DNA of 64,000 nt from Caldicellulosiruptor hydrothermalis 108 (GTDB lineage Bacteria; Bacillota; Thermoanaerobacteria; Caldicellulosiruptorales; Caldicellulosiruptoraceae), in the NCBI RefSeq assembly GCF_000166355.1, contig NC_014652.1, positions 650,001 through 714,000 on the forward strand, read 5' to 3'. How positions within the stretch are numbered: position 1 is the first letter of the stretch; every line of letters starts with the position of its first letter. The position numbers and the translations under genes were made by a program. This document shows, one piece after another, positions 1-64,000 of the stretch. The notes under the pieces are model-generated. The model searched no databases and had not been told where the DNA came from. It was given only the letters and a program-made list of their open reading frames with translations.

Positions 1-668
1 CAAGCCTTAATATAAATCTTGGCAGTCCGCAGAATCCAAAGGATGTATCGTCTGCCCTGCAACTTATAATATTTCTCACCATCCTAACATTGGCACCGTC
101 TATTCTGATAATGATGACATCATTTACGCGGATACTTATTGTCCTTGGATTTGTTCGAAACGCGCTCGGTACCCAGCAGATGCCGCCAAACCAGATTTTG
201 ATTGGACTTGCACTCTTTTTGACCTTTTTTGTAATGGCGCCTGTGACTGACAAGATTTATACCCAGGCTTATCAGCCATACATAAATGGGAGAATAACAT
301 CCCAAGAAGCTCTTAAAAGGGCAGAAGAGCCTTTAAAAGAGTTTATGCTGAAAAATACGCGCAAAAAAGACCTTGACCTTTTTGTAAAGCTTAGCAATGT
401 AAATCCAAACACGAATGTAAAAGACCTTCCGCTAAGAGTTGTAGTTCCTGCTTTTATAATAAGTGAGCTCAAAAGTGCGTTCGAGATGGGGTTTTTAATA
501 TATGTGCCATTTTTAATAATTGACATGGTTGTTGCAAGTATTCTGATGTCAATGGGAATGCTTATGATTCCACCTGTTATGATATCACTACCTTTCAAAA
601 TTTTGCTGTTTATTTTGGTTGATGGTTGGAATTTAGTTGTAGAGTCGCTTGTGAGAAGTTTTAAATAA
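1..668 (+). CDS. fliP: Flagellar export gate protein FliP (5' end outside window)
   Basis: FliP is an integral membrane subunit of the flagellar type III export gate, where it forms the core channel with FliQ and FliR. The reading frame is open from base 3 without a start, so the gene begins upstream of the window; about 221 residues are visible. The opening residues (SLNINLGSPQNP) and the stretch around LAPSILIMMTSFTRI and FVRNALGTQQ are typical of the family. The C-terminal half has two long hydrophobic segments around MGFLIYVPFLIIDMVVASILM. fliQ follows after 23 bases, with R and flhB next, the usual export-gate order. The TTG at base 90 is internal, not the true start. Identification is firm. 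Confidence 0.97.
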   Translation, partial: SLNINLGSPQNPKDVSSALQLIIFLTILTLAPSILIMMTSFTRILIVLGFVRNALGTQQMPPNQILIGLALFLTFFVMAPVTDKIYTQAYQPYINGRITSQEALKRAEEPLKEFMLKNTRKKDLDLFVKLSNVNPNTNVKDLPLRVVVPAFIISELKSAFEMGFLIYVPFLIIDMVVASILMSMGMLMIPPVMISLPFKILLFILVDGWNLVVESLVRSFK

Positions 669-691
669 AAGAAAAGTGAGAAGATGTAAAG

Positions 692-961
692 ATGGATACA
701 ACGCTTGTGCTTGAGATTGCAAGACAGGCAATTTTAACAGCATTTTATGTTGCGGGGCCTATTTTGCTCGTGTCAATGGTGGTGGGCATAGTTGTATCAA
801 TTTTGCAGGCAACTACTCAGATAAACGAACAGACACTCACTTTTGTGCCAAAACTGATTGCAATTGCACTTTCGCTTTTAATTTTCGGGCAGTGGATGCT
901 CACAAAGGTAGTAGAGTTTACAAGGTATTTGTGGACTAATATCAACCAGTTTGTAAAGTAA
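692..961 (+). CDS. fliQ: Flagellar export gate protein FliQ
   Basis: FliQ is a small two-helix membrane subunit that packs around the FliP/FliR core of the flagellar export gate. The 89-residue product has the normal family length and two membrane helices (about residues 16-40 and 52-75), joined by the conserved segment around SILQATTQINEQTLTFVPK. It starts at an ATG preceded by GTGAGAAG. It lies between fliP and fliR in a compact run of co-oriented genes, so it is surely co-transcribed. Function is assigned from family knowledge and gene order. Confidence 0.97.
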   Translation: MDTTLVLEIARQAILTAFYVAGPILLVSMVVGIVVSILQATTQINEQTLTFVPKLIAIALSLLIFGQWMLTKVVEFTRYLWTNINQFVK

Positions 962-981
962 ATCTTTGAGGAAGAACTTTT

Positions 982-1764
982 ATGACAGATATCATCAATA
1001 CATTTTTAAACAGCTCATATATATTTTTTCTTGTACTTGCAAGAATGAGCGGTCTTTTTATAGCCTCACCAATATTCGGCAGAAGAAATATTCCTGCGTA
1101 TTTTAAAATTGGTTTTGCCTTTTTCTTGAGCTTACTTGTTGTCACAACTTACAGATTTTCTTATAGTGTACCTGCCAATTTGCTGGAATATATCTTTGCA
1201 GTTATAAAGGAATTCATTGTTGGGCTTTTGGTAGGGTATATATCATACATGATATTTTCAGCTATACTTTTGGCGGGTCAAATCATTGACAATGCAATAG
1301 GTTTTGGTATGGCAAACGTCATTGATCCTATGAGCGAGATTCAGGTACCTCTTTTGGGAAACTTTTTGTACCTTTACATGCTTGTTGTGTTTTTTGGCAC
1401 AGACGCTCATCATCTTCTTATAAGAGCTGTAGTTTATAGCTACAAGCTTGTACCAATTGGACATGAAAGTTTTAGAAGCGAATTTACGTGGAGTTTTTTA
1501 AGATTTTTTTCAGAGCTTTTTTTGATAGGGGTTGAGATAAGCCTGCCAATTTTGATGAGCATGCTTATTGTAGACATAATTTTAGCTGTGCTATCACGTG
1601 CTGTGCCACAGATGAATGTGTTCATGGTAGGGCTTCCTATAAAGATTGCAATTGGTTTTTTGGTGCTTGTTATAATTCTTCCTTTCATGAATAAGATGAT
1701 ATTTGTGCTGATTGACAAAATAGCAGTGTATACTTTTGAATTCTTAAGAGGGAGTATCAAGTGA
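982..1764 (+). CDS. fliR: Flagellar export gate protein FliR
   Basis: FliR completes the FliP5-Q4-R1 export-gate core in the cytoplasmic membrane. The 260-residue protein is hydrophobic throughout, with about six membrane segments and family-typical stretches such as RMSGLFIASPIFGRRNIP near residues 21-38 and QIIDNAIGFGMANVIDP near residues 99-115. Its stop codon overlaps the GTG start of flhB, indicating translational coupling. FliR and FlhB contact each other in the gate and are fused in some Clostridia, which fits the overlap here. Confidence 0.97.
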   Translation: MTDIINTFLNSSYIFFLVLARMSGLFIASPIFGRRNIPAYFKIGFAFFLSLLVVTTYRFSYSVPANLLEYIFAVIKEFIVGLLVGYISYMIFSAILLAGQIIDNAIGFGMANVIDPMSEIQVPLLGNFLYLYMLVVFFGTDAHHLLIRAVVYSYKLVPIGHESFRSEFTWSFLRFFSELFLIGVEISLPILMSMLIVDIILAVLSRAVPQMNVFMVGLPIKIAIGFLVLVIILPFMNKMIFVLIDKIAVYTFEFLRGSIK

Positions 1765-2861
1765 AGTTAAAATTTGATATTCAGTTGTTTTCAGAAGCAA
1801 GTGCTAAAACTGAAAAGGCAACCCCCCGAAAACGTCAGGAAGCAAGAAAACGTGGTATGGTAGCAAAAAGCAGAGAGGTTACCTCTGCTTTTGCTTTATT
1901 GATAAGTGTACTTTTTTTAAAGTTTGGTTATTCTTTAATTATTGAGCCATTGCAGCAAGGAAGCAAGTATTTTTTTAGCAATTTGAATTATAATTTAGAG
2001 GATGTGCGCGATGCAAGCAGGCTTTTGAGCTTTATAATTACGACTTCTTTAAAAATGGTTCTTCCTTTCTGCCTTACAATTATGTTTGTGGCAACAATTG
2101 TAGAGTGGGCACAGAGCAGTTTTCTTATCACAGCACAGTCGCTTAAAATGAGTTTTCAAAAAATTAATCCTATTGAAGGGTTTAAAAGAATATTTTCAAT
2201 TAATTCGGTTGTTGAACTTATAAAGTCTATACTGAAAGTTCTGATAATAGGATACACAGGATATAGCTACACACAGAGCTTTGCCAAAAAGCTTTTAGAG
2301 ATGTACGAGATGAATGTACTTACAATTGTCAAGTTTTCCTTTGATTCTGCTATTAATCTGATTTTATGGATGGCAGTAATGTTTTTTGGAATAGCTGTGA
2401 TAGATTTTATTTTTCAGCGCCAGCAGTATGAAAAAAAGCTCATGATGACAAAGGAAGAGGTAAAGGAAGAGTTCAAACAGACAGAAGGAAATCCACAGAT
2501 AAAGTCCAAGATAAGGGAAAGACAAAGAAGGATTTCTCTTCAAAGGATGTTCCAGCAGCTTCCCAAGGCGGATGTTGTCATAACCAACCCGACACACTAT
2601 GCAGTTGCTCTTTTGTATGAACCAGAAAAGTTTGACGCGCCAAGGGTGATTGCAAAGGGTAAAGATTACATAGCGCTAAAGATAAAACAGGAGGCAATTA
2701 AGCACAGGATTGAAATTGTTGAAAATAGAGAGCTTGCAAAAGCTCTTTACAATATGTGTGAGATTGGCGATTTCATTCCGCCAGAGCTTTACCAGGCAGT
2801 TGCAGAGGTTTTAGCATACGTGTACAGCCTTAAAAATTACCAGAAGGTGAATATAAGATGA
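1761..2861 (+). CDS. flhB: Flagellar export switch protein FlhB
   Basis: FlhB is the membrane component that switches export from rod/hook to filament substrates by self-cleavage in its cytoplasmic domain. The 366-residue product has a basic N-terminus with SAKTEKATPRKRQEARKRG, four membrane segments, and the autocleavage motif NPTH at about residues 276-279; cleavage is expected between N and P. The start is the GTG at 1761, overlapping the fliR stop; no better start is seen. Its own stop overlaps the flhA ATG (ATGA). All family hallmarks are intact. Confidence 0.97.
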   Translation: MKLKFDIQLFSEASAKTEKATPRKRQEARKRGMVAKSREVTSAFALLISVLFLKFGYSLIIEPLQQGSKYFFSNLNYNLEDVRDASRLLSFIITTSLKMVLPFCLTIMFVATIVEWAQSSFLITAQSLKMSFQKINPIEGFKRIFSINSVVELIKSILKVLIIGYTGYSYTQSFAKKLLEMYEMNVLTIVKFSFDSAINLILWMAVMFFGIAVIDFIFQRQQYEKKLMMTKEEVKEEFKQTEGNPQIKSKIRERQRRISLQRMFQQLPKADVVITNPTHYAVALLYEPEKFDAPRVIAKGKDYIALKIKQEAIKHRIEIVENRELAKALYNMCEIGDFIPPELYQAVAEVLAYVYSLKNYQKVNIR

Positions 2862-4894
2862 ACTTGAAAGGTGCGACTTTTTCTATATTTGCAATAGTAA
2901 TAGTGTTATCGATGATACTTCCCATACCACCGAGCTTGCTCGACGTTTTGATTGCTATCAACCTTTCACTTGCACTTGTTATATTTTTAAACAGCATAAA
3001 CATAAAAGAAGCTTTAGATTTTTCAGTATTTCCATCACTTCTTCTGTTTACAACATTGCTCAGGCTTGCTTTGAATATCTCTACAACAAGACAGATATTG
3101 ACAGGTCAAGGAGAAAATGTTAGGATAGTCTATACTTTTGGGAATTTTGTTATAGGCAGCAACATTGTTGTTGGTGTAATAATATTCTTTATTATAATCA
3201 TCATCCAGTTTATAGTGATAACCAGAGGTGCTGAGAGGGTGTCAGAGGTTGCTGCCAGATTTACACTTGATGCAATGCCGGGCAAACAAATGGCGGTGGA
3301 TGCTGATCTTAATGCGGGGATAATAACAGAAGAAGAGGCGCGAGAGAGGAGAAAAAAGATTCAAAAAGAGGCAGACTTTTATGGTGCAATGGATGGTGCG
3401 AGCAAGTTTGTCAAAGGGGATGCCATTGCGGCCATATTGATTACCTTTATCAACGCGCTTGGCGGACTTATAATTGGTGTTGCCATGAGAGGCGAAGATG
3501 TCACGGAGGCAATACAAAAATATCTCCTTTTATCTGTGGGGGATGGTATTGCAGCTCAGATACCCGCACTTCTTATTTCAACTGCCACAGGAATTGTTGT
3601 GACAAAAGCAGCAGATGCGAGCAAGCTCTCAGAAAGTCTCATAAAACAGCTGTTTGAGTTTCACCCAAAAGTGCTCTACACTGTGGGAGGTATTCTGGCA
3701 GCACTTGCTCTAATTCCCACAATGCCAAAGCTTTCATTGTTTTTCTTATCTGGGGCTATGTTTGCCATGGGATTTAGAATGGATAGCAGTCTCAAAAAGA
3801 TAGAGAGTATTGAAGAAAAACAGGTTGAACAAAAAGAGGTTGAAGAGCTAAAGAAGCCTGAAAATGTTGTAAATCTCCTGTATGTTGACCCTATTGAGGT
3901 TGAGTTTGGATATGGGATAATTCCTCTTGCTGACAAAGACCAGGGCGGAGACCTTTTAGAAAGGGTTGTGATGATAAGAAGACAGCTTGCGCTTGAACTT
4001 GGGATTATTGTTCCTACAATCAGGCTCAGGGACAACATGGCACTCAAACCTTACGAGTACAGGATAAACATAAAAGGTGTTGAGGTTGCAAGAGCAGAGC
4101 TTATGAGCGACAGTCTTCTTGCAATAAATCCTGGTTTTGTCACAGAACAGATAGAAGGTATACCGACAAAAGAGCCTGCGTTCGGGCTTGATGCGCTCTG
4201 GATTTCATCTTCAATGAAAGAAAGAGCTGAGATGGCAGGATACACTGTGGTTGACCTTCCATCTGTCATAGCAACTCATCTGACAGAGATAATAAGACGC
4301 CATGCTCATGAGCTTTTGACACGGCAGGATGTCCAGAAGCTGATTGATAATGTGAAAGAAACAAATCCTGTGCTTGTTGATGAGCTCATTCCAAAGCTAA
4401 TGACAGTTGGGGAAGTTCAGAAGGTTTTGGCAAACCTTTTAAAAGAGCGGATTTCAATAAGGGATATGGTTACCATATTAGAGACACTTGCTGACTGGGC
4501 ACCCACAACAAAAGATACTGATGTTTTGACAGAATATGTACGCCAGGCAATGGCAAGGTACATTACCAAAAAGTATGTATCTGGCAATGTGCTCGAAGCG
4601 ATTGCTCTTTCTCCTGAGGTTGAAGAGATGATAATGAATTCTATTCAAAAGACTGAACAGGGAAGTTTTTTGAATCTTCCGCCTGATTATGTTCAAAAAC
4701 TTATAAACAATCTCAGCAATATTTTGGAAAAACTGGTGAACGTGTCAGCACAGCCAATTGTTATTTGTTCGCCGATAGTTAGGATATATTTTAGGAGGCT
4801 CATAGAAAATATCTTTCCTGATGTTGTAGTACTTTCGTACAATGAGATACTGCCGAGTGTGCAGATTAAAACAGTTGGGATGGTGGAATTTTAA
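2858..4894 (+). CDS. flhA: Flagellar export protein FlhA
   Basis: FlhA forms the nonameric cytoplasmic ring of the export gate that receives substrates and chaperones and helps use the proton motive force. The 678-residue protein has the expected build: an N-terminal membrane half (about residues 1-320) with the FHIPEP-family signature including ARFTLDAMPGKQMAVDADL, and a soluble C-terminal half ending in a short tail. Length is normal for the family. The ATG overlaps the flhB stop, and flhF begins three bases after its stop. Confidence 0.98.
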   Translation: MNLKGATFSIFAIVIVLSMILPIPPSLLDVLIAINLSLALVIFLNSINIKEALDFSVFPSLLLFTTLLRLALNISTTRQILTGQGENVRIVYTFGNFVIGSNIVVGVIIFFIIIIIQFIVITRGAERVSEVAARFTLDAMPGKQMAVDADLNAGIITEEEARERRKKIQKEADFYGAMDGASKFVKGDAIAAILITFINALGGLIIGVAMRGEDVTEAIQKYLLLSVGDGIAAQIPALLISTATGIVVTKAADASKLSESLIKQLFEFHPKVLYTVGGILAALALIPTMPKLSLFFLSGAMFAMGFRMDSSLKKIESIEEKQVEQKEVEELKKPENVVNLLYVDPIEVEFGYGIIPLADKDQGGDLLERVVMIRRQLALELGIIVPTIRLRDNMALKPYEYRINIKGVEVARAELMSDSLLAINPGFVTEQIEGIPTKEPAFGLDALWISSSMKERAEMAGYTVVDLPSVIATHLTEIIRRHAHELLTRQDVQKLIDNVKETNPVLVDELIPKLMTVGEVQKVLANLLKERISIRDMVTILETLADWAPTTKDTDVLTEYVRQAMARYITKKYVSGNVLEAIALSPEVEEMIMNSIQKTEQGSFLNLPPDYVQKLINNLSNILEKLVNVSAQPIVICSPIVRIYFRRLIENIFPDVVVLSYNEILPSVQIKTVGMVEF

Positions 4895-4896
4895 AG

Positions 4897-6015
4897 ATGA
4901 GAATTAAGAGGTATTTGGCACATGATATGCAGGAAGCATTAATAAGAATAAAAGCAGATTTGGGCAAGGACGCTGTTATACTTTCGACCAAAAAGGTAAG
5001 GCAAAAAGGTTTGTTTGGATTTTTCAAAAAACCGCTGATAGAGGTTACAGCCGCATGCGAGGATGAGAAGATAGTCAAAAAAGAGGAAGAGTCTATAAGA
5101 CAGGAAAGTTTGGCTTTGAGTCTTCAAATGACCCAGATAAAAGAGCTTGAAAAAAAGATTGACTCTCTTGAAAAGGCTTTAAAAGAGGTTATAAAGAAAG
5201 AGCAGGAGGAAGGTATTAGCCAGACAAAAGAGCTGAGCAAGAAAAATTTTCTTAATGTTATGAGAGAGAATTTAATAAAAAACGGTGTGGAAAATGAAAT
5301 TGTAGATATGCTACTTTCAAATCTAAGTGCAGAGGCTTCGATAAATAGCGTTGTAAATAATATGTACAAAGAAATAAAGAATATGCTGGGGGCAGCAGCA
5401 CCGCTTTCGTTTAACTCAAAGCTTCCAAAGATTGTGTTTTTTGTAGGGCCAACAGGTGTTGGGAAAACAACCACAATTGCCAAGATTGCTGCTAAGCTCA
5501 TGTTTGAAGATGGGAAAAAGGTAGGATTTATCACAGCAGATACATACAGAATTGCTGCGGTTGAGCAGCTTAAAACCTATGCCGAGATTATGAATATCAA
5601 GACAAAGGTGTGGTATGAGGTCGACGAGTATGATAGAATAATTGAAAATTTTTCTGACTCAGATGTGGTTCTTGTTGACACTGCGGGAAGAAGTCACAAG
5701 AACCAGGAACACATGGACGAGCTCAAAGCGTTTGTAACCAAGGCAAATCCAGATGAGGTGTTTTTGCTTCTTAGTGCCACAACACAGCCGTCGGTGTTCA
5801 AAGAGGTGGTTAATACCTATTCGTTTTTAGATGATTACAAGGTTATCATCACCAAAGTAGATGAAGTATCAACTTATGGGAATATATTAAATATACGCTA
5901 CTTTACACAAAAGCCAATTGCGTATATAACAACTGGTCAGAATGTACCTGATGATATTGAACAGTTTAACCCTGAACAATTTGCAAAACTCATCATAGGG
6001 AGTAAGGTTTTATGA
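4897..6015 (+). CDS. flhF: Flagellar SRP-type GTPase FlhF
   Basis: FlhF is an SRP-family GTPase that helps place or number flagella, working with its activator FlhG. The N-terminal part (about residues 1-150) is a basic and coiled-coil-like B domain; the C-terminal NG domain carries a P-loop GPTGVGKTTT near residues 184-193 and the DTAGR switch near residue 261. The stop overlaps the start of flhG by four bases. Family, neighbour and motifs agree. Confidence 0.96.
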   Translation: MRIKRYLAHDMQEALIRIKADLGKDAVILSTKKVRQKGLFGFFKKPLIEVTAACEDEKIVKKEEESIRQESLALSLQMTQIKELEKKIDSLEKALKEVIKKEQEEGISQTKELSKKNFLNVMRENLIKNGVENEIVDMLLSNLSAEASINSVVNNMYKEIKNMLGAAAPLSFNSKLPKIVFFVGPTGVGKTTTIAKIAAKLMFEDGKKVGFITADTYRIAAVEQLKTYAEIMNIKTKVWYEVDEYDRIIENFSDSDVVLVDTAGRSHKNQEHMDELKAFVTKANPDEVFLLLSATTQPSVFKEVVNTYSFLDDYKVIITKVDEVSTYGNILNIRYFTQKPIAYITTGQNVPDDIEQFNPEQFAKLIIGSKVL

Positions 6016-6908
6016 GAGACCAGGCACAGGGGTTAAGAAATCTTGTGAGAAAAGCTGAAATTAGCGCAAATATTCCTGTCTATCAAGGTGCGCCATCAAA
6101 AGTTGTGACAATTACAAGTGGTAAAGGCGGTGTTGGCAAGACAAATCTTACTGTAAACTTGGCAATTGCTTTAAAAAAGATAGGTAAAAGAGTGCTCATA
6201 ATTGACGCTGATTTAGGACTTTCAAATGTTGAGGTGCTGCTTGGGACATCGCCAAAATATAATGTAAAAGATGTCTTGGAAGGCAAGAAAGACATATTTT
6301 CAATTGTTGAAGAAGGGCCGCTGGGTATCAATTTTATATCAGGTGGGTCTGGGATAGTTGACCTTGCAAATTTGGATGAGGAAAGACTTTTGAGGTTAAT
6401 TGAATGTGCCCAGCTGATAAATAGATCTTTTGATATTGTTCTTATAGACACAGGTGCTGGGATTTCAAGAAATGTTATGGAGTTTGTTATGATGTCAGAT
6501 GAGGTTATTGTAATTACAACTCCAGAGCCTACCTCTATCACAGATGCTTATGCTATAATAAAGGCAATTATTGCGAGAGATTTTAACCACAAGATAAACC
6601 TTTTGATAAACAGGGTAAATGGCATAAAAGAAGCAGAGGAGATTTTTTTCAGACTAAATGGTGTTATTAAAAGGTTTTTGCAAAGAGAAGTAGAATATAT
6701 AGGGTATATAGAAGAAAATAGTATTGTTTCAAAATCAGTTATCAAACAGGTACCATTTATGATATCATATGAAAAGAGCAACATTTCACGAGAGGTTGAA
6801 AATGTGGCAAGGAAACTTGTAATGTCTTCTGAGAGTGTTGAGGGAAAAAATAGGGGTGGTTTTTCACGGTTTATTGACTCAATTATCAAAAGGCTTCGTG
6901 AACAATAA
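6012..6908 (+). CDS. flhG: MinD/ParA-type ATPase FlhG (YlxH)
   Basis: FlhG is a MinD-like ATPase that stimulates the GTPase of FlhF and controls flagellar number and position. The 298-residue product has a deviant Walker A motif GKGGVGKT near residues 37-44, a conserved DADLGLSNVEVLLG segment and LIDTGAGI as Walker B. The C-terminal tail is basic (SRFIDSIIKRLREQ), compatible with a membrane-binding helix as in MinD. The start overlaps the flhF stop. Confidence 0.94.
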   Translation: MRDQAQGLRNLVRKAEISANIPVYQGAPSKVVTITSGKGGVGKTNLTVNLAIALKKIGKRVLIIDADLGLSNVEVLLGTSPKYNVKDVLEGKKDIFSIVEEGPLGINFISGGSGIVDLANLDEERLLRLIECAQLINRSFDIVLIDTGAGISRNVMEFVMMSDEVIVITTPEPTSITDAYAIIKAIIARDFNHKINLLINRVNGIKEAEEIFFRLNGVIKRFLQREVEYIGYIEENSIVSKSVIKQVPFMISYEKSNISREVENVARKLVMSSESVEGKNRGGFSRFIDSIIKRLREQ

Positions 6909-6923
6909 AAGAGGGGGCTTTTT

Positions 6924-7625
6924 ATGCGTAAGATTTTCAAAGTAGGTGATAAGATTGAAATTGTCAGAATAGACAGGCGAACATGGGAAGAGAAGGACAT
7001 GCAGTATATTTCCAAAATTGCCGATATAAAAGATGAGTATTTTTATATCTTCACGCCAATAAAAGAAGGAGTTTATGTGACATTTTACATTGATGAGATT
7101 TTAAGGGTGTACAAGGTTTCAAGCGACGGTGTGTGGATGTTTGATGGAGTTGTTGAGGAGAGGTTTAAAGAACCAGAATACATGATAAAAGTCAAGCAGA
7201 TATCTGATGTTAGAAAAATCCAGAGAAGAATGTTTTTCAGACTTCCAATAAACTTGGATATATTCGTAAAACTTTTAAATTCTGGCCAAATGCAAAGAGC
7301 AGATACACCAGCAGCAGAAGCAGCAGATGAGTTTTCAGAAGGAAAGATTGTAAAAGCACTCACAAAGGACATTAGCGGCGGAGGTGTTTGTTTTATAACT
7401 CAAGAAGAATTTGAAACAGGCGACCTCATTTTGACCAAGATACCAATTGAACAAGAAGAACTTATCTTAAAAGCACAGATACTTCGAAAAGAGAGGGTGC
7501 AGCACCCGACGTACAGGTTTATGTACGGTTGCAAGTTTGTTGAGGCAAGACAAAACGAAATAGACAAAATAGTCAGGTTTATTTTTGCTCAGCAACAAAA
7601 GATGAGACAAAAAGGTCTGCTGTAG
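6924..7625 (+). CDS. PilZ-domain c-di-GMP receptor, YcgR-like
   Basis: This 233-residue protein has an N-terminal YcgR-type beta domain and a C-terminal PilZ domain, the standard c-di-GMP receptor. The PilZ binding elements are visible: an arginine-rich RRMFFRLP near residue 95 and DISGGG near residue 150. In the flagellar setting such proteins act as brakes or modulators of the motor when c-di-GMP is high (YcgR, or YpfA/DgrA in Bacillus). RBS GAGGGGG precedes the ATG. It sits between flhG and cheA; direct action on the flagellum here is inferred from context. Confidence 0.88.
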   Translation: MRKIFKVGDKIEIVRIDRRTWEEKDMQYISKIADIKDEYFYIFTPIKEGVYVTFYIDEILRVYKVSSDGVWMFDGVVEERFKEPEYMIKVKQISDVRKIQRRMFFRLPINLDIFVKLLNSGQMQRADTPAAEAADEFSEGKIVKALTKDISGGGVCFITQEEFETGDLILTKIPIEQEELILKAQILRKERVQHPTYRFMYGCKFVEARQNEIDKIVRFIFAQQQKMRQKGLL

Positions 7626-7676
7626 GGAATAACCCAAAAAAAGCCTTTTGTGCAAAAGAAGGAGAGTGATGAAAAA

Positions 7677-9677
7677 ATGGATATGTCTCAGTACCTTGGA
7701 ATGTTTATAGAAGAAGCAAGAGACCACATTCAAAGTCTTAACGACAATATGTTAAAACTTGAAGAAAACCCGGAGGACTTGCAACTTGTAAATGAGATTT
7801 TCAGGTCAGCTCACACTTTAAAAGGCATGGCCGGCACTATGGGATTTGTCAACATGCAAAAACTCACTCATGCGATGGAAAATGTTCTTGCTGCTGCACG
7901 CGATGGAAAGTTAAAAGTAAATCCTAATATCATGGATATTCTTTTCAAGACAGTTGATGCGCTTGAAGCATACTTAGATGTTATAGTTGCAACAGGCACA
8001 GAAGGGCAAGAAGCAAATAGCCACCTTGTCAACGCTTTGAATGCTATTTTGGGAAAACCTGCCGAAGATATGGCGGTGTCTTCTACCTCAAAAGCAGGTA
8101 AGAAATATGAGTACGACGAATTTGTTGTAAGAGCAATAGAGCGTGCGTGGACCCAAGGTTTTAACGTTTACAAATTTGATGTTGAGCTTGACCAGAACTG
8201 TCTTTTAAAATCTGCTCGTGCATACCTTGTTTTCAGAGCGGTTGAGGAGTTTGGCGAGATTATTCATTCAAAACCCTCTGTTCAGGACATTGAAGATGAA
8301 AAATTTGACTTTGAGTTTTCTATTACCGTGATAAGCAAGCAGCCGCTTGAAAAAATAAGAGAGAGAATTCTTTCAATTTCAGAGATAAGAGAAGTAAAAG
8401 CACTTGAGATAAAGTCTGGCGAGGTTGGCAGGGCAGAAGAAAAAGAAGAAATTGAAGAGGTGCAGCAAGAGACCCAAGTACAGGAAACTGTAAAGGTTGT
8501 AAGGCAGCAGAAACAAGAACCTGTGCAGAAGACAAGCAAGACAGTTAGAGTTGACATTGAAAGATTGGATGTTCTCATGAACTTGGTGAGCGAGCTTATT
8601 ATAATCAAAAGCCGAATAGAAGGGCTTGCCAAAAAATATAACGATAGACAGTACGAAGAGTCTATTGAGTATTTGGAGAGAATCACAACAAGTTTGCACG
8701 ATGCTGTTATGAAAGTCCGAATGGTGCCGGTAGAAAGAGTATTTTCACGTTTTCCGAGGATGATGAGAGATTTGGCAAGAGAGCTTGGAAAGGAATTTGA
8801 ACTTGTAATGTCTGGTGAGGATACAGAGGTTGACAGGACAATTGTGGACGAGCTTGGCGACCCGCTCATTCATCTTTTAAGAAATGCTGCCGACCATGGA
8901 ATAGAAGACCCCGAGGAGAGAGTCAAAAACGGCAAGCCAAGAAGCGGGCTTATAAAACTTTCAGCTTATCATGACGGGAACAATGTTGTCATTGAGGTTG
9001 AAGATGATGGCAAAGGTATTGATTTGGAAAAGGTAAAGCAAAAAGCGATAGAAAAAGGACTTTTAAAAGAGGATCAGATAGATTTATCAGACCAGGAAAT
9101 AATAGATTTTCTGTTTATGCCGAGCTTTTCAACCAAGGACAAGGTTACAAACCTTTCTGGACGTGGTGTTGGGCTTGATGTTGTAAAGACCAAGATTGAA
9201 CAGCTCGGTGGGATGGTTGAGGTAAAGACGCAGAAAGGCAAAGGAACCAAGTTTATTATAAGACTTCCGCTAACTCTTGCTATCATTCAGGCACTGCTTG
9301 TCACTGTACATGATGAGATATATGCAATTCCTGTTGCATCAATCAGAGAGATTGTGGATGTTGCAAAAGAGGATATCAAGGTTGTGCAAAAAGGAAAAGA
9401 GATAATCATGCTGAGGAATCAGGTAATTCCAATAAAGCATTTACATTCTATTGTGGGTTTAGAGCCAGTCCTTGACAAGAAGAAATTTACGGTTGTGATA
9501 GTCAGGCGTGGCGAAAAGCTGACAGGAATCATTGTTGACAGGCTTTTAGGGCAGCAGGATATTGTTATAAAATCGCTTGGAAAATATTTAGAGGGAATTA
9601 GACTCATATCAGGTGCAACAATCCTTGGGGATGGGGCTGTTGCAATGATACTTGACCCTAATATGCTTACAGTGTAA
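7677..9677 (+). CDS. cheA: Chemotaxis histidine kinase CheA
   Basis: CheA autophosphorylates on its HPt histidine and passes phosphate to CheY and CheB when receptors signal. I take the ATG at 7677, because AAGGAGAG at 7658-7665 is well spaced from it; an in-frame GTG at 7650 would put that site inside the gene. The 666-residue product has an HPt domain with the phospho-site in SAHTLKG (H46), a middle domain, a linker rich in E, V and Q, the P3 dimerisation helix, the P4 ATPase (LIHLLRNAADHGIE; GRGVGLDVV) and a C-terminal CheW-like P5. It is followed by cheW. Confidence 0.96.
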   Translation: MDMSQYLGMFIEEARDHIQSLNDNMLKLEENPEDLQLVNEIFRSAHTLKGMAGTMGFVNMQKLTHAMENVLAAARDGKLKVNPNIMDILFKTVDALEAYLDVIVATGTEGQEANSHLVNALNAILGKPAEDMAVSSTSKAGKKYEYDEFVVRAIERAWTQGFNVYKFDVELDQNCLLKSARAYLVFRAVEEFGEIIHSKPSVQDIEDEKFDFEFSITVISKQPLEKIRERILSISEIREVKALEIKSGEVGRAEEKEEIEEVQQETQVQETVKVVRQQKQEPVQKTSKTVRVDIERLDVLMNLVSELIIIKSRIEGLAKKYNDRQYEESIEYLERITTSLHDAVMKVRMVPVERVFSRFPRMMRDLARELGKEFELVMSGEDTEVDRTIVDELGDPLIHLLRNAADHGIEDPEERVKNGKPRSGLIKLSAYHDGNNVVIEVEDDGKGIDLEKVKQKAIEKGLLKEDQIDLSDQEIIDFLFMPSFSTKDKVTNLSGRGVGLDVVKTKIEQLGGMVEVKTQKGKGTKFIIRLPLTLAIIQALLVTVHDEIYAIPVASIREIVDVAKEDIKVVQKGKEIIMLRNQVIPIKHLHSIVGLEPVLDKKKFTVVIVRRGEKLTGIIVDRLLGQQDIVIKSLGKYLEGIRLISGATILGDGAVAMILDPNMLTV

Positions 9678-9706
9678 GAAAAAAAGTATAGAGGTGGAAA
9701 GAGAAG

Positions 9707-10129
9707 ATGGAACAGTATTTAATTTTCAGGCTTGCGGATGAGCATTATGGACTGAGTGTGAATCATATAGAGAATATTGAAAAACTTATGCCAATAACCC
9801 GTGTACCTCACACAAAAGAGTATGTAAAAGGAGTCATAAATCTTCGAGGCGAGATTGTACCAGTCATTGACCTTTGTGAAAAGATTGGGGTTGAAAAAGA
9901 GGAGTTTGGTGAAGAGACAAGGATTTTGATTGTCAACTGGAAAGGCGAGTTCAAGGTAGGACTGATAATTGACGAGGTTCTGGATGTGGTATATCTTTCT
10001 AAAGAAGATTTTGACCAAGCAACAAGGGACAGGAACGAGTTTAAGTTTTCAATTGCAAAGTATAACGGCTTGCTCATAAACATCATCAACCTTGAAGATG
10101 TGCTTTTTGAAAAAGCCGAGGAGGTTTAA
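9707..10129 (+). CDS. cheW: Chemotaxis coupling protein CheW (first copy)
   Basis: CheW links receptors to CheA in the chemosensory array. The 140-residue protein is a single CheW domain, with typical blocks FRLADEHYGLSVNHIENIEKL at the N-terminus, the segment VKGVINLRGEIVPVIDL near residues 42-58 and a C-terminal DEVLDVV block. It lies directly between cheA and cheC. A second, diverged CheW gene occurs at 50284, so the organism has at least two coupling proteins. Confidence 0.95.
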   Translation: MEQYLIFRLADEHYGLSVNHIENIEKLMPITRVPHTKEYVKGVINLRGEIVPVIDLCEKIGVEKEEFGEETRILIVNWKGEFKVGLIIDEVLDVVYLSKEDFDQATRDRNEFKFSIAKYNGLLINIINLEDVLFEKAEEV

Positions 10130-10134
10130 TTTTT

Positions 10135-10752
10135 ATGAATTTGTCAAATAGTGAAATAAATGAAATGTATTTGGATGTATTAAAAGAGCTGGGGAACATA
10201 GGAACAGGCAATGCAGTGTCAGCTCTTGCTATGATGATTGGCAGGAAAATAAACATGAAGGTTCCTGTTGTAAAGATGGTAAAACTCCAAGAAGTTCCGG
10301 AGATACTTGGCGGGGCAGAGATTCCTGTAGTTGGAATTTTATTGAACGTGGAAGGCGACATCGAAGGATTTATCATGTTTGTTATGTCTCAAGCTTCTGC
10401 CCACCTTCTTGTTAACATGTTAATGGGTACAGCTTTAAATGGATACAGTGAGTTTACAGAGATAGAAAAGTCTGCTTTGATGGAGATAGGGAACATCTTG
10501 GCAGGGGCGTATTTAACAGCACTATCAACTCTTACAGGTTTTAAGATGATTCAATCTGTTCCGCAGCTTGCTGAGGATATGGCAGGTGCAATTTTAAGTT
10601 TTCCTGCCATTCAGTTTGGCGAGACAGGTGACACTGCACTTTATATCGAAACCGAGATTTTTGAAGAAAGTAGTAGGATTGTTGCTGATTTTTTTCTTAT
10701 ACCAACAATAGAGTCATATCAAAAAATGTTAAAAGCACTGGGAGTAGCATAG
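10135..10752 (+). CDS. cheC: CheY-P phosphatase CheC
   Basis: CheC removes phosphate from CheY-P and regulates the deamidase CheD. The 205-residue protein shows the two pseudo-symmetrical CheC active-site helices: ELGNIGTGNA near residues 19-28 and MEIGNILAGAY near residues 115-125. Its gene is followed after three bases by cheD, the established partner that it binds. A separate CheX-type phosphatase gene is encoded at 21819 in the same window. Confidence 0.95.
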   Translation: MNLSNSEINEMYLDVLKELGNIGTGNAVSALAMMIGRKINMKVPVVKMVKLQEVPEILGGAEIPVVGILLNVEGDIEGFIMFVMSQASAHLLVNMLMGTALNGYSEFTEIEKSALMEIGNILAGAYLTALSTLTGFKMIQSVPQLAEDMAGAILSFPAIQFGETGDTALYIETEIFEESSRIVADFFLIPTIESYQKMLKALGVA

Positions 10753-10755
10753 AAG

Positions 10756-11238
10756 ATGATGGAGATTATAAAGGTAGGCATGGCAGATTTGAATGTTACA
10801 AGCTATCCAAATGCTCTTACCACACTTGGACTTGGTTCTTGTGTAGGGGTGTGTATATACGACACAAAGACAAAGATAATAGGGATGATACATATTATGC
10901 TTCCTTACAGCTGGGGTGTGAAAAATAATACTAATCCTGCAAAGTTTGCAGATACAGGTATTCCACTACTCATAGAGAAGATGGAAGAACTTGGTGCTGC
11001 AAAGAAGAACATGGTTGCAAAGCTTGCAGGCGGAGCTCAGATGTTTGAGGTAACACGTAGCGAGTTCATGAATATTGGAAAAAGAAATGTGGAGGCTGCT
11101 AAAAAGGTTTTACAGGAACAGAATATATCCATTGTAGCAGAAGACACTGGAGGAAATTATGGTAGAACAATTATATTTTATTCAGAAGATGGCAGACTTG
11201 AAATAAAGACAATTGGCAAGGGAACAAAAACAATTTAA
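10756..11238 (+). CDS. cheD: Chemoreceptor glutamine deamidase CheD
   Basis: CheD deamidates glutamines on chemoreceptors and is an activity partner of CheC. The 160-residue protein has the conserved LGLGSCVGV with the catalytic Cys29, a Thr at position 23, and His46 in MIHIMLP, matching the Cys-His-Thr arrangement of the family. Two adjacent ATG codons (10756, 10759) could serve as start. Tight linkage to cheC supports the assignment. Confidence 0.95.
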   Translation: MMEIIKVGMADLNVTSYPNALTTLGLGSCVGVCIYDTKTKIIGMIHIMLPYSWGVKNNTNPAKFADTGIPLLIEKMEELGAAKKNMVAKLAGGAQMFEVTRSEFMNIGKRNVEAAKKVLQEQNISIVAEDTGGNYGRTIIFYSEDGRLEIKTIGKGTKTI

Positions 11239-11255
11239 AGGAGAAGACTTGAGAG

Positions 11256-11447
11256 TTGAAAGGGGAGCAACTATTACCTGAGATTATAGCACTTGTGGGA
11301 GGAAGTATTGTCCTTATTGCATGTCTTGTTACAAGGAAATCTGGAGAATATACATTTTTTGCAACTGCTGTGGTGTCGATTATAGGTTATGTGTTTGGAA
11401 GTGTAGTTAAGAATATATTGAATGACAGCAAGGACCACAATCCTTAA
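11256..11447 (+). CDS. Small two-helix membrane protein of the fla/che operon
   Basis: I do not recognise this 63-residue product. It starts at a TTG preceded by AAAGGAG nine bases upstream; an upstream in-frame stop (11250) rules out a longer form. It is strongly hydrophobic, with two probable membrane helices, IIALVGGSIVLIACLV (residues 9-24) and FFATAVVSIIGYVFGSVV (residues 33-50), and a charged tail (KNILNDSKDHNP). It sits between cheD and the sigma factor gene with no gaps, so it is expressed with the motility genes. A motility-linked role is inferred from position only. Confidence 0.72.
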   Translation: MKGEQLLPEIIALVGGSIVLIACLVTRKSGEYTFFATAVVSIIGYVFGSVVKNILNDSKDHNP

Positions 11448-11464
11448 ATAGCTGAGAGGTACGA

Positions 11465-12211
11465 ATGGGTATGGATGATGCACTTTTGTGGGAAAAGTTT
11501 ATAAAGACCAAAGACCCAAAAATAAAAGAACAGCTTATAATAAAATACATGCCGCTTGTAAAGCTTGTGGCTGGCAGAATGGCCATTTATTTTGGCGGTA
11601 ATGTTGAGTATGATGACTTGGTAAGTTATGGTTCAATTGGTCTTCTTGATGCAATCGAAAAGTTTGACAGTCAAAAAGGGGTCAAGTTTGAAACGTATGC
11701 ATATACAAGAATAAAAGGTGCAATAATTGACTGTGTTAGAAGCCAGGACTTTTTGCCACGAAGCATTCGACAGAAAGCAAAAGAGATAGAAAAAGCGTAC
11801 ATTGAGATAGAAAAAGAAGGTAAAACCCCGACAGACCAGGAAGTTGCCAAAAGGATTGGAATATCAGTTGATGAACTTCAAAAACTGCAGGATAGAATAT
11901 CGAGTGGTATGATTATTTCACTGGATAGTTTTTTAGAACAGAACTATGAAAGCAAGATTGGCGGGCTTGAAGATTTCGTGTCCCAGCCAGAACATTTTAT
12001 AGAGAATGAAGAACTTAAAACTGTGTTAAGACAGCAGATAGATAATCTTATGGAGAATGAAAGGATGGTGATAGTGCTTTATTACTATGAAGAGCTGAGC
12101 ATAAAAGAGATAGCAAAAGTTCTGGGCGTATCTGAATCACGTGTAAGTCAGCTTCACACGCGAGCGCTTTTAAAGTTGAGAAGTGCTTTACAAAAGTATT
12201 TGGAAAAATAA
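11465..12211 (+). CDS. sigD: Flagellar sigma factor (SigD/FliA/WhiG type)
   Basis: This 248-residue protein is a sigma-70 family factor of the flagellar class, which directs late flagellar and chemotaxis transcription. Region 2 is visible as YMPLVKLVAGRMA through KFETYAYTRIKGAIIDCVR, region 3 as AKEIEKAYIEIEKE, and region 4 as the C-terminal HTH (LSIKEIAKVLGVSESRVSQLHTRAL). In Bacillus sigD also lies near the end of the fla/che operon and is followed by swrB, the same order seen here with some insertions. The ATG is preceded by GAGAGGT. Confidence 0.94.
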   Translation: MGMDDALLWEKFIKTKDPKIKEQLIIKYMPLVKLVAGRMAIYFGGNVEYDDLVSYGSIGLLDAIEKFDSQKGVKFETYAYTRIKGAIIDCVRSQDFLPRSIRQKAKEIEKAYIEIEKEGKTPTDQEVAKRIGISVDELQKLQDRISSGMIISLDSFLEQNYESKIGGLEDFVSQPEHFIENEELKTVLRQQIDNLMENERMVIVLYYYEELSIKEIAKVLGVSESRVSQLHTRALLKLRSALQKYLEK

Positions 12212-12246
12212 TATTTATTTTTTTGCGGGGAAAGGGGTACATTAGG

Positions 12247-13632
12247 ATGTCAAGTGAACAAAAGGTTGATATAAAGGTTATGGTGACATCAGATAGACTA
12301 AAAGCAAGCGTGGTGCTTGTACAAAATCAAAATGGTGTGGATTTGACATTTGAAAATGTGATGAACAAACTGAGAGAAAATAAAATTGCGTTTGGGATAG
12401 ATGAAGAAGCCATAAAAAAGCTTATTGAAAATCCCATTTTTGGAACCCCTGTTGTGGTTGCCCAGGGAAAACCGCCTGGCAGACCTGTTGATGGCAAGCT
12501 CATATATCATTTTGATATCAAACGTGAGATAAGGCCCAAAGAACTTCCTGATGGAAGAGTTGATTACAAGGACTTAGGAATTGTCCAGAATGTGCGAAAA
12601 GATGATGTTCTTGTTACAATGATAGATCCTGTTGACGGAGAAGATGGTAGGGATGTTTTTGGAGGGGTGATAAGAGGTCAGAAAGGAAGAAAGTTAAATC
12701 TTCCAAGGGGGAAAAATACATACGTAGATACTGACGGTCATACCTTAAAAGCTGCATGCGATGGCCAGGTGTGCATAATCGAAGGCAAAGTAACAGTTCT
12801 AAACACATTGGAAATTGACTCTGACGTTGACAACTCAACAGGCAATATAAACTTTGTTGGTAATGTCCACATAAAGGGAAGTGTGCTTTCTGGGTTTAAA
12901 GTTGTTGCTGAAGGAAATGTAGAGGTTGATGGTATTGTCGAGGCAGCTGAAATTGAGGCAAAAGGGAACGTAGTGCTGCACAAAGGAATCACAGGTATGG
13001 GCAAGGGTAAAGTTGTTGCAGGCAAGAGCGTTTTTGCAAAGTTTATTGAGAACGCTACTGTTGTTGCTGGTGAAGATGTTCAGGCAGAGGCAATTGTTCA
13101 CAGCGACGTAAAGTGCGGGAATAAACTTATTCTTGTTGGAAGAAAAGCCTCCATTGTTGGTGGGTCTTGTAAGGTTGGTAAAGAGGTTGAAGCAAAGGTA
13201 ATAGGATCATATCTTTCCACAACTACTGAGATAGAAGTTGGGGTTGATCCTCTTATGGTGGAAAGGTACAGAGAGATAAAGAAAGAGATGTCAGAACTAA
13301 GAGAAAATATAAAAAAATGTGACCAGGGGATTGAGGTTTTGAGGAAGATTGAAGCAGCAGGTCTTTTGACAGACGAGAAAAGAGAGATGCTTCAAAAGTT
13401 TACAAGGTCAAAGATTATGGCATCAGAAAGATTAAAAGCATTGCAGAGTGAATTTGAAGAGATTGAAAAAAGACTTGAGGAGAGAAACGAAGGAATTGTT
13501 AAGGTTCAGGATACCGTATACCCTGGGGTTAAGATAACCATAGGAAATGTGTGCAAGCTCATAAAAGAGCCGGTAAAATACTGCAGGATTTACCGGGAGG
13601 ATGCTGACATCAAGATAGCACCGTATGCTTAA
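12247..13632 (+). CDS. FapA-family (DUF342) polymer-like protein
   Basis: The 461-residue product belongs to the FapA/DUF342 family: an N-terminal FapA domain, a central beta-helix built of short repeats (GNVHIKGSVLSGFKV, AEGNVEVDGIVEAAEIEA), and a C-terminal coiled coil around residues 340-425. I prefer the ATG at 12247 because GGGGAAAGGGG lies 10 bases upstream; a TTG at 12223 precedes that site. DUF342 proteins are common in clostridial flagellar operons after the sigma factor. A link to membrane or cell-surface organisation is known only for some relatives. Confidence 0.88.
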   Translation: MSSEQKVDIKVMVTSDRLKASVVLVQNQNGVDLTFENVMNKLRENKIAFGIDEEAIKKLIENPIFGTPVVVAQGKPPGRPVDGKLIYHFDIKREIRPKELPDGRVDYKDLGIVQNVRKDDVLVTMIDPVDGEDGRDVFGGVIRGQKGRKLNLPRGKNTYVDTDGHTLKAACDGQVCIIEGKVTVLNTLEIDSDVDNSTGNINFVGNVHIKGSVLSGFKVVAEGNVEVDGIVEAAEIEAKGNVVLHKGITGMGKGKVVAGKSVFAKFIENATVVAGEDVQAEAIVHSDVKCGNKLILVGRKASIVGGSCKVGKEVEAKVIGSYLSTTTEIEVGVDPLMVERYREIKKEMSELRENIKKCDQGIEVLRKIEAAGLLTDEKREMLQKFTRSKIMASERLKALQSEFEEIEKRLEERNEGIVKVQDTVYPGVKITIGNVCKLIKEPVKYCRIYREDADIKIAPYA

Positions 13633-13680
13633 AGCTAAGGATTTTTATTGCTTTTGTAGATAAGAGGGAGATGGTGGAAG

Positions 13681-13944
13681 ATGAATATAAGACCAATTGA
13701 TGTAAAGATTTTGTATCCCAAATTAACAGAGGTGTCGCAGGTTGTGCTTGGTGAGCAACAAAAAGAGAATATGCTAAGGCACATAAATAGCCAGAAAAAC
13801 CAGGCAAAAGTAGATGAGGATTTGAGAAGAGTAAGAGAAAAAGACAATGCATCTGAGATTAGACTTTCTCAAAAACAGGAAAGAGAAAAACAGGAACCAA
13901 AAAAATCTAAAAAGCAACAGAAAGGGTTTGATATTAGAATATAA
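13681..13944 (+). CDS. Small charged protein of the fla/che operon, unknown
   Basis: I do not recognise this 87-residue protein. The N-terminal third (RPIDVKILYPKLTEVSQV) looks ordered; the rest is very rich in K, E, R and Q, probably helical or unfolded, and ends in KKQQKGFDIRI. No membrane segment or signal peptide is present. The ATG has GGGAGATGG just upstream. Its place between the FapA-like gene and the SwrB-like gene makes it part of the motility transcript. Confidence 0.72.
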   Translation: MNIRPIDVKILYPKLTEVSQVVLGEQQKENMLRHINSQKNQAKVDEDLRRVREKDNASEIRLSQKQEREKQEPKKSKKQQKGFDIRI

Positions 13945-13973
13945 AGTTTTGTAGAGGAGAAGATAAGAAGAAA

Positions 13974-14504
13974 ATGGATGCCTATGTAATCTTGTTTATA
14001 TTTTTTGGACTAATTTTAATATTGTGGTCATTGAGGTCGATAAAAAAGGATATAGAAAGAGGCGAGAAGATTTTACATGAGTCAGAAAAGGCTCAAAAAA
14101 CTCTTTCACAGCTTTTGAATGAAGCCATTGAGACAATTGAGGAATTGGATAGCTTTGGAGAGTATATAATTGAAAGAATAGAAAACAAGGTAAGATGGGC
14201 AAAAGGTGAGATTTTAGATATTGAAGCAACGCCAGTCAAGGGAAATACTGAACATCTAAACACTGAGGAAAAAGTTGAAAAGACAGCTGAGACAAAATCT
14301 TATGCAGGAAAAGAAGATTATATTGAACCTGGCAATGATATGCAGAAAGATGAGAACAAAAAACGCTCAAAAGAAGAGCTTTACAGAAAAGCGGTTGAGC
14401 TTTACAAACAGGGATATACAGTAGAACAGATTGCATCGAGCTTAAATATTGGCAAGGGTGAAGCAAAGCTTGCTATAAGGATAGTTGGGAGGGAGAGCAG
14501 CTGA
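13974..14504 (+). CDS. SwrB-like membrane-anchored motility protein
   Basis: The 176-residue product has an N-terminal membrane helix (VILFIFFGLILILWSL, residues 4-19), a coiled-coil and low-complexity middle rich in E, K and T, and a C-terminal helix-turn-helix-like end (ELYRKAVELYKQGYTVEQIA, then SSLNIGKGEAKLAIRI). This build matches SwrB of Bacillus, encoded just after sigD and known to promote assembly of the FliP-containing export apparatus and swarming; the similarity is by architecture and position, not by clear sequence identity. Its TGA overlaps a possible CTG start of the next gene. Confidence 0.72.
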   Translation: MDAYVILFIFFGLILILWSLRSIKKDIERGEKILHESEKAQKTLSQLLNEAIETIEELDSFGEYIIERIENKVRWAKGEILDIEATPVKGNTEHLNTEEKVEKTAETKSYAGKEDYIEPGNDMQKDENKKRSKEELYRKAVELYKQGYTVEQIASSLNIGKGEAKLAIRIVGRESS

Positions 14505-14821
14505 AGTGGTACAAGTTTTTTCTGCTGGGGATAGGAATTGGATGGGTACTTGGTGTGTGTGCAATGTATTTTGCTACTATTTCAAGTGCTAAAGATGTTT
14601 TACCAAATCTCAATAATACGGTGGATATTTATATTGACAGTATTGATAACCTTGCAGATGTTCTTTACCAAAATGGAGTTGTCCAGGACAAAGAGTCGTT
14701 TGAAAGATTTCTCAAGAACAAAAATTTGGTTTCTAACTTTTGGGTAGGCAAAAAGGTAACATTTTCAAGAGCAATGTCATATGAGGAGATTTTTGAGGCA
14801 GTATATAAGAGCCATAAGTAA
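14501..14821 (+). CDS. Short membrane protein resembling the MltG (YceG) N-terminal domain
   Basis: The frame downstream of the SwrB-like gene encodes a membrane helix (WYKFFLLGIGIGWVLGVCAM) and then an extracytoplasmic domain. The pattern NLADVLYQNGVVQDKESFERF, then a short link and AMSYEEIFEAV, resembles the LysM-like subdomain at the N-terminus of the lytic transglycosylase MltG, but the catalytic part is absent and the protein ends at about 106 residues. No ATG/GTG/TTG lies before the helix; a CTG at 14501 overlapping the upstream TGA (CTGA), with GGGAGGGAGAG before it, would keep the helix. A GTG at 14555 would cut it in half. Start and function are uncertain. Confidence 0.62.
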   Translation: MKWYKFFLLGIGIGWVLGVCAMYFATISSAKDVLPNLNNTVDIYIDSIDNLADVLYQNGVVQDKESFERFLKNKNLVSNFWVGKKVTFSRAMSYEEIFEAVYKSHK

Positions 14822-14839
14822 AACAAGCGGGGTTGGAAG

Positions 14840-15688
14840 ATGATAGAGACAATCAACAATATTCTGCCCGTAATTGTAAAGACGCTTGAGAGAGTTCATG
14901 ATAATAGCTGGAAGATGGATTATAATGTTCACGACAGCTATGAACTTATATTTGTAAAAAAAGGGAATATTGATTTTTGGGTAGAAGAAGAAAAAATAGA
15001 ACTAAAAGCTGGTGACCTTTTGATAATAAAACCTTTTACTAAGCACAAGTTTGAGGTTGCAAGCTCAAGTAAGGCTGAGTTTGTTGTAATGGGATTTTAT
15101 TTAAAGCCAGAGAGCAAAGCAAAGGTAGATGAACTAAAGGAGATTTATGGGTTTTTGAAAGTTTTAGAAGGCATAACAAACAGATTTTATTTTTTCCATG
15201 TTCGAAAAAGAAGCAATATTTTCTTTTGCTTAGAATCTATTCTTCATGAGGCAAAAGAAAACAAAAATAGCATTCTTCTTTATATAAAATGTCTGGAGCT
15301 CTTCATATATATAACCCGAGAAATTGACAGTCTTGAGATGATAAAAAATTACGACTATTCATTGATTGCCAAACATATTAAAGAGTACATTGACAATAAC
15401 TACATGGAAGACATAAAAATGGGTGATGTTGCAAAGAGGTTTTTCATGTCTGAAAGTAGTCTCTCGAGAATATTCAAGAATCATTTTGGGGTTTTGCCAA
15501 AAGAGTACCTGCTTTCAAAGAGGATAGAAAAGGCAAAAGAATATCTTTCCATCTCAAATCTAAAGATTAGCAATATTGCTATGATGTGTGGTTTTTCCTC
15601 ACTTCAGCGGTTTAACGACATTTTCAAAAAGTACACAGGTCTGAGTCCTACCCAGTATCGAAAGCTGATTTTGCAGGATTTTGAGTAA
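14840..15688 (+). CDS. AraC-family transcriptional regulator with cupin sensor domain
   Basis: The 282-residue product has an N-terminal cupin-like ligand-binding domain (DSYELIFVKKGNIDFWVEEE near residues 31-50; KAGDLLIIKPFTKHKFEV near residues 56-73) and a C-terminal AraC DNA-binding domain with two HTH units (about residues 183-280), ending in the signature GFSSLQRFNDIFKKYTGLSP. Such regulators often respond to sugars. No sugar genes are adjacent: it follows the motility genes and precedes groES, so the target cannot be read from context. Confidence 0.9.
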   Translation: MIETINNILPVIVKTLERVHDNSWKMDYNVHDSYELIFVKKGNIDFWVEEEKIELKAGDLLIIKPFTKHKFEVASSSKAEFVVMGFYLKPESKAKVDELKEIYGFLKVLEGITNRFYFFHVRKRSNIFFCLESILHEAKENKNSILLYIKCLELFIYITREIDSLEMIKNYDYSLIAKHIKEYIDNNYMEDIKMGDVAKRFFMSESSLSRIFKNHFGVLPKEYLLSKRIEKAKEYLSISNLKISNIAMMCGFSSLQRFNDIFKKYTGLSPTQYRKLILQDFE

Positions 15689-15812
15689 GCTACGTGACGT
15701 AAAAAAGTGAGCAATAAAGAGAAAATGAGAGTTTGAAGAAGATATTTTATTATTTTCCCATCAAATTCGGTGAAAATTGAATATAGTACGCTTTTTTTGA
15801 GTAAAATCAGAC

Positions 15813-15842
15813 TTGATTAGAAAAGGAAGAATATACTATAGT
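15813..15842 (+). promoter_or_regulatory. Probable sigma-A promoter of groES-groEL
   Basis: TTGATT at 15813-15818 and TATAGT at 15837-15842 are separated by 18 bases. The CIRCE operator begins 12 bases after the -10 element, so a transcript would start at or just before it, as in other HrcA-controlled operons. A second possible -10 (TATACT, 15832-15837) has a poor 13-base spacing. Confidence 0.7.
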
Positions 15843-15853
15843 ATTTATTGTGA

Positions 15854-15880
15854 TTAGCACTCATCGAAAGTGAGTGCTAA
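15854..15880 (+). promoter_or_regulatory. CIRCE operator (HrcA binding site)
   Basis: TTAGCACTC (15854-15862) and GAGTGCTAA (15872-15880) form a perfect 9-base inverted repeat separated by exactly nine bases, identical to the CIRCE consensus. It lies between the groES promoter and the groES ribosome site. HrcA repressor binding here would couple groESL to heat shock. HrcA itself is not in the window. Confidence 0.98.
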
Positions 15881-15908
15881 CAAACTTGAAAAAGGAGGGG
15901 AAAGCTCA

Positions 15909-16196
15909 ATGAAAATCAGACCAATTGGTGATAGAATACTCATCAAGTTCAAGGAAAGAGAAGAGGTAACAAAGAGTGGTATAGTTCTTCCAGACACTGT
16001 AAAGGAAAAACCACAGATTGCTGAGGTAATCGAGGTTGGTCCTGGTGGAATTGTTGATGGTGAGAAGGTTGAAATGGTTGTAAAGAAAGGTGATAAGGTA
16101 ATTGTAAGCAAATATGCTGGTACAGAAATCAAGATTGATGGTGAAGAATACACAATAATCAGACAAGATGACGTCTTGGCAATTATTGAAGACTAA
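15909..16196 (+). CDS. groES: Co-chaperonin GroES
   Basis: GroES caps the GroEL barrel during assisted folding. The 95-residue product starts at the ATG at 15909, preceded by AAAGGAGGGG; a longer in-frame version would begin inside the CIRCE element and is not credible. Family blocks are visible: [12 protein letters not shown] at the start, a mobile loop around [15 protein letters not shown], and [15 protein letters not shown] near the end. groEL follows after 30 bases. Confidence 0.98.
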
Positions 16197-16202
16197 TTTT
16201 GA

Positions 16203-17846
<1,644 letters not shown>

Positions 17847-17853
17847 TTCAGAA

Positions 17854-17892
17854 AATAAAGGCTGCCATGATTGGCAGCCTTTATTTTTTTTT
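17854..17892 (+). terminator. Intrinsic terminator after groEL
   Basis: AATAAAGGCTGCC (17854-17866) pairs with GGCAGCCTTTATT (17873-17885) around a six-base loop and runs into a long T tract. It is eight bases after the groEL stop and very strong. Confidence 0.95.
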
Positions 17893-17900
17893 GATATAAT
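17871..17900 (+). promoter_or_regulatory. Candidate promoter overlapping the groEL terminator
   Basis: TTGGCA (17871-17876) lies in the 3' arm of the groEL terminator; TATAAT (17895-17900) follows after 18 bases and is preceded by TGA, an extended -10. It would drive the HAD phosphatase gene. The -10 is excellent, the -35 moderate. Confidence 0.55.
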
Positions 17901-17951
17901 AAATTGTAACAAATTCTTTTTAGAATCTATTAAAAAAGGTGAAAGCGAAAG

Positions 17952-18791
17952 ATGTATAAACTTATTGCAATTGACCTTGACATGACGCTTTTGGACAGAA
18001 ACAAAAATATCTCTTCCAGGAACAAAAAAGTTATTGAGCTTGCAAAGCAAAAAGGTGTGAAGATTGTTCTGTGCTCAGGAAGAATTCTCAAAGGCGTGAT
18101 GTATTTTGCAAAGGTTTTGGGACTTTGTGACCAGGTTATTGTTGCCTGCAACGGAGCAATTGTAAGAGACCTCAAGAAAGACAAAGATATCTATTATGTT
18201 GGTCTTGAAAACCAAAAAAGTTTGGAAATTGCTAGAATTTGCAAAGAAAATGATATCTATTATCATTATTATTTTCAAGACACAATGATAGCAAGAAAGC
18301 TTGATTATTCGTCTAAATTTTACTATGAAAAGAATAAGGAGCTTCCTGAAGAAGAGAGAATTAATATCATAATTGACGATTCTGAAAATACCCTTAAAGC
18401 TTGTGGTAATTTAGTAACTAAATTTGTCATCATTGACAAAGATGTAGAAAAGGTAAACCATGTGAGAAAAATAATAGAAAGAGAGATTCCAGGTGTTGAG
18501 ACCACAAAGTCAGACATCAACATTTTGGAAGTTATGAAAGAGGGTGTTAACAAGAAGAGGGCACTTGAATTTGTCTGTTCTTATTTGGGAATAGCGCCAG
18601 AGGAAGTGATGGCAATAGGTGACAATGAAAACGACCTGCAGATGATAGAGTTTGCCGGGCTTGGCGTTGCAATGGAGAATGCCATTGAAGAGCTTAAAGA
18701 AATAGCAGATTATGTGACAAAATCTTATGAAGATGACGGGGTGGCAAGAGCGATAGAAAAGTTTGTTTTGGGGGAAGCAGTTAATGTGTAA
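17952..18791 (+). CDS. HAD-superfamily phosphatase, Cof type
   Basis: The 279-residue product is a Cof-type HAD hydrolase. Motif I is DLDMTLLD near residue 9, motif II SGR in LCSGRIL, and motif IV GDNENDLQMI near residue 220, with the large C2 cap between. Such enzymes dephosphorylate sugar phosphates or similar small molecules with low specificity, so no substrate is proposed. A second Cof-type gene lies at 33550. Its 3' end overlaps the DUF362 gene by eight bases. Confidence 0.92.
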   Translation: MYKLIAIDLDMTLLDRNKNISSRNKKVIELAKQKGVKIVLCSGRILKGVMYFAKVLGLCDQVIVACNGAIVRDLKKDKDIYYVGLENQKSLEIARICKENDIYYHYYFQDTMIARKLDYSSKFYYEKNKELPEEERINIIIDDSENTLKACGNLVTKFVIIDKDVEKVNHVRKIIEREIPGVETTKSDINILEVMKEGVNKKRALEFVCSYLGIAPEEVMAIGDNENDLQMIEFAGLGVAMENAIEELKEIADYVTKSYEDDGVARAIEKFVLGEAVNV

Positions 18792-19911
18792 AGTTGCGAT
18801 TGTAAAGTGTGATACATATGAAGTGCAGGATGTGAAAGAGGCAGTTTTGAAGGGTATAAATCTAATAGGGTATGAAATTCCGAAAAAAGACTGTGTGCTT
18901 GTAAAACCAAATCTTCTTATGAAAAAAAGTCCTGAAGATGCTGTTACCACCCACCCTGCTGTTGTTCAGGCGACAGTGGAGGTTATAAAAGCAAAAGCAA
19001 GCAAGATCATAATAGCCGACAGTCCGGGTGGTCCATATACTAAAAAGAGGCTTGAAAGTATATACCAGGCTGCAGGGATAAAAGAGCTTGAAAAGCTTGA
19101 AAATGTTTTTTTGAACTATGATACATCTTACAAAGACCTTGATGTTGAAAGCACAACTTTTAAGAAACTTTCATTGATATCCCCATACTTTGAAAGCCAG
19201 GGAATTGTAAATCTTCCAAAGCTGAAAACCCATCAGATGGCAGTGTACACAGGTGCTGTCAAGAATCTGTTTGGGCTTGTACCGGGTGGGCAGAAAGCCG
19301 AGATGCATTTTAGATTCCAAGATGTCAGAAGGTTTATGGAGATGCTACTTGAAATCTTAACGGTAGCAAAGCCAATGCTAAACATTATGGACGGCATTGT
19401 TGCAATGGAAGGGGAAGGACCGTCAGCAGGAAAGCCCAAAAAGCTTGGGATTTTGCTAATATCTGAGGATGCAATTGCTTTGGATTATGTTGCCTGCAAG
19501 ATTATTGGTCTTGATATAAAGGATGTTCCTCTTTTGGAGGTGGCAAAGGAGAAAGGGCTTTTAAATCCTGATAAGATTGAGGTTGTTGGTGAGAGAATTG
19601 AAGATGTAGCTCCATCGAGTTTTGAACTTATCTTAAGACCCGAGATATCTTTTGTGAAAGGAAGGCTTCCACATTTTTTGGCAAGTTTTTTAGATGGTTT
19701 TCTTTCACCAAAACCAGTTTTTTACAGAAATATTTGTATAGGCTGCGCAGAGTGTTTCAACGCTTGTCCTGCTCAGGCTATTGAGATGAAGAGCAGAAAA
19801 GCGTATGTTGATTTGAAAAAGTGTATAAGGTGCTATTGCTGTCACGAACTTTGTCCTGCAAAGGCTATAAAAATCAAAAGATCATTTTTATTTGAGAAGA
19901 TACTAAAATGA
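18784..19911 (+). CDS. DUF362 protein with C-terminal 2x[4Fe-4S] ferredoxin domain
   Basis: The product (375 residues from the ATG at 18784, with GGGGGAAG upstream) has a DUF362 domain (about residues 1-300; VLVKPNLLMKKSPEDAVTTHP, VNLPKLKTHQMAVYTGAVKN) and a ferredoxin tail with two clusters, CIGCAECFNACP and CIRCYCCHELCP. DUF362 proteins have no settled biochemical role; the tail points to electron transfer. The stop codon lies inside a 16-base sequence duplicated on the far side of the IS element, so the insertion left the gene intact. A second DUF362 gene is at 44507. Confidence 0.88.
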   Translation: MCKVAIVKCDTYEVQDVKEAVLKGINLIGYEIPKKDCVLVKPNLLMKKSPEDAVTTHPAVVQATVEVIKAKASKIIIADSPGGPYTKKRLESIYQAAGIKELEKLENVFLNYDTSYKDLDVESTTFKKLSLISPYFESQGIVNLPKLKTHQMAVYTGAVKNLFGLVPGGQKAEMHFRFQDVRRFMEMLLEILTVAKPMLNIMDGIVAMEGEGPSAGKPKKLGILLISEDAIALDYVACKIIGLDIKDVPLLEVAKEKGLLNPDKIEVVGERIEDVAPSSFELILRPEISFVKGRLPHFLASFLDGFLSPKPVFYRNICIGCAECFNACPAQAIEMKSRKAYVDLKKCIRCYCCHELCPAKAIKIKRSFLFEKILK

Positions 19912-19912
19912 T
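19897..19912 (+). repeat. Left copy of 16-bp direct repeat flanking the IS
   Basis: AAGATACTAAAATGAT occurs here and again, identically, at 21744-21759. The two copies bracket the transposase gene and its flanking non-coding DNA. They fit a target-site duplication. The left copy includes the DUF362 stop codon. Confidence 0.85.
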
Positions 19913-20176
19913 AGGCGTTTGCAAAATAGGTGGTGATTGAAGGTAAAAGGCACCAATACTAACATGAAATACAATCAAGATACAAAAAGAAAAGAGAAGT
20001 GAAAACCAAATATTATCAATACCAACAAAAATAATCAGCAACAAACATATGACAAAAATTAACAACTTCAAAAAAGACAATAATATCCTAAGCCTTCTTA
20101 ACTCCTTGTTTTAGAAGGTTAAGTAAAAACAAAACCAGAAATTTTTTGTAAGAAATAGATTTAAAAAATAGTAGTA

Positions 20177-21607
20177 TTAAGCGATAAGTTTTTTGAGCTT
20201 GTTAAGTTTTTTGATAGTCAATTTAGAGCAATAGAGTTTGATATTGTGAGCGAGAATAAACAAGAGCGAGAAAGTAATGGCAGATAGCAAGAAATCAGAG
20301 AAAATAGAAATATGGTCATAAGTAGAGATAGTATCAGAGCCCATGTAGGATTTCAGGTGGTAAATAGTCTGCTCTACAGCGACACGTTTTTTGTAGAGGT
20401 CAAAAAACTCTTGTGAATTTCTGTTGATACCTGGGAAAGAGCGAAAGTTATCTGGGTATGTATAGAACATTCTACCCGATTTAGAGGTAGTACAAGGCTG
20501 AGGGCAAGAGCAGATGCGTTTGCCATCTTTGTATTGTGACATAGGGCAAGTCCATTTAAGGCGCAAAGAGCGATTTTTACCCTGACATTTGCCTTCGGGT
20601 TTAAAAGGTTTGTTGAACTTTTTGCAGATAGGGATACCATCTTCAGAAATAACGATATTGGGGTCTGATGTAGGTGTAGTATTTTTAGAAGCTCTTGTAT
20701 TTAGTGGAATAACGATTTTGGAGAAGTTAAAGGTATTTTTTAAAGTGGAGTATATGTTGTGGGAATCCAAAGCACTGTCGGCGATGAAAGTGGAGAAATT
20801 TTTGGGGATATAAGAGAATAAAGTTTCGAGCGAAGGAATTAAACCTTTAGAGTCGGAGATAGCTTTTGCTTCTTGTGGGTCAGAGGAAGGGGAATCATAG
20901 TTAAACAGAGGTACTAAAGCTAAAGGGATACCGAGAGCGTTGGTAATGACTGCAAATTTTAAAGCCCAGCAGAAATGGCCATTTACAAACATAAGACGGA
21001 TGTTAGAATTAGCGTTAGCAGTTTTAGGCAAAGAAGAATAAACGAGAGAGTAGACTTTTTCAGAGGGAAGTTCAGGGTTAGCTTTTGAGGTATTTTTCAG
21101 CAGTAGATGAATGAATTTAGGATTGTTTTCACGAACTTTTGGGACAATACCTGTTGTGTCGAAGATTAAGATTGAAGAATCTTGAGGGCATTGTTGGATG
21201 GAAATATTATGTGCATGGATAGAGATATTTTGAAAAAGTTTATGGATTTCACTTGCAAATATTTTTCTAAAGCGAGAGAGAGTAGAGATAGAAGGGACAT
21301 TGCCATGAAGATTACAAAATGAGCGAAGTTCGAATGAGTTGAGTAAGACAGCACGAAGCTGAGTTAAAGTATTGAGTTTGAGCAATTTTTGGACGAGGAA
21401 GCAACAAAGCATAGATTCTAAAGAGAAGTATCTATGCTTACCGAAATATTTGTAGTAGGCATTGTAGAAAGAAGAAGGTATATAATGTGACAAGTCAATG
21501 AATTTATTGAACAAGCCCAAGAGGCTTTCAGGCTTGTAGAGAGCCGAAGCCTTTAGGTGGGAGAATAGGTCTATGAAAGAAAGTTGTTTAGGTTTGGTGT
21601 TGAACAT
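20177..21607 (-). CDS. IS4-family DDE transposase (YREK signature)
   Basis: The 476-residue protein is a DDE transposase. Likely catalytic residues are D150 (LIFDTTG), D277 (FIADSALD) and E412. Around E412 the spacing Y405-x2-R408-x3-E412-x6-K419 is exactly the IS4-family YREK signature. Between D277 and E412 is a cysteine-rich insert (CPMSQYKDGKRICSCPQPC). The N-terminus has the DUF772-like helical domain (FSLESMLCCFLVQKLLKL). The start is an ATG at 21605-21607 with GAGGAGGG seven bases upstream. No frameshift or internal stop is present. Confidence 0.92.
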   Translation of the reverse strand: MFNTKPKQLSFIDLFSHLKASALYKPESLLGLFNKFIDLSHYIPSSFYNAYYKYFGKHRYFSLESMLCCFLVQKLLKLNTLTQLRAVLLNSFELRSFCNLHGNVPSISTLSRFRKIFASEIHKLFQNISIHAHNISIQQCPQDSSILIFDTTGIVPKVRENNPKFIHLLLKNTSKANPELPSEKVYSLVYSSLPKTANANSNIRLMFVNGHFCWALKFAVITNALGIPLALVPLFNYDSPSSDPQEAKAISDSKGLIPSLETLFSYIPKNFSTFIADSALDSHNIYSTLKNTFNFSKIVIPLNTRASKNTTPTSDPNIVISEDGIPICKKFNKPFKPEGKCQGKNRSLRLKWTCPMSQYKDGKRICSCPQPCTTSKSGRMFYTYPDNFRSFPGINRNSQEFFDLYKKRVAVEQTIYHLKSYMGSDTISTYDHISIFSDFLLSAITFSLLFILAHNIKLYCSKLTIKKLNKLKKLIA

Positions 21608-21613
21608 TTTGGA

Positions 21614-21676
21614 ACCCTCCTCATAGTAGAAAATTTGTTTTATATAATCATATTTTACTACAATTATGAGGAGGGT
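21614..21676 (-). promoter_or_regulatory. Hairpin that can mask the transposase ribosome-binding site
   Basis: ACCCTCCTCATA (21614-21625) and TATGAGGAGGGT (21665-21676) are a perfect 12-base inverted repeat, extended by a GTAG/CTAC pair. On the minus strand the downstream arm contains the GAGGAGGG ribosome site of the transposase. A transcript entering from outside would fold and hide it; one starting inside the AT-rich loop would not. This is the known way several IS elements avoid activation by read-through. Confidence 0.7.
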
Positions 21677-21710
21677 GACCAGTCTTTTTTGATTCTATGT
21701 AAAGCTTGAT

Positions 21711-21732
21711 AACGCTCATCTTGAGCGTTTTT
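21711..21732 (+). terminator. Terminator-like hairpin at the right end of the IS
   Basis: AACGCTCA (21711-21718) pairs with TGAGCGTT (21722-21729) around a three-base loop and is followed by TTT then GC on the + strand. It could stop + strand transcription through the IS before cheX, or be a subterminal transposase-binding palindrome. Confidence 0.5.
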
Positions 21733-21743
21733 GCAAAAGGCTA

Positions 21744-21759
21744 AAGATACTAAAATGAT
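21744..21759 (+). repeat. Right copy of 16-bp direct repeat flanking the IS
   Basis: Identical to 19897-19912. Removing the IS plus one copy would join the DUF362 stop codon directly to AAAGGAGG at 21761-21768, giving a normal operon junction. Confidence 0.85.
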
Positions 21760-21818
21760 GAAAGGAGGAAAGTCTTGTATTCTGCCAAATAAAGCGGCAG
21801 GGTGACAAGGCAAAGAAA

Positions 21819-22295
21819 GTGGCAAGTGTAAATGTTGAGTACATCAATCCGTTTATCCAGGCGAGCCAGCAGGTATTAAAACAGGTTGCAAACATTGACT
21901 TTAAGCTTGGGAAGGTATACATTAAAGAGCCTACATACAAAGTTGACCAGGTTGTTGTTATAATTGGAATGACGGGGAATATTAAAGGACAGGTGAACTT
22001 CTGCATGTCAATAGAGACGGCAAAGAGTATTGCATCAATGATGATGGGAGGTTTTCCTGTATCAGACTTTGATGAGCTTGCAAAAAGTGCGATTGGCGAG
22101 ATGGCAAATATGATTATGGGGAACACATCAACACTGTTTTCGCAAAAAGGCCTAAAGGTTGAGATAACACCCCCTTCAATTTTAATAGGTGAGAACATGA
22201 CGCTCAGCACATCAAAAATGATAAACATATGTGTGCCACTTTTACTTGACAACGGTGATAAAATTGATATGGATGTTGCATTTATGGAAAACTAA
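21819..22295 (+). CDS. cheX: CheX-type CheY-P phosphatase
   Basis: CheX dephosphorylates CheY-P; the domain is related to CheC. The 158-residue protein has the single active-site helix AIGEMANMIMGN (Glu and Asn near residues 93-96), and starts VEYINPFIQASQQVL as CheX-like proteins do. The start is a GTG with only AAGG as ribosome site. A stronger AAAGGAGG at 21761-21768 instead serves overlapping mini-ORFs of 5 to 15 codons, so the start region is odd. It lies just after the IS, which separates it from its likely former operon partner. Confidence 0.85.
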   Translation: MASVNVEYINPFIQASQQVLKQVANIDFKLGKVYIKEPTYKVDQVVVIIGMTGNIKGQVNFCMSIETAKSIASMMMGGFPVSDFDELAKSAIGEMANMIMGNTSTLFSQKGLKVEITPPSILIGENMTLSTSKMINICVPLLLDNGDKIDMDVAFMEN

Positions 22296-22325
22296 ATAGC
22301 GAAAGGGGGATTGTTATTCTACATC

Positions 22326-22790
22326 ATGTCAATAAACATAGTGTTACATGAACCTGAAATTCCATACAACACAGGAAACATTGCAAGAACGTGTGCATGT
22401 ACAGGAAGCAAGCTCCATCTTATAGAGCCTCTTGGTTTTTCCTTGGAAGATAAGTACTTAAAAAGGGCAGGTCTTGACTACTGGCAGTATTTAGATGTAA
22501 AGATATATAAAGATTTAAACGACTTTTTTGAAAAGAACAGAGGAGCAAACATTTTCTATTTTTCTACCAAAGGCAAACAATATTATACCCAGGCGCCATA
22601 TGAGGACAATTGCTACCTTATGTTCGGTAAAGAAACAGCCGGTCTTCCTCAGTGGTTGATTGAACAGAACATACACAGGACTTACAGAATACCTATGATA
22701 AGCGATGTGAGGTCTTTAAATCTTTCAAATTCGGTTGCTATTGTTTTATATGAAGCTCTCAGACAGCTTGGTTTTCCAAACCTGGTGTAG
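22326..22790 (+). CDS. trmL: tRNA (cytidine/uridine-34-2'-O)-methyltransferase, TrmL-like
   Basis: SPOUT-class methyltransferase that 2'-O-methylates the wobble base of some tRNA-Leu. The 154-residue protein begins MSINIVLHEPEIPYNTGNI, matching the TrmL start, and has the SPOUT knot motifs LMFGKETAGLP and IPMISDVRSLNLSNSVAIV. I take the ATG at 22326 by homology, although the AAAGGGGG site lies 16 bases upstream, which is long; a TTG at 22311 is too close to it. Confidence 0.9.
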   Translation: MSINIVLHEPEIPYNTGNIARTCACTGSKLHLIEPLGFSLEDKYLKRAGLDYWQYLDVKIYKDLNDFFEKNRGANIFYFSTKGKQYYTQAPYEDNCYLMFGKETAGLPQWLIEQNIHRTYRIPMISDVRSLNLSNSVAIVLYEALRQLGFPNLV

Positions 22791-22818
22791 TTTATGGGAA
22801 ATAAAAGGAGGATTTTGG

Positions 22819-23661
22819 ATGGGTGTTACTATAGTTACAGATTCGACCTGTGATTTGAGTCCTCAGATGCTGAATGAATTTGGTATCAAAATGGTACCAT
22901 TAAAAGTTTATTTTGGAGATGAAGTTTATAAAGACTGGGTAGAGATCACACCTGAAATGTTTTACAAAAAATTAACATCATCAACAGTTCTTCCAAGAAC
23001 GTCTCAGCCAAGCCCAGAAGAGTTTTTGGATGTATTTAAACAAGAGATTGAAAATGGTAATGAAGTTGTGTCAATTCATCTTTCTTCAAAACTATCAGGG
23101 ACTTATAATTCTGCATGTTTAGCTAGGGACATGTTAGACCCTCAAAAGATTTTTGTTATTGATGGGAAAAGCGCATCGATTGGTACAGGAGTTTTGGCAG
23201 TTTTGGCCAAAAGGTTAGCAGAGAAGGGTATGCCAGCAAAAGATATAGTTTCATTGATAATACAAAAAACAAATACTATAAGACATATTTTTGCAGTTGA
23301 AACCTTAGAGTATCTTAAAAAAGGCGGAAGAATTTCGCCTGCAAAAGCAACGATTGGAAATATTTTGAACATAAAACCGATACTTCACATAGTTGATGGA
23401 GTTGTTGAGCCGCTTGATAAAGTAAGGGGTATGAAAAGAGCTTTGCCAAGAATAATTGAGGAGGTAAACAAAAAAGGATTAGACCTTAAAAATCAGGTTT
23501 GTGGATTTTGTTATGCTGGTGATTTAAGTGAAGTTGAAGATCTTATAAATACAATAAAACAAGAACTTTCGCCTGGAGAGCTTATTGTAACTCAAATAGG
23601 TAGCGTAATAGGCACATATGTTGGACCTGGGACGTTTGCGTTTATTTTCTTTGAGGAATAA
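22819..23661 (+). CDS. DegV-family fatty-acid-binding protein
   Basis: DegV proteins (FakB in staphylococci) bind a fatty acid for phosphorylation by FakA. The 280-residue product starts at the ATG at 22819 with AAAGGAGGA upstream, and has the family pattern VTIVTDSTCDLSP, VSIHLSSKLSGTYNSA and a C-terminal VIGTYVGPGTFAFIF. No fakA-like kinase gene is nearby, so whether it acts in fatty-acid incorporation is inferred. The gene is followed by a hairpin. Confidence 0.92.
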   Translation: MGVTIVTDSTCDLSPQMLNEFGIKMVPLKVYFGDEVYKDWVEITPEMFYKKLTSSTVLPRTSQPSPEEFLDVFKQEIENGNEVVSIHLSSKLSGTYNSACLARDMLDPQKIFVIDGKSASIGTGVLAVLAKRLAEKGMPAKDIVSLIIQKTNTIRHIFAVETLEYLKKGGRISPAKATIGNILNIKPILHIVDGVVEPLDKVRGMKRALPRIIEEVNKKGLDLKNQVCGFCYAGDLSEVEDLINTIKQELSPGELIVTQIGSVIGTYVGPGTFAFIFFEE

Positions 23662-23686
23662 TAGAATTTAAGATTTTTAGCTTTTC

Positions 23687-23718
23687 AGCTACAGGGTAGC
23701 CTGTAGCTTATTGTATTT
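23687..23718 (+). terminator. Probable terminator after the DegV gene
   Basis: AGCTACAGG (23687-23695) pairs with CCTGTAGCT (23700-23708) around GTAG. The following TATTGTATTTT is T-rich but broken, so termination may be partial. Confidence 0.6.
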
Positions 23719-23745
23719 TATATAAAGAAGAGGTGAAAGACAAAA

Positions 23746-25587
23746 GTGGTTGTAAAAGACAAGGTATTTAAACTGCTCTATGATGTTGAAAAACCGGGAA
23801 GATATATCGGCAACGAAATAAACATGGTAAAAAAAGACCCTAAAAAGGTGGATGTTAGATTTGCATTTTGCTTTCCGGACGTGTATGAAATAGGCATGTC
23901 TAACTTGGGACTTAAGATTTTGTATCATCTTTTGAACGAAAGGGAAGATGTGTACTGCGAAAGGGCTTTTATGCCATGGGTTGATATGCAGCAGAGGATG
24001 CAAAAAGAGGGAATAAAACTATTTTCACTTGAGACTTTTACTGAACTTGATGGGTTTGACATAATAGGGTTTTCTCTCTCATATGAGATGAGCTATACAA
24101 ATGTTTTGAAGATGCTTGAACTTTGTGGTCTTCCTCTTGAAAGTCAAAAAAGAGAAAAAGGAATGCCAATTGTGATTGCAGGCGGTCCATGCACGTATAA
24201 TCCAGAACCGCTGTGGGAGTTTATAGATGTGTTTGTAATTGGTGAGGGTGAAGAGGTCATTTTGGAGATTATTGACCTCTATAAAAAATACAAATTTTCC
24301 AGCATGACAAAAGAGGAGTTTTTATTTGAATGTGCATCTATTCAAGGGTGTTATGTTCCTTCACTTTACAATGTTGAATATAACTCAGATGGAACTTTAA
24401 AATCTATAGTACCTGTATCAGAAAACATACCCAAAAAAGTAAAAAAGAGAATCATAAAAGATTTAGATAGTATCTATTTTCCAACAAAGATGTTAACACC
24501 TCTTATAGAGGTGGTTCATGACAGAGCTACTCTGGAGGTTTTCAGAGGATGTGGGCGTGGATGCAGGTTTTGCCAGGCAGGTGTAATATACAGACCTATC
24601 AGGTTCAGAAGTGCTAAGAAGACTTTGCAGTATGCAAAAGAGCTTGTTGAAAATTGTGGTTGCAATGAGATATCGCTTGTGTCCCTTAGCACAAGCGATT
24701 ATCCGAATATAGATGAGCTTGCAAGGGAAATTTTGAAATTTGCAGAGGACAAAAAAGTAAACATTTCTCTACCATCTTTGAGGCTTGACTCAACCTCTTT
24801 AGACCTTTTAAAAGAGGTTGAAAAGGTAAGAAAACCTACACTGACGTTTGCGCCCGAGGCAGGAACGCAGAGACTAAGAGATGTTATAAACAAAAATATA
24901 AAAGAAGAGGATATATACTCTACAGTCAAGCTTGCGTTTGAAAGAGGGTTTCAGAATATAAAACTCTATTTCATGCTTGGACTTCCTCTTGAAGAAGATG
25001 AGGATGTTCTTGGGATATATACAATAGCAAAGAATATAAGGGAGATTTACAAAGAGCTTGGGCTTAGAAAGAGAATCAGAATAACAGTGTCCACATCCTT
25101 TTTTGTGCCAAAACCACACACGCCCTTTCAGTGGGAGGCGCAGGATAGCATTGAAAATATGCAAAGGAAGATGAAACTTTTGAAGGAGAATCTCAAAAAG
25201 GTAAAGGATGTTGAGTATAGCTGGCATGACTTTTATCTTAGCAAACTTGAAGCAGTACTTTCGCGGGGTGACAGAAGACTTTCAAGGGTAATTAAAAGAG
25301 CAGTTGAGCTTGGTTGCCAGTTTGACGACTGGGGCGAGTTTTTTGACTTTTCAAAATGGGAAATGGCTTTCCAGCAAGAAAATATCGACTGGAGATTTTA
25401 CTCTGACCGAAAAAGAGATTTTGACGAGGTTTTGCCATGGGACATTATCGACCCAGGTGTGACCAAGGAGTTTTTAAAAAGAGAATGTCTTTTAGCATAT
25501 GAAGAAAAAACTACAAGTTCATGTTTTGATAGATGTACAGGTTGCGGTGTAGCTTCTTTTCGAGGGGGAATTTGTGTTGGCAAATAG
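23746..25587 (+). CDS. B12-binding-domain radical SAM protein (TIGR03960 type)
   Basis: The 613-residue product has an N-terminal cobalamin-binding-like domain (about residues 1-200; FPDVYEIGMSNLGLKIL) and a radical SAM domain with the cluster motif CGRGCRFC (C-x3-C-x2-C) near residue 270. A cysteine-rich C-terminus (CFDRCTGCGVASFRGGICVG) may hold a second cluster. The start is a GTG with AGAGGTG upstream. The next gene encodes the standard DUF2344 partner, which is fused to this protein in some bacteria. The reaction is unknown; linkage to RNase G suggests RNA or translation. Confidence 0.9.
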   Translation: MVVKDKVFKLLYDVEKPGRYIGNEINMVKKDPKKVDVRFAFCFPDVYEIGMSNLGLKILYHLLNEREDVYCERAFMPWVDMQQRMQKEGIKLFSLETFTELDGFDIIGFSLSYEMSYTNVLKMLELCGLPLESQKREKGMPIVIAGGPCTYNPEPLWEFIDVFVIGEGEEVILEIIDLYKKYKFSSMTKEEFLFECASIQGCYVPSLYNVEYNSDGTLKSIVPVSENIPKKVKKRIIKDLDSIYFPTKMLTPLIEVVHDRATLEVFRGCGRGCRFCQAGVIYRPIRFRSAKKTLQYAKELVENCGCNEISLVSLSTSDYPNIDELAREILKFAEDKKVNISLPSLRLDSTSLDLLKEVEKVRKPTLTFAPEAGTQRLRDVINKNIKEEDIYSTVKLAFERGFQNIKLYFMLGLPLEEDEDVLGIYTIAKNIREIYKELGLRKRIRITVSTSFFVPKPHTPFQWEAQDSIENMQRKMKLLKENLKKVKDVEYSWHDFYLSKLEAVLSRGDRRLSRVIKRAVELGCQFDDWGEFFDFSKWEMAFQQENIDWRFYSDRKRDFDEVLPWDIIDPGVTKEFLKRECLLAYEEKTTSSCFDRCTGCGVASFRGGICVGK

Positions 25588-26209
25588 GTATAGGTTTTAT
25601 TTTTCACGAGATTTGCCTGCAGCGTTTATATCCCATCTTGACATGACAAGGCTATTTGAAAGGTTATTTAGAAGGTTGAATATAAAGCTTAAGTTTACAC
25701 AAGGATTCAACCCACACCCGAAGATAGTTTTTATTCTTCCAATGCCGGTTGGGCTTTGTTCTAAAGAAGAGATATTTGAAGTTGAATGCGAGCAAGAGCT
25801 TGAAAGCAGTATCATTGAGAGTCTCAATAAAATCTTGCCAGAAGGATTAAAAATGTTGAAAGTTGAGCTGGCTACTGATAAAATACAAGTAAGTGATATG
25901 TATTATCAATGTTTTGTTGAAGCTGAGGAAGAATTTTGCAAGTTTTTTGATGAGTATATGGGAAAAAGTCCTGCTATAAAAAAGGAGAAGGAAGGCAAAG
26001 TAACAGTTAAACATGTTTGGGATTTTCTTTTGAGCTATGAATGTGAAAAAGTGGATGGAAATGTAAAAATAAATTTTCATATAAATGTTGTGAATGGAAG
26101 TTATATAAAGCCAGAAGATATACTAAGAGAATTTTCACAGGAGTATAATATTGAATGTAGGATTGTGAGGGTTGAAAGGGTAAAAGTTAACTATAAAAGG
26201 GTGATATAA
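25574..26209 (+). CDS. Radical-SAM-linked DUF2344 protein
   Basis: The 211-residue protein belongs to the TIGR03936/DUF2344 family, which is always found next to or fused with the radical SAM protein encoded just upstream. The start region overlaps that gene's 3' end (GTG at 25574 or TTG at 25577, after GAGGGGG). The conserved N-terminal block ISHLDMTRLFERLFRRLNI and GFNPHPKIVFILPMPVGL are present. Its stop overlaps the RNase G start by one base. Biochemical function is unknown. Confidence 0.88.
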   Translation: MLANRYRFYFSRDLPAAFISHLDMTRLFERLFRRLNIKLKFTQGFNPHPKIVFILPMPVGLCSKEEIFEVECEQELESSIIESLNKILPEGLKMLKVELATDKIQVSDMYYQCFVEAEEEFCKFFDEYMGKSPAIKKEKEGKVTVKHVWDFLLSYECEKVDGNVKINFHINVVNGSYIKPEDILREFSQEYNIECRIVRVERVKVNYKRVI

Positions 26210-27924
26210 TGCAAAGTGAGATTATAGTGGATGTAAGTTTTAACCAAACCCGGGTTGCTGTTTTGGAAGACAAAGAACTTGTCGAGATTTACATCGAAAG
26301 GGAAGACAGCCAAAGTATAGTAGGGAATATCTATAAAGGTGTTGTTGAAAACATCCTGCCTGGCATGGATGCTGCTTTTGTCAATATTGGTCAGGAGAAA
26401 AATGCTTTTTTGTACCTTGGCGATGTGAACAGGCTTGAGTTTAGTGATACCGACGAGTATTACGAGATAAAAACAAATCCGCTTGCTCTAAGGTGTGGTC
26501 AGGAAATAGTTGTGCAGGTGATAAAGGAAGGCTATGACCAGAAAGGTCCGAGGGTTACCACAAATATAACGTTGCCGGGAAGGTACTTGGTTCTCTTGCC
26601 GAGCACAGAATATGTTGGCGTTTCAAAGAGGATTGAGAGTGAAGAAGAAAGACAAAGACTCAAAGAGATAGCATGCAGGATAAGGCCAGAGGGAATGGGA
26701 CTTATTGTCAGGACTGCGGCAGAAGGTAAAAGCGAAGAGGTTTTGAAAAGTGAGCTTGAGTTTTTGAAAAATATGTGGAAAAAAATAAGACAGAAAAGCT
26801 GTCAGAGCGCCCCTGTGCTTCTTTACAAAGACTATGACCTTGTGTTCAAAGCTGTCAGAGACATGTTTACCAATCAGGTTGACAGGTTTGTAATAAATGA
26901 TAGGAAAAAATATAACAAGATAATAGAGTTTTTATCCTCTTATGCCCCGAGCTTGAAAAGTAAAGTGGAGTATTTTAACCTTGCAACAAATATATTTGAA
27001 TATTTTCAGATAGAACAAAAGCTTGCAAAAGCTCTTTCTAAAAGAGTGTGGCTAAAAAGCGGTGGGTATATAGTAATAGATGAAACAGAGGCGTTGACGG
27101 TCATTGACGTCAACACAGGAAAGTATGTTGGCAAAACTGATGTTGCAGAGACAATATTAAAGACAAACCTTGAAGCTGCGCAGGAGATTGCAAGGCAGCT
27201 AAGACTCAGAGACATTGGTGGAATAATTATAATCGACTTTATCGACATGAAAAATCCAGAGCATCAGAAGATAGTTTTAGATGCTTTGAAAGAGGCTTTA
27301 AAGAGAGACAAGACAAAAACTGTTGTTGTTGACATAACACCTCTTGGTCTTGTTGAGATGACAAGGAAAAAGGTAAGACAGCGACTTTCGTGCGTGATGC
27401 AATCAAGCTGTCCTTACTGTGAGGGCACAGGCAAGATTTTGTCACCTGAGAGCATTGCGTTCAAAGTTTTGAAAGAGATCGAGTGGTATTGCAAAAACAA
27501 GGTAGAAGACAAGTTCTTTGTTGAGATGAACACAAAAGTATGTGAGATTTTGAGAAAGGGTGAAGTTGACAGGATAAAAGATCTTGAGCAGAAGTACAAA
27601 AAGAAAATCTATGTCAAAGCATCTTCAAATATTCACATAAATAAGTTTACCATATGCCCAGTCAAGGATGAGGATCATTACATGGCACTGTGTGGATGGC
27701 TTTGTGAAGGGGACGAGGTTTTGGCGTTTGTTGAGGAGGAAGACAGGTTCAATCCAAAAAATGCAATTGGGTATGTAAACCAGAATAGAATAGAGCTTGA
27801 TGATGCAGCTGACCTTGTTGGCAAGTATATCTATGCAAAGGTTGAAAAGGTGTATGGAACACTTTCAAAGGGAAAGATTTTAGATGTATATGAGGTTGAT
27901 AAAGAGGATGTAAAAGAGTTTTAA
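26209..27924 (+). CDS. rng: Ribonuclease E/G family endonuclease
   Basis: RNase G cleaves single-stranded AU-rich RNA and matures rRNA and mRNA. The 571-residue protein has an N-terminal S1 domain (about residues 38-120), the DNase-I-like catalytic core with DVNTGKYVG near residue 303 and GGIIIIDFIDM near residue 340, and the zinc-link SCPYCEGTG near residue 400. There is no long C-terminal scaffold, so it is RNase G-like rather than RNase E-like. In many Firmicutes this trio precedes rplU-rpmA; here efp follows instead. Confidence 0.92.
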   Translation: MQSEIIVDVSFNQTRVAVLEDKELVEIYIEREDSQSIVGNIYKGVVENILPGMDAAFVNIGQEKNAFLYLGDVNRLEFSDTDEYYEIKTNPLALRCGQEIVVQVIKEGYDQKGPRVTTNITLPGRYLVLLPSTEYVGVSKRIESEEERQRLKEIACRIRPEGMGLIVRTAAEGKSEEVLKSELEFLKNMWKKIRQKSCQSAPVLLYKDYDLVFKAVRDMFTNQVDRFVINDRKKYNKIIEFLSSYAPSLKSKVEYFNLATNIFEYFQIEQKLAKALSKRVWLKSGGYIVIDETEALTVIDVNTGKYVGKTDVAETILKTNLEAAQEIARQLRLRDIGGIIIIDFIDMKNPEHQKIVLDALKEALKRDKTKTVVVDITPLGLVEMTRKKVRQRLSCVMQSSCPYCEGTGKILSPESIAFKVLKEIEWYCKNKVEDKFFVEMNTKVCEILRKGEVDRIKDLEQKYKKKIYVKASSNIHINKFTICPVKDEDHYMALCGWLCEGDEVLAFVEEEDRFNPKNAIGYVNQNRIELDDAADLVGKYIYAKVEKVYGTLSKGKILDVYEVDKEDVKEF

Positions 27925-27929
27925 TTTGG

Positions 27930-27959
27930 TTGAAAAAAATATGTTATTTTTGATAAAAT
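27930..27959 (+). promoter_or_regulatory. Probable promoter of efp
   Basis: TTGAAA (27930-27935) and TAAAAT (27954-27959) are 18 bases apart; TGA directly precedes the -10, giving an extended -10 element. It lies just after the RNase G stop, about 33 bases before the efp start. Confidence 0.65.
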
Positions 27960-27992
27960 AGAAGAGCAAAATTTTAAATCGGAGGGAAGCTG

Positions 27993-28550
27993 ATGGTTGA
28001 GGCAGGCGATTTTCGAAGAGGATTAACAATAGAGTATGATGGTCAGATATTTCAGGTAATTGAATTTTTGCACGTAAAACCTGGCAAGGGCGCAGCTTTT
28101 GTTAGAACAAAACTTAAAAATATAAAGACAGGTGCTGTGATTGAAAAGACATTCAGACCGGATGAGAGAATGCCTCTTGCTCACATCGAAAGAAGAGAGA
28201 TGCAGTATCTTTACAACGACGGCGAGCTTTACTATTTCATGGACACACAGACATACGAGCAAATTGCGTTAAATCAAGAGATGGTTGGTGATGCACTCAA
28301 GTTTGTAAAAGAAAATATGACAGTTACAGTTCTTTCTCACAATGGAGTTGTATTTGGAGTCGAACCACCAAGATTTGTCGAGCTTGAGGTAATTGATACA
28401 GAACCGGGTTTTAAAGGTGATACTCAAACTGGTGCAACAAAACCAGCGAAGGTTGAAACAGGCGCTGTAATTCAGGTTCCACTTTTTATAAATGTTGGCG
28501 ACAAGATTAAGATTGATACATCGACAGAAGAATATTTGTCGAGAGTATAA
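27993..28550 (+). CDS. efp: Elongation factor P
   Basis: EF-P rescues ribosomes stalled at proline stretches. The 185-residue product has three OB-type domains and the tip loop KPGKGAA with Lys32, the residue modified in other bacteria (5-aminopentanol in Bacillus). The family signature near the C-terminus ([17 protein letters not shown]) is complete. RBS CGGAGGGAAG precedes the ATG. No EpmA/EpmB modification gene is nearby. Confidence 0.98.
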
Positions 28551-28653
28551 TTGGTTTGATATTTTTCTATTATATGCTTTGTGTATAAACTATTTTTTAT
28601 GGGTAAATATTATGTATAGACAAGGTTATTCTGTGTTGTAGGAGGATACTTTT

Positions 28654-29124
28654 ATGGAAAATTTATATGAAAAGGTTGCATACTTGAGAGGGCTTGCTGA
28701 AGGCTTGGGAGTAAATGAAGATTCTAAGGAAGGAAGGCTTCTTCTGAGCATCATTGACGTGCTTGACGAGTTTGCAGATGCAATAAATGAGCTTGACGTC
28801 AAGCAAGCAGAGCTTGAAGATGTTGTAGACTCAATAGATGAGGATTTGGAAAAGTTAGAAGATGAAGTGTATGAAAGTTATGACGAGGATTATGATGACT
28901 ACTATGATGATGAAGATGACGAGGACTTGGTGGAAGTGACCTGTCCAAACTGCAAGGTAACATTTTATTTAGAAGAAGACGAGTACTTAAACGAGGACGA
29001 GATTGAATGCCCTAACTGCAACGAAGTAATATATCTTGACGAACTTGAAGAAGACTTTGACGATGAAGAAGATGATGACGAGTATGAAGACGAAGAAGAT
29101 GATGAGGGCAAAAAAGATAAATAA
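28654..29124 (+). CDS. Acidic zinc-ribbon protein, CD1247 N-terminal-domain type
   Basis: The 156-residue protein begins with a helical domain typical of the clostridial CD1247 family (ENLYEKVAYLRGLAEGLGV, then SKEGRLLLSIIDVLDEFADA). It continues with a zinc ribbon with two CPNC knuckles (residues ~95 and ~117), and is extremely acidic: long D/E/Y tracts precede the ribbon (around residues 70-90) and a D/E tail follows it. The function is unknown. The acidity could mean contact with a basic surface such as the ribosome or RNA polymerase, but that is speculation. RBS AGGAGG precedes the ATG. Confidence 0.82.
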   Translation: MENLYEKVAYLRGLAEGLGVNEDSKEGRLLLSIIDVLDEFADAINELDVKQAELEDVVDSIDEDLEKLEDEVYESYDEDYDDYYDDEDDEDLVEVTCPNCKVTFYLEEDEYLNEDEIECPNCNEVIYLDELEEDFDDEEDDDEYEDEEDDEGKKDK

Positions 29125-29147
29125 AGATTATTAAAAAGAAGGTTTTG

Positions 29148-29175
29148 GCCGGTGCTTCTTGCCGGCTTTTTGTTT
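29148..29175 (+). terminator. Terminator after the acidic zinc-ribbon gene
   Basis: GCCGG (29148-29152) pairs with CCGGC (29162-29166) and is followed by TTTTTG. The stem is short; an alternative AAGAAG/CTTCTT pairing overlaps it. Confidence 0.55.
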
Positions 29176-29262
29176 ATATTACCAATTATTTGTTGCAAGG
29201 AGTTGTTTTAAATAAACAAAAACATTCTACTTTTATATGTTTAAAATGTATAATAATAAGAT

Positions 29263-29301
29263 TGTCAAATTATTGACATTGTCTGACGCATTAGATATAA
29301 T
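29263..29301 (+). promoter_or_regulatory. Consensus promoter with overlapping inverted repeat, serine operon
   Basis: TTGACA (29273-29278) and TATAAT (29296-29301) are both perfect consensus, spaced 17 bases. The -35 is also the right arm of an inverted repeat, TGTCAA-ATTA-TTGACA (29263-29278). A protein bound there would block RNA polymerase, so this is a candidate operator. The leader before the first gene is only about 40 bases, too short for a riboswitch. Confidence 0.8.
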
Positions 29302-29347
29302 CAACTTAAAACAAATTGAGTTTGTTTGAAAGGGGTAGAGTTTAAAT

Positions 29348-30517
29348 ATGAGAAAACCAAAACTTTTGATGACACCTGGTCCAACTCCGCTTCCACCTGA
29401 GGTTATCTCTGCCATGTCACAACAGATTATTCACCATCGCACAAAAGAGTTTGGGGAAATCTTTTCAAGAGTGAATGAAAACTTAAAAAAGGTGTTCCAG
29501 ACAAAAAACAATGTTTTAACATTTGCAGCATCAGGAACTGGTGCGATGGAGGCAAGCGCTGTCAATTTCTTTTCTGAAGGCGACACTGTTTTGGTTGTGT
29601 CAGTAGGGGTTTTTGGGGATAGGTTTATTAATATATGCAAGACGTTTGGTCTAAATGTAATTGAAAAGAAATATCCTTATGGTGATGTTGCAAATATTGA
29701 TGAGGTAATTGAAATTATTGAATCTAATAAAGACATAAAAGGTGTGTTTATAACACACAATGAGACATCAACAGGTGTTACAAATCCTATTGAAAAGCTT
29801 GCAAGGTATCTCAAAAATACAGACAAGATTTTAATTGTTGATGCAGTAAGTTCACTTGGTGCAATTGATTTAAAGACTGATGAGTGGGGTGTTGATGTAG
29901 TTGTTACAGGCTCTCAGAAAGCTTTAATGTCCCCGCCGGGCCTTGCTTTTGTCTCTGTATCAGAAAAAGCTTGGGAATTTTACAAAACATCAAAACTTAG
30001 AAAGTTCTACTGGGACTTTAAAAAGTATCAGGACAACCTTTTAAAAGAAAGCCAGGACACTCCATTCACACCTGCAGTCACCTTAATCAGAGCTGTTGAT
30101 GTAGGATTAAAACTTATCCTGGACTATGGACTTGAGAACAACTTCAAAAGACACACAAGACTTGCACATCTTACTCAGCTTGCAGCTGAAAAGCTCAATT
30201 TAGAGCTTTTGCCAAAGAAAGAATACTCATCTGCAGTAATTACTGCAATCAAGTCACCAGAAGGTGTGGATATAGAAAAGGTAAGGAAGATAATGAATCA
30301 GAAATATGATATAATGGTAACAGGGGGACAGGCTACTTTAAAAGGAAAGATTATAAGAATAGGTCATATGGGATATGTTGACGAGTTTGACCTTTTGAAG
30401 ACCATCGAATGCTTTGAACTTGCGCTTTTAGAAGTAGGATACAAAAACTTTGAAGTTGGAGAAGCTACAAAAGCTGTGCTTCAGGAAATTGCTAAGGAGG
30501 TAAGTGAGAATAAATGA
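29348..30517 (+). CDS. Class V aminotransferase (serine/alanine-glyoxylate type)
   Basis: The 389-residue PLP enzyme belongs to the small-subunit hydrogenase/alanine-glyoxylate aminotransferase branch of class V: LLMTPGPTPLPPEV at the start and the PLP lysine in TGSQKAL (K191). Its stop overlaps the start of serA, so the two are translationally coupled. In many Clostridia this enzyme replaces SerC and aminates 3-phosphohydroxypyruvate made by SerA; that role is inferred from the pairing. An alanine- or serine-glyoxylate aminotransferase is the alternative. Confidence 0.9.
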   Translation: MRKPKLLMTPGPTPLPPEVISAMSQQIIHHRTKEFGEIFSRVNENLKKVFQTKNNVLTFAASGTGAMEASAVNFFSEGDTVLVVSVGVFGDRFINICKTFGLNVIEKKYPYGDVANIDEVIEIIESNKDIKGVFITHNETSTGVTNPIEKLARYLKNTDKILIVDAVSSLGAIDLKTDEWGVDVVVTGSQKALMSPPGLAFVSVSEKAWEFYKTSKLRKFYWDFKKYQDNLLKESQDTPFTPAVTLIRAVDVGLKLILDYGLENNFKRHTRLAHLTQLAAEKLNLELLPKKEYSSAVITAIKSPEGVDIEKVRKIMNQKYDIMVTGGQATLKGKIIRIGHMGYVDEFDLLKTIECFELALLEVGYKNFEVGEATKAVLQEIAKEVSENK

Positions 30518-32109
30518 AGGTTTTGGTGACTGAGAGGATTGCAAAAGAAGGTATAGAGATTTTGAAAAATGAAGGAATTGAAGTGGATGAGAAGGTAGGA
30601 CTATCTCACGAAGAAATTTGCAATATAATTGGTGAATATGATGCTCTAATTGTCAGAAGTGCAACAAAAGTAAACGAAGAGATGATAAAGTGTGGCAAGA
30701 ACTTAAAAGTGATTGCAAGAGCTGGTGTTGGTATTGACAATGTGGATGTAGAGGCTGCAACAAAGCAGGGTATTATTGTTGTAAATGCTCCGGATGGTAA
30801 CATTATGGCAGCTGCCGAGCTCACAATTGGTCTTATATTTAGCATATTCAGATACATCCCACAGGCGTACATGTCTTGCAAGCAGGGCGATTTTAGAAGA
30901 AACAAGTTCAAAGGTGTTGAGCTTTATGAAAAGACAGCAGGAATTATCGGGTTTGGCAAGATAGGTGCGCTTGTTGCAGAACGTCTCAAAGCTTGCGGGA
31001 TGAGAGTTATTGCGTACGACCCATACGTTTCAGACGAAAAGTTCAAAAAATATGGTGTTGAAAAGGTTGACTTTGACACACTTTTGAGAGAATCCGACCT
31101 TATTACTATCCACACACCAAAGACAAAAGAGACATATAACCTCATTTCAGAAAAAGAGTTTAAAAAGATGAAAAAAGGTGTTAGGATTGTCAATTGTGCG
31201 CGCGGCGGTGTCATAAACGAAAATGACCTTTACAATGCTATAAAAGAGGGCATAGTGGCAGCAGCGGCTCTTGACGTTCTTGAAAAAGAACCAAACTTTG
31301 AGCTTGAAAAGCAAGACTTCTACAACCCACTTTTAGAACTTGACAATGTGGTAATCACACCTCATCTTGGTGCATCAACACAGGAAGCTCAGGTAAATGT
31401 TGCTGTGTCTGTTGCAAAAGAGGTTGCAGCGGTGTTAAAAGGTGGCATTGCTAAGAATGCTGTTAATCTTCCTGCATTTGAAAAGGAAAAGCTTGAAGAG
31501 ATTATGCCATATTTAGAACTTGCTGAGGCAATGGGAAAGATTTTTATCCAGGCAGAGAGAGCTTTTGCCAATAAAATTGAAATTGTTTACGGCGGACAGA
31601 TAGATGAGAAAGCAATAACTTGGCTGACACGTGCGCTTTTAAAAGGCTATCTTGAATTTTCGGTACAGGACACTGTCAACTATGTAAATTCCCAGCTTTT
31701 AGCAAAGGAACAGGGAATTGAGGTAGTTGAAAGTAAAACAGAAGAGGCAGGTAAATTTAAGAATATGATAACTGCAAGGTTTACTACAAACGAGAAAGTT
31801 TTAGAACTTTCTGGCACAGTTTATAACAACGAGGGTAGAATCATAGATTTCTTTGGCTACAAGGTTGATTTCAAGCCAGAAAAATATATGCTTATTATCC
31901 AGAACATAGATAAGCCTGGTATGATAGGCAGAATTGGCACAATTGTTGGTGAATATGGAATCAATATTGCCACAATGCAGGTGTCCAGAAACAAAAAAGG
32001 TGAAAAAGCTGTTATGGTATGCGAGATAGACGGTGAGCTTCCTGATGAGGCTGTAGAAAAGCTTAGAAACACAGATGGAATTTTGAGAGTCACAATGGCA
32101 AAATTGTAA
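30514..32109 (+). CDS. serA: D-3-phosphoglycerate dehydrogenase
   Basis: SerA oxidises 3-phosphoglycerate in the first step of serine synthesis. The 531-residue product is the long form: substrate domain, NAD-binding domain (GIIGFGKIGALVAERL near residue 147), catalytic motifs (NCARGGVINE; TPHLGAST), an allosteric substrate-binding domain and a C-terminal ACT domain (IQNIDKPGMIGRIGTIVGEY). The ACT domain suggests feedback control by serine. The start overlaps the aminotransferase gene. Confidence 0.95.
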   Translation: MKVLVTERIAKEGIEILKNEGIEVDEKVGLSHEEICNIIGEYDALIVRSATKVNEEMIKCGKNLKVIARAGVGIDNVDVEAATKQGIIVVNAPDGNIMAAAELTIGLIFSIFRYIPQAYMSCKQGDFRRNKFKGVELYEKTAGIIGFGKIGALVAERLKACGMRVIAYDPYVSDEKFKKYGVEKVDFDTLLRESDLITIHTPKTKETYNLISEKEFKKMKKGVRIVNCARGGVINENDLYNAIKEGIVAAAALDVLEKEPNFELEKQDFYNPLLELDNVVITPHLGASTQEAQVNVAVSVAKEVAAVLKGGIAKNAVNLPAFEKEKLEEIMPYLELAEAMGKIFIQAERAFANKIEIVYGGQIDEKAITWLTRALLKGYLEFSVQDTVNYVNSQLLAKEQGIEVVESKTEEAGKFKNMITARFTTNEKVLELSGTVYNNEGRIIDFFGYKVDFKPEKYMLIIQNIDKPGMIGRIGTIVGEYGINIATMQVSRNKKGEKAVMVCEIDGELPDEAVEKLRNTDGILRVTMAKL

Positions 32110-32164
32110 GATTTACACATTAAAAAGCCACGAAATTACAAAATAGAAAGGGTTATGGTATAAG

Positions 32165-33439
32165 ATGGCTAACATCAAAGGTTTTAGAGGTTTGAGATAT
32201 TCATCTGAAGTTGAGCTTGACAGGTGTATCTGTCCGCCTTATGATATAATATCTGATGAAGAGAGAGAAGAGCTATATAAAAAGAGCGAGTATAACATAA
32301 TAAGAGTGGAATTTGGAAAAGAATATCCAGAGGATAATGAAGAGAATAACAAATTTACACGTGCAAGAGAGTATCTGAACAGCTGGATTGAAAAAGGAAT
32401 ATTGAAATTTGACCAGAGTGAATGCATATACGTTCTTGAGCAGGAATTTGAGGTGGATGGTAAAAAGTATAAAAGAACAGGAATTATTGCTGCGCTTGAG
32501 CTTGTTGAGTTTGAAAAAGGAATAGTCATACCGCACGAGTTTACACTTTCAAAACCAAAACAGGAAAGGCTTGAGCTTTTAAGAAAGACTAAGGCAAATA
32601 TCAGCAGCATATTTGGGCTTTATGAGGATGACACAGGCGAGGTTAAATCTATATTAGATAAGATAAAGTCTAAAAAAGAGGATGTTTCATACAAGGGAAT
32701 TGGAACTTTTGAGAGAATGTGGGTTGTATCTGATGAGAATATAATAGGAAAACTAAAAGAACTGTTTTCTAACAAAAAGATATTTATAGCAGATGGACAT
32801 CACAGGTATGAGACAGCTTTAGAGTATAGAAAAGAGATGGAGCAAAAAGAAGGTGCAAGACAAGATGCAGATTACAACTACATAATGGTGACACTCACAA
32901 GCCTACAAGACCCAGGAATAGTTATTCTACCAACACATAGAATTGTTCTTTCATCAAGCATTGAAGAGGATATTTTTATAGAGAAATTAAAAGCAGAGTT
33001 TGATGTTGAGGAAGGAAACTACGAGGGTCTAAAGAGAAAATTAGAAGACAAAAAGAAATATGCATTTTTGGTATACACATACAATAAAAACTTCTATTTG
33101 ATAACTCTCAAAAATCCAGAGGATTCTCTAAAAGAAATTGAAGGAAGCAAGGCTTATAAAAACCTTGATGTTGTTGTCTTGCAAAAGTTAATTTTAAATA
33201 AAGTCCTTAAAATCACAGATGAAGATATACTCTATCAGAGAAATATTAAATACACCAAATCGGATAAAGAATTGATTGAGACTGTTGACAAAGGTGCAAA
33301 ATACGGATTTATCTTAAATCCAACACTTGTTGAGGAATTAAAAGATGTGTCGCTCAGCGGTGAGAAAATGCCTCAGAAATCCACATACTTTTATCCAAAA
33401 CTTATGACAGGAAATGTTATATATGTTCACTTAAAATAA
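32165..33439 (+). CDS. DUF1015 family protein of the serine operon
   Basis: The 424-residue protein belongs to DUF1015, with the conserved PPYDIISDEEREEL near residue 24 and a central ADGHHRYETALEY near residue 214. DUF1015 genes commonly follow the aminotransferase/serA pair in Clostridia. Some relatives have been described as serine kinases (SerK, phosphoserine-forming) in archaea-like pathways, but I cannot confirm that role here. The HxxR-type motif suggests a nucleotide or phosphate site. A strong terminator follows. Confidence 0.85.
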   Translation: MANIKGFRGLRYSSEVELDRCICPPYDIISDEEREELYKKSEYNIIRVEFGKEYPEDNEENNKFTRAREYLNSWIEKGILKFDQSECIYVLEQEFEVDGKKYKRTGIIAALELVEFEKGIVIPHEFTLSKPKQERLELLRKTKANISSIFGLYEDDTGEVKSILDKIKSKKEDVSYKGIGTFERMWVVSDENIIGKLKELFSNKKIFIADGHHRYETALEYRKEMEQKEGARQDADYNYIMVTLTSLQDPGIVILPTHRIVLSSSIEEDIFIEKLKAEFDVEEGNYEGLKRKLEDKKKYAFLVYTYNKNFYLITLKNPEDSLKEIEGSKAYKNLDVVVLQKLILNKVLKITDEDILYQRNIKYTKSDKELIETVDKGAKYGFILNPTLVEELKDVSLSGEKMPQKSTYFYPKLMTGNVIYVHLK

Positions 33440-33460
33440 AAAAGAAGTTTGATTCTTTAT

Positions 33461-33516
33461 GGTTTGGGTATTGAGGCCTTCAAAAGAAGAGGTTTCAATG
33501 TCCAAACCGTTTTTTG
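33461..33516 (+). terminator. Strong terminator after the serine operon
   Basis: GGTTTGG (33461-33467) pairs with CCAAACC (33502-33508), extended inward by ATTGA/TCAAT and CCT/AGG with small internal loops, and is followed by GTTTTTTG. Confidence 0.9.
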
Positions 33517-33549
33517 TATAAGATATTTATAAAGAAAGGAGAAAAAAAT

Positions 33550-34350
33550 ATGATTAAGCTTGTTGCGACAGACCTTGACGATACGCTTTTTACAAAAGAT
33601 TTGACGGTAACTGAAAAGAATATTAAAGCCTTAGAGTTTTTAAAGCAAAATGGAGTAATTTTGATATTAGCTTCAGGAAGACCATATCCTTCTGTTAAAA
33701 AGGTGGCATATGACCTTCAAAATTTTTACCCAATGATAACATACCAAGGTGCACTTGTTTATGACCCAAAAAATGACAAAAAGCTTTATGGCTGCGAGAT
33801 TCTACCAGATGATGCAAAAGAGCTTGTAAGGCTTGCAAAAGATGAAGGAATTCATGTTCACATTTACATTGACAATATATGGTATGTTGAAGCTATTAAC
33901 GAAAAGACAGAGTATTACAAAAATCTTACAAAGCTTGAGCCACATATGGTTGAAAATTTACTTGAATTTATCGACAGACCCGTCACAAAGGTTTTGTTTT
34001 TTGATGAACATGAAAGATTGAAAGCATTAAAAGAAAGTCTTCCAGAGGATTTTTCGAAGAAATTTAACATAATGTTTTCAAAACCCTTCTTCTTGGAATT
34101 TACAGATATCAATGTCTCAAAGGGGAATGCTCTTAAGTTTTTAACTGAGTACTACGGTTTAAAAAGAGAAGAGGTTATGGCAATTGGTGATGGTGACAAT
34201 GACATTTCAATGATTGAATATGCAGGGATAGGCGTTGCTGTTGAAAATGCAGTTGAAAAGTTAAAAGAGGCTGCTGACTTTGTTGTTGCAAAGAGTGATG
34301 ATAGCGGTTTTGCACAGGCTATAGAAAAAGTATTCAACGTTCATTTTTAA
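33550..34350 (+). CDS. HAD-superfamily phosphatase, Cof type (second copy)
   Basis: A 266-residue Cof-type HAD hydrolase starting at the ATG at 33550, with AAAGGAG upstream; a longer in-frame reading at 33514 starts in the terminator and is rejected. Motifs: DLDDTLFT near residue 8, ASGRPYPSV, and GDGDNDISMIE near residue 216. It is a paralogue of the gene at 17952. The substrate is not predictable. Confidence 0.92.
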   Translation: MIKLVATDLDDTLFTKDLTVTEKNIKALEFLKQNGVILILASGRPYPSVKKVAYDLQNFYPMITYQGALVYDPKNDKKLYGCEILPDDAKELVRLAKDEGIHVHIYIDNIWYVEAINEKTEYYKNLTKLEPHMVENLLEFIDRPVTKVLFFDEHERLKALKESLPEDFSKKFNIMFSKPFFLEFTDINVSKGNALKFLTEYYGLKREEVMAIGDGDNDISMIEYAGIGVAVENAVEKLKEAADFVVAKSDDSGFAQAIEKVFNVHF

Positions 34351-34458
34351 ATTTTCAATCATATAATAGGATAAGAAAGAGAAAAACAAAGATTTTAATA
34401 AGAAAACGAGAGCTAATTTAAAAATTTAAAGGAAAATGATATTTTTTAAAAAAATATA

Positions 34459-34486
34459 TTGACTTTTGAAAAAATTTTGCTAAAAT
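34459..34486 (+). promoter_or_regulatory. Probable promoter of speH
   Basis: TTGACT (34459-34464) and TAAAAT (34481-34486) are 16 bases apart, with TGC directly before the -10 (extended -10). The surrounding DNA is very AT-rich. Confidence 0.7.
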
Positions 34487-34534
34487 TAATTCTGTTACTT
34501 GAAAAGAGTAAATTCCAAGAAGGAGGTAGGGAAG

Positions 34535-34909
34535 ATGCACGCATTGGGCAGGCACATAATAGCAGAACTTTACGGGTGTGACAAGGAAGTGCTCAACAAC
34601 AGAGAACTTATCGAAAAGATAATGGTAGAGTCAGCACTAAAAGCAGGTGCAGAAGTAAGAGAGGTAGCGTTTCATAAGTTTTCACCACAGGGTGTAAGTG
34701 GTGTTGTTGTAATTTCAGAGTCACACCTGACAATCCACACATGGCCAGAGCTTGGCTATGCAGCAGTTGATGTATTTACATGCGGTGAGAGAGTTGACCC
34801 ATGGCAGGCTTGCAACTACATCACAGAGATGTTAAAAGCTAGCCACATGACCACTACAGAGGTAAAAAGAGGTTTGTTCGAACAACCTGTCAAGGTAGCA
34901 AACCTGTAA
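34535..34909 (+). CDS. speH: S-adenosylmethionine decarboxylase proenzyme, SpeH type
   Basis: SpeH supplies the aminopropyl donor for spermidine synthesis. The 124-residue proenzyme starts at the ATG at 34535 with AAGGAGGTAGG upstream. The self-cleavage site is present as [13 protein letters not shown]: cleavage before Ser63 would make the pyruvoyl group, exactly as in Thermotoga and Bacillus enzymes. The catalytic Cys lies in [12 protein letters not shown]. No speE or speA is next to it. Confidence 0.97.
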
Positions 34910-35101
34910 TAATACCTCCTTTTTGTTGATGGTATAGAAGGCAGTGTTAAAGTTTTGAAGGGATGTGGAACTGGGAATTCTATAAGGAGGATATGCCTTT
35001 TTAAATTGTGTTACATTTTGAGGTTTTAGATGTATGAAAGAATACAAAAAGGGAAAAATATTTAACAGAAAGACCCCCTTTACTTAAATAAAAATATTTT
35101 C

Positions 35102-35137
35102 GGTGCACAGTAGAGGTTACTGTGCACCATTTTTTTT
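35102..35137 (+). terminator. Terminator between speH and the Fic gene
   Basis: GGTGCACAGTA (35102-35112) pairs perfectly with TACTGTGCACC (35118-35128) around five bases and is followed by ATTTTTTTT. It lies about 190 bases after speH; no convincing gene fills that gap. With A-rich flanks it may also act for the convergent Fic gene. Confidence 0.9.
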
Positions 35138-35151
35138 GTATTCAAACATCT

Positions 35152-35913
35152 TTAAGCCTTGCTCAGAAGACCAAAATACAGGTCAAAAGTTTTGTTTATT
35201 CTTTCGCATACCAAAATTATGAAATCATCATATGCATCTTCAATGCAAGCTTTATCTAATGCTTGGTAATAATATGCCCGTATTTCTTTTGGTATTATTG
35301 CGATAGGATATCCATTCCTCATAAGCTCTAAGTTCATCAAAAGTCTTGCTGTGCGCCCGTTCCCGTCGACAAAAGGATGTATTTTTACAAAGTCTGCATG
35401 AAGGATAGAAGCTTTTACCACAGGGTGTGCTTCGAGATTATTTATTCTTTCAACCAACTGGCTCATCATGTAAGGTACTTGAGTGTAATCAGGAGGTGTG
35501 AAACTTGCTCCAGAGATATATACATTCTCTTTTCTATAGACGCCTGCATTTTTGTCGTCAATTCCTTTAAGAATTAACTTGTGCAAACTCTTTATTTCCC
35601 ATTCTGAAAGAGATGTACTGTTTTTTATCAGTTCTTCTAAATATAGAATTGCTTCCTTATGATTAATAACTTCTAAGTGTTCTTTTAATGTTTTTCCAGC
35701 AACTGTTATACCATTTTCCAAAACAACTTTTGTTTCATAGATTGTTAATGTATTTCCTTCTATTGCATTAGAATGATATGTCCAGTCAAGAATAAGTTTT
35801 TCTTTTAGGCTCTTTATAGAATTTTCAGGAAGAGGCCTTAAAGAGTCTAATTTTTCTTTTTTTTGATTTAGGATATCTAAAAATAGCTGAACATCTCTGC
35901 TGAGCTCAAACAT
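35152..35913 (-). CDS. Fic-family protein (AMPylation-type enzyme) with internal inhibitory motif
   Basis: Fic enzymes transfer AMP or a related group from a nucleotide to a protein hydroxyl. The 253-residue product has the full catalytic motif HPFVDGNGRTAR (H179-R190). It also has a class II inhibitory motif in its own N-terminus, S48-x3-E52-G53 (SNAIEGNTLT), whose glutamate would block the ATP site. So it needs no separate antitoxin, and none is encoded beside it. It is one of only two minus-strand genes here. The target is unknown. Confidence 0.92.
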   Translation of the reverse strand: MFELSRDVQLFLDILNQKKEKLDSLRPLPENSIKSLKEKLILDWTYHSNAIEGNTLTIYETKVVLENGITVAGKTLKEHLEVINHKEAILYLEELIKNSTSLSEWEIKSLHKLILKGIDDKNAGVYRKENVYISGASFTPPDYTQVPYMMSQLVERINNLEAHPVVKASILHADFVKIHPFVDGNGRTARLLMNLELMRNGYPIAIIPKEIRAYYYQALDKACIEDAYDDFIILVCERINKTFDLYFGLLSKA

Positions 35914-36032
35914 TTGTTTATCCCTCTATTCTAAAAGTAGATGATATATATATTTTACCCTATTCTTCTTCACTTCTGAATATTAAATGTTCTATAATAA
36001 TGTTATACTCGAAAAAAGGAGGTTGTTGGTTT

Positions 36033-36971
36033 TTGAAGGTTGTTTGCTACGGCGAGGTTTTAATAGATTTTTTGAATGTAAAAGAAAACCTGTTTGAAGC
36101 AAACCCGGGCGGTGCACCTGCAAATGTGGCAGCAGCAGTTGCAAAATTTGGCGGAAAATCCTATTTAATCTCACAGGTTGGGAATGACATGTTTGGTAGA
36201 ATGATTATAGATAGCCTTTCTGACTGTGGTGTTGATATTTCAAATGTTAAAGTGACGGATGAGTATTTTACGACACTTGCGTTTGTAAAGCTTGATAGCA
36301 GGGGTGAGAGGTCTTTTTCGTTCTCAAGAAAATATGGTGCAGATGTTTACCTAAAATTAGAAGATATTGATATGAATATCGTAAAGTCAGCTGATATATT
36401 TCACTTTGGTTCTCTTTCAATGACATATGAACAAAACAAAAGAACCACGTTAGAGCTTTTAAAGATTGCAAGACAAAGTGGTAGCACAATTTCATATGAC
36501 CCAAACTACAGAAGTAGCCTGTGGGAAAGCCAAAAAAAGGCTTTAGATACCATGATTGAACCTGTTGAAAATGGGTTTGTTGATATTCTGAAGATGTCTG
36601 AGGAAGAGGTTTTGCTATATGAAAAGGACGTAAATAACTTTTATAATAGAATAAAAGACAAGGTAAAGATTTTTCTTGTGACATTTGGTGCAAAAGGTAG
36701 TAAGGTTTTCTTTAAAGAAAAGTCATATTTTGTGGACACAATTGAAGTTAACGTTGTTGACACAACAGGATGTGGAGACTGTTTTGTCGGCATGGTTTTG
36801 CATGAAATTTCAAAATCTTTGCCAATTGAGAATATATCAGAAAACGATATTATCAACATTGTAAAAAAAGCAAACATTGCAGGGGCTCTCTGTGCCACCA
36901 AGAAAGGTGCTATTCCTGCAATTCCTGAATATGGTGAGGTTATGGAAATATTTGAAAGCTTAAAACAATAA
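36033..36971 (+). CDS. PfkB-family sugar kinase (fructokinase-like)
   Basis: A ribokinase/PfkB-type kinase of 312 residues. I take the TTG at 36033, ten bases after AAAGGAGG; longer readings would start before this site. Signatures: NPGGAPANVAAAVAKFGG near residue 27 and the catalytic DTTGCGDCFVG near residue 243, where Cys replaces the usual Ala of DTTGAGD. It resembles bacterial fructokinases, but the substrate cannot be fixed from sequence alone. The ACT-domain gene follows after 21 bases. Confidence 0.88.
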   Translation: MKVVCYGEVLIDFLNVKENLFEANPGGAPANVAAAVAKFGGKSYLISQVGNDMFGRMIIDSLSDCGVDISNVKVTDEYFTTLAFVKLDSRGERSFSFSRKYGADVYLKLEDIDMNIVKSADIFHFGSLSMTYEQNKRTTLELLKIARQSGSTISYDPNYRSSLWESQKKALDTMIEPVENGFVDILKMSEEEVLLYEKDVNNFYNRIKDKVKIFLVTFGAKGSKVFFKEKSYFVDTIEVNVVDTTGCGDCFVGMVLHEISKSLPIENISENDIINIVKKANIAGALCATKKGAIPAIPEYGEVMEIFESLKQ

Positions 36972-36992
36972 GATTTTTGGGGGATAACAAAA

Positions 36993-37262
36993 ATGAGAGC
37001 AATAATAACAGTTGTTGGTAAAGACAGAGTTGGGATAATTGCGGCAATTTCAACTCTTCTTGCTGAGAATAATGTGAATATTTTGGATATTAGTCAGACA
37101 ATCATGCAAGGATTTTTTACAATGATAATGCTTGTTGACCTTCAAAATTGTAAAATAAAGTTTTCTGAACTTAAAGATCTTCTCATAAAAAGAGGGCGGG
37201 AGATTGGCGTTGATGTAAATATGCAACATGAAGACCTTTTTAACGCTATCAACAGGATTTAG
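36993..37262 (+). CDS. ACT-domain protein (UPF0237 type)
   Basis: A stand-alone 89-residue ACT-domain protein (ITVVGKDRVGIIAAISTLLA at the start), of the family that always travels with the UPF0210 protein encoded 24 bases downstream. ACT domains bind amino acids or similar effectors; the ligand here is unknown. Together they probably form one regulatory or enzymatic unit. Confidence 0.92.
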   Translation: MRAIITVVGKDRVGIIAAISTLLAENNVNILDISQTIMQGFFTMIMLVDLQNCKIKFSELKDLLIKRGREIGVDVNMQHEDLFNAINRI

Positions 37263-37286
37263 CTTTTTTGAGGAGATGAAGAGAAG

Positions 37287-38645
37287 ATGTTTACATCACA
37301 AGAGATTATTGAAACAATCAATATGGTAAAGCAGAGCAATTTAGATATCAGAACAATTACAATAGGTATTAGTCTTTTTGATTGTAGTTCAGATGTTCCG
37401 CAAAAATTTATTGATAACATGAAAAAAAAGATTATAAAATATGCATTAAACCTTAAAAGCGTGGCAAATGAGATAGAAGATATGTTTGGTCTTCCAATTG
37501 TCAACAAAAGGGTAGCTCTTACACCTATTTCTCTTTTGACCTTTTCTTATTCTTATGAAGATTTACTGAAAGTTGCATCTGCTATAGATGAAATCGCAAA
37601 AGAACTTGACATAGATCTGATAGGCGGCTACTCTGCCATAGTACACAAAAATTATGATGACAACGCTAAGAAATTTATATCTTCAATTCCCGATGCAATA
37701 GCTCAAACAGACAGACTTTGTTCATCTGTGGATGTTGGTTCAACACGCTCAGGAATAAATCTTGATGTTATATCTCACCTTGGATATATAATAAAAGAAA
37801 TTGCTAAAAAAACAGCTCAAAAAGATAGTTTTGGCTGTGCAAGGTTTGTTGTGTTTGCAAACGCACCAGATGACAATCCGTTCATGGCTGGTGCGTTTCA
37901 TGGGACAGGCGAAGGTGATGTTTGTTTGAACGTTGGAATCTCAGGTCCTGGTGTTGTAAAAAGGGCTTTGGAAGAAAACAAAGATGCTTCGATTGATGAG
38001 GTCTATGAGACAATCAAAAAAATGGCATTTAAAATAACAAGAACAGGTCAGCTTGTTATGCAGTATGCATGCAAAAAACTTGGCATTCCTGCAGGGATTG
38101 TGGATCTTTCGCTTGCCCCAACTCCAAAGGTTGGTGATAGCATTGCAGAGATACTTGAAGAGATGGGACTTGAAAAGGTTGGCGGATATGGCACAACATT
38201 TGCTTTAGCGCTTTTGAATGATGCTGTAAAAAAGGGCGGAGCAATGGCTGCAACATTTACAGGAGGACTATCTGGTGCATTTATTCCTGTATCAGAAGAT
38301 TCTGGTATGGTAAAAGGGGTTGAAAGTGGAGCACTTACATTGGAAAAACTTGAGGCTATGACAAGTGTGTGTTCTGTTGGGCTTGATATGATTGTTGTGC
38401 CGGGCGATGTTGAACCTGAAATAATATCTGGCATGATTGCAGATGAGATTGCAATTGGTGTTTACAACAACAAAACAACAGCTGTGCGCGTAATTCCCGC
38501 ATATGGTAAAAAAGAAGGAGATGAGGTCAACTTTGGCGGACTTTTGGGAAGGGCAAAGGTGATGAGTATCAACAGAAGTTCACCAAAAAGGCTAATTGAA
38601 CGTGGAGGAAGAGTTCCACCACCTGTAATTTCGCTGAGAAATTAA
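37287..38645 (+). CDS. UPF0210/DUF711 family protein (PFL-like fold)
   Basis: The 452-residue protein belongs to the UPF0210 (DUF711) family, related in fold to glycyl-radical-type barrels but without evidence of that chemistry. Conserved stretches include [21 protein letters not shown] near residue 199 and [13 protein letters not shown] near residue 329. The strict neighbourhood with the ACT gene is conserved widely. Function unknown. Confidence 0.9.
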
Positions 38646-38671
38646 AACTTTTTAAAGGGAGGTACAAGAAA

Positions 38672-39508
38672 ATGCTTTTTTCAAAGATGCACGGGCTTGG
38701 AAATGACTTTATTGTAATAGATGCAAGAGGTAAAGAGGATATAGATTATAACTTGCTTGCAAAGAGGATGTGCCATCGACACATTGGAGTTGGTGCAGAT
38801 GGTCTGCTGCTTGTATTAAATTCAGATATTGCTGACATCAGGATGAGAATTATCAATTCTGACGGCTCTGAGGCTGAGATGTGCGGAAATGGAATCAGGT
38901 GTTTTGCAAAATATGTATATGAAAGAGGAATTGTGAAAGCCACTAAATTCAAAGTTGAAACATTGGCAGGCATAATTGAGCCTGAGCTTTTTGTAAACGA
39001 ATATGGACTTGTTGATAAAGTTAAAGTGAATATGGGAAAGCCCAGCTTTAAAAGAAAAGATATACCAATGCAAGGCGACCCAGAAAGTGATGCCATAAAT
39101 ACATCTATTGTAGTTGATGGCAATGAATACAGAATTACATCTCTTTTGATGGGTGTTCCGCACACTATTTTGTTTGTTGACGATGTTGAAAAGGTGGACA
39201 TTTATACCTTGGGACCAAAAATAGAAAAGCATGAGGCTTTTCCAAGAAAGACAAATGTCAATTTTGTTCAGGTGATTGACAAGAATAATATAAAGGTGAG
39301 AACTTGGGAAAGAGGTGCAGGGGCTACATTTGCGTGTGGCACAGGCTCTTGCGCCTCTGTGATAGCATCTAACTTAAATGGCTTTACAGAAAGAAAAGCA
39401 AATGTCCACCTTTATTTTGGAATTCTTGAAATAGAGTGGCAAGAAGACGGTATAGTTTTTATGACAGGACCTGCCGAAGAGGTTTTTGTTGGGGAATATT
39501 TGGATTAA
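38672..39508 (+). CDS. dapF: Diaminopimelate epimerase
   Basis: DapF interconverts LL- and meso-diaminopimelate for lysine and peptidoglycan. The 278-residue protein has both catalytic cysteines in conserved settings: EMCGNGIRCFAKY near residue 71 and FACGTGSCASV near residue 221. RBS GGGAGGT precedes the ATG. No other lysine genes are adjacent. Confidence 0.97.
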   Translation: MLFSKMHGLGNDFIVIDARGKEDIDYNLLAKRMCHRHIGVGADGLLLVLNSDIADIRMRIINSDGSEAEMCGNGIRCFAKYVYERGIVKATKFKVETLAGIIEPELFVNEYGLVDKVKVNMGKPSFKRKDIPMQGDPESDAINTSIVVDGNEYRITSLLMGVPHTILFVDDVEKVDIYTLGPKIEKHEAFPRKTNVNFVQVIDKNNIKVRTWERGAGATFACGTGSCASVIASNLNGFTERKANVHLYFGILEIEWQEDGIVFMTGPAEEVFVGEYLD

Positions 39509-39523
39509 AGCTCATCATTTTGA

Positions 39524-39551
39524 TTGAATTTTTCTTAGCTTGTGGTATAAT
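39524..39551 (+). promoter_or_regulatory. Probable promoter after dapF
   Basis: TTGAAT (39524-39529) and TATAAT (39546-39551) are 16 bases apart, with TGG before the -10 (extended -10). It would drive the small downstream gene and perhaps secG. Confidence 0.65.
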
Positions 39552-39594
39552 TTTAATATGGTTTTTATGGCTTTTTGCAAGGAAGGTGAACGTA

Positions 39595-39759
39595 TTGAAA
39601 GTCTTCTATGTTAAGATTGAATACAAAGATGGAAGAAAAGTAGAAGATATCTTTCTCACAAACGCTAAGGCAAAAGAGATGTGCGATTTGCTTTTAGGTG
39701 AGGACAAAGAGGGTTCTATTAAGCTTGTTGAAACAAAGTGCAGGGAAGTTGACCTGTAA
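39595..39759 (+). CDS. Small hypothetical protein downstream of dapF
   Basis: From a TTG at 39595, with AAGGAAGGTG upstream, the frame encodes 54 residues beginning KVFYVKIEYKDGRKVEDIF and ending KLVETKCREVDL. I do not recognise it. The same frame stays open upstream and would add a convincing membrane helix (FFLACGIILIWFLWLF) if a TTG at 39520 were used, but that start has no ribosome site and the DNA there also reads as a promoter. So either it is a 54-residue soluble protein or a 79-residue membrane one. Confidence 0.6.
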   Translation: MKVFYVKIEYKDGRKVEDIFLTNAKAKEMCDLLLGEDKEGSIKLVETKCREVDL

Positions 39760-39802
39760 TTTTTGCAGTCAATACTAAATTTTTAGGAGGTTTTAAAAAC
39801 AG

Positions 39803-40039
39803 ATGGCAAAGATAATACTGACCATTTTAGAGCTTCTTTTAGCAATTGCACTTATAATTGTTGTGCTTTTGCAGTCTGGCAAGAGCGCAGGACTTTCTGG
39901 TTCAATTGCAGGTGGTGCTGAGACATTTTTTGGGAAGTACAAGGGAAGAACACTTGATGCTATGCTTGGAAGGTACACATGGATAATCGCAGCGGCTTTC
40001 TTTGTTGTATCAGTAATCTTGTTCTTTGTAATAAAGTAA
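39803..40039 (+). CDS. secG: Protein translocase subunit SecG
   Basis: SecG is the small membrane subunit of the SecYEG channel. The 78-residue protein has two membrane helices ([20 protein letters not shown] and [18 protein letters not shown]) with the conserved loop [21 protein letters not shown] between. RBS TAGGAGG precedes the ATG. The Sec ATPase gene secA is at 46583 in the same window. Confidence 0.95.
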
Positions 40040-40076
40040 AACCTGAGGTTGAATGTCAACCTTGGGTTTTTATTTT
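40040..40076 (+). terminator. Terminator after secG
   Basis: AACC..AGGTTGA (40040-40052) pairs with TCAACCT..GGTT (40056-40068) around ATG, with a small internal mismatch, and runs into TTTATTTT. Confidence 0.8.
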
Positions 40077-40136
40077 AACCATGAATGTTCACAATATCTT
40101 ACAAAACGCTTAATACAAAAGGAGGAAGGTTTTAAA

Positions 40137-40694
40137 ATGAGCGTCACACGTGAAGTTGCGCTAGAAGAGCTCAAGAAGAGAATAAAGACACAGAATCTTT
40201 TCAAACACTGTTTGGCTTGTGAGGCTATCATGCGCGAGCTTGCATGCTATTTTGAACAGGATATGGACAAGTGGGGGATCTGCGGACTTGTCCACGACAT
40301 AGATTATGAAGAGACAAAAAACCACCCGAGCGCGCATAGCTTGGTTGGCGCAAAAATTTTGGAGGATTTGGGGTTTGACAAGGACATTGTGTATGCTGTG
40401 AAGGCTCACAACGACGCGCACGGTCTTCCAAGGCTTTCTCTTTTGGACAAGGCACTTTACTGTGTTGACCCAACATCTGGTTTCATTGTTGCAGGTGCTC
40501 TGATTTTACCATCAAAAAAACTTTCAGATGTGACGGTACCGTTTTTATTAAACAGATTCAATGAAAAAAGCTTTGCAAAGGGTGCAAACAGAGATCAGAT
40601 GAGAGCATGTTCTGAGCTTGGGCTTGAGCTTGAAGAATTTTTAGGAATAGCACTCAGAGCTATGCAAAAGATATCTAATGAGCTTGGTTTGTAA
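40137..40694 (+). CDS. HDIG/HD-domain hydrolase
   Basis: A 185-residue HD-domain protein starting at the ATG at 40137, preceded by AAAGGAGGAAGG; longer readings begin inside the secG terminator. The metal site shows HCLACEAIM, then GLVHDIDYEETKNHP with the HD pair near residues 53-54, and KAHND downstream. Such proteins are phosphohydrolases on nucleotides or phosphorylated substrates; the natural substrate is not known. RNase R follows. Confidence 0.88.
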   Translation: MSVTREVALEELKKRIKTQNLFKHCLACEAIMRELACYFEQDMDKWGICGLVHDIDYEETKNHPSAHSLVGAKILEDLGFDKDIVYAVKAHNDAHGLPRLSLLDKALYCVDPTSGFIVAGALILPSKKLSDVTVPFLLNRFNEKSFAKGANRDQMRACSELGLELEEFLGIALRAMQKISNELGL

Positions 40695-40720
40695 ACTTAA
40701 AAAAAGGATGTGATAGTCCT

Positions 40721-42871
40721 GTGAAAAAAATTAAATTTGAAGAGAAAAAACAGGAGGTTTTAAATCTTTTCCAGGAAGAAAGCTATCATCCCATGACGTT
40801 TTCAGAAATCCTTGAGATTTTGAACTGGCAGGAAAAGGATGAAAAGCTACTGAGAAAAATTCTTGATGAGCTTGAACAGGAAGGAAAGATTGTAAGAACA
40901 AAGCGCGGCAGGTTCGGTCTTGCCGAAGAGATGAACCTGTTTGCAGGAGTGCTTGAGGTAAACCCGCGCGGCTATGGTTTTTTGATTCCTGACAACCCCA
41001 ATGTACCCGACATTTATATCTCACCTGAGAACATGAACGGGGCAATGCATGGCGACAGGGTGCTTGTAAAGGTACTTTCTCTTCCGCCTGTTGAGGGCAA
41101 AAAAGTAGAGGGGTTTGTTGAGAGGATTTTGCAAAGAGGTATCACAAAAGTTGTTGGAAGGTATGAGGATAGCAAAAACTTTGGTTTTGTCATTCCAGAT
41201 GACCAGAGGATAACATATGACATCTATATTCCTAAAAGCGGGAAGAACAAGGCTAAAACGGGTCAGAAGGTTGTTGTTGAGATTACCAGGTATCCTGAAA
41301 AAAGAAGAAACCCTGAGGGGAAAATTATTGAGATTTTGGGGTATGAAAATGCCAAAGGTGTTGACATTCTCTCAATAATCAAAAAATATGAACTTGACGA
41401 GGAGTTCCCGAAAGAGGTACTAAAAGAAGTTGAGAATATTCCTGATGAAGTGACAGAAGAGGATTTAGAAGGAAGGGTTGACCTTCGCAACTTAACAATC
41501 TTTACAATCGATGGTGAGGATGCAAAAGACTTTGACGATGCAGTGTCTATCAAAAAACTTCCAAACGGGAACTATCTTTTAGGTGTTCACATTGCAGATG
41601 TCAGCCACTATGTAAAACCAAACACCCATCTTGACAAGGAAGCTTACAGGCGCGGAACGTCTGTGTATCTTGTTGACAGAGTCATCCCAATGCTTCCGTT
41701 TAAGCTTTCAAATGGCATCTGTTCGCTCAACCCCAATGTTGACAGATTGACATTTTCTGTTTTGATGGAAATTGACAAGCAAGGAAATGTTGTGAAACAT
41801 GACATATTTGAGAGTGTTATCAGAAGCAAGGAGAGAATGACGTATACAAATGTTACAAAGATTCTCAAAGAAGAGGACAAAGAGCTTTTGAAAAGGTATG
41901 AACATATAAGAGAAGACTTAGAGCTAATGCGCGAGCTTGCTTTAATTTTGCGAGAAAAGAGAATGAAAAGAGGGGCTTTGGACTTTGATTTTGATGAGAC
42001 AAAAGTCATACTTGACAAAAACGGCAAACCCATAGACGTTATCCGATATGAGCTTACAATCTCTAATAAAATAATTGAAGAATTCATGCTAATTTGCAAC
42101 GAGACAGTTGCAAATCATTTCTACTGGCTAAATGTTCCGTTTTTGTACAGGGTTCATGAAGAGCCTGATATTGAAAAGATTTACCAGTTTGCAGAGTTTA
42201 TATATAACATGGGATATGTTCTAAAAGGTATTTCGAACAAGGTACATCCCAAAGCTTTGCAGGCAGTTTTAGAGCAAAGCCGTGGCACGCCAGAAGAAAG
42301 GGTTATTCATACGCTGTGTTTGAGGTCGCTCAAAAAAGCAAGGTACTGTGAAGAAAACCTTGGCCATTTTGGTCTTTCGACAGAATACTATTGTCACTTT
42401 ACTTCTCCAATAAGAAGGTATCCTGATCTTGTGATACACAGGATTATGAAGGATGTTTTAAAGGGTAAAATGACAGAGAAAAAAGCTCAAAAACTCAAAC
42501 TTAAAATGCCAGAGATTGCAAAGTGGACATCACAGAGAGAAAGAGTTGCAGAAGAAGCAGAACGTGAAACGGTTGACCTCAAGAAGGTTGAATTTATGCA
42601 AGACAAGATTGGTCAGGTCTTTGAAGGAATTATTTCGAATGTCACACCATTTGGATTTTTTGTTGAGCTTGAAAACACAATCGAAGGCTTGGTAAGAGTG
42701 AGCTCTTTAGAGGATGATTATTATGTCTTTAATGAAAAAACTTATCAGCTGATAGGCGAAAAGTCAAAAAAGGTATACAAAATTGGTGACAGGGTCAAAG
42801 TAATGCTCATTGACGCTAATGTGCCACTAAGACAAATAGAGTTTGCTGTTGTGGAAAAACTCAAAATGTAA
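40721..42871 (+). CDS. rnr: Ribonuclease R
   Basis: RNase R is a processive 3'-5' exoribonuclease able to degrade structured RNA. The 716-residue product has an N-terminal HTH, cold-shock domains (about residues 65-220), the RNB catalytic domain with GEDAKDFDDAVS near residue 265 and a C-terminal S1 domain (FEGIISNVTPFGFFVELE). The start is a GTG with AAGGATGTG upstream. In many Firmicutes rnr follows secG, as it does here with one HD gene inserted. Confidence 0.96.
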   Translation: MKKIKFEEKKQEVLNLFQEESYHPMTFSEILEILNWQEKDEKLLRKILDELEQEGKIVRTKRGRFGLAEEMNLFAGVLEVNPRGYGFLIPDNPNVPDIYISPENMNGAMHGDRVLVKVLSLPPVEGKKVEGFVERILQRGITKVVGRYEDSKNFGFVIPDDQRITYDIYIPKSGKNKAKTGQKVVVEITRYPEKRRNPEGKIIEILGYENAKGVDILSIIKKYELDEEFPKEVLKEVENIPDEVTEEDLEGRVDLRNLTIFTIDGEDAKDFDDAVSIKKLPNGNYLLGVHIADVSHYVKPNTHLDKEAYRRGTSVYLVDRVIPMLPFKLSNGICSLNPNVDRLTFSVLMEIDKQGNVVKHDIFESVIRSKERMTYTNVTKILKEEDKELLKRYEHIREDLELMRELALILREKRMKRGALDFDFDETKVILDKNGKPIDVIRYELTISNKIIEEFMLICNETVANHFYWLNVPFLYRVHEEPDIEKIYQFAEFIYNMGYVLKGISNKVHPKALQAVLEQSRGTPEERVIHTLCLRSLKKARYCEENLGHFGLSTEYYCHFTSPIRRYPDLVIHRIMKDVLKGKMTEKKAQKLKLKMPEIAKWTSQRERVAEEAERETVDLKKVEFMQDKIGQVFEGIISNVTPFGFFVELENTIEGLVRVSSLEDDYYVFNEKTYQLIGEKSKKVYKIGDRVKVMLIDANVPLRQIEFAVVEKLKM

Positions 42872-42887
42872 AAAAAGGGTGATAAGT

Positions 42888-44492
42888 ATGCACATAGCAC
42901 TTTATAGAAAATACAGGCCCAAAGTTTTTGAAGATGTGGTTGCCCAGGATCATATAACCAAAACGTTAAAAAACCAGATAAAACAGGACAAAGTAGCACA
43001 CGCATACATCTTTTGCGGCCCGAGAGGTACTGGCAAGACAACAACTGCAAAGATAATGTCAAGAGCTGTGAACTGTTTGAATCCCAAGGATGGGAATCCA
43101 TGCAACGAATGTGAGGTTTGCAGGAGCATTTTAGATGAAAAGACGCTTGATGTTTTGGAGATTGACGCTGCATCAAACACAAGTGTCAATGACGTGAGGC
43201 AAATCAGGGACGAGGTCAGATACCCACCTTCTGTTTGCAAAAAGAAGGTATATATAATAGACGAGGTACACATGCTCTCAACAGGGGCTTTCAACGCGCT
43301 TTTAAAAACCCTTGAAGAGCCCCCCTCCCATGCACTTTTTATTCTGGCAACCACAGATATCCAGAAAGTGCCTGCAACCATCTTGTCCAGGTGTCAGAGG
43401 TTTGATTTTAAAAGGATTTCTGTAAAAGACATATATGAAAGACTCAAAAAGATTGTTCAGATGGAAAATATATCAATTGATGATAATGCCCTCTATTTGA
43501 TTTCGCAAAAGGCAGAAGGAGCTCTGAGGGATGCTTTGACCATATTAGAAAGGTGCATAAATACATCTGATGAACATATAACCTACAAGTTTGTTGCAAA
43601 CCTTTTGGGGGTTACATCAACCGAGATAGTAAAAGAATTTATTGCTGCTATTGTAGAAAATGATTCAAACAAAGGACTCAAGGTTGTAAACAGGCTTTGG
43701 GATGAAGGAATGGATGTCAATACCTTTTTAGAAGAGGCTGTGAAGCTTTTGAGAAGTGCACTTATTTTGCGACTTGGTGCAAAAGATGTTTTGGTTGACA
43801 TGCTCGAAAGTGATAAATCTTTTGTCATGAACATATCAAACCTTGTTGACTCAAACAGGCTTGTGTCAAGCATAAAGATGCTTATCGACACTGCTAACCA
43901 GGTACGCTGGACAAGATTTCCAAAGGTTTTGCTTGAGATAAATACAATAAAGCTTTGCGACAGCCAGTTTGATACCTCATTTGAAGCACTCCTTGAGAGA
44001 GTGCGAAAACTTGAGACAAAGCTTTCTCAGCTTGCCGAAAATCCCAAAGCTTTTGAAGCCATGAAACTTGGCAAGGCTCAATCTACAAAACAAGAGCAAA
44101 AGACAGCGCATATTGCTGACAAAAGCGCAGAAGGTGTGGATAGCAATGCATCTTTTTCATGGTCTGAGATTTTGAGCAGGTGGCAGGAAATAAAAGAGGC
44201 TATCAAGGAGGAAAAGCCGGGACTTTCGCATGTTCTTCAAAATGCCAGCTTGAGGTTTGAAAATGGTGTGACGGTATGTTTTAAGCAGGAAGATGGTGTG
44301 TTTGCAGATGTTTTGATCAGAAACATTGAGTATTTTAAATCAGTTTTAAAAAGAATTGTAGGTTATGAGGGTGAAGTCTCTGTTGAGGTGGAAAGGAAAA
44401 AGTCTTTGAAGGAAGATGCTGTATCTGACCAGGAGATAATAAACAAGCTCAAGGACGTCTTCCCTGACACAGAGATTACTATAAAAGAGTGA
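42888..44492 (+). CDS. dnaX: DNA polymerase III subunits gamma/tau
   Basis: DnaX is the clamp-loader ATPase. The 534-residue protein (ATG at 42888; AAAGGGTG upstream) begins HIALYRKYRPKVFEDVVAQ and has Walker A GPRGTGKTTTAKI near residue 45, a zinc module with four Cys (CLNPKDGNPCNECEVC), Walker B IIDEVHML and an SRC motif (TILSRCQRF). The C-terminal tau-like part is short. The usual partners (ebfC, recR) are not adjacent; a DUF362 gene overlaps or abuts instead. Confidence 0.94.
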   Translation: MHIALYRKYRPKVFEDVVAQDHITKTLKNQIKQDKVAHAYIFCGPRGTGKTTTAKIMSRAVNCLNPKDGNPCNECEVCRSILDEKTLDVLEIDAASNTSVNDVRQIRDEVRYPPSVCKKKVYIIDEVHMLSTGAFNALLKTLEEPPSHALFILATTDIQKVPATILSRCQRFDFKRISVKDIYERLKKIVQMENISIDDNALYLISQKAEGALRDALTILERCINTSDEHITYKFVANLLGVTSTEIVKEFIAAIVENDSNKGLKVVNRLWDEGMDVNTFLEEAVKLLRSALILRLGAKDVLVDMLESDKSFVMNISNLVDSNRLVSSIKMLIDTANQVRWTRFPKVLLEINTIKLCDSQFDTSFEALLERVRKLETKLSQLAENPKAFEAMKLGKAQSTKQEQKTAHIADKSAEGVDSNASFSWSEILSRWQEIKEAIKEEKPGLSHVLQNASLRFENGVTVCFKQEDGVFADVLIRNIEYFKSVLKRIVGYEGEVSVEVERKKSLKEDAVSDQEIINKLKDVFPDTEITIKE

Positions 44493-44506
44493 AAGGAAGA
44501 AAGAAT

Positions 44507-45589
44507 ATGAACAACAACATTTACATTATCTACGGTAAAGATGCTAAATCTATGACAAAACAGCTTCTTGAATATGCCGATGTGAAAAGTTATATTCCTA
44601 TGAAGAGCAAAATTGCTATAAAGCCCAACTTGGTTGTTGCAAAGCCGTACACCTCAGGTGCTACAACAAATCCACATATTGTTGAAGGAATCATAGAGTA
44701 CTTGAGGGAAAATGGATTTGAAAACATTGCAATTTTAGAGGGTGCATGGCTTGGCGCTTCCACAAAAAGGGCGTTTGAAGTTTGCGGGTATACTGAGATT
44801 GCAAAGAAGTATGATGTAAAGCTCATTGACACGAAAGATGACAAGCCTTTGAAGATAAATGTTGATGGATTTGAGCTGAACATTTGTAGCCAGGTCTATA
44901 GCTACGATTTTTTAATAAACGTTCCACTTTTGAAAGGGCACTGCCAGACACAACTTACCTGTGCTTTGAAAAATCTCAAAGGGCTTATTCCTGACAGTGA
45001 AAAGAGAAGGTTTCACACACTTGGTCTTCACAAACCAATTGCCTACTTGAACAAAGCAATAAAGATACATCTAATAGTGGTGGACAGTATTATGCCAGAC
45101 CCTGACTTTGAAGAGGGAGGAAACCCTGTTGAGAAGGATTTTATAGCCCTTGGCTTTGACCCGGTTTTGATAGACAGCTTTGCCGCCGAGCATCTGGGAT
45201 ACAATCCATATGACATTGAATACATAAGATTGGCAGAAAAATTGGGTGTTGGGAAAGCAGGTGAGTATAATCTTATAGAAATAAATCCTGAGAAAAAACC
45301 AACTGGATTTTCAAAAAGATCATCTATTGTTTCAAGATACGCAAAGTATATTGAAGAAAAAGATGCATGTTCAGTCTGCTATGCAAATTTAATAAGTAGC
45401 CTTATGAGACTGGATGAGCATGGACTTTTAAAAAAGCTTTCAAAAAAACTGTATATTGGCCAGGGATATAAAGGGAAAGCTATGGATGGGATAGGAATTG
45501 GGAGCTGCACAAAAGATTTTAATATATGCAAACAGGGGTGTCCTCCAAAGTCAAACGAGATTGTTGAGTTTTTAAAACAGAATTTATAG
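44507..45589 (+). CDS. DUF362 family protein (second copy)
   Basis: A 360-residue DUF362 protein starting at the ATG at 44507 with AAAGGAAG upstream. It shows KIAIKPNLVVAKPYTSGATT and the LLKGHCQTQLTCALKNLKG block shared with the gene at 18784. It lacks the two-cluster ferredoxin tail of that gene and has other cysteines (DACSVCYAN; IGSCTKDFNICKQGCPP) that might bind metal. Function unknown. A terminator follows. Confidence 0.85.
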   Translation: MNNNIYIIYGKDAKSMTKQLLEYADVKSYIPMKSKIAIKPNLVVAKPYTSGATTNPHIVEGIIEYLRENGFENIAILEGAWLGASTKRAFEVCGYTEIAKKYDVKLIDTKDDKPLKINVDGFELNICSQVYSYDFLINVPLLKGHCQTQLTCALKNLKGLIPDSEKRRFHTLGLHKPIAYLNKAIKIHLIVVDSIMPDPDFEEGGNPVEKDFIALGFDPVLIDSFAAEHLGYNPYDIEYIRLAEKLGVGKAGEYNLIEINPEKKPTGFSKRSSIVSRYAKYIEEKDACSVCYANLISSLMRLDEHGLLKKLSKKLYIGQGYKGKAMDGIGIGSCTKDFNICKQGCPPKSNEIVEFLKQNL

Positions 45590-45606
45590 AAAATATTCAT
45601 GCTCAG

Positions 45607-45648
45607 GGCACATGCATGTAAAAGAAGATGTATGTGCCTTTTTTGTTT
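45607..45648 (+). terminator. Terminator after the second DUF362 gene
   Basis: GGCACATGCAT (45607-45617) pairs with ATGTATGTGCC (45628-45638), one mismatch, and is followed by TTTTTTG. Confidence 0.9.
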
Positions 45649-45701
45649 GCTTAAAAAATAGAAAGTAACTTTTCAACACCCAGAGAAGCTTGGGAAATAA
45701 C

Positions 45702-45792
45702 ATATCCACAGAGTTATCCACATTATTCACAACTCATTTTTTAACAGAATGGATATTTGGCTATTGTGAATTGTGGATAGTTTTGTGGAAAA
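45702..45792 (+). promoter_or_regulatory. DnaA-box cluster upstream of hpf
   Basis: Two abutting perfect boxes (TTATNCACA) lie at 45714-45722 (TTATCCACA) and 45723-45731 (TTATTCACA). One-mismatch boxes are at 45702-45710 (ATATCCACA), 45772-45780 (reverse, TGTGGATAG) and 45784-45792 (reverse, TGTGGAAAA). Five sites in 91 bases, in a gene-free and AT-rich gap, is far above chance. DnaA binding to such sites is established; whether it regulates hpf or titrates DnaA here is inferred. Confidence 0.7.
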
Positions 45793-45873
45793 AATTTTTG
45801 TGTAAATAAGTTGAAATTGGTGGTATATATATAATATCAAACAAAAACCTTCTACATAGAAAGGATGGTCAAT

Positions 45874-46422
45874 ATGATGAACTTTATCATCAGCGGCAAG
45901 AACATAGAAGTAACAGATGCACTAAAAGAGAGGATTGAGAAAAAACTTTCAAAGCTTGAGAGGTATATTAAACTTAACACAGATGTTCATGTAACTTTGA
46001 GTGTTGAGAAGATCTCACACATAGTTGAAGTGACAATACCTTTCCATGGAATGATTTTGAGAGCTGAAGAGAGAAGCAACGACATGTACAGTGCCATAGA
46101 TTTGGTGGTTGACACCTTAGAAAGGCAAATCCGAAAGTTCAAAACAAAGATAGCAAAAAGGGCAAAAGATGCAGAGTCTTTGCGATACATGACATTTGAC
46201 ATTGAAGAGCCTGAAAAGGAAGCTACAGAAGAAAATGGTGAGTTTAGAATTGCCAAGACAAAGAGGTTTCCAATAAAACCAATGAGCGTGGAAGAGGCTA
46301 TTTTGCAGATGAATTTGCTTGGTCATAACTTCTTTGTATTTTTGAATCAGGACACAGATAAGGTGAATGTGGTGTATAGAAGAAACGACGGTGCATATGG
46401 TTTAATCGAACCTGAATATTAA
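45874..46422 (+). CDS. hpf: Long-form ribosome hibernation promoting factor
   Basis: Long HPF dimerises 70S ribosomes into inactive 100S particles in slow growth. The 182-residue protein has the N-terminal HPF domain (FIISGKNIEVTDALKERIEK) and the C-terminal dimerisation domain (RFPIKPMSVEEAILQMNLLGH, then FVFLNQDTDKVNVVYRRNDG). I take the ATG at 45874 (AAAGG upstream); 45877 is possible. It precedes secA and prfB, the usual Firmicute order. Confidence 0.96.
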   Translation: MMNFIISGKNIEVTDALKERIEKKLSKLERYIKLNTDVHVTLSVEKISHIVEVTIPFHGMILRAEERSNDMYSAIDLVVDTLERQIRKFKTKIAKRAKDAESLRYMTFDIEEPEKEATEENGEFRIAKTKRFPIKPMSVEEAILQMNLLGHNFFVFLNQDTDKVNVVYRRNDGAYGLIEPEY

Positions 46423-46466
46423 AAAAGTTTTTTAACAAAAGAAAAAAATTAAGAGCATCACTGCCC

Positions 46467-46507
46467 CCGCTCAAGGCAAAGATTTGTCTTGAGCGGATTT
46501 TTGTTTG
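46467..46507 (+). terminator. Terminator after hpf
   Basis: CCGCTCAAGGCAAA (46467-46480) pairs with TTTGTCTTGAGCGG (46483-46496), one mismatch and a two-base loop, followed by ATTTTTG. Confidence 0.9.
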
Positions 46508-46533
46508 AATATACCCTCAAGAAGTGATAAAAT
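46505..46533 (+). promoter_or_regulatory. Probable promoter of secA
   Basis: TTGAAT (46505-46510) and TAAAAT (46528-46533) are 17 bases apart, with TGA before the -10. The -35 begins where the T tract of the hpf terminator ends. Confidence 0.7.
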
Positions 46534-46582
46534 AATTATTTGAAATGTCCAAAAAATTTTTGAAAAAATCGAGGGTGGAAAG

Positions 46583-49129
46583 ATGTTAAAGATAATTGAA
46601 AAACTTATAGGCAGCTACAGTGAAAGAGAGATAAAAAAAATCTTGCCAATAGTTGACAAGATAGAATCACTTGCATCGGAATATGAGAGGTTAACAGATG
46701 CAGAGCTGAGACAAAAGACAGATATATTCAAACAAAGGCTAAAAAATGGCGAAACTTTGGACGATATCCTGCCAGAAGCGTTTGCAGCTGTGAGAGAAGC
46801 TGCTTGGCGGACTTTGAAGATGCGCCATTTTAGAGTCCAGCTTATAGGCGGCATAGTTCTGCACCAGGGCAGGATTGCAGAGATGAAAACCGGTGAAGGT
46901 AAAACCCTTGTGGCAACTCTACCTGCGTACTTGAACGCTTTAGAGGGCAAGGGTGTTCATATAGTAACTGTTAATGACTACTTGGCAAAAAGAGACGCTG
47001 AGTGGATGGGACCTATTTACAATTTCTTGGGACTTTCTGTTGGTGTGATAGTTCATGGACTGACACATGAAGAGAGGAAAAAAGCGTACAACTGTGATAT
47101 CACCTATGGTACAAACAATGAGTTTGGGTTTGATTACTTGCGAGACAACATGGCAATTTACAAAGAAGAGCTTGTGCAAAGAGAGCTAAACTATGCAATA
47201 ATCGACGAGGTTGACTCAATCTTGATTGATGAGGCAAGAACGCCTCTTATCATCTCAGGTCCTGCTGAGAAATCAACAGACCTTTACAAAAGAGCAGACA
47301 ATTTTGTAAGAAGACTAAAACCTCTTTATTATAACAGTGATGATGACAAACAAATGCCTGATACAACCGGCTATGACTATATAGTAAACGAGAAAAGACA
47401 CACAGTTTCGCTCACAGAAGAGGGTATAAAAAAAGCTGAGAAATATTTTGGTGTTACAAACTTAGCTGACCCGGAAAATGCAACCCTTCACCATCACATT
47501 ATCCAGGCACTAAAGGCTCACGGGCTTATGAAAAGAGACAGGGACTATGTTGTAAAAGATGGGCAGGTAATAATTGTTGATGAGTTTACTGGAAGACTTA
47601 TGTATGGTCGAAGGTTTTCAGAAGGGCTTCACCAGGCCATTGAAGCAAAAGAAGGTGTGAGGATAGAAAGAGAAAGCAAAACTTTGGCAACAATAACTTT
47701 TCAGAACTATTTCAGGCTGTACAAAAAACTTGCTGGTATGACAGGTACTGCAAAAACTGAAGAGCAGGAGTTTAGAGAAATCTATAAGCTTGATGTCATA
47801 GAAATTCCTACACACAAACCAATGATACGAGTCGACCATCCAGACAAGGTTTACAAGACAGAAAAGGCAAAGTTTGAGGCAATTGTTCAGGAGATTGTTG
47901 AGACTCATAAAAAAGGTCAGCCTGTTTTGGTTGGTACTGTGTCAATTGAGAAGTCTGAGATGCTGAGCGAGATGCTCAAAAAACATGGTATAAAACATGA
48001 GGTTTTAAACGCAAAACACCACGAAAAAGAGGCTATGATAATTGCAAAGGCTGGCCAAAAAGGTGCTGTGACAATTGCAACCAACATGGCAGGCCGTGGA
48101 ACAGACATTGTTTTAGGCGAGGGTGTTGCTGAGCTTGGTGGCCTCAAAGTAATCGGTACAGAGAGGCATGAAAGCAGGCGAATAGACAACCAGCTTCGTG
48201 GAAGAGCCGGCCGTCAGGGTGACCCCGGCGAGTCAAGATTTTATGTGTCGCTTGAGGATGATCTAATGAGGCTTTTCGGGTCTGAGAGGATTAAAAACCT
48301 TGTTGAGTCGCTTGGCTTGCCTGATGACCAGCCGATTGAACACAAGCTCTTGTCTGATGCCATTGAAAAGGCGCAAAAGAGGGTTGAAGCGCGAAACTTT
48401 GAGATACGAAAACATCTTTTGCAGTTTGACGATGTTTTGAACAAGCAAAGAGAGATAATATACTCACAAAGGCGCAAAGTTTTAGAAGGTGAGAACTTAA
48501 GAGACTCTATCTTGGGCATGATAGATGAGCTTGTGGACTACAAGATAAAAGTGTACACAGGCGAAAGTCCTCATCCTGAAGACTGGGATATAAAAGGTCT
48601 TTTGCAGGATTTGAAGTTTATATTTTTAGAAGATGAGCTTTCTGAGCAGGATGCAAAAAATATGACAAAACAGGAGCTAAAAGAAAAGCTCATCTCAATT
48701 GCAAAAGAAAAATATGAGAAGAAAGAACAAGAAGTTGGCGAGCTTATGCGCGAGCTTGAAAGGGTTGTGCTTTTGCGAGTTGTTGACATGCACTGGATGG
48801 AACACATAGATGCAGTAGAACAGCTGAGAGAAGGCATATCTCTTCGCGCAATCGGTCAAAAAGACCCAATAGTTGAGTTCAGGTTCGAAGCGTTTGAGAT
48901 GTTTGATGAGATGGTAAAAAGAATCCAGGAGGACACAATAAAGATTATACTTCATGCAAATGTTGAAAATATGCCTCAAAGAGAAAGAGTTGTTAAAGAG
49001 ATGTATGAAAATGCACCATCAGACACACCTGTGAGAAAACCTGTTGTGAAAACACAGAAGGTTGGAAGAAACGATCCATGTCCTTGCGGGAGCGGCAAAA
49101 AATACAAAAAGTGTTGCGGAGCAGTTTGA
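46583..49129 (+). CDS. secA: Preprotein translocase ATPase SecA
   Basis: SecA drives protein export through SecYEG. The 848-residue protein has Walker [10 protein letters not shown] near residue 102, [15 protein letters not shown] near residue 210, the nucleotide domain II motif [11 protein letters not shown] with [13 protein letters not shown], and the C-terminal zinc tail [14 protein letters not shown]. Length is normal. It is followed by prfB after 38 bases, a widely conserved pair. Confidence 0.98.
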
Positions 49130-49167
49130 TTTTTTAAAATCATAATTAGAAGGAGTGGTCTTGAAAT

Positions 49168-50287
49168 ATGCTTATGCTTGAAGAAATCTTGCAGAGGCTT
49201 GAGAAGGCAGAAGAAGACCTCAAGGAAATGAGGGTTTCTCTTTGACATCGACAGGCTAGAAAGTGAACTAAAATCGTTGGAAAGTGAAACTTCAAGGCCT
49301 GATTTTTGGCAGGACTTAGAGAACTCTCAAAAAGTTTTGCAGAAAATAAAAAGACTAAAGGACAAGATAGAGAGGTTCCAAAAACTATATTCGCAGTGGG
49401 AAGATTTAAAAGTACTGACAGAGCTGAGCTTGGAAGAAGGAAACCATGAGATGGCAGAAGAGCTTGAAAAAGAGCTTTTGGACCTTGAGAGGAAAATAGA
49501 GGATTTCAAGATAGAGGTCCTTTTAAACGGTCCTTATGACAAAAACAATGCAATACTTTCAATTCATGCGGGTGCAGGCGGCACAGAAGCTCAGGACTGG
49601 GCAGAGATGCTACTTAGGATGTACACGCGCTGGGCAGCAAAAAAAGGTTACAAGGTTGAAACTTTGGACATTCTACCTGGGGAAGAGGCAGGTATTAAAA
49701 ATGTCACAGTTCGCATAGTTGGTGAGAATGCCTATGGTTATTTGAAAGCTGAGAAAGGAGTTCACAGGCTTGTGAGGATTTCTCCATTTGATGCAGCGGG
49801 AAGAAGACATACTTCTTTTGCAGCGGTTGAGGTTCTGCCCGAGGTTGAAGATGACACAGACATTGAGATAAAAGAAGAAGACCTTGAGATAGACACCTTC
49901 AGAGCATCTGGGGCAGGTGGCCAGCATGTTAACAAGACAGAGTCGGCTGTTAGAATAAAGCACATTCCAACAGGTATTGTTGTAACATGCCAGAATGAGA
50001 GGTCCCAGCACAAGAATAGGGAAATTGCTCTCAAAATTTTAAAAGCAAAACTTTTAGAGCTCAAAGAAAAGGAGAGAAGAGAAAAGATTCAAAAACTCAA
50101 GGGTGAGCAGACAGAAATTGGCTGGGGAAATCAAATAAGGTCTTATGTATTTTGCCCGTATACTTTGGTTAAAGACCACAGGACAGAAGCAGAAGTAGGA
50201 AATGTTGAGGCAGTAATGGACGGTGAGATAGATGTCTTCATAAATGCGTACCTGAAGAAATTTAGAAACGAGGAGGAAGTTGCATGA
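49168..50287 (+). CDS. prfB: Peptide chain release factor 2, with programmed +1 frameshift
   Basis: RF2 ends translation at UGA and UAA. The gene starts at the ATG at 49168 (AGAAGGAG upstream); frame 1 runs 25 codons to CTT-TGA at 49240-49245, and the main frame, read from GAC at 49244, adds 347 residues, 372 in all. The junction ends VSL and continues DIDRLESEL, as in other RF2s. The stop-recognition SPF tripeptide (VRISPFDAAGRR) and the GGQ motif (SGAGGQHVNKTESAVR) are present. It overlaps a cheW gene by four bases. Confidence 0.97.
49230..49246 (+). other. RF2 autoregulatory frameshift site
   Basis: GAGGGTTTCTCTTTGAC contains an internal ribosome-site-like GAGGG, the slippery CTT, the in-frame TGA and the following C. 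When RF2 is scarce, the ribosome slips +1 on CTT-T instead of stopping. The site matches the family consensus except for a slightly longer spacer between GAGGG and CTT. Confidence 0.95.
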
Positions 50288-50733
50288 AACAGTATGTCAT
50301 TTTCAATGTAGGAGACTACAGCTTTGGGGTTGACATACTTGAGATTGTTGAGATTATAAAGCCAAACAAGATTGTAAAGGTACCAAGTATGCCTCAGTAT
50401 GTCGAAGGGATTATTGATGTGAGAGGCACATCTGTCCCAGTTTACAACCTTGCAAAACGGCTCGAGATTGAGTCAAAGGCAGAAGCACAGAAAATCATCA
50501 TTGTAGAGCTTTCTAAATTCCAGCTTGGTTTTTTGGTTGATGATGTCTCTGAGATACTCAAAATTGAAGATGACAAGATTGAAAAGGCAAGTGAGAGCAT
50601 CAGGGGAATCAAGCGAAAATTCATTGACTCGATTGCGCGTGTCGGTAATGACATGATTATCATTCTTGACCTTAAAAATGTGCTTACAATGGAAGAGGAA
50701 GAAAATATACAGGAGTTTATAAAAAATTCATAA
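50284..50733 (+). CDS. cheW: CheW-domain protein (second copy)
   Basis: A 149-residue single-domain CheW protein (FNVGDYSFGVDILEIVEIIK; VEGIIDVRGTSVPVYNL). Its ATG overlaps the prfB stop (ATGA), so its translation depends on RF2 translation. It differs clearly from the copy at 9707 and is followed by a terminator and then three receiver-domain genes. It may serve a second chemosensory or signalling array; no receptor or cheA is adjacent. Confidence 0.93.
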   Translation: MKQYVIFNVGDYSFGVDILEIVEIIKPNKIVKVPSMPQYVEGIIDVRGTSVPVYNLAKRLEIESKAEAQKIIIVELSKFQLGFLVDDVSEILKIEDDKIEKASESIRGIKRKFIDSIARVGNDMIIILDLKNVLTMEEEENIQEFIKNS

Positions 50734-50742
50734 AGGGTATAT

Positions 50743-50783
50743 ATAGAGTGAGGAAAAACTTAGCACCTCACTCTATTTTTTTT
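50743..50783 (+). terminator. Terminator after the second cheW
   Basis: ATAGAGTGAGG (50743-50753) pairs perfectly with CCTCACTCTAT (50766-50776) and is followed by eight T residues. It separates prfB-cheW from the receiver-domain gene block. Confidence 0.95.
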
Positions 50784-50808
50784 GTTTATTTTTTAAGAGG
50801 TGAGAACG

Positions 50809-52128
50809 ATGAAAATATTGATTGTAGATGACTCACCTTTCATTGTTAAGCAAATTGAAGGTATTATTGAATCTATGGAGATGAAGTGTGATATATTTGT
50901 TGCCGAAAGTGGAGAGAAAGCTATTGAGATGGTAAGTCAAAACGAGTTTGATTTAGTGCTGTTGGACATTGTTTTGCCTGATATAAATGGGTTAGAGGTT
51001 CTTAAATTTATAAGAAGAGTCAAAGATTACGGTGAAGTTTTTGTGATTGTTATGACATCGCTTGAAAGTGATGAGGTGTTGGAAGAAAGTTTTAACCGTG
51101 GCGCTAATGACTTTATCAGAAAACCTATTAAGCCTATTGAGTTGTCATCACGGCTGAGGGCTATTGTTAGAATGAAAAATTATCAATATCTCTATAAAAT
51201 GTCACTTGAAGATTTAAAAGAAAAGAACAATCAGCTTATTGAACTTACTGCAAAGTTAAAACAAACCCAGGATTTTTTGGTCCAAAGCGAAAAGATGTCA
51301 GCCATTGGTCAGCTTGCAGCTGGTGTTGCCCATGAGATTAACAATCCTTTGGGCTTTGTGATTACCAATATAGAGGTTCTCCAAAAATACTTTGACAAGA
51401 TTGTCGATATAGTAAACAGATATAGTAATATTATCAAAATTTTAAACGATCCTGAAACACAAATCAGTTCAATAAGAAATCTTATCAACGAGGTAGAGGA
51501 TTTAGAAAGGAAATACAAAATTGAATTCATATTAGAAGATATACCTCAGCTTCTGAAAGAAACCCAGGAAGGACTGCAAAGGGTGTCGCAGATTGTTCAG
51601 TCGCTTAAGAGATTTGCACGCAGTGGTCTTGAGAATAAAAAGACGTTTGAAGATTTGAACGATATTATAGAAGAAACTTTGCTGATTGCCAGAAACGAGC
51701 TAAAATACGATGTTGAGGTAATTAAAGAGTATGGTGAAAATTGTCACGCATATATCAACCGTGGGGAAATAGGACAGGTGGTGTTAAATATCTTGATGAA
51801 TGCAGCTCAGGCTATAAAAGGTCAGCAAGACAGAACAGAAAAGGGACATATTTACATAAAAACGTGGCGTGATTCTGAGTATGTTTACTGTTCTATAAAA
51901 GATGATGGTCCAGGGATAAAAAGAATATATCTTTCAAGAATTTTTGAACCATTTTTCACTACAAAAGATGTTGGCAAAGGCACAGGGCTTGGTTTGAGTA
52001 TATCTTACGATATCATTGTTAACAAACATGGTGGTAGTATTTGGGCGGAGAGTGAAGAAGGTAAAGGAGCGAATTTCATTTTCAAAATACCTGTTAATGG
52101 CCAGATGACAGAAGAAAATGAAAATTAA
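50809..52128 (+). CDS. Receiver-domain histidine kinase (REC-HisKA-HATPase)
   Basis: The 439-residue protein has an N-terminal receiver domain (acceptor D53 in LVLLDIVLPD), a coiled-coil linker (about residues 125-160), a HisKA domain with phospho-His H175 in AAGVAHEINNPLGF, and an HATPase domain with N-box QVVLNILMNAAQAI, G1 DDGPGIK and G2 GKGTGLGLSI. No membrane segment or sensor domain is present, so it is cytoplasmic and controlled through its own receiver. Start ATG at 50809 after AGAGGTGA. It overlaps or abuts the next gene. Confidence 0.92.
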   Translation: MKILIVDDSPFIVKQIEGIIESMEMKCDIFVAESGEKAIEMVSQNEFDLVLLDIVLPDINGLEVLKFIRRVKDYGEVFVIVMTSLESDEVLEESFNRGANDFIRKPIKPIELSSRLRAIVRMKNYQYLYKMSLEDLKEKNNQLIELTAKLKQTQDFLVQSEKMSAIGQLAAGVAHEINNPLGFVITNIEVLQKYFDKIVDIVNRYSNIIKILNDPETQISSIRNLINEVEDLERKYKIEFILEDIPQLLKETQEGLQRVSQIVQSLKRFARSGLENKKTFEDLNDIIEETLLIARNELKYDVEVIKEYGENCHAYINRGEIGQVVLNILMNAAQAIKGQQDRTEKGHIYIKTWRDSEYVYCSIKDDGPGIKRIYLSRIFEPFFTTKDVGKGTGLGLSISYDIIVNKHGGSIWAESEEGKGANFIFKIPVNGQMTEENEN

Positions 52129-52144
52129 AGAAGTGGTGGTATTT

Positions 52145-53332
52145 ATGAAAAAATCAATTTTATTTGTTGACGATGAAAAGAATATTTTAAGAGCACTTTA
52201 TAGGGTCTTTTGCGAAGAGGATTACAACCTATTCTTTGCAGAAAGTGCTAAAGAAGCGTTAGATGTTTTAGAATCCAATGACATGGATATTATAATTACC
52301 GACTTTAGAATGCCTGGCATGTCTGGGTATGACCTTCTGAAGGTTGTTAAGGAAAAGTATCCTCATGTTATAAGAATCATTTTAAGCGGGTACGCTGATG
52401 AGAATATCGTCTTTAAAGCTCTGCAGACAAATGTTGCAAAGGTTTATATCTTAAAGCCGTGGAATAATGAGGAATTAAAAGAAATCATAAAAAACGTTAT
52501 CGAGTTAGAAGACAAAATGAGAGAAAATAGATGTTTAGAAATAATTAATAATATCGATTATCTACCAACCCTTAAAAATCTTTACAGCACAATTTGTAAA
52601 GTCATCGAAAATGAGGATGATATCAATAAAGTAGTAAAGATTATAGAACAAGACCCAGCAATAGCTTCGAAGATTTTGCAGATTGCAAACTCAGCTTTCT
52701 ACAACCTGAAAACCGCTTCTGTAAAGCAAGCTGTTGTATATTTGGGACTGGTAAATGTCAGAAATATAGTATTAAACGCAGCTGTATTTGAATGTGTTGG
52801 CGATGGTGATTATAAGACTTTGCTTTGGGAGCATGCAAATCTTACTAATAAGATTTTTTATTATATCTATGAAAGAATACTTGGGAAAAAAGTTCAGGAT
52901 TCGTTTGCATCTGCAGGGCTTTTGCACGGAATTGGTCAGATACTTCTTTTAAAACTTTTCCCGCAAAAATATAAAGAGTATAGAAAAAGGATAATGTATT
53001 CGGATCAGTATATAGACTTTGAGGAGTTAGAAAAAGAAATCTTTGGTTTTACTCACACAGAACTTGGGGCGGTATTGTTGAGCTGGTGGGATATCCCTTT
53101 GCCGGTCGTCGAAGCAGCGTTTTACCATCACAAACCTAATAGTAACAATATTATAAACAGAGAAATTGTATGTGCAGTAAATATAGCGTGTTATTTGGCC
53201 TGGGACTTGGCTGGAGTCAAACAATCTGAGGAACATGTGAATTATAGCAAGAGATTTCTAAAACTTGACTGTGACAATTGTGTAGATTTAAAACAGTTGT
53301 ATGAAAATTTGTTCAACAAGCAAGAAAACTAA
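52145..53332 (+). CDS. Receiver-HDOD signalling protein
   Basis: The 395-residue protein has an N-terminal receiver (acceptor D53, IITDFRMPGMSG) and a C-terminal HDOD domain (about residues 135-330; IEQDPAIASKILQIANSAFY, then AVVYLGLVNVRNIVLNAAVF). HDOD domains resemble HD phosphohydrolases but lack full metal sites and act in signalling. The start chosen is the ATG at 52145; a reading from 52118 overlaps the kinase gene and lacks a ribosome site. Between kinase and third receiver gene. Confidence 0.9.
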   Translation: MKKSILFVDDEKNILRALYRVFCEEDYNLFFAESAKEALDVLESNDMDIIITDFRMPGMSGYDLLKVVKEKYPHVIRIILSGYADENIVFKALQTNVAKVYILKPWNNEELKEIIKNVIELEDKMRENRCLEIINNIDYLPTLKNLYSTICKVIENEDDINKVVKIIEQDPAIASKILQIANSAFYNLKTASVKQAVVYLGLVNVRNIVLNAAVFECVGDGDYKTLLWEHANLTNKIFYYIYERILGKKVQDSFASAGLLHGIGQILLLKLFPQKYKEYRKRIMYSDQYIDFEELEKEIFGFTHTELGAVLLSWWDIPLPVVEAAFYHHKPNSNNIINREIVCAVNIACYLAWDLAGVKQSEEHVNYSKRFLKLDCDNCVDLKQLYENLFNKQEN

Positions 53333-53355
53333 AGTGTAAAGGGTGTGTTAAAGGT

Positions 53356-54399
53356 ATGGGCCAGTATACAGTGCTGTTTGTGGATGATGAGGAGAATATT
53401 CTACATTCAATAAAAAGAGCACTTATGGATGAGGAATACAGATGTCTTTTTGCAAATAGTGGTAATGAAGCTTTGCAGATACTTGAAAAAGAAAAAGTAA
53501 ATGTAATTGTGGCTGACATGAAAATGCCAGAAATGGATGGACTTACTCTTCTCAAAATTGTCAAGCAAAAGTATCCCAAAGTTGTTAGAGTAGTTCTTTC
53601 GGGTTTTACTCATCTGCCTCAGGTATTAGCAGCCATAAATCAAGCAGATATATACAGGTTTATAACCAAGCCCTGGAGCATAGAAGATGAACTAAAAGTT
53701 GCTATAAATCAAGCGTTAGATTATTATAAGATTCAAGAAGAAAGGGAACAACTTACAAAGGCATTAGAAAAGAGAAATGAGATGTATCAGAATTTGCTTA
53801 AAACCATCAACAACAAAATGCAGGAGATTAACAATAGTAACGAAATTTTGCGTGAAATCATCAATTCAATAATTTCGTTTTTTATTCAACTATGTAAAAC
53901 GCAGAAAAGTATTGATAATTTGATAGAGGTCATGGGGAATGCAAAAAATTTATTGTCAAGGTTTATACTCATTATGCCAATCTCAACTGTAAAGTTTTCT
54001 CCAACAAGATTAAAAAAAGACCTTGAGAAAGATTTGTCTAAGCCTGATAAAATGCTTAACAGTATTGTTATTAACTTAGATTCCAATTGTCGAAATGTAA
54101 TTATCGTAAGTTGGTATGGCATAATATTATTTACGGTTGAAGAAATTATTGAATGGATAGGAAAGAACAATATAGTAGAAACTATCAAGCTAATGGTCAG
54201 TTACAATGAAGAGAATAAAAAATTTGTTATTACAATTCCTATTTCAGACAGTATAGATGAAAATCTTGCAATGTTTTTAATTATCTTAAAGTTTTTTACA
54301 TCAAAGTTTGAAGGAAATATAAGGCTTGATAAAGTCAATGGACAAAACTCAATAATAATAGAATTTGGAATGAAAACAGCTGAAAAAATCGTTAATTGA
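53356..54399 (+). CDS. Receiver protein with degenerate kinase-ATPase-like C-terminus
   Basis: The first 130 of 347 residues are a receiver (acceptor D54, VIVADMKMPEMDG), followed by a coiled coil (QEEREQLTKALEKRNEMYQN). The rest matches no family I can name, but its end (ENLAMFLIILKFFTSKFEGNI, then NSIIIEFG) aligns in pattern with the last part of the HATPase fold of the kinase two genes upstream (LGLSISYDIIVNKHGGSIW, then ANFIFKIP). The ATP-binding boxes G1 and G2 are missing. It may be a pseudokinase. Confidence 0.78.
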   Translation: MGQYTVLFVDDEENILHSIKRALMDEEYRCLFANSGNEALQILEKEKVNVIVADMKMPEMDGLTLLKIVKQKYPKVVRVVLSGFTHLPQVLAAINQADIYRFITKPWSIEDELKVAINQALDYYKIQEEREQLTKALEKRNEMYQNLLKTINNKMQEINNSNEILREIINSIISFFIQLCKTQKSIDNLIEVMGNAKNLLSRFILIMPISTVKFSPTRLKKDLEKDLSKPDKMLNSIVINLDSNCRNVIIVSWYGIILFTVEEIIEWIGKNNIVETIKLMVSYNEENKKFVITIPISDSIDENLAMFLIILKFFTSKFEGNIRLDKVNGQNSIIIEFGMKTAEKIVN

Positions 54400-54487
54400 A
54401 ATTATGATGAAAACAAATTTTATGAAGAAAAATGTGAAAAGAGAAAGTATAATAATAAAAAACTGTAGTATGAGGTGAAAATAGAAA

Positions 54488-55777
54488 ATGGCAAAACCAA
54501 TGACAATGTCTCAAAAGATTTTGGCGTACCATGCAGGAAAAGAATATGTTGAGCCAGGAGACTTGATTTTTGCAAATGTTGACCTTGTTTTGGGGAATGA
54601 CGTTACAACACCTGTTGCAATAAAGGAGTTTGAAAAGATAGGGATTGACAGGGTTTTTGACAAAGATAAAATTGCGATAGTTCCCGACCATTTTACTCCA
54701 AACAAAGACATAAAGTCTGCTCAGCAGTGCAAGATGGTTCGCGAGTTTGCTAAAAAGTATGAGATTACAAATTATTTTGAAGTTGGCGAGATGGGAATTG
54801 AACATGCACTCTTGCCAGAAAAAGGACTTGTTGTGCCGGGTGATTTGGTAATTGGTGCAGACTCACATACATGCACATATGGGGCATTGGGTGCTTTTTC
54901 AACAGGAATTGGTTCGACTGACATGGCATGTGCAATGGCAACAGGAAAGTGCTGGTTCAAAGTACCAGAGGCCATCAAGTTTGTGCTCTACGGCAAAAAA
55001 ACTGGCTGGACATCTGGGAAGGATATCATCCTTCACATTATTGGTATGATAGGTGTTGATGGTGCACTTTACAAGTCAATGGAATACACGGGAGAGGGTT
55101 TAAAATCACTTTCAATGGATGACAGGTTCACTATCGCTAACATGGCAATTGAAGCAGGTGCGAAAAATGGCATATTTGAGGTTGATGAGAAAACAATAGA
55201 GTATGTAAAGCATCACTCAACAAAACCATACAAAATTTTTAAGGCAGATGAAGATGCAGAGTACTCTGAGGTTTATGAGATTGATATTTCCAAAATTAAG
55301 CCTACGGTTGCGTTCCCACACCTTCCAGAGAACACAAAAACAATAGATGAGATAACAGAAAAGATTTATATTGACCAGGTTGTGATTGGCTCTTGTACAA
55401 ATGGCAGAATTGAAGACTTGAGGATTGCAGCAAAGATCTTAAAAGGTAGAAAGGTTAAAAAAGGGCTCAGATGTATTATATTCCCTGCAACACAGAATAT
55501 ATACAAGCAGGCATTAAAAGAGGGACTCATTGAAATATTCATTGACGCTGGATGTGTTGTTTCAACACCCACTTGCGGTCCATGTCTTGGCGGACACATG
55601 GGAATTTTGGCAGATGGTGAGAAAGCTTTGGCAACAACAAATAGGAACTTTGTTGGCAGAATGGGTCATCCAAACAGTGAAGTATATCTTTCATCGCCTG
55701 CAATTGCAGCAGCATCAGCAGTTTTAGGTTACATTGGCTCACCTGAAGAGCTTGGAATGAAAGGAGATGAAGAATAG
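54488..55777 (+). CDS. leuC: 3-isopropylmalate dehydratase large subunit (or homoaconitase-type)
   Basis: LeuC/LeuD isomerise 2- to 3-isopropylmalate in leucine synthesis. The 429-residue protein has the [4Fe-4S] cysteines in VIGSCTNGR near residue 298 and [14 protein letters not shown] near residue 358, and the short form length typical of the bacterial/archaeal LeuC2 class that some use for homoaconitate or citramalate-derived substrates. leuD begins at the very next base. With leuB in the operon, leucine synthesis is the best reading. Confidence 0.93.
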
Positions 55778-56278
55778 ATGATTTTTAAAGGGAAAGCTCA
55801 CAAGTATTATGATAATATCGATACAGACGTTATTATTCCTGCAAGATATCTTAACACATCTGACCCAAATGAGCTTGCAAAGCATTGTTTGGAGGATTTG
55901 GACAAAGAGTTTGTGAACAAGGTTCAAAAAGGTGACATTTTGGTTGCAGGGAAAAACTTTGGCTGTGGCTCTTCAAGGGAACATGCACCAATTGCAATAA
56001 AGGCATGTGGAGTTTCTTGTGTTGTTGCAAAGTCATTTGCAAGGATTTTCTATCGAAATGCAATAAATATTGGTCTTCCAATTGTTGAGTGTGAAGAGGC
56101 AGTAGATGGTATAGAAGCTGGAGATGAGGTGGAAGTTGACCTTGTAAATGGAATAATTAAAAATCTAACAAAAGGTAAAGAGTTTAAAGCAAAACCCTTT
56201 CCTGAGTTTATGCAAAACATAATGAAAGCAGGCGGACTTATAGAGTTTGTAAAAGGAGAGTTGAAAAAAGATGCATAG
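55778..56278 (+). CDS. leuD: 3-isopropylmalate dehydratase small subunit
   Basis: The 166-residue swivelling subunit that pairs with LeuC. It has [13 protein letters not shown] near residue 9 and the conserved [20 protein letters not shown] near residue 57. The short length matches the LeuC2/LeuD2 class. It overlaps leuB by eight bases. Confidence 0.95.
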
Positions 56279-57338
56279 GATAGCTGTAATTCCTGGTGAT
56301 GGAATAGGTCCTGAAGTAATTGAACAAGCGCTAATTGTTCTTGATAAGATATCTTCTAAGTTTGGAGTTAAATTTGAATATATCTTCATTGACGCTGGCG
56401 GATGTGCAATTGACAAGTATGGTGTGCCAATTAGAGAGGAAGATTTAGAACTTGTTAAAAAATGTGAGGCAACATTATTGGGTGCTGTTGGTGGACCAAA
56501 ATGGGATGGTCTTCCCGGAAATTTGAGACCTGAACAAGCTCTTTTGAAGCTCAGAGGAGGACTAAAAGTTTATGCAAACCTGAGGCCTGCTGTGCTGTAT
56601 GATGAGCTAAAGGATTCATCCCCGCTCAAAAAGGAGATTGTAGACAAGGGCATTGATATCCTGGTTGTAAGAGAGCTAATTGGTGGTATGTACTTTGGTC
56701 CAAAGGGAAGAGAAGTAAAAGATGGCGATGAAGTGGCTTATGACACAGAGGTGTATTCAAAAAGTGAAGTTAGAAGAATTGCAAAGGTTGCGTTTGAAGC
56801 CGCCAGAAAGAGAAAGAAAAAAGTAACCTCTGTTGACAAGGCAAACATCCTGGAGTCTTCAAGGCTCTGGAGAGAAACTGTTGAAGAGGTTGCAAAAGAT
56901 TATCCGGATGTGGAGCTTTCTCACATGTATGTTGACAATGCGTCAATGCAGCTTGTAAAAGACCCATCACAGTTTGATGTTATACTTACTTCCAACATGT
57001 TCGGTGACATTTTGTCTGATGAGGCCTCAATGATTGTAGGCTCGATTGGAATGCTTGCCTCAGCCTCACTTGGCGAAGGCAGGGTAGGCCTTTACGAGCC
57101 AATTCACGGCACAGCACCGGACATTGCAGGACAAGATTTGGCAAACCCGATTGCAACAATTTTGTCTGCTGCGATGATGCTGCGCTACAGCTTTGACATG
57201 GAAGATGCTGCAAAGGCTATAGAAAATGCTGTGAAGATTGCTCTCAAAGAAGGGTATAGAACAAGAGATATCTACACAGAAAATTGTAAGCTTGTTGGAA
57301 CAAAGCAGATGGGAAAAATCATATGTGAAAATATCTAA
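56271..57338 (+). CDS. leuB: 3-isopropylmalate dehydrogenase
   Basis: LeuB oxidatively decarboxylates 3-isopropylmalate. The 355-residue protein has the family pattern [36 protein letters not shown] and the signature [20 protein letters not shown]. It ends the leuCDB operon; leuA is not in the window. No T-box or leader attenuator was seen upstream of leuC, where the gap is only 88 bases. Confidence 0.96.
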
Positions 57339-57340
57339 AA

Positions 57341-57367
57341 GCTGCAGAAAATTTTCTGCAGCTTTTT
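57341..57367 (+). terminator. Terminator after leuB
   Basis: GCTGCAGAA (57341-57349) pairs with TTCTGCAGC (57354-57362) around AATT, followed by TTTTTTG. Confidence 0.92.
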
Positions 57368-57451
57368 TGTGTTTAAATTCTTTTTAAAGTAAGGTAAAAT
57401 ATAAACATAAAGCATTTTTTAAATAAACCATACACTGGAGGGGTTTTTGAA

Positions 57452-58582
57452 ATGAAGTACAGACCCTTTGGGAAAACAGGCTTTATGGTGTCTGCTCTTG
57501 GATTTGGTGCAATGAGGTTACCAATCTTGGATGGTGACTATTCGAAGATTGACGAAGAAAAAGCAATTGAAATGCTGCATTTTGCAATCGACAATGGAAT
57601 CAATTACATTGACACAGCGTATGTGTACCATGGTGGTAACAGTGAGGTTTTGGTTGGCAAAGCTTTGAAAGGGGGATATAGAGAAAAGGTTAAGGTTGCA
57701 ACAAAACTTCCTGTCTGGCAGGTAAATAATTTTGATGATGCTAATAGGATTTTGGATGAGCAGCTAAAAAGACTCGATACAAGCTATATTGACTTTTATC
57801 TTTTGCATGCTCTCAACAAAAACCACTGGAAGAAGCTAAAAGAGATGAACATCTTTAAGTGGATTGAAAAAGTGCTTCTTGAGGGTAAAATAAAATATAT
57901 TGGGTTTTCGTTCCATGACGATGTAGCTACATTCAAAGAGATTGTTGATAGTTACAACTGGACGTTCTGCCAAATACAGTACAATATCCTCAACCGAAAC
58001 TATCAGGCAGGGGAAGAGGGGCTCAAATACGCAGCCGCAAAAGGAATGGCAGTTGTTATCATGGAGCCACTTTTGGGTGGAAGGCTTGCAAAAGAGCCGC
58101 CTCAAGAGATAAGACAGCTTTGGGAGAAGGCAGCGGTTAAAAGAACACCTGTTGAGTGGGCACTTTCATGGCTCTGGAACCAAAAAGAGGTGTCAGTTGT
58201 GCTAAGCGGTATGAGCACACTCGAGCAGGTAAAAGAAAATATTGAATATGCAAGTAAATATGAAGTGGGAAGTTTAACTGACGAGGAACTTGAGCTTGTT
58301 GAAAGGGTTGCGCAAAAGTATAATGAGCTGAGAAAAGTCAACTGTACAGAGTGCAAATACTGTATGCCATGCCCACAGGGCATTGATATTCCGTGGAATT
58401 TTAGCATTTACAATCAAGCAAGCATGTATAACATGTATCAGGAGATGAAAAATGATTATGCAAAAAAAGAAAAAGAGAGAGCAGAAAATTGTGTTGAGTG
58501 TGGTGTTTGCGAGACAAAATGTCCACAGAACCTTCCAATAAGAGAGATCCTAAAAGAGGTTCACGCATATTTTTCAAAGTAA
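57452..58582 (+). CDS. Aldo/keto reductase with C-terminal [4Fe-4S] domain
   Basis: The 376-residue protein has an aldo/keto reductase barrel (FGKTGFMVSALGFGAMRLP; NGINYIDTAYVYHGG; YIDFYLLHALN) and a C-terminal ferredoxin-like domain with CTECKYCMPCPQGIDIP near residue 294 and CVECGVCETKCPQNLP near residue 343. The Fe-S domain suggests electron transfer to a partner rather than simple NADPH use. Start ATG with GGAGGGG upstream. Substrate unknown; likely its own transcript. Confidence 0.92.
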   Translation: MKYRPFGKTGFMVSALGFGAMRLPILDGDYSKIDEEKAIEMLHFAIDNGINYIDTAYVYHGGNSEVLVGKALKGGYREKVKVATKLPVWQVNNFDDANRILDEQLKRLDTSYIDFYLLHALNKNHWKKLKEMNIFKWIEKVLLEGKIKYIGFSFHDDVATFKEIVDSYNWTFCQIQYNILNRNYQAGEEGLKYAAAKGMAVVIMEPLLGGRLAKEPPQEIRQLWEKAAVKRTPVEWALSWLWNQKEVSVVLSGMSTLEQVKENIEYASKYEVGSLTDEELELVERVAQKYNELRKVNCTECKYCMPCPQGIDIPWNFSIYNQASMYNMYQEMKNDYAKKEKERAENCVECGVCETKCPQNLPIREILKEVHAYFSK

Positions 58583-58592
58583 AAATAGGTTA

Positions 58593-58622
58593 TTTACTTT
58601 AAAGCGCATTTTATGATAAAAT
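58593..58622 (+). promoter_or_regulatory. Probable promoter of rpsF-ssb-rpsR
   Basis: TTTACT (58593-58598) and TAAAAT (58617-58622) are 18 bases apart, with TGA before the -10. It leaves a leader of about 85 bases before rpsF that can fold into two hairpins. Confidence 0.6.
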
Positions 58623-58634
58623 ACTGCATGTTGT

Positions 58635-58686
58635 GGGAAGATAAAAATTCTTTCTTCCCTTGCTCCCAAAAGGTGATTTGGGGGCC
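58635..58686 (+). promoter_or_regulatory. Structured rpsF leader, possible S6:S18 autoregulatory site
   Basis: Two hairpins fit: GGGAAGA (58635-58641) with TCTTCCC (58653-58659), and GCTCCCAAA (58662-58670) with TTTGGGGGC (58677-58685). S6:S18 complexes bind such leaders in many bacteria, so autoregulation is plausible. I could not confirm the specific conserved bulge of that motif. Confidence 0.5.
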
Positions 58687-58712
58687 ATATGTCTATAAGG
58701 GAGGTGAAAGCT

Positions 58713-59003
58713 GTGGTTGAGAGAAAGTATGAAACAGTATTTATTATAAGCCCCGCACTTGACGATGAGGCAAGAGCAGCTCTTGTCGAAAAGTTCAAAA
58801 ACCTTATCTCAAGCAACGGCCAGCTTCTTACAGTTGAAGAGTGGGGGAAAAGAAGGCTTGCGTACAAGATAGACAAGCACGCAGAAGGGTATTATGTGCT
58901 GATGCAATTTATAAGCAAGCCTGAGTTCCCACGCGAGCTTGAGAGGGTTTACAGAATTACAGACGGGGTTATCAGGTTCTTGATTGTAAAGCTTGAAAAA
59001 TAA
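58713..59003 (+). CDS. rpsF: Ribosomal protein bS6
   Basis: bS6 pairs with bS18 on the 30S platform. The 96-residue product starts at the GTG at 58713, six bases after GGAGGTG; an upstream in-frame ATG (58689) precedes that site and is rejected. Typical blocks: ERKYETVFIISP and WGKRRLAYKIDKHAEGYYVLM. It heads the rpsF-ssb-rpsR operon, conserved across Firmicutes. Confidence 0.97.
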   Translation: MVERKYETVFIISPALDDEARAALVEKFKNLISSNGQLLTVEEWGKRRLAYKIDKHAEGYYVLMQFISKPEFPRELERVYRITDGVIRFLIVKLEK

Positions 59004-59018
59004 GAGGGGGCGGCTTTT

Positions 59019-59504
59019 TTGAATAAGGTTATTTTGATGGGTCGCTTAACGCGCGACCCTGAGTTTAGGCTTACTGCCAACAATACCCCCGTTGCAAACT
59101 TCACGCTTGCTGTCAACAGACGTTTTAAACGCGAAAATGACCAGGATGCCGATTTTATCCCGATTGTTGCGTGGAGCAGGCTTGCCGAGTTTTCAAAAAA
59201 CTATCTCAAAAAAGGAAGGCAAGTTGTGGTAATAGGAAGGCTTCAGCTTCGCACGTGGGATGATGAGGCAAATAGGCGTCACTACATCACCGAGGTTGTG
59301 GCGGAAGAGATTTACTTTGCAGAGCCAAAACCTAAGGATGTGCCGGTTGACAGCGAGGCAGAGGTTAAAGAAGATGTTGTTTTACCAGAGCTGGATGAAG
59401 AGATTTTGGAAAGTGATCTTGAGGACTTTTTTGAAGAGGATAGCAAACTTCCAACAAAAAGTGATGACATAGACGAAGGAATAGAAGACGATTTGCCATT
59501 CTAA
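59019..59504 (+). CDS. ssb: Single-stranded DNA-binding protein
   Basis: SSB coats single-stranded DNA in replication and repair. The 161-residue protein has an N-terminal OB fold (NKVILMGRLTRDPEFRLTANN) and a long acidic C-terminal tail ending DDLPF, the conserved tip that binds partner proteins. The start is a TTG after GAGGGGGCGG. It sits between rpsF and rpsR as usual. Confidence 0.97.
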   Translation: MNKVILMGRLTRDPEFRLTANNTPVANFTLAVNRRFKRENDQDADFIPIVAWSRLAEFSKNYLKKGRQVVVIGRLQLRTWDDEANRRHYITEVVAEEIYFAEPKPKDVPVDSEAEVKEDVVLPELDEEILESDLEDFFEEDSKLPTKSDDIDEGIEDDLPF

Positions 59505-59542
59505 GGCAGAAGTGAAAAATTAGAAAAAAGGAGGGAAAAGGT

Positions 59543-59821
59543 TTGAACAACAATCAAAATCAGCAGCAAACTCAAGCTACTCAAACAGTGGAAAGAGTTA
59601 GCTCAAGACAGAAAAAGAAAAAGAGAGTTTGTTCATTCTGTGTTGAGAGAATATATGAGATAGATTACAAAGATGTGAACAGGCTCAAGAAATTCCTCAC
59701 AGAAAGAGGAAAAATAATGCCAAGAAGAACAACTGGCAACTGCGCAAGACATCAAAGACAGTTAACACGAGCTATCAAGCGTGCAAGAATCTTAGCACTT
59801 CTTCCGTTTATAGTTGAATAG
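59543..59821 (+). CDS. rpsR: Ribosomal protein bS18
   Basis: bS18 partners bS6. The 92-residue protein has a variable Q/T-rich N-terminus, then the conserved core ([22 protein letters not shown], split here by a short gap; [22 protein letters not shown]). The start is a TTG after AAAGGAGGG. It ends the operon, before a strong terminator. Confidence 0.96.
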
Positions 59822-59828
59822 ACACTAC

Positions 59829-59870
59829 AAGCCTCTATGCCTAAGACGCGGCATAGAGGCTTTTTGTTTT
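59829..59870 (+). terminator. Terminator after rpsR
   Basis: AAGCCTCTATGCC (59829-59841) pairs perfectly with GGCATAGAGGCTT (59850-59862), loop of eight bases, followed by TTTGTTTT. Confidence 0.95.
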
Positions 59871-60149
59871 GTGTGCAGCTTTTGGTATGAAACTTGGTAA
59901 GAGGACTTTACTTTAATTTCAGCTTTGATTTATACACTGTTTCAATATGTTTCTAATTTATGAAGATGTCTTTTGATATAGTGTGGGAAAGAGGGTGATT
60001 AAGAAAAGTTAAAGTTAATATAAATATTTAAGAAAGTTATTTTGGGATATAAAAACAAGATTATAGAGCAAGAAAGCGGAAGGAGGGAAGAGTTTTGAAA
60101 TTAATGGAATTTAAACCTTAGAGTTTTTCTAAAAAGTAAATTATTAATT

Positions 60150-60190
60150 TTTGAGCTTATCTAAAAATTTTGACGAGCTCAAATTTTTTA
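60150..60190 (+). terminator. Terminator-like hairpin in the gap
   Basis: TTTGAGCT (60150-60157) pairs with AGCTCAAA (60176-60183), with an 18-base loop, and is followed by TTTTTT. It lies after the 8-codon frame and before the sugar-operon promoter. Confidence 0.6.
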
Positions 60191-60237
60191 TGGCAACTAA
60201 ATTTAACAAAAGTACATCAAACAAAAACAAAATTATA

Positions 60238-60265
60238 TTGACATAAAACAAAAACATGATATAAT
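60238..60265 (+). promoter_or_regulatory. Strong promoter of the sugar operon
   Basis: TTGACA (60238-60243) and TATAAT (60260-60265) are perfect consensus with a 16-base spacer, and TGA precedes the -10. Downstream, AAGATACGTTTACC (60347-60360) resembles a degenerate LacI-family/CcpA operator (11 of 14 positions of the reverse cre consensus), so control by a sugar repressor is possible. Confidence 0.82.
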
Positions 60266-60405
60266 ATTCATAGACCAGAATTAAAAACATATTTCAACAA
60301 AACAGAAAGGAATGAAGAAAATAAAATACATATTAAATGGTATCATAAGATACGTTTACCAATCAAAAATTGTCAACTCATAAGGAAAGTAAAAGGAGGA
60401 AAACA

Positions 60406-61908
60406 TTGAAAATGTTTGACAACTCAAAAAAATCTACAAAACCTCGCATTGGATTATACTCAGTTGGACTGAAGGCATACTGGGCACAATTTGACGGATT
60501 GAGAGAAAGATTGATTGGTTATGGGAAGTTTATCGAGAGCAAACTTTCAGACTACGGAGAAGTTTATAATTATGGTTTAGTTGATGATGAAAAAGTAGCT
60601 CGTCAAGCAGGAGAATGGTTTAATTCAAAGAATGTAGATATTATATTTTGCCACTCTGCTACATATTGCACAAGCTCATGTGTTTTACCTGTTCATCAGA
60701 TCTGCAAAGCACCAGTAATAATTTTGAATCTACAGCCTACAGCTCAAATGAATTACGAGAAAACTTCTACAGGAGAATGGCTTGCCCATTGTGGAGCATG
60801 TCCTGTTCCTGAATTTGCTAATGCATTTAATCGTGCTAATATAAGATTTAAAGTAGTGAATGGGCTTTTAGGTCAAAGTGCAACACCAAAAATTTCGGTT
60901 ACAGATGAAAACACAGCACATAGACCAGAGGCAATAAGAGCATGGAATGAGATAATCGAATGGACGAGAGCGGCAGGTGTAAAACGGGTTCTTCAACATG
61001 CAAGGTTTGGATTTTTGGGGAATAACTATAGTGGAATGCTTGATATGTACAATGACTTTACTCTTGCACAAGCACAGTTTGGCATTCATGTAGAGATATT
61101 GGAGATGTGTGATCTTATAAGATTTCTTGAAACAGTTACAGATGAAGAAGTTGAAGCAAAGATTAAGGAAATTGAAGAATTTTTCCAAATAGTAGGTGAT
61201 TCACCCTCTGATCCAATAGCTAAAAAACCAACAGAAGAACAATTGAAATGGTCAGCAAAAGTTGCATGTGCACAAGAAAAGATGGTAAAAGAATATGAAC
61301 TTGATGGGCTTGCTTATTATTATCATGGGGCAGAAGGAAATTATTATGAGCAAGTACAAAGTGCATTTATAGTAGGGCACTCTTTATTGACGGCAAAAGG
61401 GGTACCATGTGCGGGAGAAGGAGATTTGAAGACAGCAATTGCGATGAAGATTTGTGATATACTAGGGACAGGTGGGAGCTTTTCAGAGATTGTAGCGACG
61501 GACTATGAGTTAGGGACGATAATAATGGGACATGATGGGCCATTTCATATAAAGATATCAGATGGTAAGCCAATATTAAGGGACTTGAAGTTATATCATG
61601 GGAAGAAAGGGACAGGTGTGTCAGTAGAGGCAAAAGTAAAAGCTGGGCCTGTGACACTTTTGGCAGTGACGCAGACGGGTGATAGGAAGATGAAAATGAT
61701 AACGACGGAAGGAGAGGCTATAAAAGCACCTATATTGATGATAGGAAATACCCAGACCCATATTAAGTTTAAATACCATCCCGATGAATTTATGGGAAGA
61801 TGGTTTAATGAGTATCCAACACATCACTGGGCAATTTCAGTAGGACATAATGCTTCTCTGTTCGAGAAAGTTGCTTATCTATTAGATGTTGAGTGTGCTA
61901 AGATATAA
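60406..61908 (+). CDS. Sugar isomerase of the L-fucose/L-arabinose isomerase superfamily
   Basis: The 500-residue protein (TTG at 60406, or ATG at 60412, after AGGAGG) has the two-domain FucI/AraA fold: RIGLYSVGLKAYWAQFDGL at the start, LAHCGACPVPEFANAFNRA near residue 127, and a C-terminal DLKLYHGKKGTGVSVEAKV near residue 388. It should interconvert an aldose and a ketose; whether fucose, arabinose or another sugar cannot be read off. The ABC transporter genes that follow suggest that the substrate is imported by them. Confidence 0.85.
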   Translation: MKMFDNSKKSTKPRIGLYSVGLKAYWAQFDGLRERLIGYGKFIESKLSDYGEVYNYGLVDDEKVARQAGEWFNSKNVDIIFCHSATYCTSSCVLPVHQICKAPVIILNLQPTAQMNYEKTSTGEWLAHCGACPVPEFANAFNRANIRFKVVNGLLGQSATPKISVTDENTAHRPEAIRAWNEIIEWTRAAGVKRVLQHARFGFLGNNYSGMLDMYNDFTLAQAQFGIHVEILEMCDLIRFLETVTDEEVEAKIKEIEEFFQIVGDSPSDPIAKKPTEEQLKWSAKVACAQEKMVKEYELDGLAYYYHGAEGNYYEQVQSAFIVGHSLLTAKGVPCAGEGDLKTAIAMKICDILGTGGSFSEIVATDYELGTIIMGHDGPFHIKISDGKPILRDLKLYHGKKGTGVSVEAKVKAGPVTLLAVTQTGDRKMKMITTEGEAIKAPILMIGNTQTHIKFKYHPDEFMGRWFNEYPTHHWAISVGHNASLFEKVAYLLDVECAKI

Positions 61909-61921
61909 GGAGGTTTTTATT

Positions 61922-63421
61922 GTGACTGAATATGTATTAGAAGCACGAAACATAAGAAAGCAGTTCCCCGGAGTTAAGGCTTTAAATGGCGTTAATTTTC
62001 AACTAAAAAAAGGCGAAATACATGCGTTAATGGGAGAAAATGGAGCCGGAAAATCGACTTTTATAAAAATTATTACAGGTGTTCATAAAGCTGATGAAGG
62101 TGAAATTTTTATAAAAGGTAAAAAAGTTGAAATTAATAATCCTAATGATGCTAAAAAGTTAGGAATTGCGGTAGTCCATCAACAATTAGCATGCTATCCA
62201 CACTTAAGTATTACAGAAAATATATTTATTGGCCAAGAATTAGTCCATCCTTTTGGTAAAAGGTTATTATGGAGGGATATGCATAAGAAAACAAAAGAGT
62301 TATTGAATGAATTAGGGGTCGATTATGATCCATTTACTCCAATGGGTGCTTTATCAATTGCACAACAGGAAATAGTTGAGATTGCAAAAGCTATTTCAAC
62401 AAACGCAGAAATTATAATTATGGATGAACCTACAGCGGCATTAACTAAAAAGGAAAGCGAAGAATTATACAGAATTATTGAGCAGTTAAAAGCAAAAGGC
62501 ACCTCTATAATATTTGTTTCACATCGTATGGAAGATGTGTATAGATTGGCAGATAGAATCACCGTTTTTAGGGATGGCCAATACATTGGGACATGGGATA
62601 GTGATAAAATTTCGACACAAGAATTAATTGTTGCAATGGTTGGGCGTGAGGTTAATCAATTATTCCCGAAAAAGCAAGTTCAAATAGGTGAAGAAATACT
62701 AAGAATAGAAGGTTTAACTAAGACAGGATATTTTCGAGATGTATCCTTTAATTTAAGAAAAGGCGAAATATTAGCATTAACAGGATTAGTCGGGGCTGGA
62801 AGAAGTGAAGTTTGTCAGGCGATAGCAGGAATATTGAAACCTGATAAAGGAAAAATCTTTATTGAAGGGAAAGTAGTGAAAATATCTAATCCGTCGGATG
62901 CGTTGAGGTTAGGAATAGGTTATTTACCAGAAGATAGACAAGAGCAGGGGTTAATTGTTGAGTGGGAAATCTTTAAGAATATTAGTTTGCCTGTATTACA
63001 AAAATTTGCAAATAGATTATGGTTAAATGTAAACAGGGAAATTACTACAGCTAATGATTTAGCAAGCAAGGTTAATGTAAAGGCAAGAAGTGTTTTTGAT
63101 AAAGTAAGTTCGTTATCTGGTGGAAATCAACAAAAGGTAGTGGTAGCCAAGTTACTGAATATAAATCCGAAGATAATAATAATGGATGAACCAACAAAAG
63201 GAATAGATGTGGGGGCAAAGGCTGCAATTCATGAACTTATGAGTGAACTTGCAGGTGAGGGATATGGTATCATTATGATTTCTTCAGAAATGCCAGAAGT
63301 GTTAGGGATGGCTGACAGGGTTGTCGTTATGTGTGAAGGACGCGTGACTGCTGTGTTTGACAGAAAAGAAGCTACTCAAGAGAAAATCTTGGAAGCTGCA
63401 ATGACAAAGATGCATGTATAA
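61922..63421 (+). CDS. Sugar ABC transporter ATPase, RbsA/MglA type
   Basis: The 499-residue protein is a tandem ATPase of the ribose/galactose importer class. The start is the GTG at 61922, seven bases after AAGGAGG; an upstream frame overlapping the isomerase gene is rejected. The first half has intact Walker A GENGAGKST near residue 37 and a changed signature (SIAQQEIVEIAKAI); the second has a degenerate P-loop GLVGAGRSE and a normal signature SGGNQQKVVVAKLL, as is usual. Leucine is encoded mostly by TTA, unlike the flagellar genes. Confidence 0.95.
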   Translation: MTEYVLEARNIRKQFPGVKALNGVNFQLKKGEIHALMGENGAGKSTFIKIITGVHKADEGEIFIKGKKVEINNPNDAKKLGIAVVHQQLACYPHLSITENIFIGQELVHPFGKRLLWRDMHKKTKELLNELGVDYDPFTPMGALSIAQQEIVEIAKAISTNAEIIIMDEPTAALTKKESEELYRIIEQLKAKGTSIIFVSHRMEDVYRLADRITVFRDGQYIGTWDSDKISTQELIVAMVGREVNQLFPKKQVQIGEEILRIEGLTKTGYFRDVSFNLRKGEILALTGLVGAGRSEVCQAIAGILKPDKGKIFIEGKVVKISNPSDALRLGIGYLPEDRQEQGLIVEWEIFKNISLPVLQKFANRLWLNVNREITTANDLASKVNVKARSVFDKVSSLSGGNQQKVVVAKLLNINPKIIIMDEPTKGIDVGAKAAIHELMSELAGEGYGIIMISSEMPEVLGMADRVVVMCEGRVTAVFDRKEATQEKILEAAMTKMHV

Positions 63422-63466
63422 TAAATAGCATATTGGAACAAATGACTGACAGAGAAGGGGATGTAG

Positions 63467-64000
63467 ATGGGGAAAAAATCAAAACTTTCATTAATGAACA
63501 CAGCTAATTTTCAGCAGATAGGGTTATTAATTTTTATAGTTGGGCTTTCGATAGTTGTTCAAATTCGAAATCCGCGATTTTTAACATTTGAAAATATTAG
63601 TGATCTACTTACGAATACTGCTATACTGGCTATATTAACGGTTGGAATGATGCTTGTTATTGTTACAAGAGGTATTGATTTGTCAGTAGGTTCTGTTTTA
63701 GCTCTCGCGGGAATGATATCGGCATTAATAGTTAGTAAATATCAAAATGTTTCACCTATCGTTGCTATATTAATTGGAATTTTTGTAGGTGCAATTTGTG
63801 GTGTAATAAATGGTTTCTTGATATCAAAGACTAATATATTACCAATAATAGCTACTTTAGGAACGATGAATATTTATAGAGGTATTACATACATGATAAG
63901 TAAGGGTCAGTGGGTAAGTGCTGATGAGATGCCACTAAGTTTTAAAAGAATAGCTACGGGAAGTATACTTGGAATAAATAATTTGATAGTTGTAGCGATA
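63467..64000 (+). CDS. Sugar ABC transporter permease, RbsC type (3' end outside window)
   Basis: An open frame from the ATG at 63467 (AGAAGGGG upstream) runs 178 codons to the window end without a stop. It is strongly hydrophobic with several membrane segments and carries the family block VTRGIDLSVGSVLALAGMI near residue 64 and TLGTMNIYRGITYMISKGQ near residue 123. It is the membrane partner of the ATPase just upstream; a substrate-binding protein should lie beyond the window. Confidence 0.93.
   Translation, partial: MGKKSKLSLMNTANFQQIGLLIFIVGLSIVVQIRNPRFLTFENISDLLTNTAILAILTVGMMLVIVTRGIDLSVGSVLALAGMISALIVSKYQNVSPIVAILIGIFVGAICGVINGFLISKTNILPIIATLGTMNIYRGITYMISKGQWVSADEMPLSFKRIATGSILGINNLIVVAI

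Follow-up and report, generated by a model that had tools for sequence, protein, structure and literature searches.

An ectopic DnaA-box cluster upstream of hpf in Caldicellulosiruptor hydrothermalis and the recurrence of its core module in related bacteria

DnaA-box clusters described outside oriC

Bacillus subtilis carries clusters of DnaA boxes (DBCs) outside oriC, for which Okumura et al. (2012) is reportedly the primary paper. The eight regions of the B. subtilis chromosome that DnaA binds most strongly in vitro are described as the major in vivo regions as well, and they include the gcp-ydiF region ("downstream of gcp; downstream of ydiF"), for which a 16-fold preference for ATP-DnaA at 55 nM is reported (PMC4447404). 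B. subtilis without the six clusters outside oriC initiates replication early (PMC5295017, PMC13220808). A 2017 review assigns these clusters no significant role in initiation, with a strong effect only when all six are gone (PMC5295017), and a 2024 paper describes their role as inhibitory, through the sequestering of DnaA (PMC11019786). Live-cell evidence of DnaA titration on the chromosome is reported in a 2025 paper (PMC12371093).

In Escherichia coli, DnaA is found in vivo mainly where two boxes are separated by 2 or 3 bp, as in DARS1, DARS2, datA and oriC (PMC11317965). B. subtilis has neither datA nor DARS loci, and according to a 2026 review it is unknown whether this bacterium has regulators of DnaA-ADP/ATP interconversion (PMC13220808). 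Among the papers listed by searches of the open-licence PMC literature, no link of DnaA-box clusters to hpf or comFC was found; the text of a Streptococcus genome paper contains "DnaA box" and "comFC" once each (PMC2516327).

The boxes upstream of hpf

The window is the whole stretch of 64,000 nucleotides that was analysed, C1:650001-714000 of the single-contig genome of C. hydrothermalis (2,770,676 bases), and a DnaA box is here a 9-mer with at most one mismatch to TTATCCACA. Five such 9-mers lie within 91 nt, at positions 45702-45792 of the window, which agrees with the original prediction. They are located, also as predicted, between a terminator-like stem with a T-run of the upstream DUF362 gene (45607-45645, + strand, read by eye) and the gene of the ribosome hibernation factor, hpf (45874-46422, + strand, Pfam PF02482 and PF16321). 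Three of the boxes are on the + strand. Box 1, ATATCCACA, at 45702-45710 is the first half of a double box; box 2, the perfect TTATCCACA, follows after 3 nt at 45714-45722; and box 3, TTATTCACA, at 45723-45731 abuts box 2. The inverted boxes CTATCCACA (45772-45780) and TTTTCCACA (45784-45792) are on the − strand. A box with two mismatches, box 0, TTTTCAACA, is located at 45670-45678 on the + strand, 32 nt before box 1. The abutting boxes 2 and 3 had been described as both perfect, which applies here to box 2 alone, the sole perfect box across the window; its partner TTATTCACA is a full match to the looser TTATNCACA only. The abutting pair reads TTATCCACATTATCCACA in 10 of 11 congeners, with both boxes perfect, and box 3 is TTATCCACA in 10-11 of the 11. 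Downstream of the cluster, the genus alignment gives a putative hpf promoter block at 45820-45838 (+ strand) with TATAAT at 45830-45835. Neither this block nor the terminator-like stem was among the matches of a stem-loop and promoter search whose loop limit was 8.

The number of single boxes in the window is ordinary (25 seen versus 20.1 expected), and it is the clustering that is unusual. In 200 first-order Markov copies of the window, the largest number of boxes per 91 nt was one in 132 copies, two in 67 and three in a single copy, and among 20 sampled 20-kb stretches of the genome the oriC stretch alone reached three. Five boxes in 91 nt are far beyond chance, and the locus has the clustering of several boxes outside oriC that is typical of the B. 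subtilis DBCs; the two same-strand boxes 2-3 bp apart that make up the E. coli double box are present at 45702-45722. The double-box pattern TATCCACA-NNN-TTATCCACA at ≤2 mismatches occurs at three places in the whole genome, which are both arms of the cluster and oriC. With ≤3 mismatches allowed, it has fewer places than its reversed control (24 versus 50), and perfect boxes are not enriched genome-wide (42 versus 40 for the reversed pattern). The lack of genome-wide box enrichment, where only the double-box matches at ≤2 mismatches stand out, speaks against reading the site as a DnaA-box cluster.

Conservation of the boxes upstream of hpf in relatives, which had been proposed as a check of the original prediction, is observed throughout the genus. 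All 12 genus genomes searched have at least three boxes (≤1 mismatch) at matching distances from hpf: all five are kept in nine genomes, four in two and three in one. Box 0 and the inverted box at 45784-45792 are kept in 12/12 genomes, the latter with ≤1 mismatch and as TTATCCACA in three congeners, and the inverted box at 45772-45780 is kept with ≤1 mismatch in 9/12. The core module formed by boxes 1 to 3 lies directly upstream of hpf at a constant distance in 12/12 genomes, and boxes and spacing are kept as well in 148 of 299 sampled genomes of the phylum. Judged from these patterns in the DNA, the hpf-side site is very probably a DnaA-binding cluster.

The module in the phylum and on the chromosome

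The core module consists of a box, 3 nt, a second box and an abutting third box (9-3-9-9 nt), usually with a weaker box about 31 nt upstream. It was found at ≤3 mismatches in the 148 genomes just mentioned, counted without regard to kinship among genomes, and the reversed pattern gave 0 in every row shown for the 299 genomes. Within the class, the module is present in 33/34 genomes, in 32 of them exactly once. The genome without it (G013) and the 151/299 phylum genomes without it at this threshold weigh against the cluster reading.

The sampled phylum genomes hold at least 150 module places, of which 143, in 142 loci, were read; the listed places left out are one each in G068, G215, G269, G037 and G121 and two in G112. 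Loci were labelled by tblastn with a few reference proteins. Among the matches listed, the 142 loci comprise 55 on the comFC/hpf axis (49 with hpf found, 6 by comFC only), 57 on the tsaD axis (49 with tsaD found, 8 only by neighbours that are ABC-F, fthC-like or lgt-like), 1 at dnaA/dnaN and 29 elsewhere. Some of the last group (e.g. L209, L211, L281) resemble the hpf side by their neighbours and were left where they were. Pfam searches of representative genes identified TsaD, an ABC-F-like ABC transporter, a treble-clef protein, a family-3 solute-binding protein and hpf; in the ComFC-like protein, a double zinc ribbon scored above the cut-off and a phosphoribosyltransferase domain just below it. 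Counted by genome, again among the matches listed, 32 of 94 genomes have modules on both axes, 23 on the hpf axis only, 25 on the tsaD axis only and 14 on neither. The possibility that the module is an oriC module copied elsewhere was rejected, as only 1 of the 142 loci (among the matches listed) is at dnaA/dnaN.

A box 30-33 nt before box 1 is present, among the matches listed, in 41/55 hpf-axis loci, 31/49 tsaD-axis loci and 16/35 usable other loci, where equal windows elsewhere average 1.7, 2.2 and 1.1, respectively. The highest values at other offsets (17 near +64 on the hpf axis, 15 near −78 on the tsaD axis and 6 near −78 in other loci) indicate that some further offsets recur too.

At 36/36 sampled loci with hpf in the fetched stretch (among the matches listed), the module is upstream of hpf and on its strand; this co-orientation, together with the invariable position directly upstream of hpf in the genus, is a point against the cluster reading. 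At the 49 tsaD loci (among the matches listed), it lies beyond the 3′ end of the gene, always on the opposite strand, with a median gap of 114 nt. A separate set of 80 named hpf loci (502 kb) was searched for box-NNN-box-box with ≤4 mismatches of 27, which was found in 14 loci and was lacking in 66, with none for the reversed control. The carriers include records of Tissierella, Schnuerera, Pelotomaculum, Desulfovirgula, Paenibacillus, Laceyella and Lihuaxuella. Each of the 14 modules precedes hpf (−164 to −2186) and none lies downstream; ten are on its strand and four on the opposite one. The latter four (L061 at −2186, L067 at −2126, L065 at −583 and L128 at −255) come from Lihuaxuella, Laceyella, a Paenibacillus and a Fermentithermobacillaceae record and differ in orientation from the 36 co-oriented loci.

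The distance to hpf is constant in the genus; elsewhere it is 0.12-3.3 kb, or the module is away from hpf. In 13/49 hpf loci (among the matches listed), hpf is 2.4-3.3 kb from the module, and where the intervening genes are listed, a solute-binding-protein gene comes first (by eye). Ten Thermoanaerobacter-like genomes have the module 0.12-2.8 kb upstream of hpf in nine cases and on another contig in one. Some genomes of this group carry a GC-rich insert upstream of hpf (L014, L139, L141), partly common between genomes, which is possibly a repeat or a mobile element. None of the nine Thermoanaerobacterium-like genomes has its single module near hpf; among their loci L346-L351 (module near 1501), a DUF438/hemerythrin-type gene adjoins it in L346, L349 and L351, identified by Pfam for one of them. 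The sister genus genome G012 has three modules, none at hpf. Two of these, C13:8617 and C13:10896, are 2.3 kb apart, and the third is at L334:1501.

Two further groups of modules were observed. In family f16, a module of the form TTATCTACA-NNN-TTATCCACTTTATCCACT, or close to it, stands at the 5′ end of a ribonucleotide reductase gene (L193:182-2500, − strand, with the module at 2511, and also L190, L196 and L198; Pfam PF02867/PF00317 for L193 only). By analogy with nrdA in E. coli, it is plausible that this gene is a DnaA target. Modules of the form box-RAG-TTATCCACA-CTATRCACA occur near 2460-2525 in L247, L249 and L250, beside a gene whose start, as we take it, resembles argininosuccinate lyase.

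Chromosomal distances were computed by hand with dnaA taken as the origin. In six closed genomes with both sites (G143, G147, G231, G263, G286 and G046; the tsaD site by neighbours in the last two), among the matches listed, dnaA lies between the hpf module, at a distance of 7-15% of the genome length, and the tsaD module, at 14-19%. The hpf site of the genus is 19.5-28% from dnaA in nine of the ten genus genomes with dnaA placed. In the tenth, the module (G008:C1:1490643) is about 50% of the genome from dnaA, a position that may reflect rearrangement or misassembly.

Role of the cluster and comparison with known systems

In the established geometry, the core consists of boxes 0 to 3, all on one strand, with 22-23 nt between boxes 0 and 1, 3 nt between boxes 1 and 2 and none between boxes 2 and 3; to this core the genus version adds two inverted boxes downstream. 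DnaA would be expected to occupy the double box of boxes 1 and 2 first, along with the abutting box 3, and then to spread cooperatively onto the weaker boxes. The locus, about a quarter of the genome from oriC, would be replicated some time after initiation, and because of this delay its duplication would draw free DnaA, probably mainly in the ATP form, off oriC, so that re-initiation is damped. Titration or tuning of initiation, rather than control of hpf, is somewhat the more probable main role of the cluster. Titration by one module per genome may be slight. As the cluster stops about 38 bp short of the putative −10 of hpf, transcription of hpf may also be affected, though probably as a secondary effect.

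The principal alternative is that DnaA bound at the cluster mainly regulates hpf transcription and thereby couples ribosome hibernation to the replication state, which we regard as doubtful. The constant distance in the 12 genus genomes, the promoter-element-like position and co-orientation at the 36 loci with hpf close (among the matches listed) and the upstream position of all 14 modules in the named loci are consistent with it, and DnaA acts as an activator or a repressor at several B. subtilis clusters (PMC4447404). However, an equal module is present at the 3′ end of tsaD, the distance between module and hpf ranges from 0.12 to 3.3 kb, and 4 of the 14 modules in the named loci are opposite to hpf's strand, with 66/80 of these loci lacking the module. 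The sister genus has no boxes at hpf, yet keeps the promoter block at 45820-45838. The module is retained beside changing neighbours, an observation that points to a role at the level of the chromosome more than to regulation of hpf. Of the roles suggested in the original prediction, titration or another chromosome-level role of DnaA therefore fits better, and control of hpf expression fits less well; this ranking is based on the tsaD-side modules, on the 13/49 loci (among the matches listed) with hpf 2.4-3.3 kb off and on the 9/9 Thermoanaerobacterium-like genomes with the module away from hpf.

The E. coli loci datA and DARS promote ATP hydrolysis or nucleotide exchange by DnaA, and datA and DARS2 have an IHF (and Fis) site at a required spacing. 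It is improbable that the present cluster works in the same way, altering the nucleotide state of DnaA beyond binding it. Double boxes with 3-bp spacing are present in DARS1, DARS2 and datA alike (PMC11317965), the ATP preference of the B. subtilis gcp-ydiF region is strong (PMC4447404), and in related genomes the architecture is fixed and the distance from oriC roughly so. Against this, B. subtilis lacks these loci (PMC13220808), and the site considered here is a candidate known from its sequence.

The two groups of boxes also form an inverted repeat at 45705-45789 (+ strand), a potential hairpin with a predicted minimum free energy of −31.4 kcal/mol (z = −5.4). The boxes could then be a by-product of a hairpin (RNA or cruciform) or of a site of another dimeric protein, which we consider highly improbable. 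Every one of the 12 genus sequences has a strong predicted fold (−22.3 to −34.9 kcal/mol), each of 11 distinct rows retains 25-31 of the 31 reference pairs, and the pair at columns 41/84 is altered on both sides, to C-G in three rows. However, at least one reference pair is broken in 10/11 rows, often at box position 5, where DnaA tolerates changes. Broken pairs with kept boxes lean towards a constraint on the boxes rather than on pairing. Moreover, in the 55 hpf-axis loci (among the matches listed), opposite-strand boxes have no offset common to ≥15% of the loci, and the same-strand module persists there, which means that the module exists without the inverted repeat. Rfam gave three matches, two microRNA families over the repeat and one antisense family elsewhere, all far below their gathering scores.

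The true origin is located elsewhere. The dnaA gene and its boxes are within the first 1.7 kb of the contig, and the cluster is at 695.7 kb, in mid-replichore. The GC skew, sampled in twenty 20-kb stretches, has positive values between 0 and 1.26 Mb, negative ones between 1.40 and 2.52 Mb and a value near zero at 2.66 Mb; it changes sign near 0 and between 1.26 and 1.40 Mb and not at the cluster. The original prediction had placed the cluster away from any obvious origin, and this is borne out by dnaA at 0 Mb, 0.70 Mb away, and by the skew. Despite its DnaA boxes with adjoining AT-rich DNA, the cluster has next to no chance of being a secondary or cryptic replication origin, which is ruled out by the GC skew and the position of dnaA: no skew switch is present at 0.696 Mb, dnaA, dnaN and box clusters are at 0 Mb, and by eye no trio-like repeat lies beside the cluster, whereas one follows a box at oriC.

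The conserved arrangement of the cluster suggests a control point for DNA replication. B. subtilis-like bacteria restrain initiation without Hda, SeqA, datA or DARS, and the module, a precisely delimited element some 60 nt long that about half of the phylum genomes sampled carry, mostly at two places, offers an object to delete, move and reconstitute. The findings suggest an old and widespread class to which the gcp-ydiF cluster of B. subtilis belongs, and hpf is a possible link between replication and translational dormancy. A bolder and unlikely reading is that an ancient, stereotyped four-box DnaA complex, common to much of the phylum and placed at two addresses fairly near oriC, the comFC/hpf arm and the tsaD arm, is the functional counterpart of datA/DARS, a dedicated initiation timer for each arm and not a mere sponge. 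If so, the four-box complex would read out the replication of each chromosome arm.

Compared with the organism's own oriC, the cluster shares the box consensus, and a box-3 nt-box arrangement with one mismatch is present at C1:41-60; in contrast, a search of the oriC region, covering the initial 20 kb and the last 1.7 kb of the contig at up to 7 mismatches, gave no 9-3-9-9 module. Between dnaA and dnaN (L026:1606-1640), a perfect box is shortly followed by TACTACTAGTAAG, which we take to resemble a DnaA-trio unwinding element.

With the B. subtilis DBCs, the cluster has in common several DnaA boxes outside oriC, and the tsaD-side module occupies the same place as the gcp(tsaD)-ydiF cluster, at the 3′ end of tsaD, a likeness of position. 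The hpf side differs: the main text of PMC4447404 contains none of the names "hpf", "yvyD" and "comF", and hpf is absent from those of its table rows that were covered. With E. coli datA, DARS1 and DARS2, the site shares a non-coding location away from oriC and a double box with 3-bp spacing (PMC11317965), whereas the gene contexts are different and the hpf-side site is known from sequence alone. The box-3 nt-box unit is likewise the in vivo binding unit at the E. coli double-box targets (polA, purH, nrdA and others; PMC11317965), from which the hpf-side site differs in its neighbours, in its third, abutting box and in a fourth box about 31 nt upstream. Taken together, the hpf site is most simply another DnaA cluster of the B. 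subtilis/E. coli type with double-box spacing.
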